Assembly: GCF_026210795.1 (NCBI RefSeq)
Contig: NC_089429.1
Span: 2,418,001-2,482,000, forward strand
Length of the DNA stretch: 64,000 bases
Origin: Rhizophagus irregularis
Lineage: Eukaryota > Glomeromycota > Glomeromycetes > Glomerales > Glomeraceae
Reading direction: 5' to 3'
In this document: piece by piece, positions 1 to 64,000 of the stretch
How the letters are laid out: each line of letters begins with the position of its first letter
Numbering within the stretch: position 1 is the first letter of the stretch
Notes under the pieces: model-generated
What the model saw: only the letters and a program-made list of their open reading frames with translations
Databases searched by the model: none
What the model was told of the DNA's origin: nothing
Position numbers and translations under genes: made by a program

Positions 1-780
1 ATCCTGATTATTAGAGGAAAGAATTTTTTCTCCCTGCAAAGGATTTTCTTTCGAAAAACTAGTTGGAGTGATTACCTGTGTTATGTGACAAATTGTTCAT
101 TTCTGCGAAGTGATGATGATCCCCAAATGGCCGACTGTTTCTCATGGACTATCTGTTGACCAATATTTGTATCGTGACATGTATTAGTTGTTTTGTTGCT
201 GTAGCTAACAGTTTCAGGTTGAATATACAGCTAGCACTCTTAATGTCCGTAGTACTGTGAATCTGAGGGGACCATGAAGAGATGTATTAGATGGAACACA
301 ATCTATTTTCGTGTCCTCGTTTGCTTCTGCTAAAGAATTGTCATCGTGTTCTGTAACCGGAAATCTGTTAACGAACAAGTCGTTTCTATGGACATCAACT
401 GCCGTGCCTAAGGACTGACTAAGAGGAGATATTTTCTTGTGAAGGGACTGCTTATAATTAGTGTACCTATGATTCGGATACATTGAGTAGGATTGAGAAA
501 CCAATCTCTCTAGGCAGGCGTAATTGAACTTTATGTGCAAAAATTTTTGTTTCACTATAGTCGGCTACGTAAAAGGAGACAGATTGTATATGGTAACTGT
601 AAGACCAAATGTCAAGAGTATTGCGTCCACATTCTTCCATGATCCTTGAGACTCTTAGGTGTATCTCTTCGGTCACTGAAACTAGCGTGGAACTCTTCAA
701 CGATCACATTCCTTGGAATCTTGGACCGTGACGAAAAATCTACTAAATCTACTTGTATTTTTGATGACTGGAGCAAATAC

Positions 781-866
781 CCCATAAAATATTTTTCAGA
801 AAAATGATCACGTGTCTGAGTTTCTTAGAAAAATGATCATTTATTGGAGTTTTTTTCCAGTAGGGA
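781..866. repeat. Short ATGATCA repeat, copy 1
   Basis: A unit of roughly 90 bp related to those at 1838 and 10489. It begins with CCCATAAAA, carries two imperfect direct repeats of AGAAAAATGATCA followed by a GAGTTT motif, and ends in TTTTTTCCAG. The right terminal AT-rich palindrome seen in the 10489 copy is missing here. Confidence 0.6.
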
Positions 867-1837
867 TATTCAAGTACAGTTCCATTATGCTCCCAAAATT
901 CTTCACGGAAATCATACACTCTATAGCCGCGGGTATTATTGTCTTGCACTATCAACTTTGTGGACAACTCCTCGTAAAGATCAGTAAACAGTTTTTTCTA
1001 CTCCGGTCATCTTTTTTATATTAATCCCATTTTTTCAAATAGATGAGAAAAAAAATTTGACCGTATAAGATAGTAAAAACGGACATAGAGGATTATAGAA
1101 CATCAGTCCCGTTCTTGCCAGCCACCGAAGAAACAATTTACGTGGTTCTTAAACCTTCAAGTTCTGGAAGTATTCAAAGTACATTGATATAAAAATAAAT
1201 CCGTTTTCCGTAGTTAATATGAACATATGATAGTTTGTCGATAAATGCACCCACTTGAAAGTCTCGACACTATGGTGATGTAGTAGCACCATTGCTACTG
1301 AAATAGTAACTCGCTCTCTCATTGCTTGCCCTTATTTGTCAACTAATGCTCAAACTGTTCGAAAACAAAAAAATGTTACTATGTATTATCCTTTCTCGAA
1401 AATTTTGTGCCATGTCAAAGATATCATCATCCTTTGTGGAATGCTTTGTAACAGTTCTTTAAAATTAATAAAAGACAAACACAATAAATGCAATAGCAAA
1501 TAATACATACTGATTTGTGCGTGAATAAAAAATATGTCTGCATCAGTTATCGCAAGCAATGGCCGGGAGAGATATTTTCTTATGGCGATTCATTTGAACA
1601 GGTGTTGTATTTTAAACCAAGTAAAATACGTTAAAATAAATTTACGGATATTACGAATGGTACACTGGTTTTAAATGTCACTTATTCTGTCTTTAAAGAA
1701 TCTCCGATTAACGTAACACTACTGAAACGAAGATAATCTCTATCGCAATGTGTCTTTCGTAGTATGTTCGACATATTTTCTTTTTGCAAAGACTTTTTTA
1801 CAATATAAATAATAACTCACAAGTATTTCCTAAGTTA

Positions 1838-1938
1838 GGGCCTATAAAAAAAATTTTTTAGAAAATTGATCACATCGGAGTTTTTTTGCTAGAAAAATGA
1901 TTATTTATCGGAATTTTCCCCGGAAAATTTTTTAGCGA
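1838..1938. repeat. Short ATGATCA repeat, copy 2
   Basis: Second copy of the same short repeat. It starts with GGCCTATAAAAA, has TTGATCACATCGGAG and then AAAAATGATTATTTATCGGA, and ends in CCCCGGAAAATTTTTT. It is more diverged than the copies at 781 and 10489. No target duplication is apparent. Confidence 0.55.
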
Positions 1939-2364
1939 GAGAATAAGTAAAAAGATATCAATAACCTATCCCGGAGAAATTTTATTCCAGGTGTCATAGT
2001 AATGCGTTCGTCATTTTTATGAAATATTCGTTATACAAGTACACATGTTTAAATGTTGCTAATTCCTACAATCCTACATGATCGTATATATTATATTATA
2101 ATTAAGATTGTATTGGGATACAATACTGGTCAAGTTCTTTATGTTGTATCTGTAAACATGTTATTGAGAATAAGAAACAGAGATTAAAAAATAGTTACAA
2201 AATTTTAAAAAGAACTTGCGAATCGAATCATTAACGCAAAAGGTTCTGATTTTACATCAGTTGAATTGACGAGTCATTAAAAGAATTTACACGATTTTAA
2301 ATTTTTTAAATTAGTTAAAAAATACAAATAAATATAATAACCCTCTAGTTTAATTCCTATAAAT

Positions 2365-3445
2365 TTAATGATATATCATAACTATTCCACTAACAAACAT
2401 AATAAATAAAGTTACACCAATCATTTTATAAATATATATATGTCCAATGTATAAAGTTATACCGGAACTCATGGAAATTGGTGTTGGTAATGATTTGGGT
2501 GTAATATTATCTGCAAGAGAATTGGTGGTTGAAGACGTTCCAGAAGGAGTATTAATATTTGAAGATGTGAAAGTAACTATACTATCATTATTATTTTGCG
2601 GATTATTATTATTTATAACTTCTTTTGGATTATTATCTTGAGAATTCGTTGAATTATTATCAAATAGAGCTTCTTTTGGATTGTTATCACTGAGAGTATT
2701 TGTTGGAGTTTTGCCACTTTGACTATTTGTTGGATTGTTACCACCTTGATCGTTTGTTGGATTTTTGCCACCTTGACTATTTGTTGGATTGTTACCACCT
2801 TGATCATTTGTTGGATTTTTGCCACCTTGATCATTTGTTGGATTTTTGCCACCTTGACTATTTATTGGAGTTTTGCCACTTTGACTATTTGTTGGATTGT
2901 TACCACCTTGATCGTTTGTTGGATTGTTACCACCTTGATCATTTGTTGGATTTTTGCCACCTTGATCATTTGTTGGATTTTTGCCATTTTGACTATTTGT
3001 TGGATTTTTGCCGCTTTGGTCATTTGTTGGATTATTTGTTGAACCCCTTGTAAAACAAAAATATATATTTGGATAAATCAAAATAAAGAAAGAGAAGAGA
3101 ATATAAAGGAGGTACTTACGTAGGAGTATTGTTTTTAGGTAAAAAGGTATGATCGGAACCTCCAGTAGGAGATGGTGATCCGGTTCCACCTCTTGAATTT
3201 TTTTTTTTTTTAAAAAAAATATAATATAACAAAATAAAATAAAATATCAAATTTTTTTAGTAGGAAAAATTAATTTTTACAAAACAAAAATATATATATA
3301 TTCATCTTAATTTTGCTTACGGATTTGTAGATGGATCGTTTTCGTTTTCATTTTCGTCATTCACATCATCTTTATGATGATGAGAGACTACCAATAAAAA
3401 TGAATTTAAAATTAAAAAACAAATTAAAAATTTAAAATATCTCAT
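2365..3445 (-). CDS. Secreted, likely GPI-anchored Asn/Pro/Thr repeat protein (3 exons)
   Basis: Predicted 292-residue surface protein of unknown function. Exons on the minus strand are 3445-3321, 3191-3120 and 3046-2365. Introns begin GTAAGC and GTAAGT and end CAAG, and the frame is kept across both junctions. Exon 1 encodes a signal peptide (MRYFKFLICFLILNSFLLVV) followed by HHHKDD and an acidic N/E/D stretch. Exon 2 is rich in G, S, P and T. Exon 3 holds about 12 clear 9-residue repeats of the form NPTNDQGGK, then degenerate units, a Ser/Thr-rich stretch and a hydrophobic C-terminus ending FIMFVSGIVMIYH, suited to a GPI signal or a membrane anchor. The longest single ORF (to 3189) hides the true N-terminus because it reads through intron 2. 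A wall or mating/interaction-surface role is only inference. Confidence 0.75.
2700..3042 (-). repeat. 27-bp coding minisatellite
   Basis: About 12 tandem 27-bp units, each encoding NPTN(D/S)QxG(K/N), inside exon 3 of the surface-protein gene. Units differ mostly at D/S, G/S and K/N positions. The array has the form expected to change copy number between strains without breaking the frame. Confidence 0.85.
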
Positions 3446-5832
3446 TATTTATTATTTATTATTTTTCCTTTTTTTTTTCTTAAAAAATAATAATAATAAT
3501 AATAATCATAATAAAGAAGAGAAAAAAGGTAATTTAATACCAATTCAATCTTATTAATCTTGTTTTTTATTTATTATTATTACCATTTGTGGCTTGATAT
3601 AAATCTATAATAAACCATTTACGGAAATTTGTTGTGGCTTTTATAATGTTCCGTGATTTAAAATAAAAATATATATATAATTTAACCAAGCCTTCGATAA
3701 AATTATGTAATTATGTGTGTAAGGCTTAGCAATATATTTTTACCGAAAATCCCAGTTTTCATAGATCAAGATTATTTTGATATAATTCGGATGATTTAAT
3801 TATATATATTTTTGCTTATGAGAAATATATATCACAATTTGCGGTTATTTTACGAGTGAACGCAAAAATCTTTCTTTTGAAGGGACTTAATCTAGTAAAA
3901 TTAGCTTTCGATATAACGAATCCTCCAGTTTTCACCTTAAATTCGTGTGAGAATACTACTGTATAATGAAGAACTTTAAAAGAATTTAATTGGTTCATTA
4001 TTTATAACGATAAAATTTCGAGTCGATGTATAATTTCTAGCGACATAAATTTGCGTCTTATAGTGACAGCCAACGAAAATATATCAAAATTATAACCAGG
4101 CTAAACCCAAATAATACATGTAATATATAGAATTAATAGGAACAAATGCTATTATGTATTTGCTATACTACAGGTAGAAAATGTAGACTATAATAAAGAC
4201 GAGATTGACGAGATCTCAATCACAAAGTGGATTTTATTTGTGACGGGACGTTCGCCTAAAATAAATCATTTAGGTTCTATAATAGTTTGCGAAATTTCAA
4301 TCTCATGTCGCACAGCCCCATTGTGATCGTCTCAGCGGAGCGGAATATAGTACCGCGTAGTGTCCGTAGTGTCCTCGTATACAATAAAAAGTCTGGATCG
4401 GGTATACAAGCACAATTCTGCCACATTACACAAAAAAATCAAACTTTATATATTTGTAACTTATAAAGACAAATATCATTTTATATATGTTTATAATGTA
4501 CGAAAAAAAAATTTTATATTGACATAATGTATATAATACATAATAGATGGTTTATAAGTATTAATCTTGTGTAAATTTTGAGATAGAATCAGCGGGGAAT
4601 GAATAAACTCTAGTCATATATTACGTTAGCCTTGAAGTGATATTATCATTCGTCACCGCATTTGGCATTGAAGTATCCAATGCGACAATGCGTTATCATC
4701 ACCCGTTTCTAAAATTTCTTTAAATCATTTGACATGATTTACATCATTTAAACATTCAATATGTGCGTATAACGCAGAAGAAATTGACGAATGTTAGCTA
4801 ATGCTTCTAGCACCGTTCGTCTCCCATTTGGTTTGGTTCTATTAGTAAATATAAGCCTTTCGCTTACCATTCTTTGGCCGTCTTTTAGCAATAATCTCCG
4901 TTTTCGATAACTACATCTAATTCGTCACAATATTCTGCAGGGATCACTGCCTTGCAAAATGTCACATATGTTGAGATGACGCGCATAGCAAATATCGTCT
5001 CCTCTTTCTAGTGGCATAATCTGCGCGGCAATTTGTGTTCCTCAAAACGTTTTCCTGAATAGATTTGGAAAACAATCGCAAACATTAAATGTTCAGACCT
5101 CTGTAGACATTGTATTTAATTTCCGATTAGTAACCACAAATTCGAGATCTGCTGAAACGCGAGGCTTTGCTTTAATGACTATTCTGCATAGCGGACTGAA
5201 TGAATGTGAAAGTCTTTGATTCTTTGTGCCTGTCGCTACCTTTTCATTCTCCACACGTCACGCATTTATCGATGAAACTCTTTGAAAGTAGCTAGTTTGA
5301 AGTTCACATTCAATAGTTTAACATCTTTTTCGTCGAAATCTAATGCTGAAGCAGCCTTAGTTAATCTTAGTTCTCTTAGTTCACTTATTTCCTGAGAAAA
5401 GTAACCTAGGAGAGGAAAGGACTGTTGGTCGAGAAAGCCTGATAATATGATGGAACAGCGAGAACATTTTGAAAAAAATTGTGTGGAGAAAAATTGAACA
5501 CAAAGTCAAACTAATAACACGTCTGATTAACGAGACATTGTAGCAAATAATTCGTATAAATTCGCACCTATTTTTTTTATGCTTATTAGTAATACTATAG
5601 ATAAACGTCATTACCATACGAGTTATGAGAGAAATGTTACACACTTTCATCAAAGAGGATCCTAGTTCCTAGATGAGTTCTCGCGTCAAATTATTTCTTT
5701 ATTAGTATAGTGATACTGTAAAGTACGATTATCCCACACTTGACAATCTCCAAAAGATATCGCGTTATCTCACACCCAATTTGAAGAATAAGAAATTCTT
5801 TATTTATAAAATAGATTATACATATAAAATTA
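3446..5832. other. Spacer with a possible decayed coding region
   Basis: AT-rich spacer up to about 4.2 kb. From about 4.2 to 5.7 kb the composition is more balanced. The minus strand holds an open stretch at 5105-4745 with a single internal stop, but its Arg/Leu-rich translation and a competing reading in another frame prevent a clear call. It may be a decayed gene or transposon. Nothing here is recognised. Confidence 0.4.
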
Positions 5833-7506
5833 CTAATACATTTCATTTATAAATTCACGTACTTCAATATTTAAATCATAATAATTTTGAACTATAATGT
5901 TATGTAATCTAAATTCCTTTACTTCATCTTTCAAAGAAAACAAATCATCATTTTCAATAGGAGTTTGAATAAAAAAATATTCTAAAAAAGCAAAATATTT
6001 GATTCTTTTCTTTTTCATTATATATTCCTTTATATAAGGTAAAATATTCTTTTTTTCTGATTCTTCTCGTTTCCCATTTCTAATATTTTTAATTAATAAT
6101 TTCTTAATAAAAATATCTTGTGAATTTTTCAAAAAAATTTCAAAATCATTTGTATTGATTTCAAGAGATAAACTTAAATATTCTAATTTAGTAGGGAGAA
6201 TTTGTCCTAAATTTTTTAATACAATTGATCCAAGTTTATCATCATAATGACTTTCGATAGCGAGATAATTAAGACTTAATTCAACTTGTTTAATCAAATT
6301 GAATATTTTATAAATAATTTGATTATCAAATCCAGAGAATTTTAAAAATTTGATTTTTGAATTACAATATTTTATGGATAATTCCAATATTTCTTGTAAT
6401 AATTCATCTTCAAGTCCAAAATTTTCCAAATAATCACCAGATTTTTGTAATAATAATTCTAATGGTTTAATTAATGGTTCATTCATAAATAAAGATTTCA
6501 ATTTAAATGGTTTTGTCAAATTAGAAATTTGTTGAATAAAATTACTAGAATCTAGAGAATAACAATAAAGAATATGAATAGATTCCAAAACATTTAATTG
6601 ATCAAGTACTTCATTTAAAACAACTATATCTTTAAAACTAACATGATAAAATATAATTGTCCTTAAACTATTTATACAATTAGGGTTCTTTAAAGATAAT
6701 AATGAATGATATAAAGGAAGATCATTAAAACATAACGAAATTTTTTTTAAATTTTGTTGTGAATCAATAATTTGTGATAAATGTTTTTCGGTTGTTGTGT
6801 AATAATACCAAGGAAATAAAAAATAAAGTGATGAAATAGAATTGCAATTAGAATAAAGAAATATCATAAATTTTGTTATATTATCATTTGCTGGATCAAA
6901 ATCGAGTGTTAAATTTCTAATATTACGAATAAAATTTGGATTTTGTAAAATTAATTCAAAAGTATCATTAAAATATTCTAAATCATTATCAATAAGCATC
7001 GTAACTTCAAGGGTATTTATATCTGCTTCTTTTTCAATAAATAATCGAAATAATGACCTATAAATCATTTTTGTATATTTTAAAGATTTTTGATCAACGT
7101 TTTCTCGTACAAAAATGTTGGAAAATTGCTCTTTAACTGTTGAAATTCTGACAGTTGCAACCCACTTTTCAATAGAATCACTAATTTTACGAGTATCTAA
7201 ATGTTGAGTAAAACTAGGATAATTAAATAATGTATTTGAAAGAAATGAATCATTACTAATTCCATATTCATTTAATTGTGATCTATCATAATCATTTAAA
7301 TTATGTAAATAAACTTCGATATAACGATAATTTTTAGGATATCTTAAAGAAAATGGATTTTCCCATAATAATGGAATTGCCAAACGACACCATATTCTAT
7401 TAACTAAAATACATGAATGTAATGTTGAAAAATCATTCTGAAAATATTGTATAATTTCATTTATTATTTCTGGTAAATCTCCTAAAAATATTTTCGTATA
7501 TGCCAT
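5833..7506 (-). CDS. F-box / LRR-like protein, paralogue 1
   Basis: Single-exon gene of 557 residues. The start is placed at the ATG reading MAYTKIFLGDLPEI, 33 nt inside the longest ORF, because both intact paralogues begin MACTKIFSGD(F/L)PEI. Residues 9-50 form an F-box: LPEI, then hydrophobic spacing, LVNRIWCRLAIPLLWENPF. The rest is a long Leu/Asn-rich repeat region (for example KPFKLKSLFMNEPLIKPLEL) that could form an irregular LRR solenoid. F-box proteins of this type are expected to bind Skp1 through the F-box and recruit substrates to an SCF ubiquitin ligase; no substrate can be inferred. It is paralogous to the genes at 10959 and 52790 and shares an upstream motif with them. Confidence 0.9.
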   Translation of the reverse strand: MAYTKIFLGDLPEIINEIIQYFQNDFSTLHSCILVNRIWCRLAIPLLWENPFSLRYPKNYRYIEVYLHNLNDYDRSQLNEYGISNDSFLSNTLFNYPSFTQHLDTRKISDSIEKWVATVRISTVKEQFSNIFVRENVDQKSLKYTKMIYRSLFRLFIEKEADINTLEVTMLIDNDLEYFNDTFELILQNPNFIRNIRNLTLDFDPANDNITKFMIFLYSNCNSISSLYFLFPWYYYTTTEKHLSQIIDSQQNLKKISLCFNDLPLYHSLLSLKNPNCINSLRTIIFYHVSFKDIVVLNEVLDQLNVLESIHILYCYSLDSSNFIQQISNLTKPFKLKSLFMNEPLIKPLELLLQKSGDYLENFGLEDELLQEILELSIKYCNSKIKFLKFSGFDNQIIYKIFNLIKQVELSLNYLAIESHYDDKLGSIVLKNLGQILPTKLEYLSLSLEINTNDFEIFLKNSQDIFIKKLLIKNIRNGKREESEKKNILPYIKEYIMKKKRIKYFAFLEYFFIQTPIENDDLFSLKDEVKEFRLHNIIVQNYYDLNIEVREFINEMY

Positions 7507-7600
7507 AGTGTAAGCGAAAAAGAAAATGGGGAGTTTCAATTTTTTTTTTAAAAAAAATTATGCCGAAAGTGGTTATTTATATTTTTTTTTTCGGAGCTTA

Positions 7601-7636
7601 TTCCGATTATATTGTCGTACAAAATTTACGTTGATC
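7601..7636 (-). promoter_or_regulatory. Conserved upstream block of F-box genes, copy 1
   Basis: About 100 nt upstream of the F-box start is the block TTCCGAT-TATATTGTCGTACAAAATTTACGTTGATC. Its core, ATATTGTCGYACAAAATTT (7609-7627), recurs upstream of the F-box genes at 12596 and 54478. It may be a regulatory element or simply duplicated promoter DNA. Confidence 0.5.
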
Positions 7637-9045
7637 CTTTTAATGTACCTCACGACATGCATTTACCTGTTATAAAATCAACGAATAACGTTAGGACAAA
7701 TATATCACGATCTTCCACCCTAGTCATAGTAAAAAAAAAGTGTGTATAGTAAATTAATACAGTACGGTAATACAAATTAGTACGGACGCTCAAAAAAAAA
7801 TAATTTTTTCGTACCTTTAAAAATAAATTTTATTTTCCATACTAGTAAATTTACATCGAACATCATGTGATCAAATAATATACTATGGACTCCATAGACT
7901 TTTTTTCTTTTTTTTTAACCGAAAAAATTATTTTCCAGATCGCTTATCCCTGGCTTTTGTTTGAATGCTAATTACAAAAATAAATTAAAGTATTATTCAC
8001 TTTCTTGTTAATGTCCTTACTGTTCTTGGCGGAAAAGTTTAATATTTTCTTGGAGTTGCGCTAGATTGGAGGATTTGGTAATATATTTTTTTCATTCTTT
8101 GGTTTTCTTCTCTCTTAAATAATCTCAGCACAACTAACAAGTTATAATATTTAATTACTCTAGGAAGTGGCCAGAGTTGAGTTTTCAGTTTGGATTTTTG
8201 CTTCGGCTTCCTCTGTTGTTTTTATAAAGTCTTTCCTCATGGAAGAAATAACTTCTGCCAATTCGACTAATGAATAATTGACAATTCAAGTTGAGCAGGC
8301 TGATTACCTTGAGGACGATGTTGTGGTACGAAATTCAAAATTATACAAAATTTAAAGTTGCACGAAATATTCTAAACTTTCGTACGTACTAGTATAATTT
8401 TTATTGGATTTTGTAAACGTACGTACTATTAAAATATAAGGGCGTACGTCCGAACTTACATCAACTTACTGTAGTACTACTTTACTTACTACCTGTGAAA
8501 AAAACCCAAAGCGTTATTTGATTATGTAATTATGGTGTAAATGTTGTGCTGCAGCTAATAAAAAATGACCGTTAGTACGTGATTATATTTGTCCGAAGTT
8601 ATGAAAAGAATTACGACGTATCGTCGTATCGCCCGAGGTTATGATCATCATAAATTTTAAAAAACAAATACACGTGACATTTAAATTATTTACATTTAGA
8701 GTTTTATCACTTTGTTATGTGCCAACCCCTCCACTTAATTTACAAATTTCCTTATAAAAATTAAAAATGGACAAGTTGCAAAAAAAAAAAAGGTTTTTTA
8801 TGATTTTATTGATGCATATTTAAGATAAAATTTATCAAATTTTGGTATAGTAATGTGGATATTGATGATAAATTAGCATCATTTAAATTGTATTTTTGTT
8901 GAGTAGAAAATAATTAAAAATACTAATACCATAATTGTGAGAAAATGTTTACTATATCCTGGATACCTCACTTTAATTTATAAATAAATAAATGATATTT
9001 AGAAAATAAATTATATATATATGTGTATTTATTATATAAAGATAA
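7637..9045. other. Spacer between F-box units
   Basis: AT-rich, with no supportable gene. Short CGTACGTAC-type motifs recur between 8.3 and 8.5 kb. From about 8.64 kb the sequence is similar to 13.29 kb onward (see the repeat entry). Confidence 0.5.
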
Positions 9046-9105
9046 TGACCAGTACATTTCATTTTATAAATTCATGATTTAAATCATTATAATTTTGAAC
9101 TAAGC
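8641..9105. repeat. Duplicated F-box downstream spacer, copy A
   Basis: This segment resembles about 13290-13710. Shared landmarks in order are ATAAATTTTAAA-ACAAAT, CGACATTTAAA or GTGACATTTAAA, CCCCTC, TTAA-AATGGA, TGATTTTATTGA, AATTTATCA-AATTTGG, and finally the 3' end of an F-box coding region. Both copies sit downstream of an F-box remnant, so the duplication unit included the spacer and the gene end. Confidence 0.55.
9046..9104 (-). pseudogene. F-box 3'-end fragment
   Basis: About 60 bp matching the last codons of the F-box genes (compare 10948-11025): TACATTTCATTT-TATAAATTCATGA followed by TTTAAATCATTATAATTTTGAACTA. It has small indels and nothing of the gene beyond it. It is a truncated duplication relic. 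Confidence 0.7.
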
Positions 9106-10958
9106 TCAAATAATTTATAGATAAAATAATAGGAATTATCCGAGGCCACCCCTATTACGTGATTTTGAAAATAACATTTGATTGGCTAGATATTATGCGT
9201 TACGTGATATATTTTATTTCATGTATTCCTATTGCAACGTAAAAGCAAAACCTTAAATGAGTATAATTATAACTAATTTTTTAAATTTTATGGTATTTCA
9301 TATTATTAAAGCTCGAACGGCTGTACGACTATAACATGATCTTACAGCCTTGTTTATACAATAAGTGAAGCTGTCATTATGGAATAGCATTTATAGGAGA
9401 CGAAATTAAAATTGATAAGAGCAATATTATTTAATCAATGACAACAATTAATATCAACCAAATGAGCGAAACAAAATCAAAACATCACAAAATCCGAACA
9501 AAATAAACAAAATGTCAAAAGAAAACAGATCCAAAAAATGAATTAAAGCTCAAAGAATAAAAAAATTACTAAGTGAATAAATGAAATATAATTCCAAAAA
9601 TAAGGAAAAAAAAACGAATTTTAACCCAAATGAATAAAGAAAACAGATGGAAAAATGAAATCAAAGCCAAAGAAAGATAATTAAAACCAAAAATAGAAGA
9701 AATGCCCAAGTGTAGAAGGAATCAAAAGAAAGTAAAAGTCGACCAAGAGAAAGTAGAAGGTAAAACCCGACAAGAAAATAGAAAATAAAACCAACCAAAA
9801 GAAAATGGACTGTTATTGAATGAAAATGAAATCCCAAAAATCCAAAGTGTCTGAATACTGAAACACACTGTTCACTAGGTAGATAGAATGCCGAACTAGA
9901 AGCTTGAAAAATAAAAAGTGAAGAAGAAATAGTTAACTAAGGAATAAAATACAAAAAAGTTCGTTGAAGTTTAATAAAATAAACCTCTCCAACAAGTCAA
10001 TCAACGCAAGTTAACAAAAAGAAATGTTGCCTAAAAAAACTTATTAAAAAAAGAAGAATCAGTTAACGAAAAGAAATGCATATAACACTAAAGAAACATA
10101 AGAAACCTACCGCCGAGAAGCGCGTCTCAAAAACACTAGTCACTGATAAACCAATCAAAGTTTAGTTCGAACCACGTGATTGATAGGTGGCAAAAATATG
10201 TACCACCGAAAAATAATAATTCTAAAAATGGAGTAATTATTTAACAAAACTTTATACTTTGTAGAATTCTAGTTATATTTGCGACAAGAATGTCAAGTTA
10301 AGTCAAAGTGGTAAATTCTTTAAGATTTGGAATGCAACAACTGTAGTTTTGGTATATATAATGTTTCACAGTATATTGTACTGAGATCTAAAGTTAAAAT
10401 ACTTCAAATCCATCTGGTATATTATCAACTGGAATTGGATAATATTGTATACAATAAATTTGTCTTTAGTTGATAGGTCTTCCTTTATCCCTATAAAAAA
10501 TTTTTCAGTAAAATGATCACGTGTCTGAGTTTCTTCGGAACAAAAACTAGAAAAATGATCATTTATCGGAGTTTTTTCCAGAATTTTTTTATAGGGTATG
10601 ATATTTTCTTTATATAACTTGATTTAGTTAAGTTGTAATAAAGCATAAATGAATCACCAATTGTTTACTAAGTTCAGCCAGTCCATTAAGCAGTGAATTA
10701 TAATAACTTTATAGTAGAGAGACATATACTATGAAATATTCCAATTAAAATTCTTATATGCAAAAAGGCAGTTTGTATATTTATCAAAATATAACTTTAT
10801 TAGTTGTAGGTATGTTTATGAAGACAAAATTTATAAAATTTAAGTATATTATGTACAGTAAAGTCAAATGACCAAAAATCCTATAGCTATATATTTATAT
10901 ATCTCACTTTATTTATATAAATGATATTTAGAAAATAAATTATATATGTAGATAATGA
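9105..10958. other. Spacer with an A-rich asymmetric tract
   Basis: No supportable ORF. About 9430-10080 is strikingly A-rich on the plus strand, with recurring GAAAACAGAT, AATGAA and AAAGAAA words, so its strand composition is asymmetric. A short ATGATCA repeat lies at 10489-10596. The remainder is AT-rich. Confidence 0.5.
10489..10596. repeat. Short ATGATCA repeat with terminal palindrome, copy 3
   Basis: The most complete copy, 108 bp. It starts CCCTATAAAAAATTTTTC and ends GAATTTTTTTATAGGG, an inverted pair of about 15 bp. Inside are two direct repeats containing AAAATGATCA followed by GAGTTT. It has the form of a small MITE. Flanks are TTTAT and TATGA, so a TA or TAT duplication is possible but not certain. 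Confidence 0.65.
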
Positions 10959-12596
10959 CTAGTACATTTCATTTATAAATTCATGAATTACAATATTTAA
11001 ATCATTATAATTTTGAACTATAATATTATATAATTTAAATTCTTTTACTTCATCTTCCATAGAAAACAAGTCATCATGGTTAAAACTTTGAGTAAAACAT
11101 TCTTGAAAAGCAAAATACTCGGCTCTTTTCTTTTTCATAATATATTCCTTTATATAAGGTAAAATATTCTTTTCTTCTTCTTTTTCTCGTGTTTCATCTC
11201 TAACATTGCTGATTAATAACTTCTTGGTATAAGTATTTTGAAAATTTTTTATAAATATTTCAAAATCTCTTTTATTAATTGTAAGAATCAAATTCAAATA
11301 TTCTAATTTAGGAGGAAGAACTTGTCCTAAATTTTGTAATATAATTGAACTAAGTTCATAACTTTCAATGGTGAGGTAATTAAGATGATGATTAATATTT
11401 TCGATTAAATGAAGTGTCATATTAATATCGTCATTAAGATCATCTAATTGCAAGAAATTAATATTTTTACAATATTTTATTATTAATTCTGATACTTGTT
11501 GTATAAATTCATCATGTTCAAGTCCAAAGTTTTCTAAATATTCACCAGATTTTTGTAATAATAATTGTAATGGTTCAATTAATACTTCATCCATAATTAA
11601 AGACTTTAATTTGAATGGTTTAGTCATACTAATAATTTGTTGAGTAAAATTTGAATCTAAAGAGAAACAATAAAGAATATGAATAGATTCCAAACAGTTT
11701 AATTGTTCAAATACTTCATTCAAAACAACTATATTCTTGAAATTAATATAATAAAATATAATTGTTCTCAAAGTATTCATACAATTTGGATTCTTTAATG
11801 ATAATAATGAATGATATAAAGAAAAGTTACAATTATAACTAAAGTAAACTTTTTTGAGATTTTTTTGTGAATCAATCATACGGGAAAAATGTCTTTCAGT
11901 AGTTGAATTACAAGATGATGGAAAGAGGAAATAAAGTGATAAAACAGAATTGCAATTAGAGTAAAGATATTTCATAAATTTTGTTATATTTTCGGTTATT
12001 GGTTCAAAACAAAGTGTTAAATTTTTAATATTACGAAGTAGATTTTGATTTTGTAAAATTAATTCAAAAATTTCTTTAAAATATTCTAAATCATTATCAA
12101 CAAGCATTGTAAATTTAAAAGTATGTATATTTGCTTCGTTTTCAATAAATAATCGAAATAATGACTTATAAATCATTTTTGTATATCTTAAAGATTCATG
12201 ATCAACAATTTCTGATACAATAGATTGCTCTTTAACTGTAACAGCTGCAACCCACTTTTCAATAGAATCACCAATTCTACGGGTATCTAAATGTTGAATA
12301 AAACTAGGATAATTAAATAATGTATTCGAAGGAAATAAATCATTATTAATTCCATATTCATTTAATTGTGTTTTATAATCATCATTTAAATTATATAAGT
12401 AGACTTCAATATAACGATAATTTTTAGGGTATTGCAGTAAAAATGGATTTTCCCATAATAATGGAATTGCCGAACGACACCATAATCTATTTACTAGAAT
12501 ACATGAATATAATGTTGAAGAATCATACTGAAAATATTGTATAATATCACTTATTATTTCAGGAAAATCTCCCGAAAATATTTTCGTACATGCCAT
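10959..12596 (-). CDS. F-box / LRR-like protein, paralogue 2
   Basis: Single-exon gene of 545 residues beginning MACTKIFSGDFPEI. An F-box spans about residues 9-50 (FPEI, then CILVNRLWCRSAIPLLWENPF). The long C-terminal region has the same order of landmarks as paralogue 1: YRYIEVYLYNLND, LFNYPSFIQHLDTRRI, LRTIIFYYINFKNIVVLNE, ESIHILYC, KPFKLKSL, LQLLLQKSGEYLENFGLE, then KNILPYIKEYIMKKKR near the C-terminus. It is a probable SCF substrate adaptor with unknown substrate. A short internal deletion relative to the other paralogues accounts for its length. Confidence 0.9.
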   Translation of the reverse strand: MACTKIFSGDFPEIISDIIQYFQYDSSTLYSCILVNRLWCRSAIPLLWENPFLLQYPKNYRYIEVYLYNLNDDYKTQLNEYGINNDLFPSNTLFNYPSFIQHLDTRRIGDSIEKWVAAVTVKEQSIVSEIVDHESLRYTKMIYKSLFRLFIENEANIHTFKFTMLVDNDLEYFKEIFELILQNQNLLRNIKNLTLCFEPITENITKFMKYLYSNCNSVLSLYFLFPSSCNSTTERHFSRMIDSQKNLKKVYFSYNCNFSLYHSLLSLKNPNCMNTLRTIIFYYINFKNIVVLNEVFEQLNCLESIHILYCFSLDSNFTQQIISMTKPFKLKSLIMDEVLIEPLQLLLQKSGEYLENFGLEHDEFIQQVSELIIKYCKNINFLQLDDLNDDINMTLHLIENINHHLNYLTIESYELSSIILQNLGQVLPPKLEYLNLILTINKRDFEIFIKNFQNTYTKKLLISNVRDETREKEEEKNILPYIKEYIMKKKRAEYFAFQECFTQSFNHDDLFSMEDEVKEFKLYNIIVQNYNDLNIVIHEFINEMY

Positions 12597-12669
12597 AATG
12601 TAAAAAGAAAAAGGGGAATTTAAAACTTTTTTTAAATTATGCCAAATTTATACTAATTTTCGGAATAAG

Positions 12670-12704
12670 TTCCGATATATTGTCGCACAAAATTTGCGTT
12701 GATC
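12670..12704 (-). promoter_or_regulatory. Conserved upstream block of F-box genes, copy 2
   Basis: The core ATATTGTCGCACAAAATTT at 12677-12695 lies about 80 nt upstream of the F-box start, in the same relative orientation as at 7609. It is conserved where the surrounding spacer is not. Confidence 0.5.
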
Positions 12705-13638
12705 ATTTGGAAAGAATATTAAGGATTTGTAAGATTTATGGAAAAAAACGTGACATATTATTCCACAGCTGATAGCTACATGATTATCATACCCACTTAT
12801 TAAAAAAAAAAATTTGTGTATATCACATTTTTGACACATGGGTTTTTAGAATATTTGATTTTTCTAAGTAGTAGAAATTTAAGTAATAATAAAAGGTTTC
12901 TTATTGTTAGACAAATTTTATTATTTGAAATTTGAGAAAATTTTTTTTGCATTCTTAACTTATTAATAATATTTTTAATCACTTTAGTTAACGCTTTATT
13001 TAATATAATTTCACCTAATTTTAAACATAAGTTATGAAAAATATTTTTTTTTTTTTGGAAAATGAATATTATCCTATAAAGATAAATAATTTGGCTAATT
13101 TTAAACCTATTTTTGCAAAAATACTATGTTTAAATAGTGAGCACAATTTTGCTTGATATAAATAATTAGGTGTTAAAATACGTAATTTTTTGAAATTTCA
13201 TATTTGTTTATTATACTGATATTTACACGTGATAGTATCGTTCACCCAATCATTTCCGTGATAGTTTTTAAATCGATCCATATGGTCTGGCCATAAATTT
13301 TAAAGAACAAATTCATACGACATTTAAACTATTATTATTTACTAGATGCGTTCAAGTTTAACCCCTCGCTCTTAATATGCAAATTTATTATAAATTAAGA
13401 ATGGATGAATGGCAAAAAATGATTTTATTGAAGTGATAGAATTTATCAGAATTTGGAATAATTATCAGCATGGATATATTCTTTTTATTTCTCATTAAAA
13501 AAAATGAAATAATTTGGCTAATACATTAAACATCATTTTGAATTGTATTTTATCGTAATATAATAATAACATGAAAGAAAAAGTATGAGTTTATTTATAT
13601 AACAATGATATTTAAAACATAAATTAAATGTTGATGGC
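12705..13638. other. AT-rich spacer, copy B of duplicated segment
   Basis: No gene supported. About 13290-13710 is the second copy of the duplicated spacer described at 8641. It runs directly into an F-box relic. Confidence 0.5.
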
Positions 13639-14135
13639 TAATACATTTCATTTATAAATTCACGAACTTCAATATTTAAATCATCATAATTTTGAGCTAT
13701 AATATCAATAATCTAAATTTCTTTCAAAGAAACTAAGTCATCATCTTTTATAAGGGTTTAAATAAAATATTCTATATAGTCAAATACTTAGTTAGGACCC
13801 CGAAATATACATAAAAGGATCAGGTCAGAGTTTGCGTATAATGAGTCAAAAAAATCATGTAGATCATTCCTTTTATGGATAATCCCAGCCAAAATAATAT
13901 TTCCTAATTTAGATAATGGCTGAAATTATCGTAATTCCGGCCCTGAAAGAATGCGTATTTTGGACCACTTCTGGACCTGACCTCTACATATATATTTCGG
14001 GGTCCTACTTAGTTCTTTTCTTTATTCTTAGTTCATTATCAATAATAAAATTTTTGATAGAGAGATAATTAAAATTTAGTTCAACTTTTTCAACTAAATG
14101 AAATATTTTATAAATAATCTGATCATATATATATT
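13639..14135 (-). pseudogene. F-box relic split by a MITE
   Basis: The sequence matches the 3' third of the F-box genes: TACATTTCATTTATAAATTCACGA, the TCAAAGAAA-TAAGTCATCATC block and, beyond the MITE, TTCTTTTCTTTATTCTTAG and the AGAGAGATAATTAAAATTTAG stretch. Frameshifts and a missing 5' half show it is dead. A 213-bp MITE (13794-14006) interrupts it, and an LTR begins at 14156. Confidence 0.8.
13794..14006. mobile_element. hAT-like MITE with 8-bp target duplication
   Basis: 213-bp element with perfect 16-bp terminal inverted repeats, AGGACCCCGAAATATA. It is flanked by exact 8-bp direct repeats ACTTAGTT (13786-13793 and 14007-14014). It has no coding capacity. The 8-bp duplication is typical of hAT transposition. 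A diverged relative lies at 44066. It splits an F-box relic, which would rejoin at the duplication. Confidence 0.9.
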
Positions 14136-14155
14136 GTTACCACCGGCTTCTGTAG

Positions 14156-14816
14156 TGTAATGCCGTAGTATACCTAATGAATTTATTAATTGTAAGGCGC
14201 AGCATTATATTTAGAATTAGTGTATAAATTTTTAGTAATTTAAAATTGTATATCAATTGGCCCGCGATGACGTTAAACTAGGGAAATATAGGATATCAGG
14301 TGATAACGCCCGAGATGACGTAAAACTAGAAGATTAATTAATAATGATAAGTCAAGTGATTAGGAAACAGGTGATTAATTTGTAGATCATGACGAAAGAA
14401 TCTATGAATAGGATATTTGCATTTAAGGAAATGGTCTTGAAGATCAAAAACGAAGAAAAATTCAAAATTTCAAAAAATATGAAAAATAACAAGTACTAAT
14501 ACTTGTAGTTCAGTTGAGCAAAACCAATAGATGAGTTAGAATTTTTAGGTTTGCAGCAAAACATAGTGATAAAAGGCGCAGGAAGTTTCTTTAAGATACT
14601 ATTTTTAAATTCATATAAATAGACGTAGATATCGACATTGTGGAATTTCAGGTTACGAATTTAGGAATTTATTTGGATAAATATTTAGTTATTGTTTAGT
14701 ATTGTTAAACCAAACATATTATTGTATTTATTTATATTATTAATAAAGTATTATTTTGTTAAGTCCTAAGGTGGCAAACGTATTGTTATACGGGCTTAGA
14801 TCTTACAGTAGTAACA
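14156..14816 (+). repeat. LTR, related family, plus-sense
   Basis: Begins TGTAATGCCGTAGTATACC and ends AGTAACA. The first ~60 bp closely match the sense start of the full-length element's LTR (reverse complement of 30188 backwards): TGTAATGCCGTAGTATA, AATTTATTAATTGT-AGGCGCAG. It also shares TGATGACGTTAAACTA, AAACCAAACATATTATTGTATTTATTTATATTATTAATAAAG and AAGGTGGCAAAC. It is much more diverged than the two LTRs at 20715 and 29567. No clear target duplication is seen. Confidence 0.75.
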
Positions 14817-15190
14817 GAAAGAAAAATAAGGATCGGTTAATAAAGGGCAAGGTAATATGGCGATATATAACTAATAAAAAGGTAAAAGTACAGACGGTAA
14901 ACGATATTGAACGATTATAAATGATAATAAATGATGAGATAATATAAAGATAGATCGGGTGGTGTATGTATAAAAGCAATTTATTATACGATGTATACGA
15001 AAAATCAATGATATATAACAAAAATAATAAATGATAATAAACAGTGAAAAAAATAAAATAAACTGTATATGAACAATTCGGAAATAAATCAGCGGTTTAT
15101 TAACAATGAAACAAAATACGATATTACTGCCTCTATCGGCGCTCTGTAATATCCGTATACTATCGGCTGATAACAAAACCTAGCTAAACT
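14817..15190 (+). repeat. Leader of a decayed LTR retrotransposon
   Basis: Sequence directly following the LTR. It resembles the reverse complement of about 47045-47320: GGATCGGTTAA-AAAG, AAGGTAATATGGCG or AAGGCAATATGACG, GGAAA-AAATC-GC, and TATTACTGCCTCT or TATTACTACCTCT. Both appear to be internal 5' leaders of one retrotransposon family. There is no intact gag or pol. Confidence 0.6.
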
Positions 15191-15800
15191 TTTCTAAACA
15201 AATTCAAACTGAATTTTTACAACTATCAACGACGGTCCCTTTTATAGTGTTAGACTTTTGGTACAATCCTGTCTTTTCGAACAGAATCGCCATTCGGCCA
15301 TAATTGCCTCCCGACCAATTGTGGCGATCTGGGCACTTATATTCAGCCACCTTTTTACCGCTAAGCTTCCGTTTGTTATCTAAATATCTAAAAATAACTA
15401 TACTAAAAATAAACAAATAAAAAATGAAAGATAAAAATAAAGAAAAATAAACAAAAATTATCCCGTGACAATATTAAGAAAATTTTCTCTGTTTTCTGTA
15501 TAACAATGAAGCTTGATAATTGGCATGCACAAATACCATATATACTAGTAAGTGCGTTTATAAATATAAAAAAAAAGATATTTACTTTATCTTTTCCAGT
15601 TAGGGTTAATTATATAGTAATGGCTCACAGTAATGATAAAGGTAAAAATTATTTTTATAATACTGTGCAATATAATAAAACTAGTTATCAGTAATATTAA
15701 AGAATTTGGAGAAAGAGATCCTAAAGAATTTGAAGGAAGTAGTATCATGGAATCCGAAGGTATATCAAACAAGCTAAAATATTAAATTTTTATTTGTAAA
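15191..15800. other. Spacer with small unassigned ORF
   Basis: Contains a 62-codon plus-strand ORF at 15506-15694 (MKLDNWHAQIPYIL start) that includes a GTAAGT...TTTTCCAG pair, so it could be a spliced exon pair or the start of a truncated retrotransposon gag. I do not recognise it and cannot extend it. Confidence 0.35.
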
Positions 15801-17720
15801 TAATTTAAATACTATCTATAATTGTACCTTATATAATATACGAATAAATATATTCTAACCTAACTGTATTATATAAATAATTTAGCTCGTAAGTTAATAG
15901 TTATCTTATAATTGAATAATAATGGAATTACTTATTATTTACTTATATTCCATGTACTGATAATACTATAGTTTGTAAGTTATCAGTTATTTAAATCTTT
16001 ACTTTTTTATTTTATTTATTTTACACAATATTCAAATAACTCAATTTTCTGTTTAAATAACTATTACAGATAGTAAGTTATAATATTATATTATTTGTTT
16101 AATATTTTATCTAACTCTACTAATTATATTTTTAATTTAAATAACTAGATTGTAAGTAATATATTTAATTTATAGTAAATACTTCTGTATTATATATATA
16201 TCTAACTACTTAATAATTAATAATACTACAGAAGTTGTGTGATATCTATATTTCTATTATTTATTTAATTTAAACTAACTAAATTCTTTATTTAAAAAAT
16301 TATTTTATAATTTCTTTTAGTTAGTAAGTTATATTATTGCTTATTTATATAATATTTACATATAACTGATAATTTAAACTAACTAAATCTTTATTTAAAA
16401 TTATTTAATAATATAGGGAGTAAGTTATTTATTATTCTATTGTTACTTAATTATATAATATTTACATATAATTTAAACTAGCTAACTGAAATTCTTTATT
16501 TAAAAAATATTTTATAGATAGTATGTCATTTATTTAATTCTATTATTACTTATTTATATAATATTACATATAATTTAAACTAACTAAATTCTTTATTTAA
16601 AAAATTATTTAATAATATAGGGTGTAAGTTATTTAATTCTATTATTACTTATTTATATAATATTTTCATATAATATAAACTAAATAAATTCTTTATTTAA
16701 AAAAATTATTTAATAATATAGGGTGTAAGTTATCTATTATTATTTATATTATTTATATAATATTTACATTAATTACGTAATTTAAACTAACTAAATTCTT
16801 TATTCAAAAAATTATTTTATAGATAGTATGTTATTTGTTTAATTCTATCTATTATTACTTATTTATATAATATTTTCATATTATTTCATAATATAGGGTG
16901 TAAGTTATCTATTATTATTTATATTATTTATATAATATTTACATTAATTACATATAATTTAAATTAACTAAATTTTTTATTTAAAAAAAAATTATTTTAT
17001 AGATGGTATGTTATTAATTTAATTCTATTATTACTTATTTATATAATATTTCATATAATTTAAACTAACTAAATTCTTTATTTAATAGATCGTAAGTTAT
17101 AAGTTATTTATTTAATTCTATTATTATCTATTTATATAATATTTACATATAATTTAAACTAACTAAATTTTTTATTTAAAAAATTTTTTAAAGTTACTTA
17201 TTTATATAATATTTACATATATTTTAAACTAAATTTTTTATTTAAAGGGTGTAAGTTATTTATTTAGTTCTATTATTATTTATTTATATAATATTTACAT
17301 TCAATTTAAACTAACTTTATTTAAAAAATTTATTTTATAGATGGTATGTTAATTATTTAATTCTATTATTACTTATTTACTATATAATATTTACATATAG
17401 TTTAAACTAACTAAATTCTTTATTTAATAGATAGTAAGTTATAAGTTATTTGTTTAATTCTATTGTTACTTATTTATATAATATTTACATATAATTTAAC
17501 TAACTAAATTCTTTATTTTATTATATAAATAAGATTAATAAATAACTTATAACTCACGATCTATTATAATATAGGGTGTAAGTTATTTTTGTTTCTATTG
17601 TTATATTTTAATGTTTAACTGAATTCTTTCATTTAAAAAATTTCTATTACTTTAGTTAGTAAGTTGTGAAATATAAGTTATTATTATATATGTATTCATA
17701 CAAAAACTAATTAAGACATA
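15800..17720 (+). repeat. AT-rich tandem array, units of about 100 bp
   Basis: About 1.9 kb of degenerate tandem units. Each carries in order AATATAGGGTGTAAGTTATT, AATTCTATTATTACTTA, TTTATATAATATTTACATAT, AATTTAAACTAACTAAAT, TCTTTATTTAAA. I count roughly a dozen copies of TTTATATAATATTTAC spaced about 75-110 bp apart. It sits directly upstream of the surviving exons of a broken kinase gene, where the missing 5' exon should be. Confidence 0.8.
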
Positions 17721-17830
17721 TTATATTAAATACCTATTTAAATTTTAGAGTAAGTGTTAATTTTAATCTTAAATTTTAGTATAAATTTCAGTATAAACTT
17801 TAATATAATTTTAATTATTTAATTTTATAG

Positions 17831-19335
17831 AGTTGTAAAAAGTGGAAATGAAATTATAGATGAATTTATATCTGAAAAAAGGTTAAAATGGATTCCTTAT
17901 TATGAATTTAGAAGTGTTGAATATCTTGATGAAGGAGGATTTGGTACTATATACAGAGCTATTTGGCAAGATAATTATATTGATAGGGACGTAATTCTTA
18001 AATGTCACAAAAATTTAAATGAAAATTTAAATGAATTTTTAAATGAAGTATGATAGTATATTATTTATTTATTTGTTTAAATTAATTTATTTATACTAAT
18101 AGACTATATTATTATTTATAGTGGAAATATCATGAAAGTTGTTTAGATTCAAATTATATTATTTATTTTTATGGATTTACAGAAAATCCAGATACTTTAA
18201 AATATATGGCAGTAATGGATTATGCAAGCAAAGGTAATTTAAGAGGAAATTTGATAGAAATAATCAAAAATAATTGGAACCGAAAATTATATATGTTATA
18301 TGAAATTATCTCTGGACTTAATAAGATACATGAACAAAAGCTTATTCATTGTGATTTTCATGATGGAAATATTTTAAATCATAATAATAAGGATAATGAT
18401 AAAATTTATATTAGTGATTTAGGATTATGTCGACCTGTAAAATCATTTTTGAAAAAGTATGATATTTATGGTGTTATACCATTTATGGCTCCTGAAATTT
18501 TAAGAGGCAAATCTTATACTCCAGCTAGTGATATATATAGCTTTTCTATGATTATGTGGGAATTTACATCTGGGGTACCACCATTTAATAATAAAGCACA
18601 TGATATTCATCTTAGTATAAGTATTTGTAAAGGTGAACGGCCTGAAATTATTGAAATACTCCACGATGTTATGTAGATTTGATGAAAATGAAGATCCATC
18701 AAAAAGGCCATCTACATCAGAAGTGAGAAACATTATTAGAAATTGGATTTTTTTTCCTCATTATTTGGATACTGAAGATCTTAATAAAGAATTTAAACGC
18801 ATTGTTATGCAATTTATAAATGCACCAATTGGACATCATAATGATCTTGCTATTGAATCTCATTCACAAGCATATTATACAAGTCGTTTACTTGATTTTA
18901 CTAGTAAACAATTGAATGAAATTCTTGAAAGTGAAGATTCACAAGCATGTTATGCAAGTTATTTTACTATTAATGAAACAGTAAATAAAAGGCCAGTTAG
19001 TGAAGATTTGGATGATTGTTTAATTAATGATATGAAATCATTAGGTATGTTATAGTGTACAATAAAAAAAAGTAATTTTGTAAATTATTTATATGGAATT
19101 GATTTTACTTATTTAATTATTTATAACAGATGAAAATACTAGTAAAAAATTGAATGAAAGAGAAGATTCACAAGCTAGTGTAAAAGTAAGTAAGTGAAGA
19201 TTTAAATGATTATATAATTAAAGAACTGAGATCATTATTAGGTATGTACTATAATATATAAAAAAAACTAATCTTGCAAATTATTTATGTGAAATTAATT
19301 TTATTTACTTAAATATTAAAACAGATGAAGATTAA
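17831..19335 (+). pseudogene. TKL protein kinase gene, 5'-truncated and frameshifted
   Basis: Exons: 17831-18047, 18122-19044, 19130-19241 and 19325-19335. The first carries SGNEIIDEFI, KWIPYYEF and the glycine loop YLDEGGFGTIYRAIW. The second carries the catalytic loop LIHCDFHDGNIL (HRD changed to HCD), ISDLGLCRPV in place of DFG, and FMAPEILRGKSYTPASDIYS. The intron at 18048 is at the same codon (after FLNE) as in the intact kinase at 32884. After GERPEIIE the frame shifts near 18655, and the CW part of the C-lobe motif before DPSKRP is missing. The last three exons join in phase 1 and the third looks like a decayed duplicate of the end of the second. The zinc-ribbon exon is absent. Likely a pseudogene unless the indels are assembly errors. 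Confidence 0.75.
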
Positions 19336-20439
19336 CTTTAAAAAGATTTATAGTTCTTTTTTAAGTTATATTTGATATCATGCATTCAACAGAAATTATT
19401 CTTTATTTTATTTTTTTTTGTGGATTTATCTAAACACTAAGACTAGATTAGTGAAATATTTTACAAGATTCTTAGTTTGTAATTTAAATAATTCCGTTTT
19501 TATATTTTATCCAAATATTAAATGTGTATTATTTTTAGAATTATTTAAACACTAAGGCTAGAGTAGTAAATATTTTACAAATTTCTTGGTTTGTAATTTA
19601 AATAAATCATTTATAACTTTTCGATTATTAAATATAAGTAAGTGTTGGAATTGTCCATTAGTTTGTATTTTATATTATTTTATTTATTTTATTAAACATC
19701 AATATGATATTAAATAGTAAATAATGCTATACAATTAAATGAATGTACCTATTTAAAAAAAAATATCTGATTTGTCTATTTAGTTAAACTGTTTCTTTAA
19801 AAATTTCTCTATTTTTCTCTATCATCATCTCCATTGACATGCTTTTTGACTTCTTGATCGTAAATTTGGTAATGCTTTCGGAACAGCAAATTGCTAAATG
19901 GTGATAAAATGGGTGATGGATGATCATAATTAAGTCTTGATGTAAAATTTGCATTCAGTGAATTAAATTCCTTTACCTATTCATTGGCAAATCTTTTTCT
20001 TTAGCTTCTAACTATACTTCCTTTCTCTTAAAAATTCTTCTGTAACTTCTAATTTATCCTCTAGCACTGGCGCCATCGGGACTTTCTTACTCCAAAGATT
20101 TATAAATTGCTTTTCCTATAGCCACTTCAATTGAAAATCAGATAAAACAAATGCTATTTTTACGTAGCCTTTTCTCGGCAGTTTCATTATTTAAACAGAT
20201 ATTTTGACTTATGCTTTACATATTTCATAAACTTTTAAAAATGGTATCAAGTTTTTATTGATATTTTTCAAACTTCTTCTAGTAATACGTTTTCATTCTT
20301 AATTTTTTTTTTAAGTTTTATTATTAAGAGTGTATAACGTTTTTGTTAGTTTTTCTTTCAGCAAGTTTTTTGACTGAGTGATCGGTTTAAAAAGTTTATA
20401 AAATTTTTTTTTCACACGAAAAGAAAAATATTGGTTAAA
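19336..20439. other. Spacer, possible coding relic
   Basis: AT-rich spacer. Around 20120-19960 the minus strand reads KVPMAPVLEDKLEVTEEF and then breaks with stops. This looks like a decayed exon of something unrecognised. Nothing else is supportable. Confidence 0.35.
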
Positions 20440-20714
20440 TTAAATACCCAAAACGGCGCTTATCGTAATACCGCAGCAGTGAAAAATAAAGAATGAAAAT
20501 AAAAAACTTTTTTTTTTAAAAATATTAGTAAAACTAGAAAAAATATTTAGAACTGAAAAAAAAAGAAATTGACACTTACTGTAGTAAGTGCAGCTCCTGA
20601 TTCATGAGTTCTCGATAACTAAGAGAAAAAATTTTTTAGTAAGGAAAATTAAAAAAAAAAAATCGTAACATGAGAATCGGCGCTTATCATGGTACCAGTA
20701 ATAAAAATAAACAG
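20440..20714. repeat. Degenerate array with GCTTATCA-TACCGCAGCAGTG motif, left part
   Basis: Recurring motif related to GCGCTTATCATAGTACCGCAG, seen near 20455, 20570 and 20683, each followed by an A-rich stretch. The array continues on the far side of the retrotransposon near 30205, 30325 and 30405, so the element inserted into a pre-existing repeat array. Confidence 0.55.
20711..20714. repeat. Target-site duplication ACAG, left
   Basis: ACAG immediately precedes the LTR at 20715 and is repeated at 30189-30192 after the other LTR. With the ambiguous adjoining A it could be counted as AACAG. Confidence 0.75.
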
Positions 20715-21336
20715 TGTAACACCTGAGCCCATAGAGAATTATGTTTGCCACCTCAGGTATTAACAAAATGACTCTTTATTAATAATATAAATAAATACAA
20801 TAATATGCTTGGTTTAATAACATTAAATAACAAAATAAATAATTCATAACAAAATTCGTCTAATTTCTCCCAAAAGGTGATCTTCACGCCCTTTTATGTT
20901 TGTTTTTGTGTAACTAAATTCATAATTTCAATTCATGGATTTAAATTATTAAAGTATTTCCATTGTTTTTAAAGTATTTCCATTGTTTTAAAGTATTTCC
21001 ATTATCTTAATTTTGTATCCATTTGATCATCATAAACTCCTGAATTATGATTTATAATATTAACGTAGTGATCAACAAATTAATCACTTGACACCTCAGA
21101 TCACTTGATTTCATGCAATTTAGTATCTTTCTGATCTTCATTTATCCTTAATTCTCGTGACTAATAGTTTAAGGTCATCACGGACCAATTACCTTAATCC
21201 ATGTGATTATTAGTTTAACGACTTCTCGGTCCAATTAAAATAAAAATAAAAATAAGTTAAAATTTTATACACTAAGACTAAATGTAATACTGCGCCTCAC
21301 AATTAATAAATTTACTAGATATACTACGGCATTACA
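20715..21336 (-). repeat. 3' LTR (sense orientation minus)
   Basis: 622 bp, TGTAAC... to ...GCATTACA on the plus strand, identical by eye to 29567-30188. It contains three tandem copies of AAAGTATTTCCATT (about 20960-21005) and the AT-rich TTAATAATATAAATAAATAC stretch. Confidence 0.95.
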
Positions 21337-21340
21337 ACTA

Positions 21341-21348
21341 TCCCCCGC
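21341..21348 (-). other. Polypurine tract
   Basis: On the minus strand GCGGGGGA is followed by TAGT and then the 3' LTR start TGTAATGCC. A short G-rich purine run just upstream of the 3' LTR is the expected plus-strand primer of an LTR retrotransposon. Confidence 0.75.
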
Positions 21349-21379
21349 ATGAAAATTTAATGCCCTCATTAAATTTATT

Positions 21380-21441
21380 CTAAGAATCGAACTCGTGTCT
21401 CAAAGTGGTAGGTGCGAATTATACCACTAAATCAAGCATGC
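21380..21441 (-). other. tRNA-like fragment in the 3' noncoding region
   Basis: 62 nt on the element's sense strand align to a Gly-type tRNA from position 1 to about 65. It has the acceptor strand GCATGCT, TG at positions 8-9, a D arm ATTTAGTGGTATAATT (A-box-like), CTACCAC in the place of the anticodon loop, and the T arm GAGTTCGATTCTTAG (B-box-like). The 3' acceptor strand is absent and the anticodon stem does not pair, so it is not a functional tRNA gene. GCATGCT is exactly complementary to the AGCATGC that the PBS predicts for the primer tRNA's 3' acceptor strand. Confidence 0.7.
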
Positions 21442-21658
21442 GTTGTTACTTGACTTAGCTGCGTCCTGCGGCTGTTCCCGTGGTTTGTCATATGTTCTTC
21501 TGAATTTCACGGTTTTCTTGTACCGGATTTCACTTAGGTCTTTCTTTGGAATTTTCATTAATTTTTCCTATTTTTCCAAAATTATTTTTATGTCATGTGA
21601 TTTTATTTCACATGATTGTAAATTATCTTTATTTTTCTAAGTCTATCGATGATGGTTA

Positions 21659-22900
21659 TCATTTACTCATCGGTGTATGGTAAGTCTTTAATAGTTCTCC
21701 ATTTACAGGTGTTTTCTTGATTACACCCTTAATATCTTTAATTTTGTAGGCTCCGTTTGGTAGTATTTCATGAATGTAAAATGGTCCCAACCATTTTGAT
21801 TCCAATTTTCCAGATAATTGTTGTGCTTTGGCTTTATCATAGAGTAGTATTTTATCTCCAATTCCAAAGGTGTGTTCTTTGATTATTTTTCTGTCATGAT
21901 ACTCTTTTTGTTTTATTTGAGATTTCAATATTTGTTCTTTGGCTTCATGTCGGATTTTTGGTAGTTCTTCTAATAATCCAACTATTCTATCACTTAGGTT
22001 AATTTCTTTGATATTTTCATCCATTACTGTCCGTACATTTCTTCCAACATCATTCAGCATATTTTCCCAATAATATTTATCTTTTAAATTATCATAAGTA
22101 CTTTTGATTCCCATATGTGCCGATAATTCATGACTGTGAGCTAAATATAGTGCTCCCATCTTTTCAAAGTCTTCTATTATTCTTATGTTTTTACCATTTT
22201 TCTCAATATGCTTTTTACCATCAGTTACTCTGATGTTATCCTTAATTTCAACATTTTTAACCTCTATTGGTGGTTTATCTCCATCTAATTCTATTACTTT
22301 ATTATATACTCTTTCCCAATCTGTGTCATTATTCGATATTTTAATATTAGCATATTTTTCTCCTTCGTAAATATCTTGACATTCTTTAAATGATTTCACC
22401 ATTTCCATATATCTTTCTTCATTTAACAATGGGTATGATGTTTTATGTCCTTGATCCTTTTTCGAATATTCTCTACCTTTGTAATTTTCCCAACATTTTT
22501 CATTTTCTAAAAATATCACCATTGATTCATCAATTATCCTTTTGTTCCTAAATACTTCCTTCTCTAATAGGTGGTTCTCATATCTTGTTATGTATCCTCT
22601 GTCGAATGATGGTGTTTGTTGATAAAAGTACTCACTATAGGGACTTTTATCTAATATTAACCAATCCTCATTATCATGTTCTTCCATTCTCCTGTTGATT
22701 TGTTCGACAACTTCCTTCCTGAATTCCCATTCTATACCTTTCTTTGGTATTTTATACTTATCATTGTCCTCTCTTCTCCTTTTAAAGGTGTTAAACCTCA
22801 CACTTTGTCCTACTTTTTCAAATTCTTTTATAAGTTTATTTACAATGAATGTTTTTCCAGTACCATCAACTCCACATATGATTATTATTTTAGGTCCCAT
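21659..22900 (-). CDS. Thymidylate-kinase-like P-loop kinase fused to integrase lacking its core
   Basis: 413 residues. Residues 1-210 look like a nucleoside/nucleotide kinase. They have a short beta strand and Walker A GVDGTGKT (10-17), then DWLILDKSPYSEYFYQ (about 80-95), resembling the DR-x-SE motif of thymidylate/deoxynucleoside kinases with Lys for Arg, and a basic lid-like stretch with KGREYSKK. Residues about 255-290 match the first half of a retroviral-type integrase zinc finger (HSHELSAHMGIKST, YYWENML) but the CxxC pair is missing. The D,D-35-E core is absent: the sequence goes straight to the post-core region (QKEYHDRK, FGIGDKILLYDKA, LESKWLGPFYIHEILPNGAY, VNGELLKTYH). The kinase may supply dTTP or other dNTPs for reverse transcription (inference). 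The frame is open about 75 nt upstream of the ATG and overlaps the end of RT by about 33 nt, so translation may be by -1 frameshift or internal initiation. Confidence 0.85.
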   Translation of the reverse strand: MGPKIIIICGVDGTGKTFIVNKLIKEFEKVGQSVRFNTFKRRREDNDKYKIPKKGIEWEFRKEVVEQINRRMEEHDNEDWLILDKSPYSEYFYQQTPSFDRGYITRYENHLLEKEVFRNKRIIDESMVIFLENEKCWENYKGREYSKKDQGHKTSYPLLNEERYMEMVKSFKECQDIYEGEKYANIKISNNDTDWERVYNKVIELDGDKPPIEVKNVEIKDNIRVTDGKKHIEKNGKNIRIIEDFEKMGALYLAHSHELSAHMGIKSTYDNLKDKYYWENMLNDVGRNVRTVMDENIKEINLSDRIVGLLEELPKIRHEAKEQILKSQIKQKEYHDRKIIKEHTFGIGDKILLYDKAKAQQLSGKLESKWLGPFYIHEILPNGAYKIKDIKGVIKKTPVNGELLKTYHTPMSK

Positions 22901-22935
22901 TTTATTTTTGAAAAGTAACTCTTTTACCCATCTAT

Positions 22936-24417
22936 TTATATTATTCTTGATAAGGCATCTGCATTTTTATTTTCTTTTCCTGGTCTATGGGTTATTTCAA
23001 AATCATACTGTTCTAATTCCATGACCCATCTTGATCTCTTTCCTTTTGGTACTTTTGCAGTCATCAATCCTTTCAAAGCTGCATGGTCTGTCACTACTTC
23101 AAATTTTCTATTGATCAAGTATTTATGGAAATGTTGTATTCCCCATACAATTGCATAACATTCTTGTTCAGTTATTGGCCATCTTTGTTCTGTCCTGTTT
23201 AAACTTTTACTGGCATATTCTATTACGTATTCTTGACCTTTATCATCTTTTTGAGCTAACACTGCCCCTAATCCTATTCCTGAAGCATCTGTAATTAATA
23301 TAAATTTCCTTAACCAATCTGGTTGTCTTAACACCGGTTCTTCGGTTAATTTCCTTTTTAATATTTCTAATGCTTCATGTTGTTTGATGCCCCATTCAAA
23401 CTTTTCATCTTTTCTCAATAAAGATGTTATTGGTTTTACTATTTTTGAAAAATCTTTAATAAATTTTCTATAATACGTACATAACCCCAATATTGACCTT
23501 ACACCTTTTATATTTATAGGTGCTGTTAATTTTTGAATCTTTTCAACCTTTCCTGGACTTGGTTTTAATCCATTTTTACCAACTACATGTCCTAAAAATT
23601 CTATTTCTGTTTTTCCAAATATACATTTCTTTAACTTTAGTATTAAACTGGCTTCCTTTAATTTTTCTAACACTAACTTTATATGTTTTAGGTGGTCTTC
23701 AAAATTTTCCGAATATATCATTATATCATCAATGTATACTATCACAAATTCGTTTAGGTACTCCTTTAATACTTTATCCATTAACCTTTGAAAACTTGCA
23801 GGTGCATTTGTTAACCCAAATGGCATGACATTATATTCATATAATCCTGCTGAGCATATGAATGCTGTTTTCTCAATATCTTCCTCAGCCATTTCTATCT
23901 GATTAAACCCTGATGCTAAATCTAGACTGGTAAACCATTTTCCTGAACTTATCCTTTCTAATTGTTCATCAATCCTCGGTAATGGATATGCATCTGTTAT
24001 TGTAACTTTATTTAATTTTCTATAGTCGATGCAAAATCTATAATTTCCCGACTTTTTCCCTGCCAAAGTCACTGGTGAAGACCATGGACTTCTAGATTCT
24101 CTAATTTTTCCCAATTTTAACATCTCGTCAACCTCTTTTCTGATGAATTTACCTTTTTCATCATTTTCTTTGTACCTCTTTTGGGCTATTGGTTCAGTAC
24201 CCCCTTTTAATCTGATTTCATGTTTTACTAGGTTTGTCCTATTATATTTTTCACCATCGTACTCAAATATATCCTTATATTTTTCTACTAATACTTTTAA
24301 TTTACCTTTTTGTTCATTGGTTATGTCCCCTACTTTAAATTTTTCAGTAAATTTTTCATGGTCACTTTTGTGCTTCTTTATCGTCTCTTCAGTATCATTC
24401 TGACCAAGACTTATACT
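22936..24417 (-). CDS. pol: Reverse transcriptase - RNase H (pol)
   Basis: 493 codons are open from 24417; the first in-frame ATG (24123) lies inside the RT domain, so the protein must be made as a fusion with the preceding protease frame. RT motifs: SPWSSPVTLAGKKSG, FCIDYRKLN, PRIDEQLE, FTSLDLASGFNQI, FGLTNAPASFQRLM, the catalytic FVIVYIDDIMIY, and FLGHVVGKNGL. RNase H: ITDASGIGLGAVLAQ, QECYAIVWGIQHFHKYL, VTDHAALKGL, and the terminal NADALSR. All the catalytic landmarks of an active Ty3/gypsy RT and RNase H are present. The frame is -1 relative to the protease; the protease stop (24413-24411) and the opening of this frame (after a stop at 24420-24418) overlap by only a few nucleotides. Confidence 0.95.
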   Translation of the reverse strand, partial: SISLGQNDTEETIKKHKSDHEKFTEKFKVGDITNEQKGKLKVLVEKYKDIFEYDGEKYNRTNLVKHEIRLKGGTEPIAQKRYKENDEKGKFIRKEVDEMLKLGKIRESRSPWSSPVTLAGKKSGNYRFCIDYRKLNKVTITDAYPLPRIDEQLERISSGKWFTSLDLASGFNQIEMAEEDIEKTAFICSAGLYEYNVMPFGLTNAPASFQRLMDKVLKEYLNEFVIVYIDDIMIYSENFEDHLKHIKLVLEKLKEASLILKLKKCIFGKTEIEFLGHVVGKNGLKPSPGKVEKIQKLTAPINIKGVRSILGLCTYYRKFIKDFSKIVKPITSLLRKDEKFEWGIKQHEALEILKRKLTEEPVLRQPDWLRKFILITDASGIGLGAVLAQKDDKGQEYVIEYASKSLNRTEQRWPITEQECYAIVWGIQHFHKYLINRKFEVVTDHAALKGLMTAKVPKGKRSRWVMELEQYDFEITHRPGKENKNADALSRII

Positions 24418-24938
24418 TTAAAATTTTCATCTTCCTGACCTTCATGGTCATCTTCATATATGTTATACAATTCATCCTGGTATAATTCTTCTAATATTTC
24501 CTCTTCATCAAATGTTTCTTCAAACCCTTTAATGGTCCTTTGTGTGTATTTTACTGGTATATCCATAGTTTCATCATTCATTCTAATTATTATTGTTTTA
24601 TCTGTGTAATCTATATTTGCTTTGAACATATCTAATACTCCATTTCCTAACACAATTTCGTTTTTTCCTGAATCAATTATTTCAACCTTAATGGGTATTT
24701 CTTTATCCCCAAATTGTATGTATATTGTCGTGGTACCCCTAGATGCTAATTTATCCTCATTTATCATCACACATCTTACTGTACTTGGTTCCTCAATTTT
24801 TAAGTCCATTTCATCCATTATCTGACTAGTTATTACATTTACTGCTGCTCCTGTATCAAACATTACGTCCTTTAATTCTTGGTTTATTATTAATTTACCC
24901 CTTAATGCAGTTAAGTGTTCTGCTTCAATGTTATTCAT
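24411..24938 (-). CDS. Retropepsin-like aspartic protease
   Basis: 175 residues from the first ATG. The catalytic motif is FDTGAAVNVI (Asp28-Thr-Gly), followed by hydrophobic strands, IVLGNGVLDMF (the ILG-type second motif) and an acidic C-terminus. It is in the same frame as gag, separated from it only by the TGA at 24953-24951 and four codons, so it is most simply made by readthrough as a Gag-protease fusion. One such monomer would dimerise to be active, as in retroviruses. It would cleave the Gag and Pol polyproteins inside the particle. Confidence 0.88.
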   Translation of the reverse strand: MNNIEAEHLTALRGKLIINQELKDVMFDTGAAVNVITSQIMDEMDLKIEEPSTVRCVMINEDKLASRGTTTIYIQFGDKEIPIKVEIIDSGKNEIVLGNGVLDMFKANIDYTDKTIIIRMNDETMDIPVKYTQRTIKGFEETFDEEEILEELYQDELYNIYEDDHEGQEDENFKV

Positions 24939-24944
24939 TGATTC

Positions 24945-24953
24945 TTGTAGTCA
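24945..24953 (-). promoter_or_regulatory. Probable stop-codon readthrough site UGA-CUA at gag/protease
   Basis: Sense strand reads ...CAA ACA GAT TGA CTA CAA GAA TCA ATG..., with protease in frame after the TGA. UGA followed by CUA is an experimentally known leaky context in several viral and cellular genes. Here it would control the ratio of Gag to Gag-protease. Confidence 0.7.
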
Positions 24954-27900
24954 ATCTGTTTGTGGATACCTTCTCATACCATCATAATATATTTTTCTTT
25001 GTTCTGGGCTCATATCTATAATTTGTGAAAAAGTTGCATTTGCTCTGGTACTTTTCATATCCTCTAATACGTTATATTTTGGTATATTTCTTTGAAATGC
25101 GCTTGTCCTATGAATACCTTCAACACGTTCATTTTTACATTGTTTTGCATAGTGACCTCTTTCTCCACAATTTCCACATGTATTATTATTTCTCCTTGCT
25201 TCTTGTGCTTTTTTCAGACTTTCATCAGTGAATCCTCTTTTTGGTAATGCTGCTGCCCTTTCCTCTTGGCTTGCATATTTATTATTCCTTCTTCGTGCTT
25301 GTTCTTGATCAATTTCCATATCTATATCTCGATCACTTGACCTATTTTTTATGTTACTTCTCGTTTGTCTTTCACCAGTATAAAAATCTTGATCAACATG
25401 GTTAAATGTTACATCATTATCTTGATAATACGGGTCGTCATAACTATATCCTTGATCATAATTATCCTGATAATCCTGACTATCATAATCATATTGGTCA
25501 TATTGGTCATTATAATTATCATATTCCACTACATTGAATCCTCGATTATTGTTTTGGTGGTTTGGTGGTCTGTTATAGTTATTTGGTCTTCCATTATAGT
25601 TATTTGATCTTCTGTTATAATTTTGATTATTCGGTCTTCCATAGTTTCTTTGACCATTATTTACCCTACATTCATTTGCATAATGTCCTGGTTGTTTACA
25701 ATTATAACATGCTCGAGGTGGTGGTCCTTGTCTATTATTATTGTTTGGTGGTCTCTTTTGCCCTCCAAGTTGATTTACTAGTTTTACCTCTAATTTTTTA
25801 AACATGTCGGCAAGGTCATCCTCATAATTTTTCTCCAATGGTTTTTCAAATATATTCTTTGGCTTGTCATCTTGTATATCGATTCCTTTTCTTTGGGTAC
25901 TAACTGATATACCACGTGTCTTTCTTATTAATTCATTAGTAGCTTCCTCCTCTCTTCTTGCTGTATTCACTGCATCATTTAAATTTGCTGGGTTTTGTCT
26001 TCTGACTTGATATCCCAATGTTGGTGTTAATCCTTCGATATAATTATCCACTTGTAATTCATCATCTAATGCATGGCCTCTGGTAGCTATCCTTAATATT
26101 TGTCTAAACCTTATCGTATATGCCTCAACATTTTCATTTACTCCTTGTGTTATTTTCCTTAATTCTAACATTTTCCTTTTTCTAACATCTTCCCTGGTAA
26201 ATCTTTGTTTAATCCTATGTTTTAAATCATTATCATTATCGTTATCTTGCCAATTTACCAAATGACCATTGTTTGCTTCCTTCTTTTCATTATACCATTG
26301 TGCTGCTGCACCTTTCAAACAGGTAGCTGCCATTGCTGCTTGTCTAGCTCCATTTACTCCTGCTGCTTTTCCTATGGCAGTAAATGCTGTTTCAAATTGT
26401 CTTACCCAATCATTAACATCTTCTTCTTCCTTTCCATAAAATTGTGGCATACTAATTATTCCTCCAGCTACATTCCCTGCATCCTCAATTGCATTTGCTA
26501 ATGGGTTGGCTGCGACTAATCCAGCCCAATTACCTCCTATATCATGTCCTGTTGCTGCTAGTAAAGCCGCTCTAAAATCTTCCCTTACTTCAGCTCTTGT
26601 TGCTCCCATAATTATTGGTACTATTGGTGGGATTGGTGGTATCGGTGGTGTTATAGGTGTTTCAAATAAATTTTCTATATTATAATCAGATATTTCACTT
26701 TTATCCTCAGAGTTTGATTCTGAACTTTCACTTGAGTCAAAACCAGGTCTATTTATAATGTTTTCTTCATAAGGTTCTTCAAAGTTTTCATTGTTATCGG
26801 TTTCATTTGGATTTAAAATTTCTCCATCTTTTCCAGATCCATCTGATTCTTTTTCAGATCCATCAGATTTTTCATTATCAGATTCATTTCCACTACTTTC
26901 ACTATCCTCAATTCCAGCTTGCTGTTTTAGAAATTTATTTAATATCCGCCTTAAATTTTTCTCCAATTCATTTTTATTTCCTTGGAATATTTCAATAAAT
27001 TCTTGATCCAATATTTCTCCATCAGTATATCCCATACTGATTAACCTCAATAACTCTCCATTAGTTATTTCTATTTTATTATCATCACATATTTGTTTTA
27101 ATCTTTTGACCCTGATATCAATTTCATTCTCGTCATTCTCACAATCCCTACACTTGGTTTTTCCTTCGTCAAATTTATTGTTTATCCATCTTATTCCACA
27201 TTCATTACAAAATGTGGTATTTTCATTTATCCATTCATATAATTTTATCCTTAATTCTTTGTCATTCTTATCCATTTCCTGGAAATATTTTTCTATAAAT
27301 TCTGTTGTTAATATCATACTATTGCTTATCCTGAATTTTCTCATTCTCTCTATTTCTGACACATTTAATTCGTATCCTAATTTTTCTAAGTCATCCTTTA
27401 ATTTTAATAATTCTTTTTGTTCGCAATTTTTACATTGTCCAATGTCTGCTATCATATCAGGTAACTTTCTATTTCTACAATTTCCACATATTAATGTTTC
27501 TTTTGTTAACCATTCATTTATTTCATCTTTTAATTTTTTATCACTTAGTCCCATTAATTCGAAAAATGTACCTAAAAAGTCTTCTGTTAATATCAATTCT
27601 ATCCTTATCCTTAGGTCCCACATTCTTTGTATATCCTTGTCAGTGAACCTTCCACCCATTTCTTCAATTTTTCTTTTTAATGATTCTACTGTCCATTCGA
27701 CATCATCCTCTATTTTTATTTCATAATGTATACTACCATCACTGTCCTCTAATTCATAACTTTCAGGACTATCACTTTCTGGGTCCTCAGGTTCCCTTGT
27801 AAATTGTTTGGTATCAATAAATCTTTGTACTATTTTTTGTATATATCTATCCCACCTCTGGTTCTGTTCCTTTATTGATAACCATGGTTCTTCGTAATCA

Positions 27901-28538
27901 ATACTTGTTATTAAGTACACTATTTCATCTTCTCCTAATTCGATTATTCTTTCTTCCACGTATAACAATTTTCTAAATTGTGTTATTGCACCTGGTGCTA
28001 CATACTTTGCTTTCGTATCATTTTCTAATATTGTGTTATACCATTCCCAAAATTTTTGAAATCTATTTTCAACATCCCAGTCTTCTAAAATATATCCATG
28101 TTCCATTATTTCTGGGCATCCAATTAATCGATCAAATACCTCATTTTCTAGATTCCCTTCAATACAATCCCTTACAATTACTACCATTATTATTCTCAAA
28201 CCTTTTTCTTTCATTTTTGGTTGTTGTCTGTACCTTATTGATTCAATTATTCTGTCTACTATATTCCTACATTTTCCTTTATGTATTGTGTCCTCCCTTT
28301 CTCTATTGTCCATACTTAATAAATTCAATAATTCTTTATGTGTTACATTATTGTACATTAGTATTGTATCCTCGAATTTAAACAAAGCATCCCAAAATTT
28401 CTTGAATGCCGTTGATACTTCTCTTTCTATTGGGTTACATATTTCACATGCTAAACATTCCTCTGGTTCTATCACTCCTAGGTCATGTTCTTGTTTATGG
28501 TTTATATATTCAGCGTTCCAAACATGGTACCATTCCAT
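24951..28538 (-). CDS. gag: Very large Gag with N-terminal zinc-ribbon modules and two zinc knuckles
   Basis: 1195 residues, far longer than usual Ty3/gypsy Gag. Residues about 1-300 are acidic/helical and unrecognised. About 290-560 hold three related modules of about 90 residues (LKRKIEEMG..., LKDDLEKLG..., VKRLKQICD...). Modules 1 and 2 end in C-x2-C...C-x2-C ribbons (first Cys near 351 and 444). An S/E/D-rich linker and a proline run (PPIPPIPPI) follow. The retrotransposon Gag core starts near 697 (MPQFYGKEEEDVNDWVRQFE). There are two CCHC knuckles, CYNCKQPGHYANEC (944-957) and CGNCGERGHYAKQC (1121-1134), separated by an N/Y/D/Q-rich low-complexity stretch. The core and knuckles should assemble the particle and bind RNA; the role of the N-terminal half is unknown. 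Confidence 0.9.
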   Translation of the reverse strand: MEWYHVWNAEYINHKQEHDLGVIEPEECLACEICNPIEREVSTAFKKFWDALFKFEDTILMYNNVTHKELLNLLSMDNREREDTIHKGKCRNIVDRIIESIRYRQQPKMKEKGLRIIMVVIVRDCIEGNLENEVFDRLIGCPEIMEHGYILEDWDVENRFQKFWEWYNTILENDTKAKYVAPGAITQFRKLLYVEERIIELGEDEIVYLITSIDYEEPWLSIKEQNQRWDRYIQKIVQRFIDTKQFTREPEDPESDSPESYELEDSDGSIHYEIKIEDDVEWTVESLKRKIEEMGGRFTDKDIQRMWDLRIRIELILTEDFLGTFFELMGLSDKKLKDEINEWLTKETLICGNCRNRKLPDMIADIGQCKNCEQKELLKLKDDLEKLGYELNVSEIERMRKFRISNSMILTTEFIEKYFQEMDKNDKELRIKLYEWINENTTFCNECGIRWINNKFDEGKTKCRDCENDENEIDIRVKRLKQICDDNKIEITNGELLRLISMGYTDGEILDQEFIEIFQGNKNELEKNLRRILNKFLKQQAGIEDSESSGNESDNEKSDGSEKESDGSGKDGEILNPNETDNNENFEEPYEENIINRPGFDSSESSESNSEDKSEISDYNIENLFETPITPPIPPIPPIVPIIMGATRAEVREDFRAALLAATGHDIGGNWAGLVAANPLANAIEDAGNVAGGIISMPQFYGKEEEDVNDWVRQFETAFTAIGKAAGVNGARQAAMAATCLKGAAAQWYNEKKEANNGHLVNWQDNDNDNDLKHRIKQRFTREDVRKRKMLELRKITQGVNENVEAYTIRFRQILRIATRGHALDDELQVDNYIEGLTPTLGYQVRRQNPANLNDAVNTARREEEATNELIRKTRGISVSTQRKGIDIQDDKPKNIFEKPLEKNYEDDLADMFKKLEVKLVNQLGGQKRPPNNNNRQGPPPRACYNCKQPGHYANECRVNNGQRNYGRPNNQNYNRRSNNYNGRPNNYNRPPNHQNNNRGFNVVEYDNYNDQYDQYDYDSQDYQDNYDQGYSYDDPYYQDNDVTFNHVDQDFYTGERQTRSNIKNRSSDRDIDMEIDQEQARRRNNKYASQEERAAALPKRGFTDESLKKAQEARRNNNTCGNCGERGHYAKQCKNERVEGIHRTSAFQRNIPKYNVLEDMKSTRANATFSQIIDMSPEQRKIYYDGMRRYPQTD

Positions 28539-28822
28539 TTTTAATAAAATTCTCTAAAAATTTTCACATCTTTTACTTTTTATCCTTCTTTTATATTTTA
28601 TTTGACCTATACTGGGCTTGCCTTTACCTCATTTGTTCATTACTGAGTATGGTAGTTTACAGGTTTGTACAAATAAATTTACATTTTCCTTGAAATTCCC
28701 AACCTAAAGTTGGAATGTGATTCCATATTTGATTCATCTCTTTCCTGTAATTTTCTCATATTTGTCCAGCAAACATTATTTTAATTTTTGTTAACGTTAA
28801 TCATGATTTTTCTTGGGTACCC

Positions 28823-28967
28823 TCACACAGAATTGTTTTTGGAAGTTCACACAGAACTATTCTCAATTGATCACACAGAATACCTCAATTGAGTTCACAC
28901 AGAAAAAGCTCACACCGAACTATTCTCAATTGATCACACAGAAAACCTCAATTGAGTTCACACAGAA
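28823..28967 (-). repeat. TCACACAGAA direct repeats in the leader
   Basis: Seven copies of TCACACAGAA (six exact, one TCACACCGAA) at 28823, 28847, 28871, 28895, 28910, 28934 and 28958. A 63-bp segment containing CTATTCTCAATTGATCACAC and CCTCAATTGAGT is tandemly duplicated, giving the 63-bp spacing between copies 2/5, 3/6 and 4/7. Confidence 0.9.
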
Positions 28968-29460
28968 TTACCCTACCATCGTATTTATAGTGTCGGTTTT
29001 TTGGGTACACTTTTTTATCCTTAACTTAACCTCAATTATTTATAAAAATTATTTTTAATCCTTAATTCATGGAACTTATTTACAATATTCTATTAAAACC
29101 CCTTCTAACTTGATTAGCCTCGCATTTCCCTTGATAATCAATTACTACCATACATATTTGGTTCATATGTATGAAAATTATTATAATAATAATTTTTCAT
29201 TGACTTATCAGCCGGTGGTCAAGTTAGATCAAAAATTTAATTTTGAACATTATCTCTTTATATATTTATGGTCATACTTACCCAAATTAATGCCTTTTAC
29301 ATTGGTAACCATTATTTTCACGTATCCTTTAAAATATTTAACTTTATTTTATTAAAATTTGTCATTAATACACCTTAAATTCTTTTTTTTTTAACCAAGA
29401 CTTAGAACTTTTAATTTTATAATTCCTTAACTTCGTCGATCCTTTATTTGTAACTTCTAA

Positions 29461-29576
29461 TGATCACGTGGGGGTGATCATTTTCTTTTCTCAGAGATCC
29501 TATACTTATAACCTGTAGTGATCATGTGAGGATGATCACTTTTCCTTTCTCGGAGCATGCACCACTTGTAACACCT
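29461..29576 (-). repeat. 58-bp tandem duplication spanning PBS and LTR edge
   Basis: Unit 1 starts TGATCACGTGGGGGTGATCA at 29461; unit 2 starts TGATCATGTGAGGATGATCA at 29519. Unit 2 contains the PBS and the LTR start (TTGTAACACCTGAG), and unit 1 has diverged counterparts (TCTCAGAGATCC, TATAACCTGTAG). It is a duplicated, decayed PBS/LTR border. Confidence 0.7.
29549..29564 (-). other. Primer binding site
   Basis: On the sense strand the 5' LTR ends GTTACA, followed by AG and then TGGTGCATGCTCCGAG. TGG is the complement of a tRNA CCA end, and the predicted primer 3' end is CTCGG-AGCATGC-A-CCA. I cannot name the tRNA with certainty; the fragment at 21380 shows matching ends and is Gly-like. 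Confidence 0.8.
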
Positions 29577-30188
29577 GAGCCCATAGAGAATTATGTTTGC
29601 CACCTCAGGTATTAACAAAATGACTCTTTATTAATAATATAAATAAATACAATAATATGCTTGGTTTAATAACATTAAATAACAAAATAAATAATTCATA
29701 ACAAAATTCGTCTAATTTCTCCCAAAAGGTGATCTTCACGCCCTTTTATGTTTGTTTTTGTGTAACTAAATTCATAATTTCAATTCATGGATTTAAATTA
29801 TTAAAGTATTTCCATTGTTTTTAAAGTATTTCCATTGTTTTAAAGTATTTCCATTATCTTAATTTTGTATCCATTTGATCATCATAAACTCCTGAATTAT
29901 GATTTATAATATTAACGTAGTGATCAACAAATTAATCACTTGACACCTCAGATCACTTGATTTCATGCAATTTAGTATCTTTCTGATCTTCATTTATCCT
30001 TAATTCTCGTGACTAATAGTTTAAGGTCATCACGGACCAATTACCTTAATCCATGTGATTATTAGTTTAACGACTTCTCGGTCCAATTAAAATAAAAATA
30101 AAAATAAGTTAAAATTTTATACACTAAGACTAAATGTAATACTGCGCCTCACAATTAATAAATTTACTAGATATACTACGGCATTACA
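29567..30188 (-). repeat. 5' LTR (sense orientation minus)
   Basis: 622 bp, identical by eye to 20715-21336. It should contain the element's promoter and transcription start. Confidence 0.95.
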
Positions 30189-30480
30189 ACAGAAAAAAAA
30201 ATATCAACCGGGGAGATCACTATAGTACCGCAGCAGTGAAAATGTCGTTGGATCTGCGAGTCTCTGATCCTAAAAGTACGAAAAGAAAAAATTAAAAAAA
30301 AAACAATTATTTTGAAATGAAAATTAGCGCTTAATATAGTACCGTAGTAAACACTAAATATGTCAATCTTAAAAGAAGTTAAATTAAATATTAAAAAAAA
30401 AGCAAATCAGTGCTTATCATTTCACTGCAGCATCTCGATCGAACCCTGATCTGATCCTAAAAAGACGAAAAAAATATAAA
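30189..30480. repeat. TSD ACAG and right part of the degenerate array
   Basis: Starts with the ACAG duplication (30189-30192). It continues the motif array: AGTACCGCAGCAGTGAAAA near 30215, AGCGCTTAATATAGTACCG near 30327 and AGTGCTTATCATTTCACTGC near 30407, each followed by A-rich sequence. Confidence 0.55.
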
Positions 30481-31364
30481 TAAATAAAAATAATTATTAA
30501 TCTATATAATTAACTCCATATAAATAAATTGAATTGTGTAATGTGAAATGTGTGATATACTATTGGGGTCATGTGTAAGTTACAATAGCCAATTAATGAG
30601 TTTTATGTTAATCCAATGCTCGGTTAGTGAAATTCTTTATCGGGTTGGTCTTTTCTAAAGTAGAAATTTTTTTCTTTTTTTTCAAACTTTCCATTTTTTT
30701 TTAATTTTTTTTTCCCGATATAATCTATACTATAATTTTTTTTATTATTTATTTTTGTTTTTTAGACGAATCTAGATCAGTGATCAGATAGATTATGCTG
30801 CAGTTTTATATAACTTTGCCATATTTTTCAGTGATTATTTTGATGTTGAAAAGCATTAAAATTAAATTTTTAACCAGGAATGTGGTGGCCAAATTGAGAA
30901 CATTTTATATGTTACAATATAATTTTTTTACTAAAATAAAATGAGCATAACTTTTTATATATTAATCCAATTTGAAAAATCAAATCACACTTTTATAGCC
31001 CTTGATATAATCTTTTAAGATATGATGAGTATTTAAAATAACATTTCTTTTTCATAGGGTTTAAGACTTGATGCCAAATAAAGGTAAATATTTTGTCAAA
31101 AAAAAAAATCTCAACTTTTGGTAAACCTGGTATCAAAATGTAACTAAAGGAGTGTATAAACAGTTGGTGATTTCAGAAATGCGAAAAAATCATTAAAATA
31201 AAACTTTGAACTCCTCCGTCTATTTTTCGTCCTGAGAATTTTTGGAACGGAAAGAGTTCCCCTAGCGTCTATTACGTCATAATGAAATTTCAATGGAACG
31301 CGCATTCCACTGTAGAACTATAACGATTTGGTGTAAAAGCAAAAAGATCAGTGTAAAGTCATGC
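30481..31364. other. AT-rich spacer
   Basis: No gene, RNA or clear repeat that I can support. Homopolymer T and A tracts occur near 30670-30760. Confidence 0.5.
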
Positions 31365-31895
31365 GGGTTTACCACAAAATCCCGACAACTATAAAATCGA
31401 AAGTCTACAATCCTGACACCAAGATCCCAACAACCCAAATCCAGTTGAAATAAAATCCCAATAATCACCAATTCCGACAGTTAAAAATCTTGACAATCAA
31501 AATCCCAAAGTTTTTTTTTTAAATATAATTTTAAAAATGCAATGAACGCAGTAACGGTTAATTTATTGTAAATTTTATTAATACCAATGTAAATTATTTG
31601 CAAATTTTATTAATATTAATGCAAATTAATTAACGTTACTATATTATTAAAAGAAAAAAAATTTTTTCTTAGTCAAAAAGATTATGTACAGTATATTACT
31701 AGATCTATTCCTTCTCTTCTAAATTAGAAACAATTGCATTAAAAAAATTAAACTAATCTCAAATTCATCTGATCAAATCTCAGCCAGGATTTTGGCTGTC
31801 AAGATTTTAGATCATCGGGATTCTGTGACTGTCAGGATTTTGATCCAATCCGTTATCGGGATTTTGGTGTCGGGTTATAGACTGTCGATATTACA
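31365..31895. mobile_element. Foldback-like element with tandem AATCCCGACA arms
   Basis: The left arm (about 31365-31505) carries repeated AAAATCC-GACA words (AAAATCCCGACAAC, CAATCCTGACACC, AAATCTTGACAATC). The right arm (about 31780-31890) carries their complements (GTCAAGATTTTAG, TCGGGATTC, GTCAGGATTTTGA, TCGGGATTTTGGTGTCGGG). The middle is AT-rich and non-coding. Repetitive inverted arms resemble foldback-type DNA elements. The boundaries are approximate and no target duplication was found. Confidence 0.5.
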
Positions 31896-31896
31896 A

Positions 31897-32656
31897 TGCC
31901 CATGGTAAACCATGTTTGCCACAATGACTTTACTAACGAATCCTTTATTTAATAATATAAAATATTAATAACATATAAAATAAATCAAATAATCATGCTT
32001 GGTTTCTAAAATAATTCATGAAATTAATAAAATTCTCATTAATTCATCCAATAGAATAATAAAATCATCACTTAAAATACTAAAATGATGAATAAATTCA
32101 TCTAATAAAATCATAAAAGTCAAATAAAATAAAATAAAATAAATTCATCAGATAAAATTCATAAAATATTAATAAAACAAATTATTTCCCAAAATCAAAA
32201 TTCGGCAATTTCTCCCTCCTGTATTTTTCAAATCAATAATAATTAGGTACATTCTGACTAACAGAACAATTAAGTTCGGAATTTCACCCATCTTATTATT
32301 ATTCCTCATTATATAAACCATTATGTAAACTTCAAAAATTAGTCATCATTTTTGATCAATAATTCTTGCATAATTATTCACATTTCCAGATCTTCAATAA
32401 AGAACCAATGATCATAATGATCTACCATAAAAGTCGTTTCCAATCAAATAAATATTATATCGCTTCTCTTCGTTAAGGAACCAATTATTACTCAATTCTC
32501 AAACATTACTCACAGAATAGTTTAACGTCATTACTCATTACCGAGTCGGACGTATTTCACTTTAAAACATTTTAAAATTCATAGGTTTATACACCTAGAA
32601 TAAATATACTACTGCGGTTTATAGTAATTAATTTAATAAAATGCACTGGCATACAT
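31897..32656 (-). repeat. Diverged LTR next to a kinase gene
   Basis: Matches the full-length LTR in order: CCCATGG-AAACCATGTTTGCCAC, ATGACTTTACTAACGAATCC with TTTATTTAATAATATAAA, ATGCTTGGTTT, AATTTCTCCC, and the far end TACTACTGCGG...TTAATTTAATAAAATGCACTGGCAT. It is an old solo LTR or truncated copy. Its end is only about 230 bp upstream of the kinase start at 32884. Boundaries are approximate. Confidence 0.65.
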
Positions 32657-32883
32657 CGGCCAGCTTAATTTCGGCCGGAATTAAAGATAATTTGGCCGGA
32701 CTTATGAAAATCCGAAAATCAATTGCCCGAGTTCCGGCAGGCTTTCGCGATGAGCGTAAAAATTTGCGGAGTTAATAATTAACTTGCATAAAACGTTTTA
32801 AAATGAAATTGGTGTTTAACATAAATACTTGTAAATGCTGTACAATTAAAAAACTATTATTATTTTTCAAGAAATTCTTAAAA

Positions 32884-34664
32884 ATGTCTAAAAAATTTAA
32901 CAAGAACTTTAAAAATTTAAGAAATAACAGCTCAAATACTTTGAGTAAATATAAACATAAAGGATATAAATGCGGTTTGTGTTCCGAATATAAACTACCA
33001 AACAACAAATATTATTTCTGCAAAGATTGTTTTAGAGAAAGATTTCAACAGAATTTTGATAAATGGACTAGTGGAAATAAATACGTTGACAAGTTCATTC
33101 AAGAAACTCAACTAAAAGTAAGAAACTGTAATAAAATTATAGAATGGATTCCTTATAATAGATTAAGAGATATCAAATATCTTACTAAAGGCGGGTTCAG
33201 TACTATTTATAGGGCTATTTGGTTAGATGGAATGATATCTATAAATCATACAAAAAAAATTTGGGATAGGGATGGTGAAATGAGTGTTGCATTAAAGAGC
33301 TTAAATAATTCATCAAATATTAATGGTAATTTTTTAAATGAAGTAAGTTGTTTTTAAAAAATATACACACTATTTATTGTCTGGAGCGAAGCGAAGGACT
33401 ATATATGTTTTCGAAGGACTATGTCAAATAGTGTCACATGACGATATCCGGTTGTCCGCACGCGTCACGTCATTGAAATTTCGTGCTACATCAGATGAAA
33501 TAAATTTGTGATACATCAGATAAACAAGATAAAGGTTTACTTATAACCTTTTTTTTCGCTCCGGACTTACAACGGTTTCCGTTTCCTAGTTTTAATAAAA
33601 ATTTATATTATTTATACTTATTTAATTTTTAGTTGAAAAATCATTGGCATTATTCAACTGTACAGATATATGGAATAACTCAAGATCCGGAAACATTGAA
33701 TTATATGATAGTAATGAGATTAATGTGTAAGGGGAGTTTAAGATCTAATTTAACAACAATTAAATATATAGATGAAAAATATACTGGTCTATCGATAGCT
33801 GCGGCAGCACTTTCAATTTTACACAAATGCAATTTGGCTCATGGTGATTTCCATAGTGGTAATATACTTTTGGATGATGATTGTAGCACCCATATAAGTG
33901 ATTTTGGATTAAGCAGACCTGTAAATCAAACCAACTTAAATGAAATTTATGGAATAATTCCTTATATTGCTCCAGAAGTTTTGCGTGGAAAACCATATAC
34001 TAAAGCAGCTGATATTTATTCTTTTGGAATTATTATGTGGGAACTTACATCTGGTGTTCCTGCTTTTAATGATAGATCTCATGATTTTATACTCTCTTTA
34101 GAAATTTGTGAGGGATTAAGACCAAAAATTGTTGAAGGTACATCGCCAATATATAAAAGATTAATGAAGAAATGCTGGGATTCCGATCCTAATAAAAGAC
34201 CAACAGCTAATGAATTAAGTGAAATTTTTTCTTTTTGGGGTTCTTATTATAATGATTATCCAATTAAAAGATTGTGTGAAAGAAAACCTATTCCTAGTAA
34301 GTAAAAAAGATTTAATATCTTTATTGAACAATTGATTTTACTTCTTACTTTAAGCAAAAAGTTTATTTTTATCTGATTTTATTTATTAAAACTTTTTAGG
34401 CAATGAATCTATTACCAAAAATCATCCATTATCTTGTTATACAAGCAGAAAAATAGATTATTCTGCGAAGCTAAATGAAATTTTAAGTAAGAAAGAATTA
34501 AGCACAAAATATATAATTGATGAAGAAAAAGGGTTTAATAATGAGATGACATTATTAAGCGAAAGTTTTGGTATTAATTTTTCATTTTTTTTTTCATCAC
34601 ATACAAGCGAAAATCTAATTTGTTTATTTTTAATTTATTAGAAGATTGCAAGATTTCTGATTAA
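32884..34664 (+). CDS. TKL-type protein kinase with N-terminal zinc ribbon (4 exons)
   Basis: 438 residues. Exons are 32884-33342, 33633-34296, 34400-34570 and 34642-34664; all introns are GT-AG and the frame is continuous. The N-terminus has CGLC...CKDC, a C2C2 ribbon, then WTSGN and EWIPYNRL. Kinase features: glycine loop YLTKGGFSTIYRAIW, VALKSL (ATP lysine), catalytic loop LAHGDFHSGNIL (HRD is HGD), ISDFGLSRPV (intact DFG), YIAPEVLRGKPYTKAADIYS and CWDSDPNKRPTA. Catalytic Asp and Asn are present, so activity is possible despite the missing HRD arginine. The start at 32884 (MSKKFNKN) is preferred over an in-frame ATG at 32803 because a TATA-like CATAAAA lies at about 32787. Intron 1 carries a MITE. 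It is a likely member of the expanded signalling-kinase family of these fungi; its substrate is unknown. Confidence 0.88.
33379..33566. mobile_element. MITE inside kinase intron 1
   Basis: The ends GTCTGGAGCGAA (33379-33390) and TTCGCTCCGGAC (33555-33566) are inverted repeats with one mismatch. The interior is more GC-rich than the surrounding intron and non-coding. It accounts for most of the 290-nt intron; the equivalent intron in the broken kinase at 18048 is 74 nt. Confidence 0.7.
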
Positions 34665-36094
34665 GTAAATTTACAAAATTATTTTTTAATTACCTCCGCC
34701 CTTTAAATTTATTAATAGATTTTTAATGGATTCTCCAAATATTGAAGAACGAATTCGCATATAATTTTGTTTAAAAATTCATTAACACACTATGAAGTTT
34801 TAATTCTTTCTCGTTATATCGCTAAATTTGAGCGTCTTATTTAGAATGTTGCAACTTCCTGATTGCATTAACATAAATTTGGTTCTTATTCTTAAGATAT
34901 TCGTTATATTACCATATTTTCCCAGGAACTCTGTTTTCATTAATTAATTTAGTCCCATTTACAATATAATACATTTATATTGAATCATTTAAATTTATTG
35001 AGAAGGCGTTAATATGAGCCCATCTTATATTCATCTTTTATTAAAAAGTAATCCGATTTTTTCATCAGTTTAAAAGAATGAGAACTAACTTTTTGCGCAA
35101 CTGCGTGACCAAAATTTAAATTCAATTTTTCCATGTCTTCATTGCTAAAAATAATCTTATTGATCACCAAATGAATGAATGTAATATTCTTGCATTATAT
35201 TTTTATTATGATGAGTTGCTCATTTATACATGGCAGACTTGTTGTCGGCTAGTCGGGTTATTAGAAAAGATATATAACACGATATAATGGCGTAGTATAA
35301 GTATAATAAAGTATAATTATATATACCATATAATGTAATTATGTTATATTAAAATTTAATTAAAGTATACCCGTGTTATTTCTTTTCTAATAACCAGACT
35401 AGTCGAGTAACCCGAGTACCCGACAATCCCGACAATAAAAATTTTCAAGTGTCTACTATATTTCGCTGTAACGAAAAATCATGTGCCTGCCCGGACCCGG
35501 CCCGGGTAAGAAAGTTTGCCGGCCCAAACCCGGATTAGGGTTTCCGAGTTCCGGGTCCCGTTTGCAGACCTCTAATATATAATGAAATGAACCCTTTTTA
35601 TCACTACGACCGCTACGACCGTACCTTAAAATTTTTTTTTTATTTTTTTTTTATGCCCGGTGATTCTTTCATTGTTCAAAATGGCTTAGTGTTATATCGG
35701 TGAATATAAAAAAGGAGGTATTTGTTACATAAACAGCCGATCCTGAAAAAATTAAGTAATCCCGGTATCACTTATAATTCTTATTTTCAGGAGGAATTGC
35801 AATGTAATCTTTCACGTTCAGGAAATTCAATATTCACAAAAAAATAATAGATCGGATTGTCCTTTTTATTAATCAATCACATTCTTAATTACATTTTATT
35901 CATTCATAGATATAAACCGCATTTTTGAGAAAAAAATCCTTTATATTATATTTTTCTATTGTATTTCTCTTTTCGCGTTTCCTTCTTACATTCTTTTATA
36001 AACTTTTTCTTATTTCATCTTTAAAATTTTAAGGTATCAGTATTATATACATTTTTTTAATCGATTTTGTTTTAAAATTTTATTATACTGTATT
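34665..36094. other. Spacer with GC-rich inverted-repeat elements
   Basis: No gene. Contains the inverted-repeat element at 35235-35440 and an adjoining CCCGG-rich block to 35576 (separate entry). Confidence 0.5.
35235..35576. mobile_element. Inverted-repeat element and hAT-like terminal block
   Basis: Left arm TTGTCGGCTAGTCGGGTTAT plus TAGAAAAGATATATAACACG (35240-35281) pairs with right arm CGTGTTATTTCTTTTCTAAT plus AACCAGACTAGTCGAGTAAC (35372-35411). A GC-rich block follows that ends TGCAGACCTCTA (35565-35576), rich in CCCGG/CCGGG. Read from the other strand, TAGAGGTCTGCAAACGGG resembles hAT termini. Whether this is one or two elements is unclear. Confidence 0.45.
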
Positions 36095-36405
36095 TAGTAA
36101 CGAAATTTTAAAGCACGTCGTGCTAGAGTCACAACAAAACAAAGACGGCAATGGTCAGCACGAGAGAAGTTAGAGACTGATGATAGTTGCATATCATGAT
36201 AAAAGGCCATAGTAAACGATCAACAGAAATAAGTTTGAAATTTAGCCAAAACAACTTCGTGAGTGGATTAAAAATAAAAAAACAACTAATAAAAATAGCT
36301 CCATGTAGTCAAAGACTTAATAGAGGTGCACGGCCAAAATATCCCGCCCTTGAAGTTGAACAATTGAAAACTGTTACTCGTTATATTATTCAAGAAAAAC
36401 GCTAG
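36095..36405 (+). pseudogene. Relic of a pogo/CENP-B-type transposase N-terminus
   Basis: The plus strand reads TTKQRRQWSAREKLE, then after frame breaks KGHSKRST, and finally QLIKIAPCSQRLNRGARPKY followed by PALEVEQLK. This order resembles the helix-turn-helix DNA-binding N-terminus of pogo-like (DDE_1) transposases. Several frameshifts and stops make it non-functional. Terminal repeats were not located. Confidence 0.5.
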
Positions 36406-38327
36406 CTAAAAAGATATCTGGAATTTTCGTCTTTCTTTTTGGTAGCGGCAAGATGGATCCATTTGGGTTTGTCTCACGCTTTGTATTCATAAAACAGGAT
36501 AGAGCGAAATTTCTTAAAGAATTGAAGGAAATGGAAGATGATAGAAGTACATTACTAAATAACTCGGAAAAAGATGTTGATAGTGTTACAGAAACGAATG
36601 ATCTTAACGATCAAGCTGAATTTAAGAACCTGCTTGCAAAGTACTATATAGAAACAGATTTCTATGAACATGCCGTCAAGACGCTCGATGTGTAATAAAT
36701 ATTGTATAATATAATAAATTATACACGAAGTATATTATATTATATATTGTAACAAACACACTGCTTTGTAATATGAAATTATAAAAATAAAATGTACAGT
36801 ATATCATATTATTAAACTAACCAAATTGACGAAATTAACCGTTTAAGTTCTGCCTATTACTACCCGCTGCTTTTATTTGTTATCATTCTTTCATGTTATT
36901 CCTCGTGTTTTCATTCTTGGAAAAAAAATATTAATATTTATCTTCTACTACAATAAGTCACGAGTCTACATATGATTGTCAATTATGTTAATTCTTTCTT
37001 TCCTTTTAGTTTCATACATAATATTATGAATTTACATTTTTTTTAGTTGAGGATTGTATCTATAAATATTATTGTATTATTTTAACTAATAACTATTTAA
37101 TGATTTTTTTATGTTAGAAGAGAAGTTTATTAAAATCTTTTTACCTTTCAGATTTTTTTCCAAATTCCACCGGCATCACAATGTTTCATTGTTTCAAGGT
37201 CCAAACAAGAATGTTAGCCTTTCCCATCGTACTGTCATTTGGAAATCGACATTATGACTTAGATACTGTGTAAAATGGAATATATGGGAGATCTCCACAG
37301 GTAAATCCAGGGTTCAATCGATTACGTGTTTTCAGGTTTAAATTACGTAATCGATTTGACGATCATATACTAAAAATGGTTTAGGACGATTGAAAACTTA
37401 AGTTTTTTTTGTCGTATTTTTTATGGAATATATTTTTAATGAAGGTATTGTGATATCTTGTAAAAAACCAACTAATCGAAAAACGAAAACTTATTTTCTG
37501 ACTTATAATCACATGATAATTGCAAAATCTCAAATCATGTGATTTGGTCCGTGTTGTTGAACGACCTTTAAAATATACATTATACCTTTCGTAATTCTAT
37601 AATGTAATTATCCGGGCCGGGCACTGTTATACAACATAGTATACTATATAATATTCAATTTACACTTTTTTGTATATATTACAAGATTTTCTTTATCAAA
37701 AAAAAATTTCCGTACAGCCGTATATTATATAATTTTTTTTTCATTTATGAAAAGATTAGCGTAACAAAAAAAAAATATTTTTTTTTTGTCTGATTGTAAG
37801 TCTGATTGTACAATAAAAAAAAAATATTAAATAATTTTTCATTTCTTCATGACTTCATGACATTGTACATCTGATATTATATAAATATACATAAATGGAA
37901 AGCATCAAAGTGTCGATTTTACTTAGTTATTTATAAACGATCATTTGCCAAACAAAAAAAAAAAATTACATAACTGCATAAAATTAAAATCGTGAAAAAA
38001 AAAATTGCATAAAATTAAAATCAATACATATATTAAAAAATTAATTACGTAATTGCATATATTAAAAAAAAAAAAATTTCGCTAAAGTGAAGGGATCAAA
38101 AAAAGAATTCTTATTAAAAAAAAAAATTTTTTTTTTTATAAAAATGGCACTCTTATCATTTAACAGCAAAAATAATACCTTTTTTTCCATAATCCCTTTT
38201 TTCCTGCTTTACTTTTAAAATACTGTGGTTGTTTATCAGTTCTCTCCTTCAAATTAAAAAAAAATCGAGATACACTTTCTGGAAAGTAACTTTTGATTTT
38301 AAAATAAAATTCGATTCACGAAAAAAA
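36406..38327. other. AT-rich spacer, small unassigned ORF
   Basis: A plus-strand ORF at 36453-36695 (80 codons, acidic, MDPFGFVSRFVF start) follows the transposase relic. It may be part of the same decayed element or an unrelated exon. From 36.7 to 38.3 kb there are many homopolymer A and T tracts and nothing else that I can support. Confidence 0.4.
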
Positions 38328-38711
38328 ATGAAACAACCATCATTCTCTAATATTGATTCTCAATCTGTCAATGGAAATGGAAACGAAATCGTTTTTCCAA
38401 AGACTTTAAAATGGTAAGTTTTAAGAAAGAGGAAAAAAAAAAAGTATTTTTTAATGAATTATTTTTTAATTCCGCCATTATTGTCTATTATTTTAATTAG
38501 TTCTCCGTATAAAAGAGAAGATATGGATTCTGAATCGACTTCCATGATCAAATCATCGTACATAAATCGTATTCTTCGTAGACGAAGAAATAATCGTCAA
38601 ATAAGATATGCCAATACTTATCCACTATTATATCTTATTAGAAAGTTACCAAGACAAAACACAAACAATCCATTCGCGAAGCAAATATTTGGTGGTTCCA
38701 GTTTCCACTAA
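38328..38711 (+). CDS. Small basic protein of unknown function (2 exons)
   Basis: 98 residues from exons 38328-38413 and 38501-38711. The 87-nt intron has GTAAGT at its start and TTTTAATTAG at its end, and removing it joins two short ORFs in frame (...FPKTLK-C-SPYKREDMDSE). The N-terminal half is S/N/Q-rich and polar; the C-terminal half is basic, with RILRRRRNNRQIRY as a possible nuclear localisation or RNA-binding patch, ending FGGSSFH. No domain is recognised. Support is the clean splice junction and frame, not homology. Confidence 0.55.
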
Positions 38712-38890
38712 AGATTATTTTCGATATTGACTCTATTCCGACATTCGTTTTAATAATACGTAAATTTATTTATTTAGATATGCAAAATCTGTTTAATGAC
38801 AAGACTCTCGAATATTATTGGCAAATTCGCATCCTCATTTAACAAATATTATAAAGTGGCTATATATTTTGTACTACTGATCTCCAATGC

Positions 38891-39137
38891 ACATTTTTTT
38901 TTTTCAACAACGATTTTTTAATTTTTTTTCAATGGCGATTTTTTAATTTTTTTTCAATGGCGATTTCAATTTTTTTTTTCAATGACGATTTTTTAATTTT
39001 TTTTCAATGGCGATTTTAATTTTTTCTTTTCAATGACGATTTTTTAATTTTTTTTCAATGACGATTTTTTAATTTTTTTTCAATGGCGATTTTAATTTTT
39101 TTTTTCAATGGCGATTTTTAATAAATTTTTTTCAATG
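38891..39137. repeat. Tandem repeat CAATGGCGATTTT-TAATTTTTTTT
   Basis: About nine units of 25-30 bp, each with CAATGGCGA or CAATGACGA followed by a T run, TTAA and another T run. The units differ in T-run length and G/A. The array begins about 180 bp downstream of the small gene. Confidence 0.85.
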
Positions 39138-41282
39138 GCAACCTTATTGTTATTCATTCTTCTTCATGCTGCTATTATCAATTCGTATTGTTTAGTTACA
39201 AGGTAGCAAAAGTAATCGGAATTCAAAAAAATGTAATTGAAATTGCTTCAAATTTTACAAACAAAAACATTAAAAATAAAATTTAAGCCCCTAATATTTA
39301 TAATAAAAATTATAAACAAAATAATATATCTTTAATTGATTTATTAAAAAAAAATTGGTTCTAGTATGCATTAAAAAGACTGCGGTCAATATAGTAAAGA
39401 AACTTTGATCTCAATTTTCTCAATAAAAGGCTATACTAATTTTCGCCTCAGGTTCCCATTGAATCCGACGTGGAATTAGCTCGGATTCCATATAATGACG
39501 GCAGAAGACATGGGTCCGGATGATTACGAATGATTACAAATCAAAAAATTCCAGATGTTGATCAATCGGACCCGGTTCACTAGCCAGAATCAATGGAAGT
39601 AAGGCGAAAATCAGTATAGACCCAAATAAAAAAGTGGCAAATTTTTTTAATAAAATTAGCTTGATGTAAACTTTAATTTATAATCATTCAACCTTTTAAT
39701 GAACTGCAATTTAATACTGTATCAGAATTTTCAGATTTTTATGGGTTACAATTTTTTTTTTTTTGAATTAAAAAATCAATTGTGAGACAAAGAAATAAGA
39801 TAAAAGGCTGATAATTTACATATACATGTTAGTGACACATTTGGCAACAAATCTTAACTCATTTATCGCAATTCCGATTTGCAAATCACCGATAAATACA
39901 ATATATTAATTTTTTAATCCTATTTTTTTTCCCTTCTTTTTTCGGAAATCTGCATAAACAATTATTAATTAACATATATAAATTTTCAATAGTAAATTTT
40001 TATGATGTTTACAATTGTTTCTTGAAAAATAAAATGAAAAAACAAAGTAAATTTATTTTTCGAAGATAATTACATCATTACGCCATATGTATGTGCATGC
40101 ATATGGGTGACCACTGACCAATAAAACAATCAAAAAAATTTTTTTTTTTCAAAAAAAAAAAAGAAAAGAAGAAAGAAAAAAAGAAGGAAAAAAAAATTAT
40201 TTTATTATAATTACAATTGGAACAATGATAAAGCAAAAAAAGATTTTTCTTTATTTACATTCTTTAGTGCTGACAATTTACTTTATATAAATCAGGTAAT
40301 GTGTAACAATGAAGAGACAATTCCCAATCATAAAACCGGCATTCACTTTTTTTTTTTCTGTGTAATCTGAGAATTTAGCCTTCAATGACATTTCTTTGTG
40401 AAAATTTGAAAATTTATGAAGTAAAATGAACCTTTTCCGTGTCGTTCACCTGAAAGCATTTGCGATTATTATTGTTTTTTTTTTTTTTTTACTTTGGGCG
40501 GCTACATTTATATTTTATATTATTATTTTTTATTATTATTCTACTTTACTTTAGAGCATCTTTTATTTATATTATGACAATGATGTTACATAAAAAGATA
40601 TTCAGTGATCAACATAACAGTACGCTCGGATTTGTGGCCCCAATAGTGCCCCAATCAGCGATCCGATCCAACCAAAAGGGTGCTGGTTTTTGATCGCATA
40701 TTCGATTGGCTAGTACTTTTTTTTTTGTTAATAACATTATAAATGGATACATACATACATCATACACATATATATCCCAATTTCACTAATTTCGGATGTA
40801 ACACATGTACATCCCCCAAAATCGCATGTTTTAAGTATCACTTTATCCATATATGTAGTGTATAATGAATTAATGATTTATATATACACACACATGCATT
40901 GGAAGGCTAATCAGAAGAATTAGAAAAATGTAGAGTTGCTGGATTAACATAACCTTCAAATATTTGTTACCGTCTAGCACTGCCTAAAGTATTCTCCTTT
41001 AAGCATACTCCCACTTTAAAAGTTCCGGGTACTTTACTATATATATATAAAATTTTTCTTAATTTTAAATCCGGGTATTATTCAATTTTTATTGTATAGA
41101 CTCTGGTATTAATATATGTGTATCAAAAAAAAAAGAATTTATTGTAAATTTTTATATAGTTAAAAATGCGCCATCGTTAGCAGTACTTTTAAGAATTTTA
41201 TTATCATCATAAAACAAAAATAAAACAATGAACAAAATTATACAGTATGATAATATTAAAATTGCTACAAATTTATATAATC
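39138..41282. other. AT-rich spacer
   Basis: No supportable gene. Long T and A homopolymer tracts near 40130-40190 and 40470. A short, less AT-rich patch near 40600-40700 is not recognised. Confidence 0.5.
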
Positions 41283-42200
41283 GACTATTAATTCCAATCC
41301 TGCATTACGTTGAGTCATTTTCTTCATAATAGCCATTCTCAGGTTCACTTTCACTATTATCGTTGTCTCCTTCATTTTCTCTATCATCATTTTCGACATT
41401 TTCTTCAATTCCTCTTCCTGTATTATTTATTCTTTCTACTACTTTATTAAAATCAAAAATCAAGCCGTCTTCTGTCCCATTAATTGCATTTGAAATACCG
41501 CAATATTTAAACGAACGCCTAATCAATAACTTTATCCAGCTTGTTACAAGCGAATAAGAAGGTCTTTTAATTTTTCCAGATGGGGTATAATCTTTGATAG
41601 CTTCGTTCATCCAAAGATTATAATGATGTCGTACTTATTTTTTAAAAAAATAAATATAAATTTATTTAAGCAATAAATAAACCAAAATAAAATTACCTTT
41701 GTTATGATACATTAAGTGATTGCAAACGAGAAGTTAGACCACCTGAAATGATCGTTATATTAGTTTTTTTTTTGAACGAAATCTTTGTTTTACGGATGTG
41801 CAGCAAAAGAATCCAATACCAAAAGAAATCTCGGATTACTGTCTCGATTTGCACGTTTTGTCTAAACATTATCCACCAACAAATCATCTCGTTTTCATTC
41901 ATCCAACCTTCCATATTAGTACGGATAATTACACCATCTGGAAAATCCTCACGCGGAATATTTGCAAGTTTAAAAATAATTACTGGAGTAATTTCGTCTC
42001 ATCAGCCATACAATTTAAAACAACAGTGAAATTCGAACGTTCATGCTCAATTAATAAAATTGAAACAGTTCTTGCACCATTTTGTTCAGCTATTAGCTAT
42101 TGCAAATTGAATGACATTGGCGTTCATTCATGTTTGCGATTAAAGATAATGGATAATTATGCTCTCTTCGATAAAATATTACATATGATAAAAAATTCAC
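41283..42200 (-). pseudogene. Decayed pogo/Tigger-type (DDE_1) transposase
   Basis: The minus strand, read across frameshifts, gives the landmarks of a DDE_1 transposase in order: ERSNFTVVLNCMADETKL, PVIIFKLANIPREDFPDGVI, EGWMNENEMI, TIISGGLTSRLQSLNVS (the IPGGLTSxLQPLDVS motif), then SFKYCGISNAINGTEDGLIF and an acidic tail. There are at least two frameshifts, and the N-terminal DNA-binding part is missing here. It is a dead copy, probably of the same broad family as the fragment at 36095. Plus-strand ORFs here are shadows. Confidence 0.75.
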
Positions 42201-42207
42201 TTTGTTA

Positions 42208-43100
42208 CTCTACATAATGTTTTGAAAGCCGTTGGGTAACTGTTGTTCTACTTCTATTAACCAAATTATAGCGAGACATAAAGCCATTAACCACCTTTGG
42301 ATTCCGATTGTAACCACATCGGAATCGGAGCCAATAGTTCCCAAAAAGGACATTTGGAAGCCTCGATATATGGTTTTATTTAAAACATGAGTGCGAGTCT
42401 GTATATTGGAATAAGCTACTATTTCTTAATTCCTACATCACTAAATTGTTTCCTTGAGGAGCGAAGGGCGTCCAGTTCATATCTTTGTTGGTGTCACCTA
42501 TGAAAAACAATATTTGGGAAGAATTGAAAACTAGCATATAAAATCCTCCAGCATTATCCTCCGGCTTTAAAATCCTCGAGAACACTGTACCATTAAAAAA
42601 ATGGCAATCCCCGTTTTTCCTTGTTAAATTACTAAACATTTGCAATGATAATAAGTCAAAAAACATTTTTTGTTTGGCAAAATCACTAAAACTTCTATAA
42701 TATTTGGCATACACAATTTCAAGATTATCATAAAGCATGTTGCAAATGAGCATAGATGGAGGGTTTCTATTATCTTCCAACGTCACAGATAACTTAGGGG
42801 GATCATATATCATTTTATGTATATTATATGTGATGACTCCTACCAAACCAGCAGTCAGAAGAAAGAAAACGATCATCTTAAGTATTCTTGTACTAGGAAC
42901 GCTTCGAGTATTGCCAGCAATGAAATAATTAATGACTTGTTTACGAAGATTGGGTAACTGAATGATTCGTACAATGAATATAAGAATTATAATGGATACA
43001 AAAATTATGGCTACTGTTATGGCAAAATACCGATTTCTCCATTGAGAGTCTCAAACCAATCATGATTAACAAAGCTACCAGAATTGAGAGTGTCGTCCAT
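42208..43100 (-). pseudogene. Membrane protein gene, frameshifted
   Basis: From the ATG at 43100 the frame reads MDDTLNSGSFVNHDWFETLN, then breaks near 43040. The next frame carries YFAITVAIIFVSIIILIFIV (first membrane segment), KMIVFFLLTAGLVGVITYNI (second) and a long extracytoplasmic-looking region with YAKYYRSFSDFA, NLTRKNGDCHFFNGTVFS, GGFYMLVFNSS and WTPFAPQGNN. Past a stop at 42433 another frame continues with NKTIYRGFQMSFLGTIGS and a hydrophobic stretch to 42208. Two frame breaks imply a pseudogene, or sequence errors in a real gene. I believe related membrane proteins exist in Rhizophagus but cannot name a function. Confidence 0.6.
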
Positions 43101-44538
43101 ATTGTAAACTTAGAGTTTTATTATTAAAATTTATTCAATTTATTCAAATTTTTTGTACAAAAAAAAGTATGTCAAGAATATTAATTTTTTTTCGATTCTG
43201 AGATCTTAATTTAGAGAATTCAAAATATTCTAAATTGGTTTACGTACTCTAATAATTGTTGCCATTATAAATTCCAAATAAGACGGTTACCCCTGGTAAA
43301 AAATACATTGTGAATTGATACGTGAAATTTTACCACGAACAAATTCCTGATGATCGTATCCTAAATTGGTATGTACAGTGTTAATAATTTTACTAATCGG
43401 CGTTAACCTTAGTCTATTTTTGGAAAAAACCTTGGATCTTTACTTTTGAAAATGACGCCACCCATGCAATGTCGGAACTCGGAAAGCTCACAATAATTCC
43501 GTTAGTTCCTTACAATATTAAGGTTTTATATAATAAAAAACCCGGTGTATACATTGTTTTATTGTTCTATTTATTTATGAAACACGGAAAATACATGGAA
43601 GAAAAAAATTATTTAACCCATTTCAGAATAGAACAATAGTTTTAATGTGTGTGTAAAACAAAAGACCGACGTTGTTGAAATTGTTTTCTAAAAATTTCTT
43701 GCATTTTGTTATTATCCTATAATGAAAACAATTTTGTATTATATGCAAAAGTTAATTTTAAGTTTAAACATAGGTTTCAACAAACTATCATTTAAAATTT
43801 ATTAAAGCTTTTAAACAATTGTAACAATTAGCTAAAACTAAAACAATAAATTGTTTAAACAATTTTAACACTTGGTTTCAGTTGAGTCGACATCACTACT
43901 TGTGGAGTGATATATTATTAGTATTCCAAATCAAACAAAAACAATAAAAATTATTATACTGTAATAATTGTCCAGTAATTATATATATCTACGCAAACGC
44001 TTTATACACTGTTTCCTAACAGGATATTTTCCACAACAGCTTAACGCTGGTTATTTAATCACGCAAGGACCCAGAAATATATATAAAAGGGTCAGGTTTG
44101 AGTTTGCGTATTTTGAACTAAAAAAATCATGAAAATCTTTCTTTTTTTAGATAATTTCTGATAATGCCGGTCAGAATTTTATTTCCTATTATAGTATCTG
44201 ACTGACATTATCATAATTCCGGCCCTGAAAAAATGCGTACAGCTCATAGTAAAAAATTTTTTTCATCACCTGACCCCTATATATATATTTCTGTGTACTG
44301 ATTTAGAGCATTAAGGTAAGTACTATGTAATTGATGAAATAAAAGCAAGGTAGAGCATACTATAAAAGAAATAAATTCATAAGTTAGTATCATATTAATT
44401 ATTAGTTGAAAATGATGCATTATTGAAATAATATTACACTGGCAAACAATCTCAAACTTATTAGTTATACAGAAGAAACTTTTATTTATTATAAATAACA
44501 ATAATTTTATTTATTTTAAAAGTCATTGTAATAATTAA
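43101..44538. other. AT-rich spacer with a MITE
   Basis: No gene supported. A diverged MITE lies at 44066-44299. Confidence 0.5.
44066..44299. mobile_element. Diverged hAT-like MITE copy
   Basis: About 234 bp, related to 13794-14006. It starts AGGACCCAGAAATATATATA and ends TATATATATTTCTGTGTACT (imperfect inverted ends). It shares AAAGG-TCAGGT, GAGTTTGCGTAT, AAAAAAATCATG and ATTATC-TAATTCCGGCCCTGAA with the other copy. No 8-bp duplication is recognisable, consistent with an older insertion. It sits about 240 bp from the 3' end of an F-box pseudogene. Confidence 0.75.
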
Positions 44539-46081
44539 TACATTTCATATATAAATTCATCAGTTTCAATACTTAAATCACAATAATTTTGAACTATAAT
44601 ATCATATAGTCTAAATTCATTTACTTCATCTTTTAAAGAAAACAAGTCAACAATAATTTCAATGAGAGCCAAAAACTTAATTCTCTTCTTTTTCATAATA
44701 TATTCCTTTATATAAGATAAATTATTCTTGTTTTCTAATTCTTCTTTCTTAGTATCTTTGATTAGTAATTTATTAATAAAGTGGTTTGTAAATTTTTCAA
44801 GAATTTGTCCTAAATTTTGTAATACAACTGAGCTAAGATTAACATTATCATCAGCATCAATACTAATATAATTAAGACTTAGCTCAACTTTTTTAACTAA
44901 CTGAAATATTTTATAAATATTCAGATTTTTAAATCCATAAAATTTTAAGAATTTGATATTTGTACTACAATATTTTATAATTAATTCACTTGTAATAATG
45001 ATGATCCATCAACTAGTTCAAGTCCAAAGTTTTCTAAGTAATTTCCAAATTTTTGTAATAATAGTTGTAGTTGGTCAGTTAAGGGTTCTTCATCAATAAA
45101 TAAAGATTTTAATTTAAATGGTTCAGTTAAGTTAATAATTTGTTGAAAAAAATTAGAATCTAGAGAATAACAATAAAGAATATGAATAGATTCTAAAATA
45201 TTTAATTGTTCAAATATCTCATTTGAGACAACTAAATTTTTAAAATTAATCAAATAAAATATAATTGTTCTTAAAGTATTTGTACAATTAGGATTCTTTG
45301 ATAATAATAATGAATTATATAAGGAAAGGCTATTAAAATTCAATGAAATTTTTTTGAGATTTTGTTGTGAATCAATTAAATGACATAAATCTTTTCAAAT
45401 GTTTGGAAATGATGTGTAAATAGAAAATAGAGTGATGATATTGAATTGCAATTAGAACTTAATAATTTTAAAAGTAGGTTAAATAAAATGTACTAAATGA
45501 GTAAAATTTAAGATAAAGATTTCTAATATTGTAAATGAAATTTGAATTTAAAGCTAATTCAGAAACAATAGTATCAAGATAAGTACAATTATGTGTAATA
45601 TCAAGAGTATGTAAATTTGCTTCATTTTCATTGAAAATTTTAATTAATGACTTATAAATAAATTTTACAAAATCATAATGCTGTGAATGTTTAATATTAG
45701 CTAAAAGTGGTTTGAATTTTTTGACATCTGAAACCCACATTGTTATAGAATTATAAATTTTATAAATATCTAAATATTGAATAAAACTGGAATAATTAAA
45801 TAATATATTTGAAGGAAATAAATCATTATTAATTCCATATTTCTTTGATTGTATTTTATCATCATCACTCAAATTATATAAATAAACTTCAATATAGTAA
45901 TAATTTTTAGGATATTTTAATGAAAATGGATTTTCCCATAAAAATGGAAAATTGTCATACGACACCATAATCTATTAACTAAAATACATGAATGTAATGT
46001 TGAAAAGTCATTCCGAAAATATTGTATAATTTCATTTGTTATTTCAGGTAACTCTCCTGAAAATATTTTCGTACACGCCAT
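44539..46081 (-). pseudogene. F-box / LRR-like pseudogene
   Basis: The ATG at 46081-46079 still reads MACTKIFSGELPEITNEIIQ with an intact first part of the F-box, LVNRLWCR. A 2-nt insertion near 45950 then shifts the frame. Further fragments follow in two other frames (FLWENPFSLKYPKNYYYIEV at about 45950-45470; LRTIIFYLINFKNLVVSNEI and KPFKLKSL-type blocks at 45340-44980) and the C-terminal KEYIMKKKR-type end near 44700. At least three frame breaks show it is dead. An LTR begins 50 bp upstream, where the conserved upstream block would have been. Confidence 0.88.
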
Positions 46082-46130
46082 AATATTGTGAGCAAAATAG
46101 AAAAAAGGGGGAAATGTTTTAAATTTTAGA

Positions 46131-46731
46131 TGTGGTAACTAAGATAGGAGTGGCTTAACTGGACGGCTAAATCGTCTGATCAGCGATAAATCACATTGCC
46201 ACCTTGATCTACAACAAATAGTGAAATAGTATTTTATTAATTTATTTAATAATACAGTAATATAAAATATTGACACGAGTAATAATCAACACAATGCTTG
46301 GTTAATATAATAATGTAATACTAAAAATTATAAAAATAGAATCTCAAAAATCTCCTTTTTACTTGATCAAATACGCTTCATAAAAATTGTTTGGTCTTTC
46401 TTTCTAAACTCTTCCAATATTGATTTTGGCATCCTTTAATTTTAATAAACCCTTTTCATTTTCATGGTTCCCGTCAAAAATATAGTTTTCCACCTTTGAT
46501 AAATTTTAAATCCCAAAAATTGATCTTCAATCCCATTTCTTATTATAGTAATATCCCGAACATAGTTCCCAAATCTAATCTAAAAATAAATCCGAACACA
46601 AGAATAGTTTTACATCGTTACGGATGTTACATTCCACAATTATAACTTTAAAATTTTCTACACTTTTAAAAACTAAATATGATACTGCGCCCTACAATTA
46701 ATAAATTCACTAGGTAATTCCTGGCATTACA
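46131..46731 (-). repeat. Diverged LTR upstream of the F-box pseudogene
   Basis: About 600 bp. Shared landmarks with the full-length LTR are TTGCCACCTT, TATTTTATTAATTTATTTAATAATA, CAATGCTTGGTTAATA, and near the end ACTAAATATGATACTGCGCC, CTACAATTAATAAATTCACT and GGCATTACA. It is in antisense orientation relative to the plus strand. The start position is approximate and no duplication was found. Confidence 0.7.
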
Positions 46732-46734
46732 CCG

Positions 46735-47325
46735 GAGGGCAAAATTGGTCGGATGGTGAATTTGTTCGAGAGACGAATTTGTACCGAATTTTGAACGATA
46801 TATAAGGACCGATTTGTGGAGAATTTGGGAAGATATACAGTTTTTTATTTGATATAGAAATAAATATACGAATATTGCAAAGCGCCGACCCTATAAAAAT
46901 GTTTGTCCGAAATATTTGGAATGGATCAATTTTCCGGACACTCGCACGCTATTATAAAATATTTGTTAAAATTTAATACAAGATGCGGAGATTGAGAATT
47001 TTTAACCGCATAAAAAACGTACAATATCATGCAGTGGTTGGACAATATTTTATATAGGACGAAAGAGGTAGTAATATTGTATTTTATTGTTAACGAATAA
47101 ACCCTGCCGATTTGTTTCCGATTTCTCATATTAAATCTATCTTATTTTATCGCGTTGTTTATTGTCATTTGTTGACTTGTCGCTATATTTCGTTTGTACA
47201 CTTTATTACTGATTGTTCTCATATATTCTGAATTATCTCACCACTTGCTATTTAAACGTCATATTGCCTTACCGCTTTTTAACCGATCTTTACTTATTCT
47301 TCTGTTACTATCTAACCATAGAAAT
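46735..47325 (-). repeat. Retrotransposon leader joined directly to an LTR
   Basis: On the minus strand, 47325-47045 resembles the leader at 14817-15155 (AGTAACAGAAGAATAAG, AAGATCGGTTAAAAAG, AAGGCAATATGACG, TATTACTACCTCT). It runs on directly towards the LTR at 46731, so gag and pol are missing. This is an internally deleted or rearranged copy. A 5' LTR beyond 47325 was not found. Confidence 0.55.
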
Positions 47326-47759
47326 GTCTAAATTTTTACAACAATTCACATATATAGAACTACAAGATGTAAATTTTCGAGCTTCATAAAATATTACATG
47401 TGAATTTATACTCATACTTTTTCGATTACTTTTCATTCTCATTGACATACTTAAAAAGCTCGTCATTGGGGAAAAAGATATCAATGTTCATTAATAATGA
47501 TTAATTACGACAAATTATTTATGTTTTTCTTAAAAATTCTAGGAAATATCATCTCTATATATTTTGGTGACGATTTTTATATTAAATAATTTGAATGGTT
47601 TGCTTTAATAAATGTTGAGGCCTGCTTTTTCATGATCAAACATAATAGGATTTGTCTCCCGGCGCTGTTCTTTAACGTTAATTAGGATAGATCGATACTC
47701 CAAAGGTTTTCCACCGATAAATGCTTTGCGCAACTATATGCACTGATATATAAATAAAA
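47326..47759. other. AT-rich spacer
   Basis: No feature that I can support. Confidence 0.5.
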
Positions 47760-48110
47760 GAATCTTTGAACTATAATATTATTTCCTTTACATCGTCTTT
47801 TGAAAAAAATCCGAATTCATCCGTATAGTATTTATCATTAAACACATGTGGCAAAATGTAAAATCTTTACAACTATGAAATTCAGCTTTACCTTTAATTA
47901 ATGATTTCTTAATAAAAGTATTTTGTGAATTTTTAAAAATATTTCCAGATCATTTATCCAAAAAGCAAGCGTTAAATATAAATATTCTAATTTGAAGTCC
48001 CAAGTTTTTTGTAATACATTTGGACTTGCACATGAAATAGTATGAAAATCCTCATTAATTAATATTATGTTGATTATTTTCAATGTTCCAAGAAACATTA
48101 ACAAGGCTTT
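47760..48110 (-). pseudogene. F-box relic fragment
   Basis: The minus strand reads TWDFKLEYLYLTLAFWINDL and EIFLKIHKILLLRN, matching the TKLEYLSLSLEINTNDFEIF part of the intact genes. A C-terminal piece (TTTGAACTATAATATTATTT, 47765 onward) is next to it. The middle is lost. It is a heavily decayed fragment only. Confidence 0.7.
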
Positions 48111-48662
48111 GTTGACATCCTATTTTATTGCGTCATCACTTGATATTTGACTTTTATTTTAAAGATTGGATATGTACCGGGTTTTCAAAAATTGGATTTT
48201 TGGTCGAGATTCAGGAAGAAAGCCGTAATAGGGACAAGGATTTAGTTTTTGAGGGTTTGGGAATGGGTTAACAGATGAATATTAATTGCAGGATGAAAAC
48301 TGGGCGCAATCTAATCAAATGTTGGTAAAATGAGTTAACGCTTTTGATGAATAATAATTATTTTAGATATTCATAACATATTTATTAAAATTTATACAAT
48401 TTAAAATAATAATCAAATGAATAATTTATAAATAATTTTTATTGCAAACACTAATGAGTTGTTGCACAATTGCCTTGTTGTCACATAATATTTTATAATA
48501 AATTTATAATTATCTTTATTTAATAATTGAAAAGTCCTATAAATAAATAGAGAATTGAATTATTTTAAATTACAAACTAAGAATCTTTTTACTACTCTAA
48601 TCTTAGTGTTTAAATAATTTAATAAATAGTAAAAAAATGAATTTATTTTCAAGTAAATTAAT
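48111..48662. other. Spacer before the kinase 3' end
   Basis: AT-rich. No feature supported beyond the last exon of the neighbouring kinase gene. Confidence 0.5.
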
Positions 48663-50900
48663 TTAAAATCCATCTAAAGAGAATAAATATATTAGTAAAT
48701 AAATATAATACATTATTTTAATATTATTAAAAATATTAAATTTATAAACAAACCATCGGGAGTTTCTTGTTTATCTTTCTCTTCTGAATGAAGATTTGGA
48801 TTATTTTGTACTTCATCTATATAAATAAGATAAATTAGAATAATAATAATAACTGATCATTATTATAAATAATTTATTTTACTTACCATTATTACTAATA
48901 TTTGATCGTTGCTGCATTATTTCTCTCTCGTAGTCATTTTGAACGTCATCTATTATTTAATAAATCAAATTTAATAAAATATTTGTTCTTATATTCAACG
49001 AAACGAAAATTATTTAAGGCTTTACCATTCTCCATTTTCAATTTTTTAAATAATCTAGATGATTCTTTACTATCATCATCTGTAATCAAGATATAAATTA
49101 GTATTTATTCGTTATAAAACTCTAATATAAGAATAAATTACCTTTAAAATTAATTTTACTTGATTTACTAAGATTACTAGCTATAATGAAAATCAATCAT
49201 ATGTTATTTTATTTATATAAAATTCAATATTATTTTAATAAATACTTACCATTACTAGAAATACTAAAATCATATGATCTAGTGGTATAAAATGCTATTT
49301 TAAAAAAAAAGATTATTAGTTAAAGGATTTATACTAAAACATTATTAACTTTATATTACCTTTTTGTTCTTCTATTATTATTCAATTAAAAAAAGTATTG
49401 TTAATTATAATGTTAAAGAAAAAAAACCAAATAGTTAATGAACATTAAAAAGCATACCTTCTGTTGCATTTTTTGGTTCAGGTAGATTTTCAAAATTATG
49501 AATTTTACTTGTAAATATTTTACTACTCATGATATTGCTTGTTTTTTCGTCTACTTGTATTATTGTTTGAGGTAGTTCATCAGGTTTATTTCGATAATAT
49601 AACATAATTTCATTCATCTTATTACAAAGTGTATTAATATCAGGCCTTTTTAATGGATTAGCATCCCAACATTGTTCCAGTAGACTTTTAAATTCGGAAG
49701 GAATTTCTGAAATAATTTTTGGTCTTATACCATCAATGATATTAATTGCAAGAATATAATCATGTTCATAATTCATAAATGGAGGTTGCCCAAATGAAAT
49801 TTCCCACATAAGCATTGCAATACTATAAATATCAGATTTATAAGTATACCCTTTTCCATTAATAACTTCGGGAGCTATGTAAGGAAGATTTCCATATATA
49901 CTTGTTGATGGTTTGTCTGCAGGACCGCAAAATCCAAGATCACTAATACGCCAATTATCATTAAACTGTGAATATAATATATTTCCAGAATGCAAATCTC
50001 TATGAATTGAATTCTCTTCATGAATCCAATAAAGTTTATCAATAATTGAAAAAGTAATCTTAATTCTTTCATTCCATGTAAGTTGATTATGATTTTGTTG
50101 TAAATATTCTCTTAAATTTACATCAAATTTTTCCATTACAAGTAAATAATTTCCATTTGATGGATTTTGTGTTAAACCAAAACATTGAACGATAGATGGA
50201 TATTTGTTGCCTAACGTTAAATGTGATTTAGCCTTTAAAAAATAATAAATATTATTATTAACAATAAAATTTTAAATTTAAGTTCTTTAAATATTTTTAA
50301 CTTACAAACCTCTTCAAACCAATTTTGACTTGCATTTTCAACATTTTTTAATTCTTTAAGTATTACAGCATGAGTTCCAAATCTTATTAATTGTTGCTCT
50401 TTAGAATTCCATTCTTTATAGTATCCATCAATCCAATCTGCTGTATAAATCTCTGAGAATCCACCTTTTGTAAGATATTTAATATTTTCTAAATTATTAA
50501 ATGGGATCCATTCAATAATAACATTTGGTCTAAGTGTTTCCATTTGACAATTTTTTATTAAATTATCAATAACATTATTTCCAGAAGTCCAATTTGAAAA
50601 ATTAGATTTTAAATAATTTCGAACACAATATTCACAATATAATGTAGCTAAACATTTTTGGTTACAATTTTCACAAATTCTTCTTGTCCCTTCATTATAA
50701 ATAATTTTATCTCGGTCATAATCTTTATTAGTTATTCTTATTGCTTCAGTTTTTTCTTCTTCTGTAAGAGATTTGTCAGCAAGAATGAATTGTTTCATAA
50801 ATTCGTATTGTTCATGAAGGCCAACGTGAATATTATAATCAATTGACGTAAATGATCTACTAATTACTGCTCGCATTAATTCTTCCCGAATATTGGACAT
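48663..50900 (-). CDS. TKL-type protein kinase with zinc ribbon and microexon tail (9 exons)
   Basis: 550 residues. Exons on the minus strand: 50900-50310, 50232-49458, 49371-49360, 49294-49250, 49180-49142, 49079-49026, 48949-48887, 48816-48754, 48673-48663. All introns are GT-AG and every tail intron is in phase 1, so the frame stays open to the final TAA. The N-terminus has CENCNQKC...CEYC and NWTSGN, IIEWIPFNNL. Kinase features: YLTKGGFSEIYTADW, AVILKELK, catalytic loop IHRDLHSGNIL (intact HRD), ISDLGFCGPA (DFG is DLG), YIAPEVINGKGYTYKSDIYS and CWDANPLKRPDI. The tail is polar and acidic (for example DDDSKESSRLFKKLK). The canonical HRD suggests an active kinase. Its role in signalling is inferred from family only. 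Confidence 0.9.
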
Positions 50901-52789
50901 TTTTTGTAAAAAAAAAAAGAAATATTTTTAAGTGCAAAAAAAAATAAAGTTTCCATAGACGGTTAAACAAATAAGTTGTGCAACCTCCAAAATTTAAATA
51001 TTGTCTACCTGTCAGTCATGTGCTGCATGTGCTGCATTGTAAATAAAAAAATGATCATCTGATCATAAAATATAGACAAAATAATCCGTCATTACCGGCA
51101 ACTTGGATCCTTTAATTTTTTATTATATACGTGATGTAAAAACTACAAAGGTACAAATGACGTTAAGGTTAAGCTTTTGTAGACAAGAATTATTTATTTT
51201 GATGTTTTTGGAAAAAAACCTATTTTATCGAATCATCATAGAATTCAAAAAATGGAAACACCTTCAAATTCATAATAAAATAAAATTTCAATTGTCATAT
51301 TTGTGATGATGATTGTCTATGTTATCAATAAATTTCAATGGTAAATGGTAATAAAAAAATATTAAATATTTAATAATGGATTAATTTTCTTTCTTTTTTT
51401 CAACAATATTTATTTTAGTTATTACTTGGGATAATTTTTTTTATTGACAATTGATGTTAAATGAGCCAAATTTGAAGTTTCGAGTGAAAAGACGAAATAA
51501 AAAATTCAATTTTGATTATAAAGTTTTTATTTGCATAATATTTCGATATTATAATATAGTAACATATTTTTCAGTCAAAATTTATTGCCTCTTTCGTAAC
51601 ATAATGAGCTTATAAAAAATTAAAAGTTGACCATATTTTAGATAATTTCTCTATTCATTAAAACTTTTTTAAAAAAAATTCAGAAATCATCTCTTGATAA
51701 TTTTTTATTGCAGGAAAAATAAAAATTATTATAGTTGGAGACTAAAGTCACTAAATATTTACGAGTATACTATCCATTTTTTAGGTATATCTGGATGACA
51801 TTATTGATTGACTATATCTATTTGGTGAACGACTCTATAAAATGATCCTTATTTAAACATCATTTTTTATTCACTTTTTAATGCAATAAAATCATTTACT
51901 AGGACTTCCTAAGAATTTTAGGTCATTAGAAAATTATACTCACCATTTGCAATTTGTATAAAATTCTTGAAGAATATCCTAAGGGTTCACAAGTTTTTTG
52001 TAAACTTTCCAACTTTCCAAAATACTGAGCAAATATAAAACAATAGATATTATTATTAGCAAAGAACAATCGCATTATATATTGAAGTGAAATTGGCTGT
52101 GATCAATATGATAAGGTAGTAGACTAGTAGGTAAAATTTATTTATTCATCGATGCATTTTTAAACAACTTACAGTATTCTAATTATTTTTTTTTATTTAA
52201 TTTAGTAATGTAAGTAAGATTCGATTCAATTCATCATATTTTCTTTCATTAGCAGCAAACAATTAAAAGCACTTTTAGAGTTATTTAAACTGACGTTTGA
52301 TAAATGAAAATATTGTACCATGTTAAAACCAAAAACAGAAATAACACATTTTAGAGAAGTTTATTGGTCTGGCTATCACGTGGAATATTACTTAACCCTT
52401 TCAATATCTGTATATTTTCGAAAACGTATTTAAAGATTTATTTTATTTTATTTTTTTTCTTAACATGACAAAAAGGATTTGGTGATTAATTATTTATCAT
52501 ACCGCAATATTTTGCAACAATTTATGTTAACCTATTATTACCTTTAAATAGTAAGTAAGCCGTCATTCCCTATTAAACGAAAAATTTCATTAAATCATAT
52601 TAGTAAGTTTAAGAGCGATACCACATACTATGTATCCTAACGGTCGTGGTAATTTTTACGCCAAGCTTTTAACTAATTAAAACAACTAATAATAAATGGT
52701 AAACCAATTTTTAAAAACCCAATAATTTATTAACTTTTAAAAAATAAAATAATAAAAATTTATAACATATAAAGATTTTAATAAAATAC
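50901..52789. other. AT-rich spacer
   Basis: No gene, RNA or clear repeat that I can support. Short ORFs here (such as 51103-51306) have no coding character. Confidence 0.5.
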
Positions 52790-54478
52790 CTAATACATTT
52801 CGTTGATAAATTTATAAATATCAATAATTAAAGTATTATAATATTGAATTGTAATATTATATAATTTAAATTCCTTTACTTCATTTTTCAAAGAATATAA
52901 ATCATCAACATTAGTAGGAATTTGAGCGAAAAAATATTCTAAAAAACCAAAATATTCAGTCCTTTTCTTTTTCATAATATATTCCTTTATAAAAGGTAAA
53001 ATATTCATTTTTTCTTCTTCATTCCGTTTTCCATATCTGATATTTTTGATTAATAATGTTTTAATAAAAGTATTTTGTGAATTTTTCAAAAAAATTTCAA
53101 AATCACTTGTATTAATTTCAAGAGATAAACTTAAATATTCTAATTTAGTAGGAAGCATTTGTCCTAAGTTTTGTAATACCATTGAACTAAATAAATTGAT
53201 TTCTGTTTCATAAAATAATACAAAATCAATAGTAAGATAATTAAGATGATTTTTAATATGTTCAATTAAATGTATTGCTAAATTAATACCCTCTTGATTA
53301 TCAAAATCATATAATCTTAAAAATTTGATTTTTTTACAATATTTTATGATTAATGACAATAATTGTTGCTTTGATTCATCTTCTGGTTCAATCCTAAGAT
53401 TTTCTAAATAATTACCTGATTTTTGTAATAATAATTGTAATAAATCAAATAATAATGGTTTATCTATAATTAAAGATTTCAATTTAAATGGTTTGGTTAT
53501 ATTAATAACTTGTTGAATAAAATTTGAATCTAAAGAATAACAATAAAGAATATGAATAGATTCCAAAACATTTAATTGTTCAAATACTTCATTTAAAATC
53601 TTTATATTTTTAAAATCAATGAAATAAAATATAATTGTTCTTAAAGTATTTGTACAATTAGAATTCTTTAATGATAATAATGAATGATATAAAGGTAGTT
53701 TAATAAAGCATAATGAAATTTTTTTGAGATTTTGTTGTGAATCAACTATCAGGGATAAATGTTTTTCGGTTTTTGAATGACAATTTGATGGAAATAATAA
53801 ATTAAGTGATGAAATAGAATTACAATTAGAATAAAAAAATTGTATAAATGTTGTTATATTTTCAGTTGTTGGAACTATATGAAGTGCCAAATTTTTAATA
53901 TTACAAACAAAATTTGGATTTTGTGAAACTAATGCAAAAGTTACATTAAAATACTCGCGATCTTCATCTGTAAATACTTTGACATTAATAGTATGCATAT
54001 TTACTTCATTTTCGATAATTATTTGTAACAATAACTTATATATTAATTTTTTATATTTTAGATAAAGATTCTTTTGTACAGAATAGATGAAGAGTTGGTC
54101 TTGAATTGTTGATGATGTTCTAACAGCTGCAGCCCACCTTTCAATAGAGTCACTAATTTTACGAGTATCTAAATGTTGAATGAAACTAGGATAATTAAAT
54201 AATGTATTTGAAGGAAGTAAATTGTTATTAATTCCATATTCATTTAATTGTGTTTTATCATCATCATTTAAATTATATAAGTAAAGTTCAATATAACGAT
54301 AATTTTTAGAATTTTGTAGTGAAAATGGGTTTTCCCATAATAATGGAATTGTTAAACGACACCATAATCTATTAACTAGAATACATGAATGTAATGTTGA
54401 AAAGTCATTCCGAAAATATTGTATAATTTCATTTGTTATTTCGGGTAAATCTCCTGAAAATATTTTCGTACATGCCAT
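52790..54478 (-). CDS. F-box / LRR-like protein, paralogue 3
   Basis: Single-exon gene of 562 residues starting MACTKIFSGDLPEITNEIIQ. The F-box covers about residues 9-50, ending LVNRLWCRLTIPLLWENPF. The same C-terminal block order as the other paralogues is kept, including LFNYPSFIQHLDTRKI, LRTIIFYFIDFKNIKILNEV, ESIHILYC, KPFKLKSLIIDKPL, LQLLLQKSGNYLENLRIE and LPFIKEYIMKKKR. It is a likely SCF adaptor with unknown substrate. The conserved upstream block found about 100 nt from the other two starts is about 600 nt away here, so extra DNA lies between. Confidence 0.9.
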   Translation of the reverse strand: MACTKIFSGDLPEITNEIIQYFRNDFSTLHSCILVNRLWCRLTIPLLWENPFSLQNSKNYRYIELYLYNLNDDDKTQLNEYGINNNLLPSNTLFNYPSFIQHLDTRKISDSIERWAAAVRTSSTIQDQLFIYSVQKNLYLKYKKLIYKLLLQIIIENEVNMHTINVKVFTDEDREYFNVTFALVSQNPNFVCNIKNLALHIVPTTENITTFIQFFYSNCNSISSLNLLFPSNCHSKTEKHLSLIVDSQQNLKKISLCFIKLPLYHSLLSLKNSNCTNTLRTIIFYFIDFKNIKILNEVFEQLNVLESIHILYCYSLDSNFIQQVINITKPFKLKSLIIDKPLLFDLLQLLLQKSGNYLENLRIEPEDESKQQLLSLIIKYCKKIKFLRLYDFDNQEGINLAIHLIEHIKNHLNYLTIDFVLFYETEINLFSSMVLQNLGQMLPTKLEYLSLSLEINTSDFEIFLKNSQNTFIKTLLIKNIRYGKRNEEEKMNILPFIKEYIMKKKRTEYFGFLEYFFAQIPTNVDDLYSLKNEVKEFKLYNITIQYYNTLIIDIYKFINEMY

Positions 54479-54539
54479 AATGTAAGAGAAAAAGAAAGGA
54501 ATAATTTGAATTTTACAATATTTTTTTTTTTTGATTATT

Positions 54540-57479
54540 CCAGAAGGGGTTATTTATACCCATTTTCGGAGTGGCTATTGTCACGTGATTGGTAATCCTA
54601 CCAATTTTGTAGAACAAGTGAACAATGTAGATCTATGTCACTAATATCACGAATGTCATAGATGTATGACATATCATGAAAATCATATATAGTTGATAGG
54701 TTTAATATGTTTATTTTAACTGTTATATTTATTTTATCTGTTATATATTATATGTATGATTTATTAGTTATATTAGTTATATATTATATAGTTATTATAT
54801 TTATTTTATCTATTATTTTTGTTATATCAAAATATATAGTTAATTTTATATAAATACAACGCTGTAGACAAGTGAGAAGAGGGGGACGCTCAAGGTTGTT
54901 TAGTTTAAGAATCATGATGAAGTAATTTAGGTTTTAATGGATCCTTTATTCATGTCTGATCGTATATGCCAGAGTGTTGCTATACTTTATTCATGTCTGA
55001 TTGGATTATTTGTATTAGTTTATTGTCTTTCTTATTTTAATAAACCTTCTGCTTACCATTTTCATTTTGTTTACTATTCCGATCATATTGTCGCACAAAA
55101 TTTATGTTTATCATTTTGAAGATAATGTGACAGTTCAATCATTGTTGTCATTTATGATCATCTCGTAATTTCAAAAATTTTTAACCAGTTAACGGATTTC
55201 AAAGTTCCTTACATTTTCACTTTTTTTTCTATTTTGGGTCCAGAAAATTCCGAATACTTAAAAATTATATAATGATATGCAGATGATATGTCCAAAATTA
55301 ATTATTAATGTAGATTTACATACAACATTCGCTACATTCGTTTTCTAATGGATAACTTTTATAGATCAGTCGCAGACGAACAAGAAAGTATTAATGTTTT
55401 TAAATCATCCAATTGAATTAGGACTTGATCTATGAGATATCGCTGTTTGTTAAATCAGTAATAAATAATTTTCATTGAAGAATTATATACGATGACTAAT
55501 TGTTTTTATCTTATAAACTCAAACGTTTATATTTACTTCATCTAAAGTCTAATAAAGTTCTTTATTTATATACTGTATTTTATATTTTGTAACGTTGAAA
55601 TTTGTATTACGGATATATGGCGTCAGATTTATATTGTACTATATTGTACTGCGTTAGTTACGTAAGTCCTTTGATACCAACGATTTATAACTATTAAAAA
55701 AAACAGCAATGATGAAGAATCAAAAAATTCTGCTGATTTAAAATTTGTTTAAAATTAGAAAAATTTAACACATGCAGTAATTTAAATTACATTAGATTAA
55801 AGCAGTAAATAATTCTTAAAAAAAAAGAAGCAAAATATTTTTCTCGTATCAAAACTTTAAAAGTACATGTATTTCGTATCACATTAATTAATCTATACTA
55901 TTTTATGTTATTCAAACCTCTCATCTAAGACTTTTCATTGTGTGCCATCAAATGTTAAATGTTTTAATTTTGTTGATCCTTAAAATTAGCGAACGTAACA
56001 AAGATCAAACATGATCAAACATAAAAATTATTAACAAAATACTATGCTTTTTTTTCAAAAAAAAAAAAAAAAAAAAAAAATTCTATTCCTAGATTTTTTT
56101 AATATACTGTAATTAAATTTTGGGTTTGATTTTTTTTTATTTATTACATTTTTGTAATCTATATTTCTATAATGCACATATATATTTTTTCAGAATTTAT
56201 TTAAATTAATATTAAATTTCGCTGCTGCACAAAAAATAACAATTCTGAGAATATGATAAAATTAAAATACTAAATATCATGTTTTTATTAGAAATGAACC
56301 ATTTAACTAATAATCCTAATCCCTTTTAATTGCCCTTTAAACATGAACTCTTGTTTTCAATAAAAGCCCAAATTTGAAGTTGAACCTACAAAATATAACA
56401 TACTTTCGAAATGTCTAAGTTTAAAAAAATTAGGTGTGAGATTAAATTATACTGTGACTGCTGTAACATTATGTTTTATTTATAAAAGTATCATATAAAA
56501 GTTTATTATTGAAATGGTTTAATTTATTCCGGTTATGAATTGAATACCGGATATAATGAAATTATATCTGAACGGTTTATTATCAAGAAAACCCTGTATT
56601 TTCCTAATAATATCCACCAGAAAGATATATACTGTATAAACATAAGTAAAAAGAATGAGTTATTTGTTTAGTAAAAGTATCAGTTACAATATCTATTGAA
56701 ATTGGAGATCATCAACGGGTTATCAGACTATCATACCGAGTTATTACAAATCAAAAGAGCAGCAAGTTTCTAGAAGACTGAGAGTAATAGCAAATCATGA
56801 TGTATTGGTGCGGTTGACGGAGATAAACTTTACTTTAGATGTTAAGACGCAAGATATTCAGGAACAATTAGAACATGTTGAAAAGGAAGACACCCCACTT
56901 TACAATAAGTGATTTGAAGTTTTACCAAGTTCTTGAGCATTAGGCGCGCTTGTAATAGGTTCTTTCGATAAGTTCCTTGAAAAGAGTTGCCAAACAGTTA
57001 CGATAATAAGATTAAGTATTGATAAGAAAATCAGGATGAATAAAGTGATGCAAACTCAATTCTCTTTTAAGCGTAAAAGTAAATGATTCTTATTTGAATT
57101 TTGGAACGCCAAACTTGATAACATTATTTTCCAATACGGAACTATGTGTTTAAATAATTATTTATTCTTTAAACGTAAAAATAATATATTATTAAATAAA
57201 ACAAACTTGTAAACTTAAGGGACGTCAACGAATAATTTCCATAATTTCCACAAATTCAAATCGCGTTCCAGACGTCTCATGTAAACAATATCCAGATTTA
57301 CAATTTTTTTGTAACTGATATTCACTGACACGACACGTGAAAGTGGCCGGTGACCTACGATCAAAAATCCTATAAGCGGACCTTGATCAGCTAATATCAA
57401 ACTAATCAGACTATTAATTATGAGTCATCTCATGACACAATTTTCTGATTATGACATAATTTTTGCACTCTGACTAACA
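54540..57479. other. Spacer; extra DNA in F-box promoter; possible exon relic
   Basis: About 54575-55076 is not found between the other F-box genes and their upstream block and looks like an insertion; I see no terminal repeats. A pure 24-A run is at 56057-56080. An open frame at about 56700-56912 (GYQTIIPSYYKSKEQQ, NHDVLVRLTEINFTL, EHVEKEDTPLYNK) looks protein-like but lacks a start and is unrecognised. Confidence 0.4.
55077..55112 (-). promoter_or_regulatory. Conserved upstream block of F-box genes, copy 3
   Basis: The core ATATTGTCGCACAAAATTT at 55085-55103 is identical to the copy at 12677. Here it is displaced to about 600 nt upstream of the F-box start. Confidence 0.45.
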
Positions 57480-57600
57480 AATTTATATAAAAAGCCACTC
57501 CAGAAATTTTAAACTCGCACATTTATTCTCTTACTCGTTCCTTCTCTTTCCCTTCACTCTTGTCAATAAACTTATCTTATTTTTTCATTTCCACTTCGCA
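57480..57600 (+). promoter_or_regulatory. TATA and pyrimidine-rich promoter-like stretch without an ORF
   Basis: TTTATATAAAAAGCC at about 57481 is followed 50-70 nt later by a CT-rich stretch (TTCTCTTACTCGTTCCTTCTC...), the layout of a strong fungal core promoter. No ORF follows. Donor-like GTAAGTATC near 57840 and a hairpin GCGAAAT-TAT-ATTTCGC near 57903 suggest a non-coding transcript, but this is tentative. Confidence 0.35.
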
Positions 57601-58019
57601 GTATTTTATCCTTTCCCTTTTTAAAACGTCCTTAATAAAATTTTTTTATTTTATTTTAACTTTAATTTATATTTTTGTTTTGACGTGTTAATACGTCCTT
57701 CTGTCTCTCTCTCTCACTTCGGGGAAGACTTATGGTCTAAAGCTTGGGGTGGGCTTAACCGAAGAAATTATTGATTGTAAAATTACAATACAAGACAACT
57801 GAAACACCTTTGGTTCGCTTTTGATTTGGATCATTGTGGTAAGTATCATTTATGTTCTTACAAGAGAAAGGAATTCACGTGTACATGGCTCTTTTTGCTA
57901 GGCGAAATTATATTTCGCTAATGACCAGCTGTAGCCTGAGAGAAACTGAGGTTCTATAGTTATTTTAGTGATGAACAATGTGGCAAGTGTTCAATAGTTA
58001 TTTTTATATATTGTTTACT

Positions 58020-58240
58020 ATAGATTTCATTCATTTATTGTATTTAGATAATAGTTTTTATTGTATATTGTTTTTAGTGAAAATATTTTATTTATTTATT
58101 AGATTTAGATTTATTTTTATTGTATTTAGACTTATAGTATTTATTGTATATTGTTGTTAGTGAAAATATTTTATCTATTTATTTTATTTTTATAGCTTTT
58201 AGTGCAAATTTCATTTATTATTAGATTTAGATTTTAATAA
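58020..58240. repeat. AT-rich direct repeats
   Basis: TTATTGTATATTGTT-TTAGTGAAAATATTTTAT recurs with a spacing of about 95 bp (near 58050 and 58145), with a decayed third copy near 58195 (TTTTAGTGCAAATTTC). ATTAGATTTAGATTT also recurs. Confidence 0.6.
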
Positions 58241-59284
58241 TGTACAACTATAGCTTGTGACTGTATGAGGTACCTCTATGCACTTTGCTCTCTTGCGTGA
58301 TAGTACTTTCTCATAGGGTTTATATGATTTGCCACCATACTAATCCTTTTATGTTTTCAATTAACTTGTGATTTCCCAGGTACACCACTCAAATACACAA
58401 CATAAAGTTGTTAGAAGAAGATGAAGATACAAAATACATAAGTTTAGTAAGGAGTAAAGTAATAAAAAAAACATTACATTTAAAATCTTTTTCAAAGTTT
58501 ATAACTACTGTATTTTGTTAGTATAACTGTCTAATAATAAATTAATAAAATTTAAATATGATTTTTATTGATTAGGCCGGGCAAAATTAACTTTTAGATT
58601 CTCGTGACCGTGTTACAAAAATTCAGGGATAGTAAAAATTTCATCACGTGACTTAACATAATAAAATGGTATCTACTATTTTTTTTTTTGTTATATAGAT
58701 TAATAAAAAAAATATATTAACAGTTAAAATTAACATTAATCATTATTAATTATTTGAAAATTATTTTTTGATGAAATTCTCAGAATTTTGAAATGATCAG
58801 CCGGATTGACATGCTACGGCAAAATCAGTACTCTCATCTCAATGGTTATGGTCACATTTTTAAGGAGTTGATCACACGACTGCAAAATTTTATGTAATAA
58901 ACAAATAAACAAATAAACAATATTAATGAAGCGCAATAGAAGGATATAAGGATATTTAATAGGATAATTGGATAATTTCAGTTATAATTTACGTAAAAAT
59001 CAAAATTTTTTTATTTTTAATGAACAAATAAATAAAAATATACACAAATATAAAAAATATTCAAAATTACAAATAAAATTTTAAATTACATGAGAAATTT
59101 TTTTATGATACATATAATACATGTTAATATAAAGAAATTTTAATAGAAATAATAGCTCCAGGCCATTTCGTAACGAATAGTAACTACGTCATTAGGTATA
59201 ATTTTTCGGTTAAAATTGATCTTCATGTAATAACCGAAGTCGTTAAGTCGTTTGTGCCGTCCCCATCATAGAAGAATTTTCCGT
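58241..59284. other. AT-rich spacer
   Basis: Nothing that I can support as a gene. A tandem AAACAAAT run lies near 58900. Confidence 0.5.
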
Positions 59285-59386
59285 TTACATTATAGAACAT
59301 GAGTTTGTAGGATTACCATCAGGTTTTTCAGTTATTTCGGAAGTAACAATAACAATTGGTTTAGAGGTAATAATTGTTGGATTCAT
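59285..59386 (-). CDS. 33-residue peptide ending in a CaaX box (candidate lipopeptide precursor)
   Basis: ORF of 33 residues from ATG 59386-59384 to TAA 59287-59285. It begins MNPTIITSKPIVIVTSEI and ends NPTNSCSIM. C-S-I-M is a canonical farnesylation motif (the CaaX of prelamin A is also CSIM). There is no signal peptide. A TATA-like TTATAAATA lies 151 nt upstream and the start context is AAAAATGA. The size and CaaX end resemble a-factor-type fungal pheromone precursors, but the peptide is shorter than usual and the similarity is only in layout. It could also be a chance ORF. Confidence 0.4.
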   Translation of the reverse strand: MNPTIITSKPIVIVTSEITEKPDGNPTNSCSIM

Positions 59387-59536
59387 TTTTGATTAATTTA
59401 CTTGAGAAAGAATTGAGAATTTAATATTTGTATATTTGTTTGATTTCTTTGATTAACTTTAACTTGATTAGTTGATTTTTTTTTTTGTTCTTTGAAATTT
59501 TTTTTCTGATGGAATTTTACAAGGTGAATCCAAGTG

Positions 59537-59545
59537 TATTTATAA
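59537..59545 (-). promoter_or_regulatory. TATA-like box upstream of the CaaX ORF
   Basis: The minus strand reads TTATAAATA, 151 nt upstream of the 59386 start. In such AT-rich DNA a chance match is possible. Confidence 0.3.
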
Positions 59546-59550
59546 TAAAT

Positions 59551-62317
59551 CAAACAAACAAATTTTTGGCTTTTAAAATATCTATTATCATCATAGAAAA
59601 TTGAAATTTTACATAATTTACATTGTTTTCTTATTATGTAATTTATTTTTCATTGTTATTTCCCTCCCTATGTATCGTATTGTATTGTTTTTGATATTCT
59701 CCCTTTATGTTTCAAAATTGTTCAGGTCATATCGGGTATATCCTTTTTTAGAAATCATTTAAAGATTGGTATAAATCTATTATCTGATATAGTAATAATA
59801 TTCATGCGTTACGTCGGCCATATTCCCAATAAGTAAATCGACCGCCGCACAAATTAATATTCTTGATTTTAAATTTAACTTTATGTGTACAAGTTCATGC
59901 ATAATTTGAAACTAAAAATATTCTTTGTTTACAGTCATTGTTCACTGTGTGATAACGATAATAATTTATTTATAATATATTTAAATTAAACCTTACAAAA
60001 TGAAATTCAAAAAATTCAAACAATTATCATCATATATTATAATAATATGTTCAATATATTCAATAAATCTTTTTGTTAATTGATGTGTTGACGCTATGTA
60101 GTTGAGCAGCTTAACATAATATTTATTTGTAAATTTGAGATAGCTTGCAAAAAAAATGGAAAAGTAATTTTCTATCGGATGAGTTATTCCAGTAGCAGCA
60201 ATGGTTTTCACGATCATCTTAATTAAAAAAAATGGGCAAATAATAGCTAAATAATAATATCAAGCCTGACAGTGATGATTGTTTGATTGATTTTGATTGT
60301 TGTTTAAACAATTTTTAAAAATGGGCTAATTTACTTTTTAATTATTTGAGAAGGATTTGATTTATTATTATTATTCGATTACTGATTATCATAAATTCTT
60401 AATGATGATTTTTATTATATCTATAGCTTATTTGTCTCTTTGTAAATATTCCCCTTAGTGTTTAGTGTTCATTTTTTACGTAAGGTAGTATAATATCACG
60501 TGATTGTCAATCATTTGTTTTTTAACACAAAAAAAAAGTGTGTTCTAGACCCAGATTGTGTCACTTACGTGAGCACAATCTGATCGGACTCTATCGAAAA
60601 CAGCATGTTATTGGAGCCAAAAATAAAAATTTCACAGAAAATTGTGTAGCAGGTAGTACTCAAATGACAATATATCAGGGATAAATCTTTACGAATGTAA
60701 AGTTATTTATAAATAAATAAATATTTAGTTTATTATATTTAGAACATTATTATTCTTGACAGTTTTTTATAGAATATTTTACAAATTGAAAAAATGTAGT
60801 ACTAGTTGCCTTTTCTAACTTGATAATAACCATATACAAATTTTCGCATAATCAGTAAGAACTCAATAAGAATACTACAGAAAGTTTGTATATCGCTACG
60901 ATTAAAATAATATACAATTCCTTACACTGTTAAACTGAAAATTTTGTATTAACAATTTTTTAAATATTAATTTACCATAAGTAAAATATTTTGAAATTTT
61001 TTGTTATAAAAAATATTAACCTATACATAGTATTTTTATGTATGTACTAATATTTATTCTACTGTACTTATTGCATGTAATATACAAATGTGATTAATCC
61101 ATGATTTTCGTATATATAGATGTTATAACCAAATAAAACCTATCAATTTATTCCAAGTCAATTTTTGGTTTAATTTTTTTAATTTTTTTTTCTTTTTTAA
61201 TCAACTAATTAGTAAAATTAGTATTCACTTTTACGAGATGGACACTTTTAGTTTCAAGAAATCTTACAAATGAATTCCCCATCGTTTTAAATACCAACAG
61301 CTTCTTATTAATTACACGGAGATAGATTACTTTGATAATTCACTACAATCCTAAACCTAATGAAAATCCGATGTGGGGCTATATCGGTCCTGTGACTGAT
61401 ATAGCTACTCCTCCATCCAATAACTATTTAATAATAAAATAAATAAAAAACGCATTTCCATAAATATGACTGTACCAATAGTACTAAAAAGATGACAAAA
61501 ATTCTGGTGTGCTGCAGTAAGTTGTGTTTTTTTTATTTAAAAATAGAAAATTCTTTTAAGCTCGATCGATGGATTTTGATAAAATTGGTATTTTTTTTTA
61601 ATATTATTATTAATTATTATTTATAACCAATAGTTTTTATATATTTTTTATTTAAAAAATTAAAAAAATATTTCAGTTATTATTGGCCCCCGTTAATTTA
61701 TCTAACCCCTGGGTATAACTCCCCAACAAAAAAGCTCGGACACGTGATATAAATTGTGGCGTCTAAATTTTGATTGGTTGATCTTGTGTAACATTTAACT
61801 TTTGAAAAAAAAGTAAAAACATTCGCGAAAAAATTCAAAGACTTTTAATATTTAAGTAACTTTATAGTAAAAAGAGTAAAAAGTCAATAGAAAATAAATT
61901 TTTTAAGTTTTAAATAGTTTTATTATATTTTTTATTGAATAATACTGTAAACAATACAGAAAAATTTTTACTTTATGTATTTATGAGATAAAAAAATTTT
62001 TTTTTCTTTGTTTTTAAAATTCTCTGTATAACTGATAAAGTAACATATACCTAACTAAAAATATACAAGTTTGTGATATTTATACAAAAAAACGTCAAAA
62101 TATATAAAATTAATATATATAAATTACTTTAATACTTGCTAAAACAAACTTTAAAAATTCAAAGAAATGTATAATATTAATATTTTATTGTTTATAATAT
62201 ATTTGATAAAAGTAAAAAAAGAAAAGACAGTATTTATATAATATAGGTTTCTAAGGTTTCCCATAAAAATAAAATGTATAAAGAAATAGGTGCGAGAAAA
62301 AAAATATGAATCACGTG
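59551..62317. other. AT-rich spacer
   Basis: No gene supported. Contains one strong hairpin at 60552-60582 (separate entry). Confidence 0.5.
60552..60582. repeat. Hairpin-forming inverted repeat
   Basis: CAGATTGTGTCAC, loop TTAC, then GTGAGCACAATCTG: the arms are complementary except for one extra G. It is more GC-rich than its surroundings. It could be a transposon relic or a transcript structure. Confidence 0.6.
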
Positions 62318-62799
62318 TAGGGATTGGAATCGATTATCATTATTAGAATCGATTTTAGAATCGATTAATCGTCGATTAATCGTTAATCGAAATTATACTA
62401 CTTCCGGTCACGTGACTATTAAAATTTATTAAGATCGGCATAAAAATTTCCTTTTTGGGAATTTTGTACAACATAACTTGAATTTCATTGGACAACAAAA
62501 TTTCCTTTTTTTGGAATTTTGTTAATGTCACGTGACAACGACCTAACTTCTTATTAACGGACTACCCCAAAATGTCACGAAACGGCCGGCATTAAGAAAT
62601 TAAGAAATTAACTATGTGACAAATAATGTGTGACAAATAGGTTTTTGTCAACCGAAATAAAACTAATACTTGTAGGAAATCTTATTAACGCTACTGCGCC
62701 ACTATAAGTAAATTCGATTTTTATTCGATAATCGATTTAAAATCGATTCTTATCGATTTTCGATAAATTCGATTATTGTAAAATCGATTCCAATCCCTA
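62318..62799. mobile_element. hAT-type MITE with perfect TIRs and 8-bp TSD
   Basis: 482 bp. The termini TAGGGATTGGAATCGATT and AATCGATTCCAATCCCTA are perfect 18-bp inverted repeats. The flanks are exact 8-bp duplications ATCACGTG (62310-62317 and 62800-62807). The subterminal regions are full of ATCGATT/AATCGAT words in both orientations, and the interior has several TCACGTGA sites. There is no coding capacity. An 8-bp TSD and short TIRs fit a non-autonomous hAT element. Confidence 0.93.
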
Positions 62800-64000
62800 A
62801 TCACGTGCCCGAGATTTTTTGTTGGTTACTTAGCCTAGGTGGCCAACTCAAGGTTACACACACCATGGTCATGAGACTTAGAACTGCTAATTTTATAAGT
62901 AACTATATAAAAATGCAAAAATACCCCATGTTTAAAGTGAGAGATGGGCCGATAATCAATATGATTAAAAAAAAATTATCCCCAAAAACAACAAAATCCA
63001 AAACTATACAAATCTATAATTTTTGTTGAAGTTCCGCGTTTATATCTTTCAAAAAATAGGATCAGCTATTTAGAATACCTCGAAATTATATAAAAGTTTA
63101 TTAAATACTTTAAAATAATACACAACAAAAGAAGAAACCGCTATTTTTAAATATTTTAAGTAAAAAAAATTTATCTTTTTATTGAGATCTCAAAAGTCTG
63201 TAATTTCTAACTTTCTATCGTCAAGTAATAAAAATATATAAAAATAAGAAAGAAATTAACCAGTGGCTCAATTTTGATGAAAAAAACTTTGCTTATATAG
63301 AGCTAATACGAACAAACTTAACTTCTGGGATCAGCTACTTTCCTATGTGTGCATGTCAAAAAAATAATATAATTATAAAGTGATGAAGAAAGTTTGCCTA
63401 ATAAGAATCTAATCTCTGATTATTTTTGATCGGCACTCACATGTGACATTGTGACGTTGCTTATTTTCTATTGAAAATTTTTTTTCATAATTGTATTTGA
63501 TTCTTGAAAGTTGAAAACACTTGAACATCGCTGACTTACAGCTCGTACAACCATTTATGAAAAAAAATATATACATGATATATAATCAAAATGTCAAGCT
63601 ACTCTTCGCTATTTCGAGTACTTTTGCCATCCCGATTACAAACTAATTTCGAGGAAAATTCCCTACCCGCTAGGTTTAATGTTGTACCCAAATTGTTTTA
63701 TTTGTGTTATTACTTTTTTTGAACTTTGTTTCTAACTCTCGACTTTCGCGTTTGCAGATATATCATGATCGGCTGTTTTATTTTAGGTAGCGGTACTTCT
63801 TTTATCTTTGAGATCGGCACTTTCAGAGACTTTACAGAATTAAGTAAAGCCTTCTGGGAAAAGAACAAGGACTACTTTATCAATACTTGGAGTAATGAAT
63901 GAATTAAATCTCAAATTATGGAATGTTGAGATTCCTACCAGAAATAATAAAAAGTATTTGGAACTTAAGAATAATCTGCGTGTAGATATTGACGTTGAAC
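62800..64000. other. AT-rich spacer to window end
   Basis: No gene that I can support. A short ORF at 62805-63029 has no protein-like character. The last 300 bp are slightly less AT-rich and may be the start of something that continues outside the window. Confidence 0.4.

Follow-up and report, generated by a model that had tools for sequence, protein, structure and literature searches.

Within a window of 64,000 nucleotides from the root-symbiotic fungus Rhizophagus irregularis, one retrotransposon ORF (21659-22900(-), beginning MGPKIIIICGVDGTGKT) opens with a P-loop kinase and ends in integrase sequence. Is the kinase an accident of this one copy or the cargo of a whole lineage, and what could it do there? 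The ORF belongs to an element (Table 1) with the hallmarks of Ty3/gypsy, i.e., two LTRs with a target-site duplication and the gag-PR-RT-RNase H-integrase order, all ORFs lying on the minus strand (gag with zinc knuckles, PR, RT-RNase H, kinase-integrase). The same order is repeated in two other loci (L035 and L036), and its pol part in two more (L037 and L038). The two LTRs are identical at 624 of the 624 positions compared (622 counted as LTR) and, with the 4-bp ACAG flanking repeat, point to the recent insertion of an element of Ty3/gypsy order. Several other features were seen along the window. The N-terminal 713 residues of gag (26400-28538(-)) matched no Pfam family above cut-off, and cysteine clusters recur there by eye. 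A 62-nt repeat is present in three copies 5' of gag (28819-28967), one of them 63% alike. On the minus strand, directly after the 5' LTR, positions 29549-29566 begin AGTGGTGCATGC, a possible primer-binding site. Protein-kinase-like ORFs in two frames at 18206-19055(+) perhaps represent a member of an expanded kinase family (by eye).

Table 1. Features of the retrotransposon in the window and of its kinase-integrase ORF
Feature	Positions	Strand	Basis or remark
Target-site repeat ACAG, left	20711..20714	.	flank sequence; boundary from TGTAA...TTACA ends
3' LTR	20715..21336	-	identical to 5' LTR
Kinase-integrase fusion ORF, 413 aa	21659..22900	-	ORF list and Pfam matches
Integrase C-terminal SH3-like / GPY-F region	21737..21856	-	SH3_Tf2-1 E 0.11, under cut-off; otherwise by eye
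Junction of 540-nt in-frame deletion	22018..22045	-	two blastn pieces against L007 overlap by 28 nt
Integrase zinc-binding H2C2, residues 251-290, truncated at end	22031..22150	-	PF17921 E 6.1e-9
Captured P-loop dNK/TMPK-type kinase domain (predicted), aa 1-215	22256..22900	-	motifs, profiles, fold; model poor beyond aa 208
CWENYKGREYSK, aa 136-147, putative LID arginine region	22460..22495	-	C136, W137, N139, Y140, R143, E144, K147 invariant in 23 members
DKSPYSEYFYQ, aa 84-94	22619..22651	-	D84-Y88, Y91, Y93, Q94 invariant in 23 members
P-loop GVDGTGKT, aa 10-17	22850..22873	-	G10, V11, D12, G15, K16 unchanged in all 23 members aligned
RT-RNase H ORF, 395 aa from listed ATG; open frame 493 aa	22936..24123	-	RVT_1 E 7.7e-42, RT_RNaseH E 2.2e-36
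Aspartic protease ORF, 175 aa	24411..24938	-	gag-asp_proteas E 3.3e-7
gag ORF, 1195 aa	24951..28538	-	Retrotrans_gag, two CCHC stretches
5' LTR	29567..30188	-	identical 624-position run with other LTR, last 2 bases counted as target site
Target-site repeat ACAG, right	30189..30192	.	flank sequence

The initial annotation described a kinase running into integrase zinc-finger and C-terminal sequence. Both integrase parts are indeed present, but the catalytic core is gone from this copy, removed by the in-frame deletion that leaves 413 residues instead of 593. The two ends of the deletion overlap by 28 nt of imperfect repeat, and the short integrase of the window copy is thus explained by a genuine deletion. 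The start of the core (motif DFVGPL) was found in 28 of the 29 window-type loci evaluated (30 were fetched, L032 being left out), the window copy being the exception. Judging from the identical LTRs and the missing core, it was probably inserted with integrase supplied by another copy. A database gene model (P0001) has the same length as the window ORF and a different junction; it could reflect a second deletion of this kind or merely predicted splicing.

A six-frame search of the genome (G000, 146.7 Mb in 32 contigs, window included) with the window-type kinase gave at least 151 matches, counting fragments and split copies; searching with a kinase from another subfamily likewise yielded at least 151. 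Among the matches listed, 36 rows (some of them fragments) are at least 89% identical to the window domain and the others 44-66%. We scored 105 of 347 candidate RTs, all with identities of 65% or more, and found a kinase no more than 2 kb downstream on the same strand in 103. The spacings recur: 19 nt (44 cases), 269 nt (19), 232 nt (15), and 244 nt (7). In the two exceptions the next kinase is 4.4 and 15.3 kb away, gaps most simply explained by later insertions. Wherever both sides were read, the kinase lies between RNase H and integrase, and, taking all types together, an integrase pattern was detected inside the fetched flanks of 54 of the 64 kinase loci (L036 and L050 are one place). The proposed check, whether this arrangement recurs in many copies, is passed by these RTs and by the window-type loci and L035-L038 (4/4), and the counts also answer the concern that the window held a single chimera.

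The neighbor to which the kinase is joined varies among types. In the window type it is fused to integrase, with RT-RNase H separate; this ORF is open over 600-615 codons in 19 of the 29 loci, broken in the integrase part in 9, and shortened in the window copy. RNase H ends ca. 270 nt before the kinase start in 21 of the 29. The spacer of L007 and others (L009 as well) holds an ORF of ca. 80 codons that overlaps the kinase ATG and has been lost in the window copy (22901-22935), L021, and L029. An intron at this place was considered and discarded, since, by eye, no GT opens the stretch that L005, L021, and L029 lack, and in L007 this stretch holds the ORF. In all four of L035-L038, RT-RNase H-kinase forms one ORF and integrase follows as a separate one, the frames of L037 and L038 being broken elsewhere. 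The kinase of the 706 type comes almost directly after RNase H, and the 777 and 779 types have a linker of ca. 85 aa between them. A 117-aa ORF with no Pfam family above cut-off is located between kinase and integrase in one 779-type locus (L036:4976-5326(+)).

A sister family lacks the kinase. None is found within 5 kb of any of its 22 RTs. In its member L069, RNase H is followed after ca. 200 nt by integrase, with no kinase; the kinase is likewise absent from L070, in which the RT-RNase H frame is broken. On balance, we favor the reading that a Ty3/gypsy lineage of Glomeraceae captured a P-loop kinase of the dNK/TMPK superfamily at the RNase H-integrase junction, where it has been maintained as a functional component of pol that would supply dNTPs. 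If the whole group instead had the kinase from the start and the L069 family dropped it, the empty site would reflect loss and not the state before capture. The RT tree gives this some room, as it joins L069 to the outgroups weakly (53), but no kinase is among the listed matches (which are lower bounds) near the more distant families L071 and L072, and we consider such a loss somewhat unlikely.

Assigning the captured domain to the dNK/TMPK superfamily draws on motifs, profiles, and fold. The P-loop GVDGTGKT is at residues 10-17 of the 413-aa ORF, as originally reported, and the second motif, placed near residue 85, was found at residues 84-94, the position of DRY in TMPKs or ERS in dNKs. The domain resembles dCK, dAK, and thymidylate kinases in fold, in the P-loop, in a D-K-S motif similar to (D,E)-R-S, and in a LID-like arginine, and differs from them in having no close sequence kin (12-19% identity to the model in the best 50 Foldseek matches) and in being borne by a retroelement. 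D84-K85 stands where D/E-R is usual, and this counts against our reading. The "thymidylate kinase" profile phrog_761 matches all 23 aligned members (window domain E 9.5e-13, residues 3-195), being a broad profile that also matches the PF01712 dNK of the genome (2.4e-17) and 14 of 14 control genomes. At the Pfam cut-offs the window domain gives no clear pass: AAA_28 reaches 27.0 of 27 bits, Thymidylate_kin (PF02223) stays under the curated cut-off with 21.3 of 27, and PF01712 is absent from the matches of the ORF at E up to 1. Several database relatives carry a precomputed PF02223. Among the 23 members, Thymidylate_kin matches 21, AAA_14 19, and AAA_28, KTI12, and NPHP3_N 17 each. With Thymidylate_kin so little ahead of other P-loop families in the number of members matched, we count the Pfam evidence against our reading, and the PDB searches as well, in which FtsY came first both with the single sequence (E 0.0082; TMK E 0.87) and with the profile (E 2.6e-6; TMK E 0.031). 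The alignment of the kinase family profile to the PF01712 dNK (L073) had a probability of 96.9 over 182 columns. Deoxynucleoside kinases have a catalytic glutamate after the second strand; opposite that of L073 is T38, in one profile alignment to a single template.

The structural match that the initial annotation called for was obtained, the predicted model of residues 1-208 (pLDDT 86) being a P-loop kinase of dNK/TMPK type. The domain thus falls in the superfamily both by overall fold and by the phrog_761 match. Against this assignment count the moderate TM-scores (0.52-0.67) and the rmsd (4.5-6.6) of the top Foldseek matches. Deoxynucleoside (dCK-type) and thymidylate kinase folds tie, so that the original label "thymidylate-kinase-like" names one of two equally fitting assignments. 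It could be argued that the enzyme acts on some other substrate (the 5' end of DNA or RNA, the tRNA primer, or some protein) and aids integration or strand transfer. The basic run K40-R41-R42-R43, invariant in the 23 aligned kinases, could bind a polyanion, and the fusion partner of the domain is integrase in window-type elements and RNase H elsewhere. However, the fold and the phage-profile matches are to nucleoside and nucleotide kinases (among the VIA matches listed, the 50 rows contain nucleoside and thymidylate kinases only, aligned over 176-202 residues), which makes another substrate unlikely.

The kinase is under purifying selection. Its pairwise dN/dS (63 domains) is 0.05-0.21 within types and 0.09-0.26 between types; RT-RNase H (35 domains) has 0.03 within and 0.15-0.27 between kinase-carrying types, and integrase (22 domains) 0.09 within and 0.08-0.26 between, the between-type ratios being rough because many dS values are near or above 1. 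We sampled at most 150 pairs per comparison and left out domains with stops or off the search patterns. From these values, the kinase is, within types, less constrained than RT-RNase H and near integrase; in the window type it has 0.107 versus 0.031 for RT-RNase H, which speaks against our reading. When one partner is the kinase-less L069, RT-RNase H has 0.30-0.45; for integrase, paired with L069/L070, the range is 0.25-0.37. Of the 63 kinase domains, 62 retain the P-loop GK[ST] and all 63 retain DKSPY, selected with a pattern that already required G[VI]D, and all three motifs tested are kept in 66 of the 128 database proteins collected, many of them partial. A domain that binds nucleotide without turnover, with a structural or regulatory role in positioning or activating RT or integrase, would fit the varying fusion partner (RT-RNase H or integrase), but the P-loop, DKSPY, and LID-like residues are invariant in 23 members, some only 51-65% identical to the window domain, and we regard this role as very unlikely.

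The captured kinase also appears to have moved as a unit. The RT of the 779 type is nearest to that of the 674 type (86-88%) and its integrase to that of 777 (90%). In the kinase, by contrast, identity is 88-90% with 706 and 65-68% with 777/674. The dS values point the same way, being 0.54 for the kinase, 1.10 for RT-RNase H, and 1.60 for integrase between 779 and 706. Along the 779 ORF, the linker (residues 537-576) is 85% identical to 777 and 78% to 674; over residues 577-615 these values drop to 64 and 69%, and identity to 706 is 97%. The kinase motif begins at residue 575. The breakpoint cannot be placed from the 706 side since this type has no linker. Grouping 779 with 706 was rejected by the AU test for RT (p 4.5e-8) and integrase (p 0.0013), the groups having been named after the trees had been seen. 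The kinase does not quite reject the unswapped tree, 779 with 777/674 (p 0.059), and this counts against the exchange. Even so, the sequences indicate that in one lineage (779) the kinase was exchanged and RT and integrase were not.

Three protein searches (25, 100, and 34 hits) returned a closed family, with named relatives in R. irregularis, R. clarus, R. diaphanus, and Glomus cerebriforme and the rest mostly in metagenomes. Glomus cerebriforme belongs to Glomeraceae, the family of Rhizophagus. Two proteins of R. irregularis DAOM 181602/197198 (P0001 and P0002) match the kinase of the window with 98% and 97% identity. Some metagenome ORFs (P0009, P0012, P0015, P0016, P0026, and P0029) appear to stand alone, with lengths of 264-265 aa. 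Outside the family, the best remaining hits among the proteins searched (two of 100) had E values of 0.066 and 0.076, both noise. None of 38 pattern matches in viral contigs was confirmed as a relative. Among phages, one search gave six records at E 0.2 or worse, another none, and a further one 17 records covered over short parts only (best E 4e-4, several of them FtsY), with no convincing relative. Foldseek on viral models retrieved phage and large-virus kinases at 10-20% identity and no donor. A phage source through phrog_761 was rejected; the profile names the superfamily and not a donor, as its matches to the host dNK and the control genomes indicate. Because no near outside relative was found, as far as the word filter of the search reaches, source and substrate cannot be read from kin, which counts against our reading. 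That the window copy is a chance chimera, or that host genes merely lie near transposons, might be entertained from this copy alone, but it is hardly conceivable, being refuted by the kinase downstream of nearly every scored RT on the same strand, by the repeated spacing and one-ORF fusions with RT or integrase (which rule out a host gene family beside transposons), and by the relatives in other species.

In our preferred reading, then, the domain is most likely, to judge from the features above, a captured dNMP or dN kinase that would help dNTP supply for cDNA, in parallel to retroelement dUTPases; we infer its catalysis, its substrate, and its benefit to the element. A P-loop kinase would have entered the RNase H/integrase junction and would be produced as a segment of the pol proteins, attached to RNase H in certain subfamilies and to integrase in that of the window. 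It may enter the virus-like particle or stay in the cytoplasm, and would phosphorylate a deoxynucleotide or deoxynucleoside; we favor dTMP to dTDP as the reaction. cDNA synthesis could thereby proceed where or when host dNTP supply is low. More tentatively, it is possible that a dNMP kinase covalently joined to the replication enzymes, as in the RT-RNase H-kinase ORF, lets the lineage partly self-supply dNTPs in the particle, partly freed from the host cell cycle, the cassette being exchanged as a unit among subfamilies. A role specifically in resting hyphae or spores, as first proposed, is speculation. The host genome has its own TMPK-like exons and PF01712 dNK, and this counts against our reading. 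That dNK (G000:C28:1224011-1224604) is the sole PF01712 match, in a 336-aa frame with a long uncharacterized N-terminal part; PF00265 thymidine kinase had no genome match at E up to 0.01.

In retroviruses and certain LTR elements, a dUTPase prevents the entry of uracil into cDNA. Among fungi, Ty3/gypsy elements that carry dUTPase are described from Postia placenta (PosPlaTy3), Phanerochaete chrysosporium, and Tuber melanosporum, where the enzyme is assumed to aid replication when host activity is absent; it is placed at either end of Pol or between PR and RT (PMC2864245). Like the elements studied here, these took up an enzyme of deoxynucleotide metabolism, at a variable position, but here it is a kinase and lies between RNase H and integrase. 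A study of bdelloid rotifers reports LTR retrotransposons with dUTPase and ORF3 enzymes, and notes that retroviral dUTPase can sit between RT and IN (PMC5408684). The bdelloid elements similarly retain a metabolic enzyme domain inside pol, although the enzyme, the host, and the position (PR-RT) are others. In Tat, Chronos, and Archon, an extra captured domain (a second RNase H) was kept in Ty3/gypsy, probably acquired more than once (PMC5348765); unlike the kinase, it doubles an existing activity and has no part in nucleotide metabolism. An orchid Gypsy lineage has also retained a captured enzyme, an AlkB-type demethylase tested in vitro, but as an extra ORF that codes for an RNA demethylase (PMC9289625). 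In the largely open-access literature covered on kinases with retrotransposons or transposable elements, we did not find the arrangement described. Among the passages listed from the R. irregularis transposon literature covered, those with "kinase" concern other kinases, and the word is absent from the main text of a fungal LTR element survey and of a giant transposon review.

What appears new is the enzyme, a kinase, and its place; a retroelement with a deoxynucleotide-metabolism enzyme is of a known kind. For annotation, many database records of the family bear stand-alone names such as "thymidylate kinase" or "integrase core domain protein," and in this genome the kinase is part of a retroelement. 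Retention of a kinase would amount to an independent second solution, besides dUTPase, to limited dNTP supply, and would give a testable system for asking if the making of precursors holds back retrotransposition in multinucleate hyphae that divide slowly or not at all. Its good preservation across many copies suggests that some retrotransposons carry their own means of aiding the supply of DNA precursors.
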